35,034 nucleotides of DNA from Bacteroidota bacterium (lineage in GTDB: Bacteria > Bacteroidota > Bacteroidia > Chitinophagales > Chitinophagaceae): positions 1 to 35,034 of the forward strand of contig VBAQ01000050.1 of NCBI GenBank assembly GCA_005883765.1, read 5' to 3'. A program made the position numbers and the translations under genes. Position 1 is the stretch's first letter. Each line of letters begins with the position of its first letter. The notes under the pieces were generated by a model that ran no database searches, was not told the origin of the DNA, and saw nothing but the letters and a program-made list of their open reading frames with translations. This document shows, piece after piece, positions 1 to 35,034 of this stretch.

Positions 1-1
1 C

Positions 2-172
2 GTTCGAACTTTCTCTACCACCAATCCAACGCATAAAAAAGATTTTAAGAGTTATAATTATTTTAAAGGTGGCATTATTAGCAAGGGATTGGGCGCTGCA
101 TTTGAAAAGGTACCAGACCTGGTGGAAAAATACCTGCGGTCAAAGAATCAGAAACCTGAGCCCGTAGCTTGA
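2..172 (+). CDS. C-terminal end of an unidentified protein
   Basis: An open frame enters from the left edge and ends at TGA 170-172, giving 56 residues. The tail contains a GGIISKGLGAAFEKVPDLVEKYLR stretch split by nothing unusual, and ends in a hydrophilic KNQKPEPVA tail. I do not recognise the family from this fragment. It runs in the same direction as the permease downstream, but a terminator-like palindrome at 206-225 and an opposing small gene separate them. Confidence rests only on frame openness up to the edge and the terminator that follows. Confidence 0.55.
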   Translation, partial: VRTFSTTNPTHKKDFKSYNYFKGGIISKGLGAAFEKVPDLVEKYLRSKNQKPEPVA

Positions 173-205
173 CCCTCGCCCAGTAAAATGTTACTTATGC
201 AAAAT

Positions 206-225
206 GGGATCTTTTAAAAGGTCCC
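206..225 (+). terminator. Palindrome, possible terminator of the first gene
   Basis: GGGATCTTTT pairs with AAAAGGTCCC over 10 positions (one G-T pair), leaving a tight TTAA centre, and is followed by GTCTTTATG. It lies 34 nt after the stop of the gene at the left edge. The T-tract is weak, so this may equally be a bidirectional terminator shared with the opposing gene ending at 263. Confidence 0.45.
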
Positions 226-262
226 GTCTTTATGTATTTCCATTCTCAAAATCACGATCGGG

Positions 263-496
263 CTAGACTAAATCTGTATTCTCTTCTCCCAGTCTTGCCG
301 TTTCTCCCTCATCAAGATCATCATTCTTACTCTGGGCAGTAAACTCGGCATCGTCCATCATGTCTTTATCTGCCTCCTGATGTGCATTTGCGTTTTTTTG
401 CTTTTGCTCAGGGCTAATTTCACCCGGCAATGGATATTCATGATGGGGTTTTTTATTTCTTTTGCCGGTTTCTTTGTTTTTTTTATCGTGCTTCAT
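263..496 (-). CDS. Small highly charged hypothetical protein
   Basis: This encodes 77 residues, starting with a Lys-rich stretch (MKHDKKNKETGKRNKK), followed by PLPGEISPEQ and an acidic C-terminus (DDAEFTAQSKNDDLDEGETARLGEENTDLV). There is no membrane segment, signal peptide or cysteine, and the composition predicts disorder. I do not recognise a characterised family, although short charged proteins of this type are common in Bacteroidota. No opposing gene explains the frame, and it ends close to the terminator-like palindrome at 206-225. It is transcribed divergently from the permease at 600. Confidence 0.6.
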   Translation of the reverse strand: MKHDKKNKETGKRNKKPHHEYPLPGEISPEQKQKNANAHQEADKDMMDDAEFTAQSKNDDLDEGETARLGEENTDLV

Positions 497-599
497 ATGT
501 ATTATTTACAAGAATGCTGAAAAATTTATGCCGCAATTCAGATCAGATGAAGTATCACAAAAGATAACTCATAGATAAATCGAATATTTTTATGCCACC

Positions 600-1943
600 A
601 TGTTCCGGACCAGCTCATCCTACAAGAGATTAAAAATACTTCCACTTGCGGCTGTAATATTTCTCACTGTTTCTGGCGGGCCTTATGGATTGGAACCTTT
701 ATTAAGCTATGGTGGTAAAAATGGTGCATTGCTATTGTTGATCCTGACACCGTTGGTGTGGGATGTGCCAACCATTCTTATGGTCATGGAACTGAACAGC
801 ATGATGCCTGTGAATGGCGGTTATTATCAGTGGGTAAAACGTGCACTCGGAATTCGATGGGCATGGTATGAAGGCTGGTGGACCTGGTTATACACTTTTG
901 TCGACCTTGCCATTTATCCTGTGCTTTTTGTCGAGTATGCTTCATTCTTTTTTCCGGAGATAGCCGAATACAAGATACCAGTGTGTCTTGCGATAATCTG
1001 GGCAGGCGCCGGCCTTAATATATTAGGTATTGTGCCGGTTGGGAGGATCTCACTGTTGCTAAGCGCCGCGGTTGTAGTGCCATTTATTATTCTTTTTGGA
1101 ATTCATCTTTCTCATCACAATACTTCATGGCATATTCCCTTGCTTTCATTGAAGGGAATCGGTTTTTCTTCGTTAGGCATGGGATTATATACTGTGATGT
1201 GGAACTTTATTGGCTGGGATAACATAACTACATATGCGGGCGAGGTAAATAAGCCGGTAAAAACTTACTTCATTTCGATATTAATGGCTTTCGCATTGAC
1301 GTTCGCCATTTATTTCATTGCTGTTATTATAGCGTTAGCTTCCGGCATTGATCTTACAATGCTAAATGATGAGGGATTTCCCGCGTTAGGAGACATAGTA
1401 GGAGGAAGATGGTTGGCGCTGATCATCGCGGGTGGTGGCATGGCAAGCGCGTTAGGTTTGTTTTCAGCAGTCCTGCTTTCTATTTCAAGAATTCCAAAAG
1501 TTATGGCGGATGATGGACTTCTTCCCGAAAAACTTCATGCGCTACACCGCAAGTATAAGACTCCTTACATATCGATCATCATCAGTGCAATAATTGTAAG
1601 CGGAATGATATTATGGACATTTGGTGACCTTCTGATCATAGATATAACGTTATACGGCGGAGCGTTGTTTCTCGAATTTGTCAGCCTAATTAAATTCAGG
1701 ATCATTGTCCCCCGAGAACGAAGACCGTTCAAAATTCCTTTGAATGTTGCCGGGCTTTGCGTCTTATTTTTACTGCCCATTGGTGTTTACACAATTGCAC
1801 TCAGCAGTGCGTTTTCGTTGTCAGGCAAAATGCTCACTCCTGCATTGTTTGCAATAGCCTCCTTACTTTCCGCGGAGGTGATATGGAGAATAATCTCGTG
1901 GAGAAAGAAGATATCAAATTTACGATCTCAAACTCATCACTGA
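600..1943 (+). CDS. APC-superfamily amino acid or polyamine permease
   Basis: This is an inner-membrane transporter of 447 residues with about 12 hydrophobic segments, the usual size and topology for the family. The first segment carries the glycine-rich helix-break FLTVSGGPYGLEPL (residues about 21-34), which is where APC transporters bind the substrate backbone. A second hallmark is the MMPVNGGYYQWVKRALG stretch at about 67-83. The GGYYQWV and MWNFIGWDN motifs recall the plant and bacterial polyamine or general amino-acid:H+ symporters rather than LysP-like permeases, but substrate cannot be read from sequence. The ATG at 600 follows GCCACC and places only about 13 residues before the first helix. 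It stands alone, with no same-strand partner. Confidence 0.85.
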   Translation: MFRTSSSYKRLKILPLAAVIFLTVSGGPYGLEPLLSYGGKNGALLLLILTPLVWDVPTILMVMELNSMMPVNGGYYQWVKRALGIRWAWYEGWWTWLYTFVDLAIYPVLFVEYASFFFPEIAEYKIPVCLAIIWAGAGLNILGIVPVGRISLLLSAAVVVPFIILFGIHLSHHNTSWHIPLLSLKGIGFSSLGMGLYTVMWNFIGWDNITTYAGEVNKPVKTYFISILMAFALTFAIYFIAVIIALASGIDLTMLNDEGFPALGDIVGGRWLALIIAGGGMASALGLFSAVLLSISRIPKVMADDGLLPEKLHALHRKYKTPYISIIISAIIVSGMILWTFGDLLIIDITLYGGALFLEFVSLIKFRIIVPRERRPFKIPLNVAGLCVLFLLPIGVYTIALSSAFSLSGKMLTPALFAIASLLSAEVIWRIISWRKKISNLRSQTHH

Positions 1944-2058
1944 TCACTTTTCAGGGAGACCGGAGTTAATTTCCTCTATAGTTTTCTTTACAAATTCCTG
2001 AAGTCGTGTTTCCATTAAAAATATTTTTAATTAACGTTTCCCTTACTTATTTTGATGA

Positions 2059-2329
2059 AGAGAATATACTATCCTCTTCCATGAGTCGGCGGTCTTATCC
2101 CATTTTTTGGTGAATGCAAAGGACAGGGAATATCAATTTTGGGAAAGAAATCCATTGTCCATTGACATTTTGGTCGGAAAACGTTTTAAAACAGAAACTG
2201 AAGTATCTACACGAAAATCCGGTAGGGGCCGGCTTATGCCAGTTTCCTGAAGAATATAAATATTCATCCGCGTTATTTTATAAGACTGGAATCGATAACT
2301 GGGGATTTCTGACTCATTATCGCGATTAA
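2059..2329 (+). pseudogene. Frameshifted C-terminal remnant of a REP-associated (Y1) transposase
   Basis: Two adjacent frames together rebuild the end of a RAYT/IS200-like transposase. Frame one (from 2059) reads ...FLVNAKDREYQFWERNPL, the typical stretch after the catalytic region. Frame two (to TAA 2327-2329) reads VLKQKLKYLHENPVGAGL, then PEEYKYSSALFYKTG and GFLTHYRD, the family's standard ending. The switch falls in the run of T at 2168-2171, so one or two bases were gained or lost there. The catalytic HUH histidines and tyrosine, which lie further upstream in the family, are absent: a stop at 2056-2058 closes the frame and nothing transposase-like is visible before it. It is therefore a truncated, inactive copy. 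Confidence 0.85.
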
Positions 2330-2650
2330 TATTTTCAATTGTTGGTGTTGTGGTTTAGAACGGATGTGATCTAATTTCGAACACCAACGACGGCGTAATT
2401 TTAGTTGAAAAAGATGATCCTCGAGCCGAGGCAGTAATTTCATGTATCTCCAACCTTGCCGAGATCTGGGGCCCCTTACCTTTTCGAAGCTCTATTAGCT
2501 TCAAATGCCAAGGCAGCGGCGCAGTTTGAAGAAAAAATATTTTAACCAAAGCGGTTAATGCCAGAATGCCAAGGTGTCAACAGACCCCTGTCGTTAGCTA
2601 TACGATTACGTAAAAACTAAACAGGCTTATTCTCCTTGAAAGAGTTGGAA
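2330..2650. other. Intergenic stretch after the transposase remnant
   Basis: About 320 nt without a gene I can defend. On the plus strand an open frame with no start codon (2359-2529, 56 residues) has protein-like composition, including GVILVEKDDPRAEAVISC and NLAEIWGPLPF. It begins directly after an in-frame TAG, so it could be the tail of a decayed gene brought in with or broken by the transposase. No terminator or promoter motif stands out. Confidence 0.3.
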
Positions 2651-3124
2651 CTAATAGAACGTTCCGTACAATTTCTTTTCTCGGTGTTTCTTATAGTAGT
2701 AAGAAATTATCACGAGAACTATCAATAAACTAATTGATATTGAAAAAAAAGGATTCGTGAACAGATACAATCCAAAAGCTATAACTGCATATAGAAATAT
2801 TATTACTTGTGGAGTAAAATACGCAAATCCTAAATACCTATCATAGTAACTAGTCGTTTTTTTGAGATGTGTAAAATACAACTGTATACTTTTTTCTGAA
2901 CTCATCTCATTTAGCGATGCATGAAACTCATCAATATACTTTGATATACTTTCATAAACCCATTCCTGATCTTCATTTTTTACATCTCGCAGATGATAAA
3001 TTAAATTCGAAAGAGTTTTAAGTCGAAAATACTTCCGAAATTTCTTATCGGGAATTGACGAGGCAAGTTGCTGATATTTGCTGAACAAGTTTTCCATCTT
3101 TTTGTCTATACTTAACTGCTCCAC
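2651..3124 (-). CDS. Hypothetical protein with a C-terminal membrane hairpin
   Basis: The first about 100 residues are soluble and probably helical (many Lys, Glu, Tyr). They are followed by two closely spaced hydrophobic segments at about 106-124 and 127-143, then a basic tail (YYYKKHREKKLYG). This two-helix C-terminal hairpin would anchor the N-terminal part on the cytoplasmic side. I do not recognise the family; it superficially resembles small SLATT-type membrane proteins, but I cannot show homology. The frame opens with GTG at 3124; an ATG nine codons later (3097) is an alternative start. The AT-rich codon use and its position beside a transposase remnant suggest accessory DNA. Confidence 0.6.
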   Translation of the reverse strand: MEQLSIDKKMENLFSKYQQLASSIPDKKFRKYFRLKTLSNLIYHLRDVKNEDQEWVYESISKYIDEFHASLNEMSSEKSIQLYFTHLKKTTSYYDRYLGFAYFTPQVIIFLYAVIAFGLYLFTNPFFSISISLLIVLVIISYYYKKHREKKLYGTFY

Positions 3125-3165
3125 TTTTTATTTATGTTTAAGCACTTTTTCTAAATCCTCATTAT

Positions 3166-3244
3166 GCCGACGCTTTACGCCGGCATCTCTGAGGGGTCTA
3201 ACACTCCTCAGAGTAGTGCGACCCGATATTCATCGTCGCGACTC
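3166..3244. repeat. Cluster of three hairpins, REP-like
   Basis: Three consecutive palindromes fill the gap between two minus-strand genes. The first is GCCG at 3166-3169 with CGGC at 3181-3184. The second is CTGAGGGGT at 3189-3197 with ACTCCTCAG at 3203-3211, a nine-pair stem with one G-T and a 5-nt loop. The third is GAGT/GCGAC at 3211-3222 with GTCGC/ACTC at 3235-3244. There is no run of T after them. The chained hairpins look like REP/BIME-type extragenic DNA, and a RAYT transposase remnant, the enzyme class linked to REPs, lies about 840 nt away. Confidence 0.5.
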
Positions 3245-3265
3245 ATTCCTCATCATGCAGCCCAT

Positions 3266-4354
3266 TCAAAGTCTGGTGATCTCAACTAACACATCATTGT
3301 TGCCACCATTACTCGTGCATATATACACTTTGCCCTGTGGAGAAATGCAAAGATCACGCAGGCGCCCCCACTGATCTTTAAAAAAAATTTGTGTTTGAAC
3401 GATCGAGCGGCCATCATCACTTAACTTCATTTGCCTGACGCTACTGTTTTTTAATGTCATCATCAGCAACGAATTTTTCCATTGAGGAATTAGATCATTG
3501 TTGTAGTAATCAAGACCGCAAACGGCTATCGTGCTGTTGCCGCTACTCCAGATTGGTTCTTTGATATTATTCGCTGCGCAAAAAGATAATTCTGATCCGT
3601 CACAGGGCCCTTTGACATCGGGCCATCCATAGTCACGTCCCTTTTCAATGATGTTTAGCTCGTCCTCTATGTCAGGGCCGTGTTCGGAAGAATATAAGAT
3701 GTTATTGACCATGACGAGTCCTTGCGGATTACGATGGCCATAAGTCCACACGGGATTATTTGGAAAAGGATTGTCTGCGGGAATGGTTCCATCAATATTC
3801 AATCTTAAAACTTTACCATTGAGGGCATTGATATTTTGCGGTGAGCTTTGATCCAGGGCGTCACCGGTGGTCATGAATATTTTTGGGTTAGATTCATTGG
3901 TGATCCACAGCCGGGAGCCATCATGGTTGGTGTTTGCTTTTATCCCATCCAATAAAACCATGGGATTGTTCAATGTATTGTTTGCGTAAGTATACCTGAC
4001 AAGTTTTTCCTGGTAATTGCCGGCTTTACGATAGTCATAAACAACATATAAGAAACCATTTTGAGCAAAAGCAGGATGCATCGCCATGCCCAGCAAACCT
4101 CCTTCGCCGAGGGATTCAACGTCGGGAATTGTAAATGAAAATGTGATGTCGCCATTCGCGGGATCAATGCGGCTTATCCTGCCGCCACGTTCCGTCATCC
4201 AGATGTGATCATCCTTTCCCCAAATTATTTCCCAGGGGAAATTAAGTCCGGTTTTTACAATGCGATTGCTGCTTGTGGGCAGAGCAGGAGACTGGTTGTT
4301 TCTGCAAGCTATGCAGACAAAAGTTGCCAACAGTGGAAAGAGAATTTTTTTCAT
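3266..4354 (-). CDS. PQQ-dependent aldose sugar dehydrogenase (GSDH family) lipoprotein
   Basis: This is a 362-residue member of the glucose/sorbosone dehydrogenase family, six-bladed beta-propeller quinoproteins related to E. coli YliI that oxidise aldose sugars in the periplasm. Family landmarks are visible in order: GLNFPWEIIWGKDDHIWMTE (about 36-56), GGLLGMAMHPAF (about 86-97), NHDGSRLW with the catalytic-type histidine (about 143-150), YGHRNPQGLV (about 204-213) and SSEHGPDIEDELN (about 221-233). The N-terminus is a signal peptide ending in FVCIAC, so Cys17 is a likely lipid anchor. A TAnnTTTG element 18 nt upstream supports the ATG. It is monocistronic by spacing (103 nt to the upstream gene). 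Whether the host makes PQQ cannot be seen here. Confidence 0.88.
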   Translation of the reverse strand: MKKILFPLLATFVCIACRNNQSPALPTSSNRIVKTGLNFPWEIIWGKDDHIWMTERGGRISRIDPANGDITFSFTIPDVESLGEGGLLGMAMHPAFAQNGFLYVVYDYRKAGNYQEKLVRYTYANNTLNNPMVLLDGIKANTNHDGSRLWITNESNPKIFMTTGDALDQSSPQNINALNGKVLRLNIDGTIPADNPFPNNPVWTYGHRNPQGLVMVNNILYSSEHGPDIEDELNIIEKGRDYGWPDVKGPCDGSELSFCAANNIKEPIWSSGNSTIAVCGLDYYNNDLIPQWKNSLLMMTLKNSSVRQMKLSDDGRSIVQTQIFFKDQWGRLRDLCISPQGKVYICTSNGGNNDVLVEITRL

Positions 4355-4372
4355 ATCCCTACTTGTCTATCC

Positions 4373-4380
4373 AAAGTTAC
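4373..4380 (-). promoter_or_regulatory. -7 element of the sugar dehydrogenase
   Basis: On the minus strand this reads TAACTTTG, a full match to the Bacteroidota -7 consensus TAnnTTTG, 18 nt before the ATG at 4354. I do not see a TTG at the expected distance upstream, so it is supported by the -7 element alone. Confidence 0.5.
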
Positions 4381-4457
4381 ACCAACTATCATCGATCGCT
4401 TACGCCACGGGTCAACCTGTTTAATTTGCTTGATGAAAAGAATTCCCTGCAATTTTT

Positions 4458-4895
4458 TTAGGCTTTCGACTGTAATTTTTCGGAAATAGCTTCTTCAAGA
4501 TTATCGGGCAAAGTTGAAGCCTCATCATCGATCGCTCGTAATTGGCCCATGCTTGAATCCCATGTGAACACATGTTCAGAGCTTCCATTGAAACTTACCC
4601 GGTAACGGAGCTCGCCGTTGAATTTGAAGGGCGTTGCCTGTACGATATATGGAACGCTATCTACGACAAGATTAAATTTTCTTTCATTTGTAGAAAACGG
4701 TTTTTTTTGCTGTTCGGGTTCAGAGCCGCGGCTCCGGTCAATGTCAGCATTTGTAGTTGACTCCTGCGGATCGGAAGGCCAGCCACCAGTTTCCTTTTTG
4801 TTCTGATTTGATCTTAGCTGCCTTGTAGTTCTTCTAAAACCCTGGCTCCTTTGATTGCTGCTTGTGTGGCGCTTGTTTTTATCTGCTCTTGGCAT
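4458..4895 (-). CDS. Hypothetical protein with disordered basic N-terminus
   Basis: This encodes 145 residues. The first about 70 are polar and low-complexity (many Arg, Ser, Asn, Gln), with no signal peptide, and should be disordered. Residues about 70-145 look folded, with alternating beta-type segments (FNLVVDSVPYIVQATPF, LRYRVSFNGSSEHVFTWD) and an acidic helical tail (NLEEAISEKLQSKA). I do not recognise the family. The ATG at 4895 has GGCATAGG-like sequence on the complementary side but no convincing promoter. It is encoded ahead of the sugar dehydrogenase on the same strand with a 103-nt gap. Confidence 0.65.
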   Translation of the reverse strand: MPRADKNKRHTSSNQRSQGFRRTTRQLRSNQNKKETGGWPSDPQESTTNADIDRSRGSEPEQQKKPFSTNERKFNLVVDSVPYIVQATPFKFNGELRYRVSFNGSSEHVFTWDSSMGQLRAIDDEASTLPDNLEEAISEKLQSKA

Positions 4896-5003
4896 AGGTA
4901 TTTATTTTTTTGGTTATCAAAACACAATTCAAAATAATTGCACAGTAATTATGCCAGAGGAACTGTCAGTCAATAGTCGTTAAGCGTTCGGTCCATGGGC
5001 CAT

Positions 5004-5084
5004 AATGACCAGAGACTTGTGACCAATGACAAATAATTCAGTTACCTTACTTTGGGAATCGCAAATTGTAAATCGCAAATTCCG
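5004..5084. repeat. Two heptad arrays upstream of the aldehyde dehydrogenase
   Basis: 5004-5038 divides cleanly into 7-nt words: AATGACC, AGAGACT, TGTGACC, AATGACA, AATAATT. A second array at 5057-5084 uses another word: AATCGCA, AATTGTA, AATCGCA, AATTCCG. The words are degenerate, but the 7-nt period is exact in both. They occupy the divergent gap between the hypothetical gene at 4895 and the dehydrogenase at 5141. Confidence 0.8.
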
Positions 5085-5140
5085 TTGGGATTAATACCCT
5101 CTATTTAACTTAGAATTTGGTATTTGATTTTTTTTATCAT

Positions 5141-6523
5141 ATGTCAACCAGCTCACTGATCGATACGTTGCAAAAGATGCGAAAATTCTTCAATAGTGGG
5201 GAAACCAGACCCTATAAATTTCGCAGAGAGCAGTTGCAGAAATTGAGATCCGCTATACTGTTTAATGAAAAGAAGTTGCACGATGCCCTGTATGCCGATC
5301 TTAAAAAAAGCCCGGAAGAAAGCTGGGTAGCAGAAACCGGGTTTTTGATCAGTGAAATTAATGCTGCCCTAAAGAATTTACGCCGTTGGATGCGTCCCGA
5401 GAAAACGAAAACGAATCTGGTTAACCTTCCTTCCGCAAGTTATATAATGAAAGATCCCCTCGGCGTCGTGCTCATCATTGGCCCATGGAATTACCCATTG
5501 CAGCTTTTATTTACTCCCTTAGCGGGAGCCATTGCAGCCGGCAATTGTCTCGTATTAAAATCAAGTGAATTTGCTCCAGCGACATCGGCGATCATGAAAG
5601 AAATCATTGAAGAAAATTTTCCTTCAGAATATATTCTATTAACAGAGGGCGATGGTGCGACCATTGTTCCTGCGATGATCAATGGCTTCCGTTTCGACCA
5701 TATTTTTTACACAGGCAGCACCGCTGTGGGAAAGATCATTTATAAAATGGCAGCCGAACAATTGGTGCCTGTGACGTTGGAATTGGGAGGTAAAAGTCCT
5801 GCTGTGATAGAGGAAGATGCCAACATTAACGTAGCGGCGCGCAGAATTGCTCTAACAACTTTTTCGAACGCAGGTCAAATGTGCGTAGCGCCCGATTATA
5901 TCCTGGTGAATGAAAAAGTGAAGGAACGATTTATTAACGAGTTAGAGCAAGTGGTAAAGAGATTTTATTCCGAAGATCCAGCAACCAGCTATAATTATGG
6001 CAAGATCATCAATGAAAGACAGTTCGACAGGCTTATTAATTATTTGCAGCAAGGGAAAATTGTATACGGGGGAAAATTTGACAAAGCAAAGCTGTACATC
6101 GAACCAACGATAGTCGAAGAAGTGCCCGAAGATGCTCCGCTGATGACGGAGGAGATCTTTGGACCCATCCTTCCCATTATTCCATTCAAAACGTTTGAAG
6201 AAGCAAAAGCAATTATTGATCGGAACCCGGATCCTTTAGCTTTCTATGTTTTTACCGGGAGCAGCAAAAAAGAGAAACAGTGGGTTGAAAATGTCTCATT
6301 CGGTGGCGGTTGCATTAACAATGCAAGCTGGCATTTAACCAACCATCACCTGCCTTTTGGCGGAATAGGCAACAGCGGCATTGGAAATTATCACGGAAAG
6401 AATTCGTTTGAAACATTCAGTCACCGCAAGGCCATCATGAAAACTCCTACCTGGTTTGATCCTGATATAAAATATCCTCCTTTAAAAGGGAAGTTGTGGC
6501 TGTTTAAGAAAGTAATTCGTTGA
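5141..6523 (+). CDS. NAD(P)-dependent aldehyde dehydrogenase, class 3-like
   Basis: This oxidises aldehydes to acids. The 460-residue length and lack of an N-terminal extension match the short class 3 / fatty-aldehyde branch (AldH3, CalB-like). Visible active-site parts are the WNYPL motif with Asn117 (oxyanion), the general-base Glu214 in TLELGGKSP, and the nucleophile Cys248 in SNAGQMCVAPDY; GSTAVGK at about 192-198 belongs to the cofactor-binding Rossmann region. The C-terminal basic-hydrophobic tail (PPLKGKLWLFKKVIR) resembles the membrane-associating tail of the fatty-aldehyde members, so long-chain aldehydes are plausible substrates. I chose ATG 5141 over a TTG at 5117 because homologues start near MSTSSLIDTL. 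It is monocistronic, with repeats on both sides. Confidence 0.9.
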   Translation: MSTSSLIDTLQKMRKFFNSGETRPYKFRREQLQKLRSAILFNEKKLHDALYADLKKSPEESWVAETGFLISEINAALKNLRRWMRPEKTKTNLVNLPSASYIMKDPLGVVLIIGPWNYPLQLLFTPLAGAIAAGNCLVLKSSEFAPATSAIMKEIIEENFPSEYILLTEGDGATIVPAMINGFRFDHIFYTGSTAVGKIIYKMAAEQLVPVTLELGGKSPAVIEEDANINVAARRIALTTFSNAGQMCVAPDYILVNEKVKERFINELEQVVKRFYSEDPATSYNYGKIINERQFDRLINYLQQGKIVYGGKFDKAKLYIEPTIVEEVPEDAPLMTEEIFGPILPIIPFKTFEEAKAIIDRNPDPLAFYVFTGSSKKEKQWVENVSFGGGCINNASWHLTNHHLPFGGIGNSGIGNYHGKNSFETFSHRKAIMKTPTWFDPDIKYPPLKGKLWLFKKVIR

Positions 6524-6629
6524 CAACAGGCAATTGGCAATAAGCAATAGTCAGGAATAAGTAATAATCGCGCCGGAGAGAAAACATTTTGCCCTTTGCC
6601 TATTGTCGATTGCCCTTTGGTCATTGATT
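6524..6629. repeat. Inverted pair of heptad arrays
   Basis: The left arm 6524-6565 splits into CAACAGG, CAATTGG, CAATAAG, CAATAGT, CAGGAAT, AAGTAAT. The right arm 6588-6629 splits into TTTGCCC, TTTGCCT, ATTGTCG, ATTGCCC, TTTGGTC, ATTGATT. Read on the minus strand the right arm is the same kind of GGCAAT word, so the arms face each other around a 22-nt GC-richer loop. The array starts directly after the TGA (6521-6523) of the aldehyde dehydrogenase and runs up to the promoter of the peroxidase. Confidence 0.85.
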
Positions 6630-6633
6630 ACGC

Positions 6634-6663
6634 TTTGCCAATTTGCAAAGTAGAATACCTTTG
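6634..6663 (+). promoter_or_regulatory. Promoter of the glutathione peroxidase gene
   Basis: TTTG at 6634-6637, an 18-nt spacer, then TACCTTTG at 6656-6663: a complete Bacteroidota housekeeping promoter. The -7 box ends only 4 nt before the ATG at 6668, so transcription should begin at or next to the start codon. The mRNA is predicted to be leaderless. Confidence 0.7.
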
Positions 6664-6667
6664 CTGT

Positions 6668-7258
6668 ATGTCAATAAGGCAAAGTTTCTTAAAGGCCATT
6701 TATCCTGTCTTGATGTTTTATAATAAACTGGTCAGGAAAAGATTTAAGGTCCTGAAAAATGAAAGGAAAGCTCAACCCTTTCAATCATTTTATAACCTGT
6801 CGGTACAATTGAATAATGGAAAGGAGCTCAAATTTGATTCATTGAAAGGAAAGAAGATCTTGCTCGTAAATACAGCCAGCGATTGCGGTTACACCGGCCA
6901 GTATGACGATCTTCAAAAACTCTATCAAGATTATAGCGACCGGCTAATGGTCATTGGTTTTCCCGCCAATGATTTTAAACACCAGGAAAAAGGAAATGAT
7001 GAGGAGATCGCACAATTCTGCAAACTAAATTTTGGTGTTACATTCCCGCTGGCAAAAAAAAGTCCGGTGATAAAAGGAGAAGATCAGCAGGAAGTGTTTC
7101 GATGGTTAACAGACAAAACAAAGAATGGCTGGAACAACAAACAACCATCCTGGAATTTTTCCAAGTACCTGGTCGATGAAAAAGGAATATTGACAAGCTA
7201 TTTTGACCCGGCGGTCTCACCCTTGAGTGAAGAAGTGATCGGCGCTGTAAGCGTTTAG
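6668..7258 (+). CDS. Glutathione peroxidase-family thiol peroxidase
   Basis: This reduces peroxides; bacterial members usually use thioredoxin rather than glutathione. The peroxidatic Cys73 lies in NTASDCGYTGQY, a second cysteine (Cys118, in AQFCKLNFGVTFP) is in the position common to the family, and the WNF motif (Trp162, Asn163) is intact. The usual FPCNQF block reads FPANDF, so the catalytic-tetrad glutamine is replaced by aspartate. Residues about 8-22 (LKAIYPVLMFYNKLV) form a hydrophobic helix followed by basic residues, an N-terminal extension of about 35 residues relative to the 160-residue core that may tether the enzyme to the membrane. ATG 6668 is set by the promoter just before it; the frame extends upstream only through repeat DNA. 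Confidence 0.87.
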   Translation: MSIRQSFLKAIYPVLMFYNKLVRKRFKVLKNERKAQPFQSFYNLSVQLNNGKELKFDSLKGKKILLVNTASDCGYTGQYDDLQKLYQDYSDRLMVIGFPANDFKHQEKGNDEEIAQFCKLNFGVTFPLAKKSPVIKGEDQQEVFRWLTDKTKNGWNNKQPSWNFSKYLVDEKGILTSYFDPAVSPLSEEVIGAVSV

Positions 7259-7272
7259 TTAAATTCTGAGCA

Positions 7273-7518
7273 ATGACATACAATGACATCATCGGTACGA
7301 TCGGCGTAGCCTTGATCCTCATCGCGTATTTTTTAAATACCGAGGCACTGATCCCCATAAATGGAAAATTTTTTTACGTCATAAATATCATTGGTGCCGC
7401 GCTCGCCTGCTACGCGTCCTATCTTATTAGTTACTGGCCTTTCGTGATTCTCGAAGGAACATGGACGCTGGTTTCGCTTTATGGATTAATGAGAGCAATG
7501 AGGATCAGGATGACTTAA
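7273..7518 (+). CDS. CBU_0592-like small membrane protein
   Basis: This encodes 81 residues with three hydrophobic segments (about 7-21, 32-50, 53-72). The pattern IGVALILIAYFLNT, then FYVINIIGAALACYASYLI, then FVILEGTWTLVSLYGL is the one seen in the CBU_0592 family of small integral membrane proteins of unknown function. It starts 14 nt after the peroxidase stop, so the two are probably one transcript. Nothing in the sequence indicates a catalytic role; a membrane accessory to the peroxidase is possible but is only inference from the linkage. Confidence 0.8.
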   Translation: MTYNDIIGTIGVALILIAYFLNTEALIPINGKFFYVINIIGAALACYASYLISYWPFVILEGTWTLVSLYGLMRAMRIRMT

Positions 7519-7660
7519 AGCCCCTCCTGCTCCTCCAGCGGGGGAGCGTGCCGACCCACCATCCTCGCGTTTCGAAGCTTCAATTTTATGTAGGCATCTG
7601 GCTTAAGTAAGGGCTGTGGAGAAGTGGGCTTCCGGTTGGGGAAGGTCGGGATGGGGCTGG
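7519..7660. repeat. GC-rich interspersed palindromic element
   Basis: This fills exactly the space between two convergent stop codons (7516-7518 and 7661-7663). The ends are inverted copies: AGCCCCTCCTGCTCC on the left, and AGCCCCATCCCGACC on the right when read on the minus strand. Just inside the left end is a small stem, CTCC...GGGGGAG at about 7530-7547. It contrasts with the surrounding AT-richer DNA and probably forms a long imperfect hairpin, which could also act as a bidirectional terminator. Similar extragenic GC-rich palindromes are common in Bacteroidota; only one copy is visible in this window. Confidence 0.55.
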
Positions 7661-8695
7661 CTAACCGCAACTATAGGCCATTGTCTCCATATCAACCATT
7701 CGTCTCTCAAATTGATGACCTGAGTAAACTCTTTCGATCTCATCTAACACCTCGTCAATTTCCTCCACTGATTTTACGGTCACTAATTTGAGGCGGTACT
7801 CTTTAATATTAGGAAGTCCTTTTAAATAATTGGTGTAATGTCTTCTCATTTCGTTGACGCCAGCAATCAATCCCTTCCATTGTACGGAGTGATGCAGATG
7901 TTGACGAATCACTTCTACTCTTTGCGTGATCGTAGGAGGTTGCAAATGACCGCCGGTTTTCAAGAAGTGCTTGATCTCATTAAAAACCCACGGATATCCG
8001 ATCGCGGCGCGACCGATCATAATGCCATCAACACCGTAACGATTTTTGTATTCGAGTGCTTTTTCAGCTGAGTCAATATCGCCGTTGCCAAAAATGGGAA
8101 TATGAATGCGGGGATTGTCCTTCACCTTTGCGATCAACGTCCAGTCAGCCTCACCTTTGTAAAGTTGAGACCTGGTTCGCCCATGAATTGCCAATGCTTT
8201 TATTCCCACATCCTGTAGTCGTTCCGCTACCTGCTCAATGTTTTTTGTATTCTCATCCCAGCCCAGCCTCGTTTTTACAGTCACGGGTAATGACGTAGAT
8301 CTCACTACAGCTTCGGTCAATTTAACCATCACCTCCACATCTTTCAGAACCGCTGCTCCCGCTCCTTTGGTAACAACTTTTTTTACAGGACAGCCGAAAT
8401 TTATATCAACAAGATCAGGATTTACCGCCTCAACAATTTTTGCACTCATGGCCATAGCTTCTTCATCACCACCAAAAATTTGAATGCCGATGGGACGCTC
8501 ATAATCGAAAATGTCAAGCTTTTGCCTGCTCTTGATGGCATCTCTGATCAAGCCTTCACTGGAAATAAATTCTGTGTACATCAGGTCGGCGCCATTGGCC
8601 TTGCAAACGGCACGAAAGGGTGGATCGCTTACATCCTCCATGGGAGCAAGAAGAAGTGGAAAATCCGACAGTTGTATATTTCCGATCTTAACCAT
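7661..8695 (-). CDS. dusB: tRNA-dihydrouridine synthase DusB
   Basis: This FMN enzyme reduces uridine to dihydrouridine in the tRNA D-loop using NAD(P)H. It has 344 residues, close to the family norm. The TIM-barrel start is APMEDVSDPPFR (about 17-28), the catalytic acid is Cys102 in DINFGCPVKKV, FMN phosphate contacts are in FGNGDI (about 204-209) and GIMIGRAAIGYPW (about 224-236), and IHGRTRSQLYKGEADW (about 174-189) is the standard RNA-facing loop. The C-terminal helical domain holds the HYTNYLKGLPN tRNA-binding stretch. In many bacteria dusB is paired with fis, but here it stands alone, divergent from a CPBP protease. Confidence 0.93.
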   Translation of the reverse strand: MVKIGNIQLSDFPLLLAPMEDVSDPPFRAVCKANGADLMYTEFISSEGLIRDAIKSRQKLDIFDYERPIGIQIFGGDEEAMAMSAKIVEAVNPDLVDINFGCPVKKVVTKGAGAAVLKDVEVMVKLTEAVVRSTSLPVTVKTRLGWDENTKNIEQVAERLQDVGIKALAIHGRTRSQLYKGEADWTLIAKVKDNPRIHIPIFGNGDIDSAEKALEYKNRYGVDGIMIGRAAIGYPWVFNEIKHFLKTGGHLQPPTITQRVEVIRQHLHHSVQWKGLIAGVNEMRRHYTNYLKGLPNIKEYRLKLVTVKSVEEIDEVLDEIERVYSGHQFERRMVDMETMAYSCG

Positions 8696-8713
8696 TTACC
8701 TTATCAAGTGAAT

Positions 8714-8748
8714 AATAATTATTGGCTAATAATTATTAATTGCTGGCT
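8714..8748. repeat. Heptad array between dusB and the CPBP protease
   Basis: It divides into AATAATT, ATTGGCT, AATAATT, ATTAATT, GCTGGCT: five 7-nt words. It lies in the divergent gap, and its last word runs directly into the TACTTTTG -7 element of the protease gene. Confidence 0.7.
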
Positions 8749-8755
8749 ACTTTTG
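8722..8755 (+). promoter_or_regulatory. Promoter of the CPBP protease / cdsA transcript
   Basis: TACTTTTG at 8748-8755 matches TAnnTTTG. A TTG at 8722-8724 is 23 nt upstream, at the long end of the usual spacing, and lies inside a heptad word. The predicted start is near 8761, giving a leader of about 18 nt to the ATG at 8779. Confidence 0.5.
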
Positions 8756-8778
8756 AGCCTGCAAATTTAATTTATTCC

Positions 8779-9735
8779 ATGTACGATAGCAATTCAAAAG
8801 GCATTTCTTATACGGCAGGATTTTTTATTATAATCGGTTTTGCCATAGCAGGACTATTTATCGGAACCCTTCTTAGCATACCCATTTGGACGAGCATGAC
8901 CGGCAAGGGTATCCTGGACATGAAGGATCAATTGGGTAACCCTGCCTACAGCAATGCATTTAAAATAATTCAGTCGGTCAGTACCTTGTTTGGTTTTTTC
9001 ATACCTGCCATCGTTACGGCTGCATTACTCAACCGGAAGCCTTACAGCTTGCTGGGATTCACTAAAAGATTTCAATGGAAACAGGCCGGGCTGGTGATCG
9101 CTATCATGTTCCTGGCTTTATTTCTATCTGCTTCGTTTGGTTATTTGAATCAGCATATTCCCCTTTCTCCTTCATTGAAGCTCCGCTTTCAAAAATTGGA
9201 AGACGAATACAATAGCCAGGTCTACGCCATCATGCAACTGAGAGGTTTTGGTGACTATTTGCTTGGCCTGATCATCATGGCTTTTTTGCCAGCGTTATGC
9301 GAAGAGACACTTTTTCGTGGCGGCCTCCAGAATTTTTTGACGAGATCAACCCGAAATCCGTGGTTGTCTATTTTGATAGTAAGTATCCTTTTCAGTGCCG
9401 TTCACTTCTCTTTTTATGGTTTTTTGCCTAGAGTGTTTTTAGGAATCGTACTGGGGTTGATATATTACTACACGGGAAGTCTGTGGTTGTCCATCCTTGC
9501 TCACTTCGCTAACAACGCTATTGCCGTGTCACAATTTTATTTTAGCAACAGCCCTTCCATTAAGCAGATGGCTCAACAGGATACTCCTTTGTCATTTGTT
9601 TACCTTGGATTTTTGTCGATACCATTTATAATTGCTTTGCTCATTGTTTTAAAAAGAATTTCTCCAGGACAAGAAACAGAGAATTTATCAATTGATGATG
9701 TTCGGAACAAGGCCCCGTGGGAGATCGATAATTAA
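8779..9735 (+). CDS. CPBP-family intramembrane metalloprotease (CAAX-protease-like)
   Basis: This is a polytopic membrane protease of the Abi/CPBP family related to Rce1, 318 residues with about eight hydrophobic segments. Catalytic motifs are intact: Glu175-Glu176 with Arg180 in EETLFRGGLQ (motif 1), His209 in FSAVHFSFYG (motif 2), and His242/Asn246 in LAHFANNAI (motif 3). The substrate is unknown; CAAX prenylation is absent in bacteria, and members act in bacteriocin immunity or membrane-protein processing. I place the start at ATG 8779, not the TTG at 8740, which lies in the repeat and before the -7 box. The stop is 4 nt before cdsA, so the two are co-transcribed, linking it to membrane biogenesis. 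Confidence 0.88.
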   Translation: MYDSNSKGISYTAGFFIIIGFAIAGLFIGTLLSIPIWTSMTGKGILDMKDQLGNPAYSNAFKIIQSVSTLFGFFIPAIVTAALLNRKPYSLLGFTKRFQWKQAGLVIAIMFLALFLSASFGYLNQHIPLSPSLKLRFQKLEDEYNSQVYAIMQLRGFGDYLLGLIIMAFLPALCEETLFRGGLQNFLTRSTRNPWLSILIVSILFSAVHFSFYGFLPRVFLGIVLGLIYYYTGSLWLSILAHFANNAIAVSQFYFSNSPSIKQMAQQDTPLSFVYLGFLSIPFIIALLIVLKRISPGQETENLSIDDVRNKAPWEIDN

Positions 9736-9739
9736 CTTC

Positions 9740-10633
9740 ATGGCGTTCAACTGGCAAACATTTAAAACAAGGACATTGACCGCTGCCGTTTTTGTAGTGG
9801 TCATGTTGGCCGGGTTGCTCATCAATCGCTGGACATTTTTTATTCTTTTTTCAGTTATACATTTTGGATGTTGGTGGGAGTATTTAAGATTGGTTGAGAA
9901 AATTCATAAAATAGAGATTGATAAAATAATTAAGTGCGTGTTGATGATAGCGGGATATATAATATTTCTGCTATTCGGTTTTCCAAATACAACAGTTGAA
10001 GTCGGCATTTATATCGGAACATTTTTTTTCAGTTTGAAATTGGCATTTTACTTTCTCATAATTATTTGCATAGCAGCGTTTCTTTTTCAGAATAAAAAAA
10101 TTGTTTTTAAAGCTAAATTACTTTCTGTATCAGCGTTCGCGTATATTTCTTTGAGTTTAGGATTAATGATGAACTTGTTTGGTGAAGCAATTATTTATTT
10201 TCATGATACAACTGTTATAGTCCCAACCGCATATTTTTACCCTGCATTAATTATTGCATCTCTTTGGGTAAATGATACTATGGCTTATATAGTTGGTTCT
10301 TTAATTGGCAGGACTCAAATGTCAAAGATTTCACCCAAGAAAACATTGGAAGGAACTATTGGAGGAGTTATTTTGAGCGTTGTCGTAATTTTTTTGTTAG
10401 CATGTTATGTCTTTCCCTTCGGAATTACAAGCTACAGTTTAGCATTTCTTGCGTTGATTGCCTCAGTAGCCGGCACCTCAGGCGATCTTCTCGAATCCAA
10501 GCTCAAACGAATGGCCGGCGTAAAAGATAGTGGTCATATTATGCCGGGTCACGGCGGCTTTCTGGATAGATTTGATTCATTACTTGTAGCAACACCTTTT
10601 GTTTGGCTCTACGTTTATTTTTTCATGACATAA
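9740..10633 (+). CDS. cdsA: Phosphatidate cytidylyltransferase CdsA
   Basis: This makes CDP-diacylglycerol from phosphatidic acid and CTP, the branch point for phosphatidylethanolamine and phosphatidylglycerol. It is an integral membrane protein of 297 residues. The C-terminal CDS signature is complete: KRMAGVKDSGHIMPGHGG, then FLDRFDS, preceded by the SKISPKKTLEGTIGG loop (residues about 198-212). ATG 9740 follows the CPBP protease stop by 4 nt; an earlier in-frame start at 9692 would overlap the protease and adds non-homologous residues. It is followed by psd, which works two steps later on the same lipid path. The AT-rich codon use in the N-terminal half differs a little from that of its neighbours. 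Confidence 0.93.
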   Translation: MAFNWQTFKTRTLTAAVFVVVMLAGLLINRWTFFILFSVIHFGCWWEYLRLVEKIHKIEIDKIIKCVLMIAGYIIFLLFGFPNTTVEVGIYIGTFFFSLKLAFYFLIIICIAAFLFQNKKIVFKAKLLSVSAFAYISLSLGLMMNLFGEAIIYFHDTTVIVPTAYFYPALIIASLWVNDTMAYIVGSLIGRTQMSKISPKKTLEGTIGGVILSVVVIFLLACYVFPFGITSYSLAFLALIASVAGTSGDLLESKLKRMAGVKDSGHIMPGHGGFLDRFDSLLVATPFVWLYVYFFMT

Positions 10634-10638
10634 AATTC

Positions 10639-10680
10639 AACTCCCGACTCCCGACTCCCAACTCCCGACTGACCACTCCC
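10639..10680. repeat. Perfect heptad array between cdsA and psd
   Basis: Six consecutive 7-nt words: AACTCCC, GACTCCC, GACTCCC, AACTCCC, GACTGAC, CACTCCC. It begins 5 nt after the cdsA stop and ends 8 nt before the psd -7 box. No inverted partner is visible. Confidence 0.88.
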
Positions 10681-10688
10681 CATTTCAG

Positions 10689-10696
10689 TATATTTG
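10689..10696 (+). promoter_or_regulatory. -7 element upstream of psd
   Basis: TATATTTG matches TAnnTTTG and lies 17 nt before the psd ATG, giving a predicted leader of about 12 nt. The upstream position for a -33 TTG falls inside the CTCCC heptad array, which has none, so the promoter may be weak or activator-dependent. It allows psd to be expressed apart from cdsA. Confidence 0.5.
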
Positions 10697-10713
10697 CTTC
10701 TCAAAACTCTGAG

Positions 10714-11370
10714 ATGACCATTCATAAGGAAGGTTATAAGATCATCGCATGGAGCATCATTTTGTTTGCCGCAATGAACATCCTTTCTTTTTACATTTTT
10801 AGTTTTTATACTCCGACAATAAGCTGGTTGATCTTTCTTGTCACGTTCGTGCTGGTGGTATTCATTATTTCCTTCTTTCGTATCCCAAAACGTAAATACA
10901 CAATTGATGACAATGCCATCGTGGCGCCTGCCGACGGAAAAGTTGTAGCTATTGAAGAGATCCAGGCTGACGAGTACTTTACTGACCGCCGAATTCAAGT
11001 ATCTATTTTCATGAGTCCACTGAATGTTCATGTAAATCGCAATCCGATCGGTGGGCAAGTAACCTATAGCCAGTATCAGCCAGGCAAATATTTAGTGGCC
11101 TGGCATCCTAAGTCGTCGACAGACAATGAAAGGCACACCACTGTTTATAGAAATAATGAAGGAGAACTGCTTGTTAAACAAATCGCCGGTGCGTTGGCAA
11201 AACGGATCGTAAATTATTTGCAAAAAGGCCAGGAAGTTGAACAGGCAGGAGAAATGGGCTTTATAAAATTCGGATCAAGGGTAGATGTGGTAATGCCCTT
11301 AAATGTGAAACTAAATGTCAGAATTGGTGATTGGTCGAAAGGCGGAGTTACCGTGATCGCCACGTGGTAA
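10714..11370 (+). CDS. psd: Phosphatidylserine decarboxylase
   Basis: This makes phosphatidylethanolamine from phosphatidylserine at the membrane. It is the short form (218 residues), as in many Bacteroidota. Two hydrophobic segments (about 9-31 and 35-55) precede the catalytic part. VAPADGKVVAIEE (about 70-82) and FMSPLNVHVNRNPIGG (about 99-114) are family signatures. The self-cleavage and pyruvoyl site is Gly187-Ser188 in KFGSRVDVV: the chain is cut there and the serine becomes the pyruvoyl group. ATG 10714 follows a -7 box; the longer frame from 10603 runs through cdsA and the repeat. With cdsA upstream it forms a lipid-synthesis unit; the phosphatidylserine synthase gene is not here. Confidence 0.93.
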   Translation: MTIHKEGYKIIAWSIILFAAMNILSFYIFSFYTPTISWLIFLVTFVLVVFIISFFRIPKRKYTIDDNAIVAPADGKVVAIEEIQADEYFTDRRIQVSIFMSPLNVHVNRNPIGGQVTYSQYQPGKYLVAWHPKSSTDNERHTTVYRNNEGELLVKQIAGALAKRIVNYLQKGQEVEQAGEMGFIKFGSRVDVVMPLNVKLNVRIGDWSKGGVTVIATW

Positions 11371-11377
11371 TTTTGGT

Positions 11378-11454
11378 GTACGACGTATGAAGTAGGAGGT
11401 ATGAAGTATGAGCTTTCAGCTCCCTTCCTTGTATCTTGTCCCTTGTGCCTTGCT
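11378..11454. repeat. Two different heptad arrays in one convergent gap
   Basis: The first array, 11378-11412, reads GTACGAC, GTATGAA, GTAGGAG, GTATGAA, GTATGAG. The second, 11420-11454, reads CTCCCTT, CCTTGTA, TCTTGTC, CCTTGTG, CCTTGCT. They are unrelated words sharing a 7-nt period, filling the gap between the psd stop and the stop of the opposing HAD gene. Confidence 0.85.
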
Positions 11455-11458
11455 CTCT

Positions 11459-12154
11459 TTAAAATATTTTTTCTAATTCCTTCAACGAATTAACGGTATA
11501 AGTCGGAGTAATTGCAGGATCAATGCCAAGATGATTGACATAGACCTGGTCAATACCAGCATTCATCGCCCCGATAATATCCACTTCGATGTTATCGCCT
11601 ATCATGATGCATTGGTCGGGGGTTGTACCACATTTGCTCAATGCAAATTGAAAGATTTCCTTGTTTGGCTTGAGGCTCCCTGAGCCTTCTGAAGTAATGA
11701 TCTCTGCAAAAAAAGGCTTAAGTCCTGAATATAGAAGCTTATTGTGCTGGGTTCTTTCAAATCCGTTTGTAACGAGATGTAATGCGTATCCTTTGTCGCT
11801 TAAATATTGCAGGATCTCTTTGGCATGGGGAAATAAAATGGTTCGTGTCGGCAGCAGGTCCAAAAACCGAACGCTCAATTCTTTGGCAAGCTCTTCATCG
11901 GCAATTTGAAATTCAAGTAAGGTCAGCCACATTCTTTTTACTCTTAGTTCTTCTTGTTTAATATATCCATTGCGATATCGTTCCCAAAGTTTTTCGTTGT
12001 GGGCGATATAATTTCTGTGGAATAGTTCAAAATCGTTTACTCCTTTTTGCTCCAGCGACAAAGCCGTATGCAGCTCTCGCAAAGTTGCTTTGGCATTTGC
12101 TTCAAAGTCCCAAAGAGTGTGGTCAAGGTCAAAGAAAAGGTGCTGGTATTTAAT
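11459..12154 (-). CDS. YjjG-like HAD phosphatase (nucleotidase), non-canonical start
   Basis: This is a HAD-superfamily phosphatase of the YjjG/YfnB type, which dephosphorylate pyrimidine and modified nucleotides. Motif I is FFDLDHTLWDF with the nucleophile Asp and acid Asp, motif II is the Thr in LVTNG, motif III is the Lys in LKPNK, and motif IV is MIGDNIEVD. Motif I is upstream of any in-frame ATG, GTG or TTG: the only conventional start (TTG at 12082) would remove it. The family normally begins MKYxHLFFDLD; here the matching codon is ATT (12152-12154), with a CTG at 12164-12166 the only other near-start before an in-frame TGA. From ATT the protein is 231 residues, the usual size. The start abuts a repeat arm. 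Confidence 0.8.
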   Translation of the reverse strand: MKYQHLFFDLDHTLWDFEANAKATLRELHTALSLEQKGVNDFELFHRNYIAHNEKLWERYRNGYIKQEELRVKRMWLTLLEFQIADEELAKELSVRFLDLLPTRTILFPHAKEILQYLSDKGYALHLVTNGFERTQHNKLLYSGLKPFFAEIITSEGSGSLKPNKEIFQFALSKCGTTPDQCIMIGDNIEVDIIGAMNAGIDQVYVNHLGIDPAITPTYTVNSLKELEKIF

Positions 12155-12156
12155 TT

Positions 12157-12242
12157 CAGATTGCAGATTTCGGATTTTAGATTTGCAATGGATTTTGTCC
12201 GGTCGAGTTCAACATGCAATCTACAATCTAAAATCCGAAATT
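12157..12242. repeat. Inverted heptad arms spanning a divergent promoter gap
   Basis: The left arm 12157-12191 reads CAGATTG, CAGATTT, CGGATTT, TAGATTT, GCAATGG. The right arm 12216-12242 reads GCAATCT, ACAATCT, AAAATCC, GAAATT. Positions 12167-12183 and 12225-12241 are a perfect 17-nt inverted repeat (ATTTCGGATTTTAGATT and its complement). The element fills nearly the whole gap between the HAD start and the SDR ATG at 12243. TAGATTTG at 12178-12185 inside the left arm matches the -7 consensus on the plus strand. Confidence 0.9.
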
Positions 12243-12941
12243 ATGGACGTGGTTATCACAGGCGCTTCACGAGGATTAGGAAAGGCTGTTGCAGAAATAT
12301 TTGCAGAGAACGGTCACAATCTTTATCTCACGGCCTTGCATGAAACCCGGTTATATAAAGCAATGGAAGAATTATTGAATAAATACCCGGCAATCACAAT
12401 TAAAGCAAAGCCTTTTGATTTGAGTAAAAAAGAACAAGCACAGGCTTTTGGCCAATGGTGTTTGAAAAACTGTTCCCCAGCGATCCTGGTTAACAATGCT
12501 GGAAACTTTACAGGCGCCAATGTATATAACGAGGAGGAGGGTGCCCTCGAAGAAATGATAGAAACAAATTTATACAGTGCCTACCATCTTACGCGGGTGA
12601 TCGTACCAACCATGATAGAAAAAAAAAGCGGCCATATTTTTAATATATCATCCATTGCGGGATTGAAAGCGTATCCCGGTGGCGGATCTTATAGCATCAG
12701 CAAATTTGCCCTGCGTGGGTTTTCAGTAAATCTTCGCGAAGAATTAAAATCTTATAATGTCAAGGTCACCACTGTTTTTCCGGGTGCTGTTTACACTGAC
12801 TCATGGGCATCAAGCGGAATTGACAAGAAAAGGTTTATGGAAGCAAGTGATATTGCCGATATGATATTTGTCGCCTCCCATCTTTCCCCGCAAGCCTGCG
12901 TTGAAGATATTATTATCCGCCCTCAATTAGGTGACATCTAG
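12243..12941 (+). CDS. Short-chain dehydrogenase/reductase
   Basis: This is an NAD(P)-dependent classical SDR of 232 residues. It has the cofactor motif TGASRGLG (residues 6-13), NNAG (84-87), the catalytic Ser in NISSIAG (about 136-137), and the Tyr150/Lys154 pair in YSISK. The Arg10 after TGAS favours NADP(H). The closest overall look is to sepiapterin-reductase or YdfG/FabG-like members, but substrate cannot be assigned. ATG 12243 starts right after the right-hand repeat arm and gives the normal Rossmann start MDVVITGASRG; the longer open frame (from 12090) is antisense HAD and repeat sequence. It is divergent from the HAD gene. Confidence 0.87.
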   Translation: MDVVITGASRGLGKAVAEIFAENGHNLYLTALHETRLYKAMEELLNKYPAITIKAKPFDLSKKEQAQAFGQWCLKNCSPAILVNNAGNFTGANVYNEEEGALEEMIETNLYSAYHLTRVIVPTMIEKKSGHIFNISSIAGLKAYPGGGSYSISKFALRGFSVNLREELKSYNVKVTTVFPGAVYTDSWASSGIDKKRFMEASDIADMIFVASHLSPQACVEDIIIRPQLGDI

Positions 12942-12976
12942 AGAATTTTGGTTTCAATTCACTTCTTCATTTACAT

Positions 12977-13088
12977 TTTCTATCTCACCCCATTACCACT
13001 CTGAACATTGCGCACTCAGCCCGTCTCCGCATGGAGAGGGGAGGTAGAGTCTTCAACTCGAAGAACTGATGTTGGGGTGAGGTAGAAA
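12977..13088. repeat. Palindromic interspersed element, copy A
   Basis: The ends are 16-nt inverted repeats with one mismatch: TTTCTATCTCACCCCA at 12977-12992, and TGGGGTGAGGTAGAAA at 13073-13088. Inside is a small hairpin, TCTCC-GCAT-GGAGA, at 13024-13037. The same layout and recognisably similar interior occur at 27144-27259. It lies between the SDR stop and batD, and no gene is present in this 221-nt gap. Confidence 0.85.
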
Positions 13089-13162
13089 TAGTAGTATTCA
13101 GGAATCAGCACCTTTCATCATTTCAGTCGCTGCGGTCTCAATTGATTTTTTATTTTTAACTA

Positions 13163-14932
13163 GTGAAATGGTTTGTTCAAAGATTATTTTGGTCGCCAGT
13201 CCTTCTGATGCTCTTGTCTGCATCAGCCCAGGTAAAATTTAGAACGATCGTACCTGGGCATACCATTGCTCCTGGTGAATCCTTCCAGGTGCAATACATT
13301 CTCGAAAATGCGAATGAAATTTCGGGTTTTTTGCCGCCTCAATTCCAGGGATTCAGAATCGTCTCCGGACCGCACGTTTACTCGGACGGCAAATCATCTT
13401 TCTATAGAAATTTGGTGTTTACACTAGTTGCCACTAAGCAGGGTCGATTTAAAATTTACGGCGCGACCTGTTTAGTAAACGGAAAGCTTATTAAAAGCAA
13501 TGACGCATTTGTAAAAATTGGTCCAGTCGAAGAAGCAGGTGATTCACCTTATTTTTTAAGACTGGGTGAAGATCCGTTCAAAAAGATCAGCGAGAATTTA
13601 TTTCTGAAACTCATTCTCAACAAACAGAACTGCTTTATTGGCGAACCCCTGGTTGCTACTTTTAAATTGTATTCGCGACTTCAATCCAGGTCGAACGTCG
13701 TAAAGAACCCGGGGTTTTATGGTTTCAGCGTATACGATATGATCAATGTGAACGATCAGGTTGAATCCGAAGAGAAATTAAATGGTCATTGGTTCCAGGT
13801 GCATACCGTCCGCAGAGTGCAACTTTATCCTTTGCAGGCTGGCTCATTCACTATCGATGCTATGGAAGTTGCCAACGAGGTTGAATTTTCGCGAAGTGTG
13901 GTTAACAAAAGGACGGAGCAGGAGGTTACAGAGAACATGTATGGCAACAACGGAACAAAACAAGCAAAGGACGCAAATTCAGAGCTGTATAAAATGAATA
14001 TAAAAACAGACCCGGTTATTGTTCATGTCAAGCCCCTTCCCGCTAAGAGTCCTGCAGATACTTTCGCGGGCGCTGTTGGGAATTTTTCAATCAATGCTTT
14101 CATCGAAAAAGATTCTATACTTAAGAATGAGGAGAATTCATTAACTGTTGTTGTCAAGGGTTCGGGGAATTTTCAAAGAGTAAACGCTCCTGCTATTAAC
14201 TGGCCCCAGGAATTTGAAACTTTTGACGTCCTGGTAACCGACACTTTAAATAAGGCGTGGGTCCCTCTAACCGGCCAGCGGAGTTTCAAATATGTTTTTG
14301 TGGGTGATAAACCAGGCTGGCACACAATACCAGCGATCTCTTTTTCTTTCTTCAACTTAAAGAGCAAAACATATAAAACCGTTTCGACAAAACCGCTCAC
14401 GATTTTTATTAGCTCAAAAAGCAAAACAGAAAACAAAACAATAGTCTCGGAGTCTCGTCCAAAACGGTCAGGAAATAGATTTGCATGGTGGTTATCCGCG
14501 ACGGCTGCCCTGGCCATGATGTTGGGAATTTTTCTTTGGCTGAGGAACAAACGGAATGCGATTCAAAAATTGAAGGAGCAGGATAAAACAAATGAAGGCT
14601 CAAGCTCGCTTCGCCCCATTGAAGAAATATTAAGACCTGCGCACCTGACATTGGAAGGCGAAGACAAAATCTTTTTTAGAGAGTTGCACCAGGCAATTTG
14701 GAATTATCTCAACATTCGACTGCAGCTTTCCGGCAGTCAAATGAACAAAGAGCTTTTGTCAACTATATTGATGTCTAAAAATATCAACCGTGACCTGGTT
14801 GAGGAGTTGATTGAAATTATTCGTCAATCTGAAACTGGCATATACACCAGTGCGCACATGAATTTGAACAAACAAGAATTTTTCCAAAAAACGGGGAAAA
14901 TTTTAGAAGCCATAGAGAACTCCCTGGTGTGA
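13163..14932 (+). CDS. batD: BatD-family protein
   Basis: This 589-residue protein has a cleavable signal peptide (LLMLLSASAQ), a large periplasmic part and one membrane helix near residues 440-460 (WWLSATAALAMMLGIFLWL), then a cytoplasmic domain of about 125 residues. The periplasmic part opens VKFRTIVPGHTIAPGESFQVQYILENANEISGF in pieces typical of BatD (the oxygen-tolerance family), built from repeated immunoglobulin-like beta domains; GSGNFQRVNAPAINWP at about 333-348 is a characteristic later motif. In Bacteroidota BatD usually sits with BatA, BatB and a MoxR ATPase; none of these is next to it here, so it is an isolated copy. The start is GTG 13163, the only one that keeps the signal peptide whole. 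Confidence 0.85.
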   Translation: MKWFVQRLFWSPVLLMLLSASAQVKFRTIVPGHTIAPGESFQVQYILENANEISGFLPPQFQGFRIVSGPHVYSDGKSSFYRNLVFTLVATKQGRFKIYGATCLVNGKLIKSNDAFVKIGPVEEAGDSPYFLRLGEDPFKKISENLFLKLILNKQNCFIGEPLVATFKLYSRLQSRSNVVKNPGFYGFSVYDMINVNDQVESEEKLNGHWFQVHTVRRVQLYPLQAGSFTIDAMEVANEVEFSRSVVNKRTEQEVTENMYGNNGTKQAKDANSELYKMNIKTDPVIVHVKPLPAKSPADTFAGAVGNFSINAFIEKDSILKNEENSLTVVVKGSGNFQRVNAPAINWPQEFETFDVLVTDTLNKAWVPLTGQRSFKYVFVGDKPGWHTIPAISFSFFNLKSKTYKTVSTKPLTIFISSKSKTENKTIVSESRPKRSGNRFAWWLSATAALAMMLGIFLWLRNKRNAIQKLKEQDKTNEGSSSLRPIEEILRPAHLTLEGEDKIFFRELHQAIWNYLNIRLQLSGSQMNKELLSTILMSKNINRDLVEELIEIIRQSETGIYTSAHMNLNKQEFFQKTGKILEAIENSLV

Positions 14933-14945
14933 TAGCGGGCGCTTC

Positions 14946-15653
14946 TCACTCGGCATATTTATACCCTACGCCTCGCACAGAATGAAAATATTTTGGATTG
15001 CGGCTGTCCTCTTCAAAATATTTTCGAAAATTGAGAATGAAATTATCTATTGTTCTTGTGGTCGGATAGACGTTATAACCCCAAACCGCCTGCAAAATTT
15101 TTTCCCGGGGAACGACCTCATTTTTGTTTTCGATCAGCAACTTTAGCAGCATGCTCTCCTTTCGGCTGAGTTGGATCTTTTCTCCGCTCTTTGTCCTGGC
15201 TTCCTGCGCTTTAAAGTCAATCGTATTGTTTCCAAAGGCATAGGTGTCGCCAATGGAAGATTTATCCTGTAATCGTTTATTTTTTTCGATTAACTTTTGC
15301 ACTCTCAGGATCAATTCTTCAAGGTTGAAGGGTTTGCTTAAATAATCGTCCGCTCCTTTTTTTAACCCCAGCACTCTGTCAGCGCTTGTATTCTTTGCGC
15401 TCAAAATCAAAATCGGCACGTCAATATGCTTCAACCTTATTGTTTCGGTTACATTAATGCCATCTATTTCCGGTAACATCACATCCATGATTATCAGGTC
15501 AAAATATTCTGACTCCACGGCCTTTAATGCTGACGCACCGCTGTAAGCAGAAGTGACTTCATAGCCTTCCAGTTCAAGATTCAGCTTCAGCGCCTCGTGG
15601 AGGTTCTCTTCATCCTCAACCAACAGTATAGAGTATTTTTTTTCGTCGACCAT
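14946..15653 (-). CDS. OmpR/PhoB-family response regulator
   Basis: This is a DNA-binding output protein of a two-component system, 235 residues. The receiver domain (about 7-120) has the acidic pair in VEDEE, the phospho-acceptor Asp57 in LIIMDVMLPEIDG, the switch Ser85 and the invariant Lys107 in YLSKPF. The winged-helix domain (about 135-233) shows LSRKESMLLKLL and the recognition region VYPTTRTIDNFILNFRKYFE, ending in HSVRGVGYKY. It is encoded 79 nt after the histidine kinase on the same strand and is its evident partner. The stop is 14 nt from the convergent batD stop. Confidence 0.93.
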   Translation of the reverse strand: MVDEKKYSILLVEDEENLHEALKLNLELEGYEVTSAYSGASALKAVESEYFDLIIMDVMLPEIDGINVTETIRLKHIDVPILILSAKNTSADRVLGLKKGADDYLSKPFNLEELILRVQKLIEKNKRLQDKSSIGDTYAFGNNTIDFKAQEARTKSGEKIQLSRKESMLLKLLIENKNEVVPREKILQAVWGYNVYPTTRTIDNFILNFRKYFEEDSRNPKYFHSVRGVGYKYAE

Positions 15654-15732
15654 TTTTTAGATTTTGACTGAGGGAGTTAAGAACAAAAGAAAACCTCCGA
15701 TCAAATCATTTCGACATTTGAATGCTTCTCAT

Positions 15733-16734
15733 TTAACCATCTTCAGCGGATGGAGGTAAACTGACTATAAAATTACTTCCATGGGGCGCATTGTCGGTTA
15801 CCACTATATCGCCGTTATGACCTTGTGCAATTTTTTTACAAAGATACAAGCCAAGTCCTGTGCCCTGGGTCTTGCGGGTCGCTTCGTCTTCCAAGCGATA
15901 AAACTTTTTAAAGACATTTTTCTTTTCGTCGGACGGAATTCCCGGCCCTTCATCTTTTACAGAAAGTTGTATTTTACCCGAATGTTGATCCAACAGGCAG
16001 GTAATTGGTTTTTCTTTCGGAGAATATTTCATGGCATTTTCCAGCAGGTTGTTGATCAATAGTTGCAGCAATAGCGGATCTCCCTTCACATCCATGTCGG
16101 GTTCTATTGATTCAATAAATCTTCTTTCGGGATAGCGTTGTATAACATCGCGAATGCAATCCTTGACCAGGTCGCTTAGATCAAGTTCCTCTTTTGACGC
16201 CGCATAGCCTTCTCCCTCAAGCTGCGCAGAGACCAGGATATTGTTCGTTAAGGTGTTCAATCTCTCCGTCTCCTCCAGGGTCATACGGATCAGTTTTTTC
16301 TGTTTTTCAATATCTAATTGATGTTTCTGCAAAGTTTCAAGGTTGAGCCTGGCCACGGAAATTGGCGTTTTTAATTCATGAGTTACCGCCATCATAAAAT
16401 TTTGCTGTTGTTGCTGAAAAAGGAATTGCCTGCGCACAGAGCGATAAACAAATGCCGCTCCAATTAAAATCAATAACAAAAAAGTTGAGCCTTCACTAAC
16501 ATACTTTACAAGGTTTCTTCTATGATCCTGTTCAATTTTGGCTAAGACGCTGTTATAAAGCTGCGGATCATGTGACGGGTCAATTGAGGCATTCAACTGG
16601 CTTATTTTAAAATTCGTCATAAGGCGATTTTGTTTTTCCAGAGAAATGAACCACCATACCAGCGCGGCTACAATATAGAAAAGCAGCAGCCAGTAAATAG
16701 TTGTGGCAAGCCGTATCCTTTTTTTATCGGGCAT
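15733..16734 (-). CDS. Sensor histidine kinase
   Basis: This is a membrane sensor kinase, 333 residues. Transmembrane helices at about 11-31 and 83-99 enclose a short periplasmic loop of about 50 residues with no recognisable sensor fold. The HisKA domain carries the phospho-acceptor His119 in MAVTHELKTPIS. The ATPase domain shows the N box (LINNLLENAMKYS), G1 (DEGPGIP), an F-box-like FKKFYR and G2 (GTGLGLYLCKKI). There is no HAMP domain; a Gln-rich linker (FQQQQQNF) connects the second helix to HisKA. It starts 15 nt after the gldH stop and precedes the response regulator, so the three genes look like one operon. Confidence 0.93.
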   Translation of the reverse strand: MPDKKRIRLATTIYWLLLFYIVAALVWWFISLEKQNRLMTNFKISQLNASIDPSHDPQLYNSVLAKIEQDHRRNLVKYVSEGSTFLLLILIGAAFVYRSVRRQFLFQQQQQNFMMAVTHELKTPISVARLNLETLQKHQLDIEKQKKLIRMTLEETERLNTLTNNILVSAQLEGEGYAASKEELDLSDLVKDCIRDVIQRYPERRFIESIEPDMDVKGDPLLLQLLINNLLENAMKYSPKEKPITCLLDQHSGKIQLSVKDEGPGIPSDEKKNVFKKFYRLEDEATRKTQGTGLGLYLCKKIAQGHNGDIVVTDNAPHGSNFIVSLPPSAEDG

Positions 16735-16749
16735 AAAATGAAATGGACA

Positions 16750-17211
16750 TTATTTCTTCTCTACCCGCAGCCCAATATTCATTACGTTCTCAAGCGGATC
16801 CTCCCTCATGATCTGCTCAATTCTGAAATGATAGATTCCCGCTTTGAGATATTGTGGATCGGTGAGTTTAATGCGATGCTCATAAATATCATCCATGCCA
16901 GTGCCTAGCCATTTTTCATTGGTCGCCAACGGGAGTTCGAATGGGGCTTTGTGCACAGTGTCGCCGGGTGGTTGTGAATACAAGTTGATCCAAATATTGT
17001 TGTAATTATATTTTTCATTGTGTCTTAAAACCAGGAAAAGCTGGTACGGCGAAGTCGTATCTTTTATGGTAAATGTATACTCGGGCTTAAAGCTGCTTTT
17101 CCATTTAAACCCAGGGATAGTCACATCTTTCTCGTAAAGATCAACGCTCGTGCAGGAAGAAAGAAAAAGGACTGCAACAGGGAGCAAGAGACAAGTTTTT
17201 ATCAGCTTCAT
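16750..17211 (-). CDS. gldH: Gliding-motility lipoprotein GldH
   Basis: This is a 153-residue lipoprotein with lipobox LSSC (Cys20). The body follows the GldH pattern: VDLYEKDVTIPGFKWKS, the LVLRHNEKYNYNNIWINLY stretch (about 60-78), LPLATNEKWLGTGMDDIYEH (about 93-112) and the C-terminal GIYHFRIEQIMREDPL, IGLRVEKK. GldH is required for gliding and stabilises GldJ in Flavobacterium, linking it to the type IX secretion and motility machinery. Non-gliding Bacteroidota also keep it. It heads the gldH - kinase - regulator operon; a -7 box ends 4 nt upstream of the ATG. Confidence 0.85.
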   Translation of the reverse strand: MKLIKTCLLLPVAVLFLSSCTSVDLYEKDVTIPGFKWKSSFKPEYTFTIKDTTSPYQLFLVLRHNEKYNYNNIWINLYSQPPGDTVHKAPFELPLATNEKWLGTGMDDIYEHRIKLTDPQYLKAGIYHFRIEQIMREDPLENVMNIGLRVEKK

Positions 17212-17215
17212 GCCG

Positions 17216-17223
17216 CAAAGATA
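17216..17223 (-). promoter_or_regulatory. -7 element of the gldH operon
   Basis: On the minus strand this reads TATCTTTG, a full TAnnTTTG match, ending 4 nt before the gldH ATG, so the transcript is probably leaderless. Several TTG triplets upstream (16 and 23 nt away) belong to the CCTTGTG-type heptads and could serve as the -33 element. Confidence 0.6.
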
Positions 17224-17230
17224 TTATTGA

Positions 17231-17342
17231 ACAAGGGCACAAGGTACAAGGCACAAGAAACCAGGGATGAACAATTTTTTTAGTTGAAAAACAGAGTAAT
17301 CAACATTCCGCTTGTGCTTCGAACCTTGAATCTTGTGCCTTC
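17231..17342. repeat. Inverted heptad arms between yicC and gldH
   Basis: The left arm 17231-17265 reads ACAAGGG, CACAAGG, TACAAGG, CACAAGA, AACCAGG. The right arm 17311-17342 reads CTTGTGC, TTCGAAC, CTTGAAT, CTTGTGC, the complement-type word. About 45 nt of AT-rich loop lies between. The yicC stop codon (17341-17343) overlaps the outer end of the right arm. Confidence 0.85.
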
Positions 17343-18216
17343 ATAATACGTTCAGGATTTGTTCTTTTGCTTTTTCGAGTTCATCCTTCATTACGACAAC
17401 GCATTTTTGTATCGCTGCGTCGTAGGCCTTAGCACCGGTGGTGTTGATCTCCCGGCCAATTTCCTGTAGTATGAAAGAAAGTTTTTTCCCTTTTGAATCT
17501 TCGTCCCCGGACATTGTTACTTTAAAATAGTCACAGTGATTTTCTAATCTTACCTGCTCTTCGCTGATATCTATCTTCTCTATGTAATAAATCAGCTCCT
17601 GCTCCAGCCGGTTGCTATCAAAATTTTCTTTGCCTACCTTTTCGTCCAATAGTTTCGTCAACCCTTCCCTGATTTTTTGCTGGCGCAGGGGTTCGAGCTT
17701 TACTATATGCTCTTGCTGACTTAGAATATTATCGATTCGTAATAAGAGGTCTTCCTCCAGGGATTTCCCTTCTTCTACCCGGTGCAGGTTAAGATCGTCA
17801 ATCGCAGCATTTAAAATTTTTTGAAAAGCTTTCCATTCTTCATCGCGCAGGGTATCGGCGGTAGGTGTAATTACCTCCGGCAACTTGACCAGCGTACTGA
17901 GGATATTAGATGGATCTAAATTCAAAGCTTCAGATAATTCAGCAAGTGGCTTGTAATACGCCCTGGCAAGGCTAGTATTAATGGAAACAGGTTTTGCACT
18001 ACCCGTCTCTTTTAAACTAATGGTACAATCGACGCTCCCACGACCAAGCTTTTTTGACAAAATATTTCGGATATCAAATTCCAGCGGCTTTAAAAACGCG
18101 GGAAGTTTGAGAAGTAGTTCAAACTGTTTACCATTGAGTGATTTTATATCTACCTGGAAAGTTTTGTCACCTACAGTTTGCTCGGCCCGGCCGAAACCAG
18201 TCATCGATTTAAGCAT
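17341..18216 (-). CDS. yicC: YicC/YloC-family endoribonuclease
   Basis: This is a 291-residue member of the YicC family, metal-dependent RNA endonucleases that act on small RNAs in E. coli. The N-terminal signature LKSMTGFGRAE (2-12), VDIKSLNGKQFELLLKLP (about 23-40) and the C-terminal DUF1732 block (GKKLSFILQEIGREINTTGAKA, about 241-262, then AAIQKCVVVMKDELEKAKEQ) are all present. Length and motifs are normal. In many genomes yicC is followed by gmk; here it is followed by a repeat and gldH. A TAACTTTA box about 33 nt upstream of the ATG is a plausible -7 element. Confidence 0.92.
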   Translation of the reverse strand: MLKSMTGFGRAEQTVGDKTFQVDIKSLNGKQFELLLKLPAFLKPLEFDIRNILSKKLGRGSVDCTISLKETGSAKPVSINTSLARAYYKPLAELSEALNLDPSNILSTLVKLPEVITPTADTLRDEEWKAFQKILNAAIDDLNLHRVEEGKSLEEDLLLRIDNILSQQEHIVKLEPLRQQKIREGLTKLLDEKVGKENFDSNRLEQELIYYIEKIDISEEQVRLENHCDYFKVTMSGDEDSKGKKLSFILQEIGREINTTGAKAYDAAIQKCVVVMKDELEKAKEQILNVL

Positions 18217-18840
18217 GAATTGTTATTTGGTTCAGTGGTAAAGTTATTGGAATTGGATTGCAAATGATCCAGCGGTTTTGTGATTTGTTTATTCTTTGCA
18301 TAAGCACGCGATCATACAAGGATGGATAATTTACTCATAAAAGACAAAAGAAAAATCCCGACCGATGTCGGGATAATTATAATGGATGGGTTAGTAAGTA
18401 CCGGGAAACAAATTTCCCTACACAATATTAAAAATAATTTTTCCGAACTAAAAAGATTTTGTAAAGAATTTTATTAACATTTTTCCATGGTTTGTGGATA
18501 AGGACGGCGCCTTTGAGCCATTTATTTTTTTGAATTCAACAAAAAAGAAAAAGATGATTTTGGAAACAGCATTCACTGCAAAATATTTCTTTCGGCTGAA
18601 AGCCTTTATTCATCAGTGTTACGGCGGATGTCATTTCTCTTTCAATTTTTTTTTGCTCGATGCTCCGACAAGCGTGATGAAAAAAAGTTGATCGTTCAAA
18701 ATCACTTTCGACATCCTGAAAGCCCAAAAAAATATTTTTCTTGAAAAACGATACAGGCAGTCTAAAAACCTAAAAACTCGGAATTGCGGCAATTAATGAG
18801 GCAAACGGTTGATAGCTACCTTTACCTAAAATTACCCTCT
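18217..18840. other. AT-rich divergent gap with DnaA-box-like words
   Basis: About 620 nt with no convincing gene separates yicC (minus) from lpxD (plus). It contains TGTGGATAA at 18493-18501, the exact complement of the DnaA box TTATCCACA, and close upstream TTATTAACA (18471-18479, one mismatch) and TTTTTCCATGG. Around them are strongly AT-rich runs (18421-18480, 18536-18560, 18640-18655, 18725-18745). Short frames on both strands (18494-18691 plus; 18536-18727 minus) lack start signals and family resemblance. A TACCTTTA box at 18817-18824 is the likely -7 element of lpxD, 16 nt before its ATG. Confidence 0.4.
18355..18374 (-). terminator. Rho-independent terminator on the minus strand
   Basis: An 8-bp perfect stem, ATCCCGAC/GTCGGGAT with loop CGAT, is followed on the minus strand by TTTTCTTTTG. 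The plus-strand side has no T-tract. It would end a leftward transcript coming from 18375-18840, where no gene is evident. Confidence 0.6.
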
Positions 18841-19785
18841 ATGCATTTTGAAAAAGCTGTTCTCGTAAAATGGATCGCCGAATTTATTGGAGCAAAGATC
18901 ATCGGGGACAACACCGGGGAAGTTACCGGTATTAATGAGATACATAAAGTAGAGCAAGGCGATGTTGTGTTTGTAGATCATCCGAAGTATTATGACGCTT
19001 GTATCCATTCAGCAGCGACATTTATTATTATCAATAGGGAAATGGCCTGCCCGCCTGGCAAGGCTCTTTTGATAGTGGAAGACCCATTTGAGGCGTATTT
19101 AAAACTGGTAGATCATTTTCGCCCCTTTGCTCCTTCCATGAAAATGATCAGCGATAGCTCAACGATCGGGAATGGAAGTGTACTAATGCCTAATGCTTAC
19201 GTTGGCAATCACGTTAGCATCGGCAGCAATTGCATTGTTTATCCCAACGTGTCTATCCTGGATCATTGTATAATTGGCAACAATGTGATCATACAGGCAG
19301 GAACTGTCATTGGCAGCGATGCTTTTTATTATAACAAAAAAACAAACCGCGATATTCACTATAAAAGAATGAACAGCTGCGGAAGAGTGGTTGTTGAAGA
19401 TTTTGCGGAGATTGGTGCCGGGTGCACAATTGACCGGGGCGTAAGTGGCGATACTATCATCGGGGCCGGTACAAAAATCGATAATCTCGTTCACATAGGC
19501 CATGATACAGTAGTTGGAAAAAATTGTTTGTTTGCCGCGCAAGTCGGCATTGCAGGTGCTTCCACCATCGAAGATGAAGTAATACTTTGGGGACAGGTGG
19601 GAGTAAGCAAAACGATCACCATTGGCAAAGGGGCTGTGCTTTATGCACAAAGCGGAACGCCCTCTTCTCTCGAAGGAGGCAAAACTTATTTCGGATCACC
19701 CGCCATTGATTCAAAGGAGAAAATGAAGGAATTGGTTTGGATAAAAAGAATTCCTGAAATCTGGAAGAAGGTGAGTGGTGAGTAG
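18841..19785 (+). CDS. lpxD: LpxD-like UDP-3-O-acyl-glucosamine N-acyltransferase
   Basis: This adds the second acyl chain to UDP-3-O-acyl-glucosamine in lipid A synthesis, using acyl-ACP. It has 314 residues. The N-terminal uridine-binding domain (about 8-95: VTGINEIHKVEQGDVVFVDHPKYY) is followed by left-handed beta-helix hexapeptide repeats (about 105-275: IGNGSVLMPNAYVGNHVSIG and onwards). The catalytic His is in NLVHIGHDTVVG, where the family has VHIAHN. ATG 18841 gives the normal start; a TTG at 18784 would add 19 unrelated residues. The last four residues, VSGE, and the stop are encoded by a heptad repeat. No other lpx genes adjoin it, so it may be the second LpxD-like copy many Bacteroidota carry. 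Confidence 0.88.
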   Translation: MHFEKAVLVKWIAEFIGAKIIGDNTGEVTGINEIHKVEQGDVVFVDHPKYYDACIHSAATFIIINREMACPPGKALLIVEDPFEAYLKLVDHFRPFAPSMKMISDSSTIGNGSVLMPNAYVGNHVSIGSNCIVYPNVSILDHCIIGNNVIIQAGTVIGSDAFYYNKKTNRDIHYKRMNSCGRVVVEDFAEIGAGCTIDRGVSGDTIIGAGTKIDNLVHIGHDTVVGKNCLFAAQVGIAGASTIEDEVILWGQVGVSKTITIGKGAVLYAQSGTPSSLEGGKTYFGSPAIDSKEKMKELVWIKRIPEIWKKVSGE

Positions 19786-19866
19786 TGACTGGTGAGTGGG
19801 ATGAGCTATTACTCACAACTGACAACTCACAACTCACAATTCACAATTGACAATTGACAATTCACT
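19771..19866. repeat. Long inverted heptad arms joining two convergent genes
   Basis: The left arm 19771-19805 reads GTGAGTG, GTGAGTA, GTGACTG, GTGAGTG, GGATGAG. The right arm 19811-19866 has eight words, ACTCACA, ACTGACA, ACTCACA, ACTCACA, ATTCACA, ATTGACA, ATTGACA, ATTCACT. The arms are complementary in kind, with a 5-nt gap between them. The lpxD stop (19783-19785) lies in the left arm, and the opposing gene's TAG (19865-19867) overlaps the right end, so the element reaches from one gene into the other. The structure could also terminate both transcripts. Confidence 0.92.
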
Positions 19867-20935
19867 AGGGAATATAATCGTAGGGCAAAAGGTCTGCTAG
19901 ATTTTTCCAGCTCCAGTAGCCCTGGTTGATCCAGTCTTTTTGATCATAGAAATAACCATTCTCTTTGATTACGATGGCATCAATCAGATCGATGTAAGAA
20001 ATTTCTGCCCCCACATTTTTTGGAAGCTTAAACCTTTGTATATACTCGGGTTCCGGTTTCTTCTTATAACTGACGCTGATCTTTCTCGGATAATATACCT
20101 CCGATTCATAGGTGCTATCATAGATTGTGTAATATGCACTGTCGTACGGGTTTTGAACAACATTGAATTTTGTCTTATTGTTTTCATCAAGCAGGCCGAT
20201 TTCATAACCATCTTCTCTCAAGGTGCTGTCGTAGTAAGAACGCATAAACTGAAGTTTGGATCCATAATAAACTTTTTTGCGGTTCTCACTCCAGGCCTTT
20301 TGATCCTGGAAACTTCCCTCCATTTGAGTGAAAAAACAATAACCCCGATAGGAACTTATCTGCGTTTTATAATAGTACATAAATGAATCCAACTGGTATC
20401 GCAGCGTATAGCCAAGAGCCTTGTTCGAAATGAGAACGGGCTCCGTTGCCAACACCTTGAGCTTGTCACTTTTCTTATAATAATAGAAATGCAATACTTC
20501 CGGATTTTGCAGAGTACACAGCACGGAGTTTGGAGTAGAGCCAATAAAATTTTCCAGGAAAAATTTACCATACTTATTCCAACCATCTGTCACTTCATTA
20601 CTGCTGCGTATCACCACCTCTCCCATTGTTTTTTCCTCTTTGACCAATTCTATTTGAAGCGGGCTATTATCATTATTGCTGATACGGATCTCCCTGGTTT
20701 GGTAGCCCGTGAACGAAATAATAAGTTCATAACCGCCAGCTTTGAGTTGTAATGAAAACCCACCTTCTTTATTTGTGATCGTGCCCGAGGTAGTATTCTG
20801 GCAGAAAACGGAAGCGCCATACAGAGGTTCCCTGGAGGCGGAATCGACTACTTTCCCGGTTAAAGTAAATTGGCCGAAAGTGGTCTCCGAAATAAAAAAT
20901 GCTGATAGGATTAAAAGAGATCGATAGTTTTTCAT
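19865..20935 (-). CDS. Secreted CarboxypepD_reg-like domain protein
   Basis: This is an exported protein of 356 residues. The signal peptide ends ETTFG-Q (cleavage about 21/22). Residues about 24-105 are a carboxypeptidase-regulatory-like beta-sandwich (LTGKVVDSASREPLYGASVF, the GTITNKEGGFSLQL turn, YELIISFTGYQTREI), the same domain that starts many TonB-dependent receptors. The remaining about 250 residues are rich in Tyr, Asp and Lys and lack a beta-barrel or plug, so it is not a receptor. Similar Bacteroidota proteins are outer-membrane or surface proteins of unknown role. A TATCTTTA box 17 nt upstream of the ATG is a plausible -7 element. Confidence 0.82.
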   Translation of the reverse strand: MKNYRSLLILSAFFISETTFGQFTLTGKVVDSASREPLYGASVFCQNTTSGTITNKEGGFSLQLKAGGYELIISFTGYQTREIRISNNDNSPLQIELVKEEKTMGEVVIRSSNEVTDGWNKYGKFFLENFIGSTPNSVLCTLQNPEVLHFYYYKKSDKLKVLATEPVLISNKALGYTLRYQLDSFMYYYKTQISSYRGYCFFTQMEGSFQDQKAWSENRKKVYYGSKLQFMRSYYDSTLREDGYEIGLLDENNKTKFNVVQNPYDSAYYTIYDSTYESEVYYPRKISVSYKKKPEPEYIQRFKLPKNVGAEISYIDLIDAIVIKENGYFYDQKDWINQGYWSWKNLADLLPYDYIP

Positions 20936-21069
20936 AGTTATGTATTGCGTTTTAAAGATACAAAAGGCCCGCGTATATCCTTCATAAGCGGCAGGACTTG
21001 AGAACTCCTTAACAGATCAATAACGTGATGTATAGAAAAATATTTGAGCATTAATTGACTGAAAAAAGA

Positions 21070-22056
21070 TCAGCGTAGACTTTCAATGTACTTTTTGCAC
21101 GCTTTCTGAATACTTTCCTGCAATGGCGTAAAGGAAAATCCCGGGAGAGCTTTAAGTAATTTATCGTTATCAAAAAAGGTATGGCTGTTGGCTATTCTCG
21201 CACTCTCCTTAGTAAGCAAAGGTTTGCTATCCGCAAACATGCTTTTCATTTCTTCAATTTTGCGGACAAAATTTATCAGAAATGGTGTGGCTTTCCTGGT
21301 AGGATGTTTTTTCCCGAATCCGTCTGCAATAGAATTGAACAACTGTTGAAATGTCCAGTTTTCAGCGTTCACAATAAATCTTTGTTCCGAAATATTGCTT
21401 TCCAGTAACAATATTGTCGCCCTGGCAACATCTTCAACGTCTACAAAACCATTAACGCCGGTGCTGTACCACGGAAATTCATTGTAAACAGATTTAAAAA
21501 TCCGGCAACTGGTCGTGTTCCAGTCACCGTATCCTAAAAAAGTGCTGGGATTAATGATCACTGCATTGAGTCCTTCTCCACCGCCCCGCCACACTTCCAT
21601 TTCGGCCTTGTATTTACTGATTGCATAATGTGTGTCGTGCTTGCTTACGACCCATTTTTTTTCTTCGTTCACGCGGCCATTTATTTCGGCACGCCCGAAT
21701 GCGGCAACCGAGCTGACATGGACAAAACGTTGAATATTTTTTTCCAGCGCAGTGTTCACCACGTTGGCAGTGCCCTGCGTATTCACGAGGTAAACCTGAT
21801 CTTTATCGCTTCTATGAAATGACACCGTTGCTGCGGAATGGATAACAGCATCTACTCCGTCCATGGCATCTTCTAATGAAATTGTGTCCAGTATATCGCC
21901 TTCGAGCCATTCAACTTTTTCCAGGATTTCAGGACGTATATAAAAAGGAAGTTTGCTTGTTCTTCGGCGAAGTGCGCGCACACTATAATTTCTTTCCACC
22001 AGTTCTTTAATAACATAAGAACCCAAAAATCCCGTTCCACCTGTAACTAAAACCAT
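21070..22056 (-). CDS. NAD-dependent epimerase/dehydratase (extended SDR)
   Basis: This is an extended SDR of 328 residues: VLVTGGTGFLGSYV is the cofactor loop (2-15), GDILD with the Asp that follows strand 3 (about 54-58), HSAATVSF (about 73-80), and the YxxxK pair in HYAISKYKAE (about 144-153). It resembles the dihydroflavonol-4-reductase / 3-beta-HSD-like group common in Bacteroidota, where Asn-Pro-Ser-Thr (IINPSTFLG) follows the active site. The true substrate is unknown. It ends 1 kb from dnaN on the same strand with a terminator between them, so it is a separate unit. Confidence 0.85.
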   Translation of the reverse strand: MVLVTGGTGFLGSYVIKELVERNYSVRALRRRTSKLPFYIRPEILEKVEWLEGDILDTISLEDAMDGVDAVIHSAATVSFHRSDKDQVYLVNTQGTANVVNTALEKNIQRFVHVSSVAAFGRAEINGRVNEEKKWVVSKHDTHYAISKYKAEMEVWRGGGEGLNAVIINPSTFLGYGDWNTTSCRIFKSVYNEFPWYSTGVNGFVDVEDVARATILLLESNISEQRFIVNAENWTFQQLFNSIADGFGKKHPTRKATPFLINFVRKIEEMKSMFADSKPLLTKESARIANSHTFFDNDKLLKALPGFSFTPLQESIQKACKKYIESLR

Positions 22057-22103
22057 TGGATAAAATTAAAGATTGTGAAAATCCTTTCTATTAAAATAGA
22101 AAA

Positions 22104-22119
22104 TCCCGATCTATCGGGA
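22104..22119 (-). terminator. dnaN terminator
   Basis: A 7-bp stem TCCCGAT/ATCGGGA with loop CT is followed on the minus strand by TTTTCTATTTTAATAG. It lies 49 nt after the dnaN stop (22168) and fits a rho-independent terminator. The stem resembles the orphan terminator at 18355-18374. Confidence 0.65.
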
Positions 22120-22167
22120 CTTCTAAATTTCTATGAATCATTTTTATTCCTGAAAATCCGGGTTCCG

Positions 22168-23283
22168 TTATTGATTTAGCATCAATGGCATTACCAGCAT
22201 CAATAGCTCTTCACCATCTTCCTGTTCGGTTGGTTTCAGGATGCCAGCTTTTGTGGGAGTTGATAATTCTATTTTTACTTCCTCGCTGTCAGCTGCATTC
22301 AGCATTTCGATCAGGAATCTTGCATTAAAGGCAATGGTAAGATCTTCGCCATCATACTGGCATTTCATCCGTTCATCACCTTCAAAAGAAAAATCAATAT
22401 CCTGTGCCTTTAGTTCGAGTTCGCTGCCGGCCATAGACAGCGCAACCTGGTTAGTGCTCTTGTTACTAAACACACTAACACGGCGCAGAGCACCCTGGAA
22501 ATCATTTTTATTTACTGTAAGCTTGTAAGGGTTATCGGTAGGTATCACGACTTTGTAATCGGGGAATCTTGCATCGATCAGGCGGCAACTCATTTGAGTT
22601 GTGCCATGTTTTACAAAGAGGTGATTGTTGTTATAGCTTAATGTGATCTCGTCATCATTGTCAGGCAAAGCCGATTTCAAAAGGTTGAGCGGTTTGCGCG
22701 GCACAATGAATGAATCAATTTTCGGGCTGCTGGCATCGGTTCTCTTGTATCGAACAAGACGATGTGCATCGGTAGCCACAAACTGAATCCCTTTTTTGTC
22801 CAGTTCAAAAAACACGCCTGTCATAGCAGGTCGCAGATCATCGTTGCTAACGGCAAATAAAGTTTTACTGATCGCAGTAATGAGTGCTGACGATGTCATC
22901 GTGAACGATGTGGTATCGTCGGGGGAAGGTTCTTTCGGAAAATTATCCGGGTTCTCTCCCATCACTTTATATTTTCCGTTATCGCTGGTAATCTCGATCG
23001 TGAAATTTTTATCTATGGTAAAAGTGAGAGGTTGATCAGAAATATTTTTCAGTGAGTCCATCAAAATTCTTGCAGGGATACAAATTTTGCCACTGTCCTT
23101 TGCCTCAATTTCCAGTTGCACACGCATCACCGTCTCCAGATCTGTGGCTACGACTGTCAATTTGTTTTTTTCTACTTCAAATAAAAAATCTTCCAAAATT
23201 GGCAGCACCGTATTAGCATTGATCACGCCGGAAATGTGTTGCAGCTGTTTCAGTAAAGCCGAAGACGATACAATAAACTTCAT
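22168..23283 (-). CDS. dnaN: DNA polymerase III beta sliding clamp
   Basis: This is a 371-residue clamp that encircles DNA and tethers the replicative polymerase. The three repeated domains are visible: the N-terminal MKFIVSSSALLKQLQHISGVI with LPILEDFLFEVE, the middle domain with ATDAHRLVRYKR (about 169-180) and FIVPRKPLNLL, and the C-terminal domain with NDFQGALRRVSVFSN (about 259-273) and FNARFLIEMLNA (about 317-328). The C-terminus LMLVMPLMLNQ replaces the E. coli YVVMPMRL ending and forms the peptide-binding edge. It is not beside dnaA or recF, as is usual in Bacteroidota. The promoter at 23303-23332 gives a leader of about 15 nt. Confidence 0.95.
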   Translation of the reverse strand: MKFIVSSSALLKQLQHISGVINANTVLPILEDFLFEVEKNKLTVVATDLETVMRVQLEIEAKDSGKICIPARILMDSLKNISDQPLTFTIDKNFTIEITSDNGKYKVMGENPDNFPKEPSPDDTTSFTMTSSALITAISKTLFAVSNDDLRPAMTGVFFELDKKGIQFVATDAHRLVRYKRTDASSPKIDSFIVPRKPLNLLKSALPDNDDEITLSYNNNHLFVKHGTTQMSCRLIDARFPDYKVVIPTDNPYKLTVNKNDFQGALRRVSVFSNKSTNQVALSMAGSELELKAQDIDFSFEGDERMKCQYDGEDLTIAFNARFLIEMLNAADSEEVKIELSTPTKAGILKPTEQEDGEELLMLVMPLMLNQ

Positions 23284-23302
23284 CTTGCAAAAAGGTTTGT
23301 GG

Positions 23303-23332
23303 CGAAACTACTGATTTTAGAATTATAAACAA
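23303..23332 (-). promoter_or_regulatory. dnaN promoter
   Basis: On the minus strand TTG (23330-23332) and TAGTTTCG (23303-23310) are separated by exactly 19 nt, the preferred Bacteroidota spacing. The -7 box has C in place of the third T of TTTG. The box ends 19 nt before the dnaN ATG. Confidence 0.6.
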
Positions 23333-23380
23333 TTTCTTCCAAAAGCCTGTGAATTTCTTTGGTAGCAAGCTGTGGATTAG

Positions 23381-23408
23381 TCAATGATGAATGGTGAGTG
23401 GTGAATGG
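23381..23408. repeat. Heptad array upstream of the YbjN-like gene
   Basis: Four 7-nt words: TCAATGA, TGAATGG, TGAGTGG, TGAATGG. It lies in the divergent gap between dnaN and the gene at 23464, outside the dnaN promoter. The word is close to that of the array at 19771 but has no inverted partner here. Confidence 0.75.
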
Positions 23409-23463
23409 CAAGAAGATGCCGATTCGCTATTCTTTGTTAACTTGCTTCATTCTGAAAATAAGG

Positions 23464-24789
23464 ATGAACATGCTTGATAAACTCTTTGGCAGGAGCAAAA
23501 AAAAAGCAGAAGCAGAACCCGCAGTCTATTTTGGACGTTACTCCGACAACAATAAGCCCGTTGAAAAAGTAAATCGCTGGTCTGACGCAGAAAATCTTTT
23601 TAAAGAAAAAAAATATCCCGAAAGCCTGGATGCTTTTTATGAATATCTACGGGACGATGCCATTGACAATGTTGTTCACGAACGTAATGAAAGTAGCGGC
23701 CGCTTTCAATTTTACCAGGGATCAAAAATTGTCCGTGGCAATTATGACAATGAGCATTTACATGCTGAAGCAACGCTTGCAAAGATGCCCAACCCCAATG
23801 TTCCGGTTATGCGGCGTCTGCTTGAAATGAATTTTAACCTTTATTACAGTCGATATGCCCTGGAGGGAGAAAAGCTTTGCATGCGTTTCGACAGTGATGT
23901 TGAAACGGCTAGTCCAAGCAAATTATATTACGGCCTTAAGGAATTATCAACCAAAGCAGATAAACAGGATGACCTGCTGGTGCAGGATTTTTCATCACTG
24001 CAAACAACAGACACGGAGCACATTATTGAAATTCCTGCCGAAGAGAAGGAAATCAAGTTTCAGTGGCTGCAAAAATGGATAGGGGAAACTATTTCTTACA
24101 TCAAAACGCTTGACCCAGATAAATTTTCTGGCGGCGTAGCATATTTATTATTAGCCCTGGCATATCGCATCGATTACCTGATCGTACCGGAGGGAAAAAT
24201 CCTGCATGACCTGGAGAAGATCGTAGAGCTTTATTTTAAAAAAAATGAGCGACAGACGACAGAAAAAAACCGGGATATGATCGATGCATTTGAGAAGTTA
24301 AAGAACCGCCCGCAACAAGAGGTATTTGAAGCCTTGTACCGATCCAGGCACACGTTCGCTATTGTGACACCGCAGAACTACAAAACGATTGCTGACGCCA
24401 TTTACAATGCCAGCCAGAACATAAATTGGTATCGGGATAATAATTACCCATCCATTGCTGCGCAGATCGCTGAGTACGGAATTGCCTATTGCCAGTACTC
24501 GTACAGTTTGCCAAGACCGGTAACCGATTTTTTTCATTTGTTTATGATGGTGAATTACGGCGAATACTTCAACGCACTTGGGTTCAATGCGAATTATTAT
24601 AATCCGGAGACAAAACAATTTGACGCAGATAAGATCGCCGACAGGGTGAAACAAATAATCAACGCCTGGAAACCAAAATATCCTAATCTGAAAATGAAGC
24701 TGGAAAATATTAAGTATGATAACATGGTAGTGTTTAATGTTTCCTTCACAACAGAAATAGAATACCTGAACATTGATACCAACCGCTGA
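23464..24789 (+). CDS. YbjN-like domain protein of unknown function
   Basis: This is a soluble 441-residue protein. Residues about 70-175 look like a YbjN / type III chaperone-like domain: a run VMRRLLEMNFNLYYSRYALEG then EKLCMRFDSDVE, then a helix ending TKADKQDDLL, matching the usual pattern (helix with N-aromatic, two strands, long helix). Residues about 200-440 are helical and unrecognised. There is no signal peptide, and the N-terminus is Lys-rich (LFGRSKKKAEAE). I chose ATG 23464 because upstream in-frame residues come from repeat DNA; ATG 23470 is nearly equivalent. The stop lies in the left arm of the GxxExxY cassette. The protease two genes on ends in a similar domain, suggesting a functional pair. 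Confidence 0.65.
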   Translation: MNMLDKLFGRSKKKAEAEPAVYFGRYSDNNKPVEKVNRWSDAENLFKEKKYPESLDAFYEYLRDDAIDNVVHERNESSGRFQFYQGSKIVRGNYDNEHLHAEATLAKMPNPNVPVMRRLLEMNFNLYYSRYALEGEKLCMRFDSDVETASPSKLYYGLKELSTKADKQDDLLVQDFSSLQTTDTEHIIEIPAEEKEIKFQWLQKWIGETISYIKTLDPDKFSGGVAYLLLALAYRIDYLIVPEGKILHDLEKIVELYFKKNERQTTEKNRDMIDAFEKLKNRPQQEVFEALYRSRHTFAIVTPQNYKTIADAIYNASQNINWYRDNNYPSIAAQIAEYGIAYCQYSYSLPRPVTDFFHLFMMVNYGEYFNALGFNANYYNPETKQFDADKIADRVKQIINAWKPKYPNLKMKLENIKYDNMVVFNVSFTTEIEYLNIDTNR

Positions 24790-25240
24790 TTCCTTTGATT
24801 AAATGATCAAACTGAATGATTAAAGAGGAATTTAAATATTCGGACATAACTGAAAAAATAATTGGCTGTGCCATGAAAGTTCACCAGCGTATGAGAAATG
24901 GTTACCAGGAATTGATTTACCATAGGTGCCTGATCATTGAATTTAGGAAAATCGCTTTGTCTTTTTTGAATGAAATTGCACTGCCAATTTTTTATGATGA
25001 AATTGAAATTGGAAAGCGTAGAGTTGATTTTCTGGTTGAGAATAAAGTAGTCGTTGAAATTAAAGCCCAATCGGAATTGACGGATACTCATCTTGCGCAA
25101 GCTTTAAATTATTTGGAAGCATTAAATCTGGAAATAGGATTGCTCATAAATTTTGGCTCCAAAAGTCTCGAGATAAGGCGATTGATCAACAATAAATATA
25201 AACCATCACTGAAATCAGATAAATCAGGGTAATCAGCGGT
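24782..25240 (+). mobile_element. Candidate GxxExxY cassette 1 with inverted degenerate repeat arms
   Basis: The ends are a perfect 10-nt inverted repeat: ACCGCTGATT at 24782-24791 and AATCAGCGGT at 25231-25240. Inside each end the arms continue as degenerate GATT/AATC words with about 9-nt spacing (right arm: AAATCAGAT, AAATCAGGG, TAATCAGCG; left arm: CGCTGATTC, CTTTGATTA). Between them is one GxxExxY gene. The stop of the preceding gene (24787-24789) and the stop of the GxxExxY gene (25230-25232) both lie in arm sequence, and the next gene starts at 25242, one base past the arm. No target-site duplication is obvious. Calling it mobile is inference. Confidence 0.5.
24816..25232 (+). CDS. GxxExxY protein, PD-(D/E)XK nuclease-like
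   Basis: This is an intact 138-residue member of the GxxExxY family, which has a PD-(D/E)XK endonuclease-type fold and no established function. The name motif is Gly29, Glu32, Tyr35 in NGYQELIYHRCL, after the helical KVHQRM. The catalytic-type residues are Asp71 in RRVDFLV, and Glu81 and Lys83 in VVVEIKA, correctly spaced. LAQALNYLEALNLEIGLLINFGSKSLEIRR is, in pieces, the standard C-terminal half. The last residues (SLKSDKSG) are encoded by the right repeat arm. It may be carried inside the transcript of its neighbours, but it looks inserted between two genes that share a domain. Confidence 0.88.
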   Translation: MIKEEFKYSDITEKIIGCAMKVHQRMRNGYQELIYHRCLIIEFRKIALSFLNEIALPIFYDEIEIGKRRVDFLVENKVVVEIKAQSELTDTHLAQALNYLEALNLEIGLLINFGSKSLEIRRLINNKYKPSLKSDKSG

Positions 25241-25241
25241 C

Positions 25242-26342
25242 ATGGATGTACAACAGATCATAGAAAATTTTCAGCCGGCGATTATTCAAATCGCCACGCA
25301 AACGGCTACCGGTACCGGGTTCTATGTAAAGGAGTTTGATCTCATTGTTACCAATGAGCACGTTGTTGGCAATAATGCGGAAGTAACAATAGCCGGAAAA
25401 TTATTTCCAAAAACACTTTCGAGGGTTTGGTATTTAGACAAGAAACATGATCTCGCATTCTTAGAGCCACCAAAAGGAACGATTCTGCCGGAGTTAAAGC
25501 TGGGTAGCTATGAGGCAATGAAAGATGGCGACCAGGTTGTGGCCATCGGCCATCCTTACGGATTAAATTACACAGCCACCCAGGGTGTAATTTCAAAGGT
25601 TGATCGGATTCGCGATGGCTTAAAATTCATACAGATTGACGCTGCCATCAACCCGGGCAATAGTGGCGGACCGTTGGTCAATGATAACGGGGAAATCATT
25701 GGAGTAAATTCTTTTATCATTCGGGGTGGGGATAATCTCGGCTTTGCGTTGCCTGTAAGCTATTTGCGTGAAGCTTTGCAATTATATCTTCCCAATAAGG
25801 GGCAGCCCTCCACGCGCTGCCACAGCTGCAATTACCTGGTCACGCCGGCGAATATCGATTCACAAAAATATTGTCCCAGTTGCGGTACTGAGATCAAATT
25901 GCCTGTAATGCCTGAGAAAGAAATGGAATCTATTGGCGTAGCAAAAACAATGGAAGAAATCTTAAAAGCATTGGGAAAGGATGTCAAGCTCGCCCGCGAG
26001 GGGCAAAACAACTGGAGTGTAAAAGAGGGTTCAGCAAAAATCAAGATCAACTACAATCCGGAAAATTATTTTATTACCGGGGATGCTTATCTCTGCCAAC
26101 TACCGCCGGATGCGTCAAAGATCAGACCCCTGTACCAATATCTGCTCCGGGAAAATTACAAATTAAACGGCCTTGTTTTGAGTTGCGTAAAACAGAACAT
26201 TGTTCTTTCATCTATTGTTTATGATCTCGATATGACCAGGGAAAGTGGTGTAGAAACCTTTCAGCACCTCTTTAAAAAAGCCGACGAGTACGACGATTAT
26301 TTGAAAAAGGAATTTGGTTGCGTCGAGCGATTGGAAGAATAA
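25242..26342 (+). CDS. Cytoplasmic trypsin-like protease with zinc ribbon and YbjN-like tail
   Basis: A three-part protein of 366 residues. Residues 1-185 are an S1C/HtrA-like serine protease with catalytic His40 (VTNEHVV), Asp70 (KKHDLAFL) and Ser141 (NPGNSGGPLV). Residues 193-214 form a zinc ribbon with two CxxC pairs (Cys193, Cys196, Cys211, Cys214). Residues about 235-355 look like a YbjN / CesT-type domain (LYQYLLRENYKLNGLVLS, VKQNIVLSSIVYDLD, then helix FQHLFKKADEYDDYL). There is no signal peptide or membrane helix and no PDZ domain, so it should act in the cytoplasm, unlike DegP. The shared tail with the gene at 23464 suggests that the two proteins act together. Confidence 0.85.
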   Translation: MDVQQIIENFQPAIIQIATQTATGTGFYVKEFDLIVTNEHVVGNNAEVTIAGKLFPKTLSRVWYLDKKHDLAFLEPPKGTILPELKLGSYEAMKDGDQVVAIGHPYGLNYTATQGVISKVDRIRDGLKFIQIDAAINPGNSGGPLVNDNGEIIGVNSFIIRGGDNLGFALPVSYLREALQLYLPNKGQPSTRCHSCNYLVTPANIDSQKYCPSCGTEIKLPVMPEKEMESIGVAKTMEEILKALGKDVKLAREGQNNWSVKEGSAKIKINYNPENYFITGDAYLCQLPPDASKIRPLYQYLLRENYKLNGLVLSCVKQNIVLSSIVYDLDMTRESGVETFQHLFKKADEYDDYLKKEFGCVERLEE

Positions 26343-26345
26343 AGA

Positions 26346-26381
26346 AGTCAAATCTGTCACACAGGTCATGAAAGTCAGACG
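26346..26381. repeat. Nine-nucleotide periodic array
   Basis: Four words of 9 nt with GTC at the same place in each: AGTCAAATC, TGTCACACA, GGTCATGAA, AGTCAGACG. It starts 3 nt after the protease stop and lies before adk. No inverted partner is visible. Confidence 0.6.
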
Positions 26382-26503
26382 AAACTATATTGAATCTACC
26401 CGTTCAAAGAAGGATTGATTATTCGGAGTAAACATAGCCAGAATGATTCCATTGGACCCATTTTGACGTATGACTCATTTGCCTCATTTGATTATATTCG
26501 CCT

Positions 26504-27094
26504 ATGTTTAATTTGATACTGTTTGGTCCGCCGGGCAGCGGAAAAGGCACTCAATCAGAAAAGCTTGTTGAGAAATACGGCCTTGTTCATTTGTCTACCG
26601 GCAACCTGCTTCGTGAGGAAATCTCCAACCGGACACCACTCGGATTGGAAGCGAAAAATTTTTTAGACAAAGGTCAGCTGGTTCCCGACGAGGTGGTGAT
26701 AGGAATGATTGACAGTAGTCTCGAGCATCACCAAGAGGTTCCTGGTTTTTTATTTGATGGATTCCCCCGCAATGTGGCCCAAGCACAGGCACTTGACAAA
26801 TTGCTTACATTAAAAAAAACGGAAATTGCCCTTGTTCTTGCACTCGAGGTTAGTGAAGAAGAACTAGTAATGCGGCTTTTAAATCGCGGCAAAACCTCAG
26901 GGCGCACCGACGATACTAATGAGACGGTAATTCATCATCGCTTCACCGTATATAAAAATGAAACATCCCCGATCGCCGATCATTATAAAAAATCAAAAAA
27001 ATTTCAATCAATAAAAGGTGAGGGAAGTGTAGAAGAAATATTTGATTCCTTGTGCCAGGCAATTGATAAACGAATGAAAACGCTTGCTTCCTAG
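26504..27094 (+). CDS. adk: Adenylate kinase
   Basis: This interconverts ATP + AMP and 2 ADP. It has 196 residues, the short form without a zinc-binding LID. The P-loop is GPPGSGKGTQ (8-17), the AMP-binding parts are STGNLLREE (about 31-39) and the DGFPRNVAQA signature (about 85-94), and the short LID is RGKTSGRTDDTNET (about 128-141) with its Arg residues. A TATATTCG box ends 3 nt before the ATG, suggesting a leaderless mRNA. It has no same-strand partner immediately downstream. Confidence 0.94.
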   Translation: MFNLILFGPPGSGKGTQSEKLVEKYGLVHLSTGNLLREEISNRTPLGLEAKNFLDKGQLVPDEVVIGMIDSSLEHHQEVPGFLFDGFPRNVAQAQALDKLLTLKKTEIALVLALEVSEEELVMRLLNRGKTSGRTDDTNETVIHHRFTVYKNETSPIADHYKKSKKFQSIKGEGSVEEIFDSLCQAIDKRMKTLAS

Positions 27095-27143
27095 CGCTGG
27101 AATCATGATCAATGAACGTAAACGGTATTTTTTAGAAAGCAAT

Positions 27144-27259
27144 TTTCTACCTCACCCCATCACCGCTCCGAACATCGCACACCCCATCGCCCCTCTCCAA
27201 ATGCAGAGGGGTTGCAGACTCTCCAGCTTGAAAAACCTTTTAATGGGGTGAGGTAAAAA
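27144..27259. repeat. Palindromic interspersed element, copy B
   Basis: The ends are 16-nt inverted repeats with one mismatch (TTTCTACCTCACCCCA at 27144-27159; TGGGGTGAGGTAAAAA at 27244-27259). Inside, CCCCTCT (27190-27196) pairs with AGAGGGG (27205-27211). It is homologous to copy A at 12977-13088 along most of its length, including the GAACAT.GC.CAC, CTCTCC and AGACTCT..A.CT.GAA blocks. It fills the convergent gap between adk and the lipoprotein gene. Confidence 0.85.
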
Positions 27260-27303
27260 GTGAAAGGATTAGTTTCCAATAGACGTCTCAGAAATTTCCA
27301 TCG

Positions 27304-27756
27304 TTAAAACTTCGCCTTCAGTAGTGAGTCAGCTTTTTGCAGGCTGCTGATCATTGCATCCCTTACTTTTGAAATTTTTATCTTTTCTGATTCCAGGTAT
27401 TTGATCTGCCTCTCGGTGTTGTTCGCTTCAGAGTCCATATTAAATTCTTCCATCCACTGGTTCATAGCGTAATCGGAGTATTTGAGTCTGCCAAGGATGG
27501 AATCGAGTTGCATTTTATAACCTACCGATTGTTTCTGCAAATTGGCGGGCAGTTTTGAAATGGAATCCATCGCATGCTGAACCTTTTTTTGTGCTTCACT
27601 TATCTTTTCCATTTTAGCCATTCCAATATTATGTGCTTCCATCACTTCGCCCCTTAGACTATCGGTTTTGGTTTTTACTTCATCATTACTCTTAGTGCCG
27701 GAATTATTACAGGCCATCAGTAAAAGAAGGGTTAGCAGTTTGGAAATCTGTTTCAT
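27304..27756 (-). CDS. Small coiled-coil lipoprotein
   Basis: This encodes 150 residues. The signal peptide ends LLLLMAC (lipobox, Cys16). The rest is almost entirely helical with heptad-spaced hydrophobics (VMEAHNIGMAKMEKISEAQKK and onward to ISSLQKADSLLKAKF). Comparable Bacteroidota proteins are often labelled viral A-type inclusion protein, a name without functional meaning. It is probably an outer-membrane-anchored or periplasmic spacer protein. A TATCTTTG -7 box 20 nt upstream supports the ATG at 27756. It is transcribed away from paaZ. Confidence 0.78.
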   Translation of the reverse strand: MKQISKLLTLLLLMACNNSGTKSNDEVKTKTDSLRGEVMEAHNIGMAKMEKISEAQKKVQHAMDSISKLPANLQKQSVGYKMQLDSILGRLKYSDYAMNQWMEEFNMDSEANNTERQIKYLESEKIKISKVRDAMISSLQKADSLLKAKF

Positions 27757-27775
27757 CCGTTAAAATTTGGTTTTG

Positions 27776-27783
27776 CAAAGATA
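27776..27783 (-). promoter_or_regulatory. -7 element of the coiled-coil lipoprotein gene
   Basis: On the minus strand this reads TATCTTTG (full TAnnTTTG), ending 19 nt before the ATG. No clear TTG at 17-23 nt upstream. In the same gap, TAATTTCG at 27822-27829 on the plus strand is a weaker -7 candidate for paaZ. Confidence 0.5.
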
Positions 27784-27846
27784 GTTCCACAGCAAACCAC
27801 GTTTACCAGGTCGTTTTAAATTAATTTCGCGTTTTGAAATTGCTAT

Positions 27847-29892
27847 ATGAATAAACTGGAAAATTATGTTACCGGCAAATGGATAACTGGTGATGGCAAT
27901 GGCCAGGTTTTGCGCGATGCTGTTACCGGGGAAGAAATTGCCATCGCGACAACTGACGGATTAGATTTTGCTTCAATCCTGGATTATGGACGAAGAGTCG
28001 GAAATCCCGCTCTTCGTAAAATGACCTTTCATGAAAGAGGAAGAATGTTAAGAGCCCTCGCCATTTATCTCAATGAGCGAAAAGAAAATTTTTACGGGGT
28101 CAGTTACAAAACAGGAGCAACAAAACTGGACAGCTGGATAGATATTGAAGGGGGATTTGGAAATTTATTCAGTAATGCGTCTTTACGGAGAAAATTTCCT
28201 GATCTTCCTTACTGCACAGATGGCGATGCTGTGGGATTAAGCAAAGGTGGCAGTTTTATTGGTCATCACATTTTAGTTCCCAAAGAGGGAGTCGCGATTC
28301 ACATCAATGCATTTAATTTCCCGGTATGGGGCATGCTTGAAAAATGTGCAGTGAATTGGTTGGCTGGTGTGCCGTCCGTCGTGAAACCTGCAACCATTAC
28401 TTCCTATCTTACCGAGGCGGTAGTCAAAGAGATTGTTTCCTCAGGAATTTTGCCGCCGGGCTCATTGCAATTGATCTGCGGAAGTGTGGGTGATATTTTG
28501 GATCACGTGACCTCTCAGGACATCATCACGTTCACCGGGTCGAAGTCCACAGGATTAAAATTAAGATCTCACAGCAAAGTCTTAAGCGAATGCGTGCCAT
28601 TTAATATGGAGGCTGATTCACTTAATGCTATTGTATTGGGAGAAGATGTTAGCCCGCAAATGCCCGAATGGGATATTTTCATCAAGGAGATTCGGAAAGA
28701 AATGACGGTGAAAGCCGGTCAAAAGTGTACGGCCATTCGCAGAATCTTCGTTCCTGAAAATAAAATGGACGATGTATGGAAGGCGATTGCTTCATCTTTG
28801 CAGCAGACAACGATTGGTAATCCCCTTAATGAAAAAGTAAGAATGGGTTCTCTCGCGGGGGAAGGTCAAAGAGTAGAAGTCAGGGCCCAGATCCAAAAAT
28901 TGCTTGCATCATCGCAGATCATTTATGGATCGTTGGATAGTGTGGAAGTAATTGATGCGGATCCGGTCAAAGGCGCGTTCATATCACCCATTTTACTAAA
29001 AAATGAAGAGCCATTTTTATCAGACGAAGTGCATGAGGTGGAAGTTTTTGGGCCTGTGAGTACTATTATGCCTTATAAAGATTTGAGTGAGGCGATCGAA
29101 CTTAGTAAAAAGGGCAAAGGATCTCTCTGCAGCACCATTGTTACTGCTGATGACAAGGTTGCAACAGATTATGTGGTAACCGCCGGAACATGGCATGGAA
29201 GAATGCTGGTATTAAATGCAGGTTGCGCTAAAGAAAGTACCGGTCATGGTTCTCCATTGCCCATGTTGATACACGGTGGCCCGGGTCGGGCTGGCGGCGG
29301 CGAAGAAATGGGAGGAGTTCGCGGAGTTAAACATTATATGCAGCGAGTAGCTATCCAGGGTTCACCAACAACGATCACAGCGATCACAAAAATTTACCAA
29401 CAGAATGCCAAAGGATATACCGGAGAGTTGCATCCCTTTAAGAAATATTTTGAAGAATTACAGATCGGCGACCAGATTGTTACGGAAAAAAGGGTGATCA
29501 CTTCAGAAGATATCGACAAGTTTGCCAACCTGAGCGGAGATCACTTTTATGCTCATGTAAAAGAAACCGATTTTGCCGACACTATGTTTGAAAGGCAGGT
29601 AGCGCATGGATACTTTGTGCTGAGTGTTGCTGCCGGTTTGTTTGTTGATAGCTTCGAAAAGAACCCGGTGCTGCTCAATTACGGGATCGATGAATTGCGT
29701 TTCACAAAACCAGTTTATCCCGGGGCAGAAATCCATATTCGGTTTACCTGCAAGGAAAAAACCCCACAGGATCGGAAGGAAGATTCAGAAATTCCAAAAG
29801 GGATTGTAAAGTGGCTGGTAGAGATAATTGATGAAACCAATGAGCAGGTTGGCATTGCAACGATTTTAACTATGGTCAAACGTAAAAGCTAA
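27847..29892 (+). CDS. paaZ: PaaZ: oxepin-CoA hydrolase / semialdehyde dehydrogenase
   Basis: This is a bifunctional enzyme of aerobic phenylacetate degradation: the MaoC-type half opens the oxepin-CoA ring and the aldehyde dehydrogenase half oxidises the resulting semialdehyde. It has 681 residues, the normal fusion length. The ALDH domain (about 1-520) has INAFNFPVWG (Asn), Glu255 in NMEADSLNAI and Cys294 in KAGQKCTAIRR. The MaoC domain (about 535-680) has the hydratase Asp and His in LSGDHFYAHV and VAHGYFVLSVAAGL. It is co-transcribed with the enoyl-CoA hydratase gene 4 nt downstream. The ring-activating paaABCE and paaK genes are not in the window, so the pathway is either split or completed elsewhere. 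Confidence 0.92.
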   Translation: MNKLENYVTGKWITGDGNGQVLRDAVTGEEIAIATTDGLDFASILDYGRRVGNPALRKMTFHERGRMLRALAIYLNERKENFYGVSYKTGATKLDSWIDIEGGFGNLFSNASLRRKFPDLPYCTDGDAVGLSKGGSFIGHHILVPKEGVAIHINAFNFPVWGMLEKCAVNWLAGVPSVVKPATITSYLTEAVVKEIVSSGILPPGSLQLICGSVGDILDHVTSQDIITFTGSKSTGLKLRSHSKVLSECVPFNMEADSLNAIVLGEDVSPQMPEWDIFIKEIRKEMTVKAGQKCTAIRRIFVPENKMDDVWKAIASSLQQTTIGNPLNEKVRMGSLAGEGQRVEVRAQIQKLLASSQIIYGSLDSVEVIDADPVKGAFISPILLKNEEPFLSDEVHEVEVFGPVSTIMPYKDLSEAIELSKKGKGSLCSTIVTADDKVATDYVVTAGTWHGRMLVLNAGCAKESTGHGSPLPMLIHGGPGRAGGGEEMGGVRGVKHYMQRVAIQGSPTTITAITKIYQQNAKGYTGELHPFKKYFEELQIGDQIVTEKRVITSEDIDKFANLSGDHFYAHVKETDFADTMFERQVAHGYFVLSVAAGLFVDSFEKNPVLLNYGIDELRFTKPVYPGAEIHIRFTCKEKTPQDRKEDSEIPKGIVKWLVEIIDETNEQVGIATILTMVKRKS

Positions 29893-29896
29893 TTCC

Positions 29897-30670
29897 ATGA
29901 TCAAGGAAATTTCAAACGGCTACGTAAAATCAGAATTTCATAATAGCGTCACCACCATTGAATTCTTTCATCCACAAAGCAATTCATTGCCTTTAAAAAT
30001 TCTGGATGAGTTGGCGCAAGCGATCCATCGGGCAGGAAATGATGATGAAACGAAAGTAATTGTTCTTTGCTCGGGAGGAGATAAGGTCTTTTGTGCTGGC
30101 GCCTCATTTGACGAGCTTGCAGCTATTCAAAATGCCGAGCAGGGTTTGCAATTCTTTAGCGGCTTTGCTCATGTCATCAATGCCATGAGGATCTGTCCCA
30201 AATTTATTATCGCCAGGGTGCAGGGCAAATGCGTAGGGGGAGGAGTTGGCCTTGTGGCCGCCGCAGATTATGCCATTGCTACAGAACATGCAGAAATACG
30301 ATTGAGCGAACTGGCGATCGGCATCGGGCCGTTTGTGGTAGGGCCGGCGGTAGAAAGAAAGATCGGCATCTCTGCTTTTTCTCAATTAACCATTGACGCT
30401 GCCATGTGGCGAAATGCTCAGTGGGCTGGCCGCAAAGGTTTGTTCGCTGAAGTACATGCTACGGTGGACGGAATGGATGAGTCCATTGCAAAACTCGCTC
30501 ATGCTTTAATACATTCAAATCCACAGGCAATGGCTGAAGTAAAAAAAATATTCTGGAAGGGGACAGAGAACTGGGATCGCCTTCTGCTAGAACGAGCAGC
30601 GATAAGCGGAAAATTGGTGTTGAGTTCCTTTACAAAAAATGCCATTGAAAAGTTTAAGGCTAAGAGATAG
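29897..30670 (+). CDS. Enoyl-CoA hydratase/isomerase family protein
   Basis: This is a crotonase-fold enzyme, 257 residues. The oxyanion-hole segments are KVFCAGASFDELAAI (about 63-77) and GKCVGGGVGLVAAADYAIA (about 110-128); LSELAIGIGPFVVGP (about 136-150) holds the second glutamate region. The gene overlaps the paaZ transcript (4-nt gap), so a role in phenylacetate or another CoA-ester pathway is likely (PaaF/PaaG-like or methylglutaconyl-CoA hydratase-like), but I cannot choose between them. The last residues (KAKR) and stop lie in the left arm of the second GxxExxY cassette, so the natural C-terminus may have been altered. Confidence 0.85.
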   Translation: MIKEISNGYVKSEFHNSVTTIEFFHPQSNSLPLKILDELAQAIHRAGNDDETKVIVLCSGGDKVFCAGASFDELAAIQNAEQGLQFFSGFAHVINAMRICPKFIIARVQGKCVGGGVGLVAAADYAIATEHAEIRLSELAIGIGPFVVGPAVERKIGISAFSQLTIDAAMWRNAQWAGRKGLFAEVHATVDGMDESIAKLAHALIHSNPQAMAEVKKIFWKGTENWDRLLLERAAISGKLVLSSFTKNAIEKFKAKR

Positions 30671-31141
30671 GCTAAGAGATAAAAGGAGAAAAAGAGATAA
30701 AGGGTTATGACAATAAACGAACTCACAGGAATTATTGTCGATTTATGTATCAAAATACATTCGAAAATCGGTCCAGGTTGTTTTGAAAGAGTTTATGAGG
30801 AAGTCTTGTATTATGAATTAACTAAGTTAGGATTAAATGTACAGCGGCAGGTTTTGCTGCCTATTGATTATGAAAAATTGCATATAGAAAATGCGTACAA
30901 GGTTAGACCTGCTTGTCGAACGTATGCTGGTAATAGAATTGAAAACCGTTGATCCGTTACCTCCCGTTTATTTCAAGCAAGTAAGAACTCATCTCTTGCT
31001 ATTAAATCTAAAGCACGGGATGCTGGCTAATTTTAAGGTTGAATTAATGAAGGAGGGTATCCATCGTGGTATCAATAATTTTGGTAAGGAGTCTCTGTTG
31101 TGATTGTTCCTTTTTCTCCTTTTCTCTTTAAGCTCTTAGCC
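30658..31141 (+). mobile_element. Candidate GxxExxY cassette 2 with inverted degenerate repeat arms
   Basis: The left arm has GGCTAAGAG twice (30658-30666, 30670-30678) followed by AAAAGGAGAAAAAG (30681-30694). The right arm, as complement, has CTTTTTCTCCTTTT (31110-31123) and CTCTTAGCC (31133-31141). Both blocks are thus present as inverted copies in the same order from the ends inward. Between them is one GxxExxY gene, frameshifted. The upstream gene's stop (30668-30670) is in the left arm, and the downstream gene's ATG (31143) is one base past the right arm. The arm sequence is unrelated to that of cassette 1. Mobility is inference. Confidence 0.5.
30707..31103 (+). pseudogene. Frameshifted GxxExxY protein gene
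   Basis: Two frames together make one GxxExxY protein of about 132 residues. Frame one starts at ATG 30707 and has the motif Gly, Glu, Tyr in PGCFERVYEEVLYYEL, continuing to IENAYK. The chain then resumes one base later as LDLLVERMLVIELKTVDPLP, with the catalytic-type Asp, Glu and Lys, and ends INNFGKESLL at 31103. One extra G in the pair at 30901-30902 explains the shift. Apart from this the family sequence is well preserved, so the lesion is recent, or a sequencing error. Confidence 0.85.
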
Positions 31142-31142
31142 C

Positions 31143-31775
31143 ATGCATTTAACTTTTCACAAAGACAACTTCCATACTCTTGGCGATAAACTAACGAAAA
31201 AAGATAAACACCTTCGTTTCATAGTTAAGCAATATGGCTACCCACCGTTATGGACAAGGCCTGCAAATTTTCAAACCCTGGTTCATATCATTCTTGAGCA
31301 ACAGGTCTCCCTGGCTTCTGCAAGAGCAGCGTTGAATAAATTACAAGAAAAGCTTGGAGTTATCACGCCCAGAAAAATTTTCTCCCTTTCAGATGAAGAA
31401 TTAAAGGCTTGTTATTTCAGTCGCCAGAAAATTGTTTATGTAAAATGCCTGGCACAATCAATCATAGCTAAACAAACCAATTTAAAAACTCTATCAGCGC
31501 TTAACGATTCAGAAGTAAGACAACAACTGAAAACGATAAAGGGCATTGGCGATTGGACGGTAGACGTTTATCTTTTGTTTGCACTTCAACGAACCGATAT
31601 TTTCCCAGTCGGAGACCTGGCAATGGTCAATGCGCTTAAGGAAATAAAGCAATTACCAAAAAAGATAAGCCAGGAAAAATTACTCGCACTCGGCGAGGAA
31701 TGGCGGCCTTATCGTTCCATTGCGACCATGCTATTGTGGCATTATTATATTCAGAAAAGGGGAATCAAGCTTTAG
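31143..31775 (+). CDS. AlkA-like DNA-3-methyladenine glycosylase (HhH-GPD)
   Basis: This is a base-excision-repair glycosylase removing alkylated purines, 210 residues. The HhH-GPD domain fills the protein: PANFQTLVHIILEQQVS (about 40-56), the helix-hairpin-helix LKTIKGIGDWTVDVYL (about 129-144), and the catalytic Asp158 in DIFPVGDLAM. It lacks the N-terminal domain of E. coli AlkA, and the four cysteines of an iron-sulphur cluster are absent, excluding Nth/MutY. ATG 31143 is one base after the right arm of cassette 2. It overlaps the convergent DegT gene by 4 nt at the 3' end. Confidence 0.9.
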   Translation: MHLTFHKDNFHTLGDKLTKKDKHLRFIVKQYGYPPLWTRPANFQTLVHIILEQQVSLASARAALNKLQEKLGVITPRKIFSLSDEELKACYFSRQKIVYVKCLAQSIIAKQTNLKTLSALNDSEVRQQLKTIKGIGDWTVDVYLLFALQRTDIFPVGDLAMVNALKEIKQLPKKISQEKLLALGEEWRPYRSIATMLLWHYYIQKRGIKL

Positions 31776-32992
31776 CTGGTCGTCACACTTTGTTTGTTAA
31801 GCGCCTTCCTGATTATGCCGACCATCTTTTCAGCCTTCTCCCTGGTTTGTTCTTCGGTCCACAACAAACTGATCGCGGATGAAATACAACGACTCATGAT
31901 CGCATCACTGGAAGAAAAGTTTTGTGATTGCAATTTTTTCAATGCTAATTGTTGCGCATCATTTAGAGAATGGAGTGTCAAATTGTTTTTTAAGTGATCC
32001 CATTTGCGTATGTAATGCCAGTTGTTGTCATACCAATAAAAATTGCCAGCCAGGACATTCTGGGTCTTCATCTCGTCCACAACGGCTCTTGTAACTTCTT
32101 CAGTTGGTAAGAACCAGCTTAAAAAAGTACAGCTGTCGCCTGCAGGATCAGGAATTTTTCTGAAAGAAATTTCGGGTAACTGCGATAAAATGTTTTTGAG
32201 TGATGAATGATTTCTTCGTTGGATCGCCAAAAACTCGTCAAGTCTTTTTATTTGCGCCAGGCCAACAGCCGCGTGCAATTCTGAAATTCGGAAATTATAA
32301 CCAAGGAAGGGGTGCAGGTCGGCGCCTCTATCGACACCTTTGTGATCATGGCCGTGATCCGAGGATCCGTCACATTTCGCGTAAACCGCTTCATCACTTG
32401 TAAGCACGGCTCCGCCTTCGCCGCAGGTAATTGTTTTCACAAAATCAAAACTAAATGTCCCCGCATTCCCGATAGTGCCCACGTGTTTCCCTTTGTATGA
32501 TGCCCCGATGCTCTGGCAAGCATCTTCAAGTAAGATCAGACGGTGCTCGTTGCAAATAGAAATTAGTGTACCCAGGTCGGCCATGCTTCCGCACATGTGC
32601 ACAGGCATCACACACTTTGTTTTTGAGGTGATCGCTTTACGAACAGCTCCTGGTTCCAGGGTCAGCGTTTCATCAACATCGACCAGCACAGGCACGGCGC
32701 CCACACTTAATACGGCTTCAAAACTCGCAACGAATGTAAAACAAGGCATGATTACCTCATCGCCCGCGCCAATTCCCAAGGCGGCCAGGGCCGTTGTCAA
32801 TGCAGACGTTCCGCTCGAAGTAAGCTGCGCGTACTTGCTGCCGAATCTTTTGCAAATTGCCTGTTCAAGTTCCTTGGATTTCCATTTGCCTTTTCGGGGA
32901 GAATCAAAACCATAACGCATCAGGATGCCCGTCTCGAGGACTTCATTTACTTCCTTCCGTTCTTCATCACTCCATAATTCAAAACCTGGCAT
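31772..32992 (-). CDS. DegT/DnrJ/EryC1-family aminotransferase
   Basis: This is a PLP-dependent sugar aminotransferase-type enzyme, 406 residues. SSGTSALTTALAALGIGAGDEVI (about 59-81, in pieces) is the phosphate-binding start, PCFTFVAS the substrate loop, EDACQSIGASYKGKHVG (about 156-172) contains the cofactor Asp, and the Schiff-base Lys186 lies in FSFDFVKTITCGEGG. The KTITxGEGG variant is typical of a subgroup acting on nucleotide sugars or related ketones. No nucleotide-sugar genes are nearby, so the substrate is unknown. The promoter at 33031-33063 is 38 nt upstream, and the intervening leader is a heptad array. Confidence 0.88.
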   Translation of the reverse strand: MPGFELWSDEERKEVNEVLETGILMRYGFDSPRKGKWKSKELEQAICKRFGSKYAQLTSSGTSALTTALAALGIGAGDEVIMPCFTFVASFEAVLSVGAVPVLVDVDETLTLEPGAVRKAITSKTKCVMPVHMCGSMADLGTLISICNEHRLILLEDACQSIGASYKGKHVGTIGNAGTFSFDFVKTITCGEGGAVLTSDEAVYAKCDGSSDHGHDHKGVDRGADLHPFLGYNFRISELHAAVGLAQIKRLDEFLAIQRRNHSSLKNILSQLPEISFRKIPDPAGDSCTFLSWFLPTEEVTRAVVDEMKTQNVLAGNFYWYDNNWHYIRKWDHLKNNLTLHSLNDAQQLALKKLQSQNFSSSDAIMSRCISSAISLLWTEEQTREKAEKMVGIIRKALNKQSVTTS

Positions 32993-32997
32993 AGTTT

Positions 32998-33032
32998 AAT
33001 TAAGAATTAATAATTAAAAATTAAGAATGACA
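32998..33032. repeat. Heptad array in the DegT leader
   Basis: Five 7-nt words: AATTAAG, AATTAAT, AATTAAA, AATTAAG, AATGACA. It occupies almost the whole predicted 5' leader of the DegT gene, from the -7 box to 5 nt before the ATG. Confidence 0.85.
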
Positions 33033-33063
33033 AAGGTAGAGAAAATGATTTTTGTGTATCCAA
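33031..33063 (-). promoter_or_regulatory. Promoter of the DegT aminotransferase gene
   Basis: On the minus strand TTG (33061-33063), 22 nt, then TACCTTTG (33031-33038), a full -7 match. The predicted start is near 33026, giving a leader of about 34 nt made of the AATTAAG-type heptads. Confidence 0.6.
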
Positions 33064-33137
33064 CTGAACACTTCTATTGATCGTCTGTTGCGTCGCACAC
33101 TTCAGCGTTCTGAATCCTGTTGAGCACTAGTAGTAGC

Positions 33138-33535
33138 TTACTAAATTTCCTCCAACCATCTATTGGCTACTATTCAAAAGGAAAACGAAGAACAAGTGTT
33201 ACACTCGAAGATCAACCTGGAAATCTGGAAATCCAATAGGTAAAGGAGATTTAGCCAATAGGTTCGACTATGTCGAATTATCAACCCCTTTTCAGTTTAT
33301 GTTTCACAGAGGCAAAATTCACTTACTCGGCGGTCTTGGGCCCTATCTCTCATACGCAGCAGGCGGAGAGATCTTATATAAAAGTGTTTCTGGTTTGGGA
33401 AGCAATGAACCTAAAAGAAGGAAGATGATCTTCGGTACGAATGGTTACAGCCGTGTCGATGCAGGCCTAACGGTTTTGTTTCTGTCATCCTCAAAAACCG
33501 GTGGATATTGTCATTTAATCATGATCAGGGATTGA
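33138..33535 (+). pseudogene. Decayed outer-membrane beta-barrel protein (PorT-like) fragment
   Basis: Two frames carry pieces of what looks like one small outer-membrane beta-barrel. Frame one (33138-33233) reads LNFLQPSIGYYSKGKRRTSV and then stops. Frame two (to TGA 33533-33535) reads GNPIGKGDLANRFDYVELST, then MFHRGKIHLLGGLGPYLSYA and later YSRVDAGLTVLF. Alternating aromatic and hydrophobic residues, LLGGLGPYLSYA and RFDYVELS are typical of the PorT/OMP_b-brl type. There is no start codon or signal peptide, and the C-terminal barrel strands are missing. The shift falls between 33215 and 33235. The family call is tentative. Confidence 0.5.
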
Positions 33536-33560
33536 CAAATACTGACGAGTACAGCTAGAT

Positions 33561-34799
33561 CTAATTCATTGGTTTCTTAGGTAGCCAGTCCATCGGGGGG
33601 ATCTGCGCTGGCTGCCTGTAATAGTTATTCCGCAAGCTATCATTCCAGCCGTTTGGATTTCTATCAAAGGTTTTACTGCTGAAATAGATGCTGCCCTGCA
33701 CATTCGGGTATTGTCGCAGCAACTGGATTTGCTCAGGTAGTTCCTTCGGGTTTTTCCAGGCACTGATGTTCTCACCAGCCCTGTAAATACCCTGCCCTAT
33801 ATATAAATGACGGCCATAGGTGTGTTTGCTCCACCAGTCAAGCAATTTTTCGTAGGCAATTTTGCTGTTGCCGATCTCTAAATACAATTGTGGTGCTACG
33901 TAGTCAACCCATCCTTTTTTTAGCCACAATAAGATATTCGCATAGAGGTCGTCATAATTTGTCTGTGAGGCTTTGCTATCGCTCCCATCAGGATCCTGGT
34001 CCTTATTGCGCCAGACGCTGAACGGAGAAATCCCAAATTTCACCCAGGGTTTTTCTTGCTTAATGGCCCTGCTTAGCTCGGCAATAATTGAATCCACATT
34101 GCTTCTTCGCCAATCATCTTTTGATAGCTGCATTCCTGATCTTTCGTATCCTTCTTCATCAGGGAATTCTTTTCCAGCGATCCGGTAAGGGTAAAAATAA
34201 TCGTCCATGTGTATCGCGTCCACATCGTAACGTTTTACAATGTCGCTGACGACGTTTACGACGAATTGCTGGGCTTCTTTATTTGATGGATCAAAATATT
34301 TTTTATCTCCATAGGTCAAAAACCATTCAGGATGAATTCTGGTGATATGATTAGGCGCAATGGAAGATTTTCCAACTTGGAAGTCCGCCCTGTAGGGATT
34401 GCACCATGCATGAAATTCCATTCCTCTTTTATGAGTCTCTTCGATCATAAACTGCAATGGATCATAATAAGGAGAAGGAGGTTTACCCTGCGTACCCGTC
34501 AGCCATTGGCTCCACGGTTCATATTTTGATGGGTAGAACGCGTCTGCAGCGGGTCTGACCTGGACGATCATGGCATTCATCCCATTGGCTTTGTGCAGTT
34601 CAAGCTGACGAATGAATTCAGCCTTCTGGTCTTCTACATTTACCATACCCTTTGCCGGCCAATCAATATTATCTACCGTTGCGATCCACACGCCTCTGAA
34701 TTCGTAGTTCACCGGCTTGGCCAGTGAAAGATGCATTTGTTGGCTAAAAACAAAATGGGTAACGAAGATGGAAGAGAGCAACAAACTGATAGCTTTCAT
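33561..34799 (-). CDS. GHL10-family (DUF187) secreted glycoside hydrolase
   Basis: This is a 412-residue secreted protein of the glycosyl-hydrolase-like 10 family (YngK type), whose TIM barrel is thought to cleave polysaccharides, possibly peptidoglycan-derived glycans. The signal peptide ends FVFSQ (about 19/20). Motifs: EFRGVWIATVDNIDWP (about 33-48), MNAMIVQVRPAADAFYPS (about 74-91), FHAWCNPYRA (about 129-138), DAIHMDDYFYPY (about 197-208, candidate acidic residues) and VDYVAPQLYLEIGN (about 303-316). It is shorter than the about 500-residue members, lacking the extra C-terminal beta domains. It has a strong promoter (34806-34835) ending 6 nt before the ATG. Confidence 0.88.
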   Translation of the reverse strand: MKAISLLLSSIFVTHFVFSQQMHLSLAKPVNYEFRGVWIATVDNIDWPAKGMVNVEDQKAEFIRQLELHKANGMNAMIVQVRPAADAFYPSKYEPWSQWLTGTQGKPPSPYYDPLQFMIEETHKRGMEFHAWCNPYRADFQVGKSSIAPNHITRIHPEWFLTYGDKKYFDPSNKEAQQFVVNVVSDIVKRYDVDAIHMDDYFYPYRIAGKEFPDEEGYERSGMQLSKDDWRRSNVDSIIAELSRAIKQEKPWVKFGISPFSVWRNKDQDPDGSDSKASQTNYDDLYANILLWLKKGWVDYVAPQLYLEIGNSKIAYEKLLDWWSKHTYGRHLYIGQGIYRAGENISAWKNPKELPEQIQLLRQYPNVQGSIYFSSKTFDRNPNGWNDSLRNNYYRQPAQIPPMDWLPKKPMN

Positions 34800-34805
34800 A
34801 GGTTA

Positions 34806-34835
34806 CAAAGTTATATCATCTGAAAAGATTGTCAA
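34806..34835 (-). promoter_or_regulatory. Promoter of the GHL10 gene
   Basis: On the minus strand TTG (34833-34835), exactly 19 nt, then TAACTTTG (34806-34813): the best match to the Bacteroidota consensus in the window. The box ends 6 nt before the ATG at 34799, so the leader is at most a few nucleotides. Confidence 0.75.
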
Positions 34836-34872
34836 GTATTGATCGGCCCATTTAGTGCTGAAAAAAAGTTAA

Positions 34873-35034
34873 TTATTCGCTGCGGATTTTGTCCAGCAAT
34901 TTGCTCAGGCTTGACGCTTCCTTTTCAGAGAGATTGCTTAATATGTCGTCCATATCATCTTGTTTGCCGTCCAATTTTTCAAGAAGCTTTAGTCCTTTGT
35001 CGGTAATGGTTACATCAACCAGGCGTCGATCTTT
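34873..35034 (-). CDS. MarR-family transcriptional regulator, C-terminal part
   Basis: The gene runs off the right edge; 53 residues and the stop are present. KDRRLVDVTITDKGLKLLEKLD is the end of the MarR winged helix (the wing Asp-Arg-Arg that contacts the minor groove, then the ITxKGxxLL start of the dimerisation helix), followed by the C-terminal helix DILSNLSEKEASSLSKLLDKIR. It is encoded upstream of the GHL10 gene on the same strand, but a strong promoter between them argues for separate transcripts. Ligand and targets cannot be inferred. Confidence 0.85.
   Translation of the reverse strand, partial: KDRRLVDVTITDKGLKLLEKLDGKQDDMDDILSNLSEKEASSLSKLLDKIRSE

Follow-up and report, generated by a model that had tools for sequence, protein, structure and literature searches.

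A GxxExxY nuclease-like gene between inverted word arms in a Bacteroidota genome: comparison with its relatives favours a homing-like cassette

Background

Free-standing homing endonuclease genes spread laterally while staying faithful to their site, and in REP-RAYT systems (REPtrons) small palindromic repeats are tied to a single protein family, the HUH Y1 transposases.

Intervening sequences (IVS) of 23S rRNA combine terminal arms with a small open reading frame (ORF). As described in the accessible part of PMC4990558, the IVS of Coxiella measures 428 nt, has a 28-bp terminal stem, is excised by RNase III and carries three GACAGAT heptamers ahead of its ORF; the same source records the old idea of the IVS as a transposed element. 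The four-helix-bundle 23S rRNA IVS protein (PF05635) is related, according to PMC10053308, to the Avd protein of diversity-generating retroelements. Short periodic words are also found in intergenic DNA: the 7-nt TAACTGA words reported by MacGregor in 2015 (PMC4679880) lie, in one genome, mostly just before start codons, and occur in Cyanobacteria and Bacteroidetes among others. The accessible text of PMC8934634 has GxxExxY merely as the label of a neighbouring gene, and no description of armed GxxExxY cassettes was found among the literature matches listed, in which subscription journals and preprints were mostly not included.

A preliminary description, made from the sequence alone, proposed that a GxxExxY gene and the inverted arms on either side of it form one mobile unit. 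In this study we compare that locus with its relatives in 60 genomes of the same bacterial family, one per species, and beyond, and weigh the evolutionary and mechanistic scenarios that might explain it.

Results

The GxxExxY gene of the window and its arms

The window, i.e. the whole stretch of DNA analysed (35,034 nucleotides), carries the following features around the GxxExxY gene:

23398-24789, forward strand: upstream host gene, its stop TGA (24787-24789) within the left arm; its orthologue adjoins the downstream gene in the sister species G001
24782-24808, forward strand: left arm, outer end ACCGCTGATT, then GATT, GATT and GATC words spaced 9 and 8 nt
24816-25232, forward strand: GxxExxY gene, 138 aa, predicted PD-(D/E)XK nuclease fold (TIGR04256, PF13366, invariant columns, AlphaFold2 model)
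25213-25240, forward strand: right arm, AATC words spaced 9 nt, outer end AATCAGCGGT
25242-26342, forward strand: downstream host gene, trypsin-like peptidase domain, ATG at 25242, 1 base past the right arm

The inverted repeat said to bound the region (ACCGCTGATT / AATCAGCGGT) is indeed perfect and forms the outer arm ends, and the degenerate words said to continue it can be read from the window sequence, three per side (starting at 24788, 24797 and 24805 on the left, and at 25213, 25222 and 25231 on the right); the 19-nt stretches 24782-24800 and 25222-25240 show 84% complementarity. The stop and start geometry was also correctly described, with the stop of the left gene in the left arm, the GxxExxY stop (TAA, 25230-25232) inside the right arm and the next ATG one base on, and GxxExxY is the sole gene between the arms, its profile matches lying far over their cut-offs. 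The YbjN-like domain attributed to both flanking genes was only weakly borne out, by a BLASTP match between the two neighbours at E 0.003; TY-Chap1 matched the left one under its cut-off, at E 0.011. The proposal that the cassette lies within a two-gene unit agrees with the adjacency of the flanking pair in the sister species G001. The GxxExxY gene is absent there, but the end of the gap consists of AATCCGCG words, so that the gap probably represents a decayed cassette; a clean empty site for the window copy was not obtained, this gap retaining arm-like words.

The arms of the window copy are unremarkable by length alone: their Smith-Waterman score of 23 was reached in 12 of 200 shuffles and at 21-22% of the control ORFs. 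Three words chained on each side, spaced 8-9 nt and oppositely oriented, occurred in none of 100,000 shuffles and none of 163 control ORFs, in a test picked after the words had been seen; the same chain was found in 16 of 80 relatives of arm class B (defined below) and in 2 of 75 copies from the family.

A putative nuclease of the PD-(D/E)XK type

The window protein matched TIGR04256 with 133.6 bits (cut-off 35) and PF13366 (PDDEXK_3), the sole Pfam family matched, with 125.6 bits (cut-off 22). Residues D71, E81 and K83 are present and were invariant among 37 sequences. The AlphaFold2 model (pLDDT 88.7) had Cas4 SSO0001 as its nearest solved structure (Z 9.2, rmsd 3.1, 100 residues), and a profile search of the sequences of solved structures gave no match at E 1. 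The GxxExxY protein is, on profiles and model, a small PD-(D/E)XK domain and a putative nuclease. PADLOC returned weak Cas4/Cas4b matches alone (best E 2e-5), which were taken as fold similarity. Among phage records nothing matched the window protein at E 1e-5; eight plasmid records matched it, every one below 60% identity. Rfam gave no match at gathering scores between 23300 and 32000.

A second cassette and further copies in the same genome

A second, broken cassette lies downstream in the window (30646-31159), with GCTAAGAGATA arms and likewise between two co-directional genes:

29897-30670: upstream gene, enoyl-CoA hydratase/isomerase family
30646-30703, forward strand: left arm (Smith-Waterman score 47), overlapping the end of the upstream gene and holding its stop
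30722-31067, forward strand: broken GxxExxY gene, with matches in two frames (30722-30904 and 30804-31067) and internal stops
31109-31159, forward strand: right arm, within which the next gene begins
31143-31775: downstream gene, HhH-GPD family

Its arms are stronger than those at 24782-25240, the score of 47 being reached in none of 200 shuffles. The genome of the window (G000) contained 15 GxxExxY match rows, corresponding to about 11 copies by place, six of them full length, and 14 PF05635 match rows, corresponding to about 13 copies.

Inverted arms are common at GxxExxY and PF05635 genes

GxxExxY matches were found in 38 of the 60 genomes. From 139 match rows, 75 were chosen as the family set, namely the six full-length copies in the window's genome and 69 drawn from the best-scoring others; one with a short flank was dropped, and 74 entered the arm test. 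A second set comprised the best 80 of at least 584 relatives in named genomes, retrieved with a class B profile, and was reduced to 76 by dropping four short flanks. The PF05635 set held 41 copies, 12 from the window's genome and 29 loci of a longer match list. Arms were scored by Smith-Waterman alignment of the upstream flank with the reverse-complemented downstream flank, scores of 28 or more being called strong.

Strong inverted arms flanked 57 of 74 family copies and 49 of 76 in the second set, as against 8 of 163 other ORFs of the same loci, one of these eight being itself a second GxxExxY gene. PF05635 copies reached the threshold in 30 of 41 cases; 17, 27 and 11 copies of the three sets fell below it, respectively. 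The period of the arm words depends on the protein family: it is 7 nt around PF05635 (z 30.5), with 27 of 30 arm-bearing loci (L016-L028 and L107-L135) giving 7 as their best lag, and 8-9 nt around GxxExxY (z 8.8 and 10.4), with 46 of 57 giving 8 or 9.

Two further loci were observed in the course of this survey. At L053 (about 2692-3033) a 113-aa ORF unlike GxxExxY lies between GATT/GCAGATT inverted arms with a score of 96, and is possibly another cargo. L192 carries two GxxExxY genes on one strand (4001-4405 and 6157-6558), about 1.8 kb apart.

Arm class follows the nuclease tree

Two main classes of GxxExxY arm were distinguished, class A with CACAGAG, CGCAAAG and CACGAAG words, and class B with the outer end TGTCTGAAC followed by GATT words, a few arms being of other kinds. 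Classes were set by a crude word count, which left 11 of 79 rows unclassified and dropped. On the protein tree of the remaining 68 rows, built like the other protein trees on few columns and with many unresolved forks, arm class changed three times, whereas 2000 shufflings of the labels required 21 changes on average and never fewer than 14. The window copy was placed within the class B clade. Arm similarity drops with protein distance inside each class as well (class A, r -0.37 over 28 copies; class B, r -0.49 over 20; Mantel p 0.001 each). Such covariation of arms and nuclease is expected if the protein recognises its own arms.

Cassettes lie mostly in sense at stop/start junctions

In the family set (n=75), for which neighbour orientation rests on crude ORF calls, both neighbours were co-directional with GxxExxY in 51 cases and both antisense in six; 13 were convergent, two divergent, and three had a side missing. 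The second set gave 49 copies with both neighbours on the same strand vs one with both antisense (n=63), and PF05635 gave 29 vs six (n=41). The terminal motif TGTCTGAAC...GTTCAGACA, with at most 2 mismatches, was found at both sides of 63 of 75 class B copies, compared with 29 of 75 left flanks and 23 of 75 right flanks for the same motif in opposite orientation. In the second set, 28 of 57 upstream same-strand genes ended +7, +8, +14 or +15 relative to the left motif, in most cases with a TGA written by the arm, and 16 of 54 downstream same-strand genes started 1-3 nt past the right motif.

Host genes identified by family match included trpF/trpB (L063), hemH (L103), nuoF/nuoG (L058) and hsdM (L082). 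Among 68 upstream genes of the class B set, 16 matched HsdS and about eight matched HsdR families, restriction-modification families recurring downstream as well; type I restriction operons are over-represented there because the set was chosen for likeness to an hsdS-linked copy. The four-helix-bundle gene that PMC5524665 places, in Flavobacterium columnare, between the genes for guanylate kinase and nicotinate-nucleotide adenylyltransferase likely marks another such junction site.

One orthologous site occupied by two kinds of cassette

The preliminary description had suggested looking for cassette-free sites, and these are frequent at the nuoF-nuoG junction, which was taken from 56 of the 60 genomes: 32 junctions were without an element gene, 14 held GxxExxY, seven held PF05635 and three were unresolved. 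Each of the 21 cassettes is oriented in sense. Among the 32, 28 had gaps of 7-157 nt and four had other sequence (867-1139 nt). Some short gaps look like arm debris, e.g. that of G029, a 69-nt CACGCAAAG...CTTTGCGAG hairpin. The empty gaps showed no common sequence when compared by eye, and a homing target may possibly lie in the codons flanking the gap. The nuoG gene of the window's genome (L298, 820-1701) has six in-frame stops when read from its start, through either a frame break or an assembly error.

The GxxExxY copies at this junction group in one clade, of which L045 is the sole member located elsewhere (SH-aLRT 98), and the PF05635 copies there also form one clade. Tree tests, run on 13 of the 14 GxxExxY copies with the broken copy of G041 omitted, rejected the host tree inferred from nuoF and nuoG (delta lnL 81, p-AU 6.8e-7). 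Sampled host bootstrap trees were rejected in 30 of 30 cases (maximum p 0.00016), and in 20 of 20 once the long branches G012 and G038 were left out; GxxExxY distances at the junction showed no significant correlation with those of the hosts (r 0.15, p 0.18). Arm scores averaged 41.7 within a copy vs 21.6 between copies, though just 7 of 13 left arms had their best match in the right arm of the same copy. Taken with the conflict between trees, the keeping of one clade at this junction points to homing-like behaviour: the lineage appears to retain its site yet move between hosts. Lateral spread into one orthologous site is indicated for these nuoF-nuoG relatives, not for the window copy.

The junction also differs within a single genus. 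In G010, G061 and G062 the nuoF and nuoG flanks are 91-94% identical at the DNA level (gap columns excluded), and the same gap is filled by inserts of 500-509 nt of two kinds, GxxExxY with 8-9-nt arms in G010, and, in G061 and G062, PF05635 with A-rich arms whose words measure 7 nt by eye. Since G061 retains a short class-A-like arm end, TTTCACGC, ahead of the PF05635 arm (by eye), the comparison suggests that one cassette type was replaced by the other in this genus. In G062 the last codons of nuoF are altered and its stop lies within the word array. The genus of G053 contained G053 alone among the genomes compared.

Gene-less hairpins and flanking duplications

The terminal motif TGTCTGAAYNNNGATT occurred 155 times in 24 of the 60 genomes, compared with five occurrences of the reversed pattern, and one genome (G006) had 16 terminal motifs and no GxxExxY match. 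Five motif pairs were inspected (L302-L306), all of which were gene-less TGTCTGAAC...GTTCAGACA hairpins of 135-195 bp. The three in G005 (L302-L304) have interior sequence in common, by eye. An array of class B hairpins of about 100 bp, with repeated sequence between them, was seen at L307 (G044, C1 466600-468600).

Direct repeats outside the arms exceeded the 99th percentile of cross-locus pairs in 7 of 58 GxxExxY copies, some of these being arm repeats, and in one of 30 PF05635 copies. Clean long flanking duplications were found at L057 (42 bp abutting both arms), L082, L083 and L099. At L082 the cassette has a duplicated 5' end of hsdM on one side and hsdM itself on the other, which looks as though the target had been repaired by a duplication of about 100 bp. 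Short target duplications of 2-8 bp showed no clear enrichment among 39 class B copies. Long, variable duplications would, in the few cases available, point to widely spaced nicks or repair synthesis and not to a classical transposase.

Discussion

We favour the reading of 24782-25240 as an old, worn copy of a homing-like armed cassette, which we regard as somewhat probable. That arms and gene are mobile together, as the preliminary description proposed, is in our judgement very likely, supported by the arms of relatives, the control genes and the cassette-free sites. Our reading draws on sequence comparison, i.e. on the cassette structure, the covariation of arms with nuclease clades, the tree conflict at nuoF-nuoG, the apparent replacement by four-helix cassettes, the gene-less hairpins and the few long duplications; that the nuclease drives the movement is what we infer.

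As to mechanism, our proposal is a tentative one, held with slightly less than even confidence. The nuclease would recognise its own arm words, either as a folded arm or as duplex, and would cut or nick the ends of the cassette as well as the target, after which host repair would copy the cassette into the site in a homing-like manner. The gene would be expressed via the transcript of the host operon, and the sense bias would follow if it is promoterless and dependent on that transcript. The neighbours need not be destroyed, because an arm can supply the stop of the upstream gene and may abut the next ATG.

The sense bias could instead stem from an RNA step. Under an RNA-level alternative, which we consider unlikely, the cassette would behave as an intervening sequence whose arms pair in the mRNA and which RNase III removes, the hairpin conferring tolerance while movement takes place by another route. 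The prevalence of sense copies fits this scenario, as do the shared layout and shared nuoF-nuoG site of the PF05635 cassettes, the terminal stem and heptamer repeats given for the Coxiella IVS in the accessible part of PMC4990558, and the pairing predicted for the outer arms when the window copy is folded as RNA. Wobble counts and folding gave it no support: wobble-type (G-U) mismatches in the arms showed no sense-strand bias (61 vs 71; 26 vs 29 for PF05635), and the whole-cassette fold of the window copy was no better than shuffles (z -0.76). The conservation of the D and ExK residues in the GxxExxY protein also argues against it.

A DNA-level cassette might also be moved in trans by a transposase of the host or of an insertion sequence (IS), its arms being ordinary terminal inverted repeats and the nuclease a passenger. 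The conserved outer ends and the gene-less copies, which resemble miniature inverted-repeat elements (MITEs), are what such a transposon would display, but no short target duplication stood out among the 39 copies, arm type tracks the nuclease clade, which is unexpected for a passenger, and the arms of the window copy enclose no gene other than GxxExxY; we hold this scenario to be quite improbable. Least credible of all is a resident operon gene, e.g. a defence accessory, inherited with its neighbours and bordered by regulatory hairpins, since the hosts include ordinary operons (nuoF/nuoG, trpF/trpB, hemH and a gene of the enoyl-CoA hydratase family), GxxExxY is patchily present (38 of 60 genomes) and its nuoF-nuoG tree rejects that of the hosts, although HsdS and HsdR upstream and restriction-modification genes downstream are common in the class B set, picked near an hsdS-linked copy.

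With a homing-like armed cassette, a nuclease family so far named only by motif and fold in the NCBIfam and Pfam models would acquire a role open to testing, and the unexplained mobility of 23S rRNA IVS would be linked to a broader range of cassettes situated between protein genes. Should the arm words be a recognition code, the covariation of arm and protein amounts to a specificity table for a nuclease of about 140 aa. Armed cassettes could, furthermore, account for some of the periodic sequence found between genes in Bacteroidota.

Comparison with known systems

DNA transposons and IS elements differ from the window copy, which has no transposase between its arms, and from its relatives, in which no fixed short target-site duplication was seen (39 class B copies). 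The gene-less hairpins (135-195 bp), which share the ends of the cassettes, are MITE-like, but the gene-bearing copies are without a short target-site duplication and no transposase partner was found. REP-RAYT systems likewise associate palindromic repeats with one protein family and have gene-less dispersed copies; here a PD-(D/E)XK nuclease stands in place of the HUH Y1 transposase, and its gene is enclosed by the two halves of a single palindrome. TAACTGA repeats share the feature of 7-nt words in intergenic DNA, but are direct arrays of one word, and the accessible part of PMC4679880 draws no link to PF05635 or to nuclease genes; we suggest that these arrays are linked to armed cassettes.

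Homing endonuclease genes are closer, in that GxxExxY occupies one orthologous site, nuoF-nuoG, and appears to spread laterally into it. The cassette differs from them by its own inverted word arms, by its PDDEXK_3 domain and by empty gaps with no common sequence by eye. With the IVS of 23S rRNA it shares a length of about 0.4 kb and a single small ORF between inverted terminal arms, and PF05635 cassettes with a 7-nt arm period hold the same nuoF-nuoG site. It differs in that the window protein belongs to PDDEXK_3 and not to PF05635, in that the window copy lies between protein genes and not in 23S rRNA, and in that its inverted arms are made of 8-9-nt words instead of 7-nt ones. The window element is not itself an IVS, given the wrong protein, site and period, and resembles both an IVS and a homing gene in its working.

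A broader generalisation, possible although we lean against it at present, is that word-armed homing cassettes constitute a large undescribed bacterial class, in which nuclease and four-helix clades would read their own 7-, 8- or 9-nt arm words, target the stop/start junctions of operons and compete for sites, with 23S rRNA IVS, TAACTGA arrays and GATT or CACAGAG hairpins as members or debris. Armed GxxExxY cassettes are best read as homing-like elements and cousins of the 23S rRNA intervening sequences.
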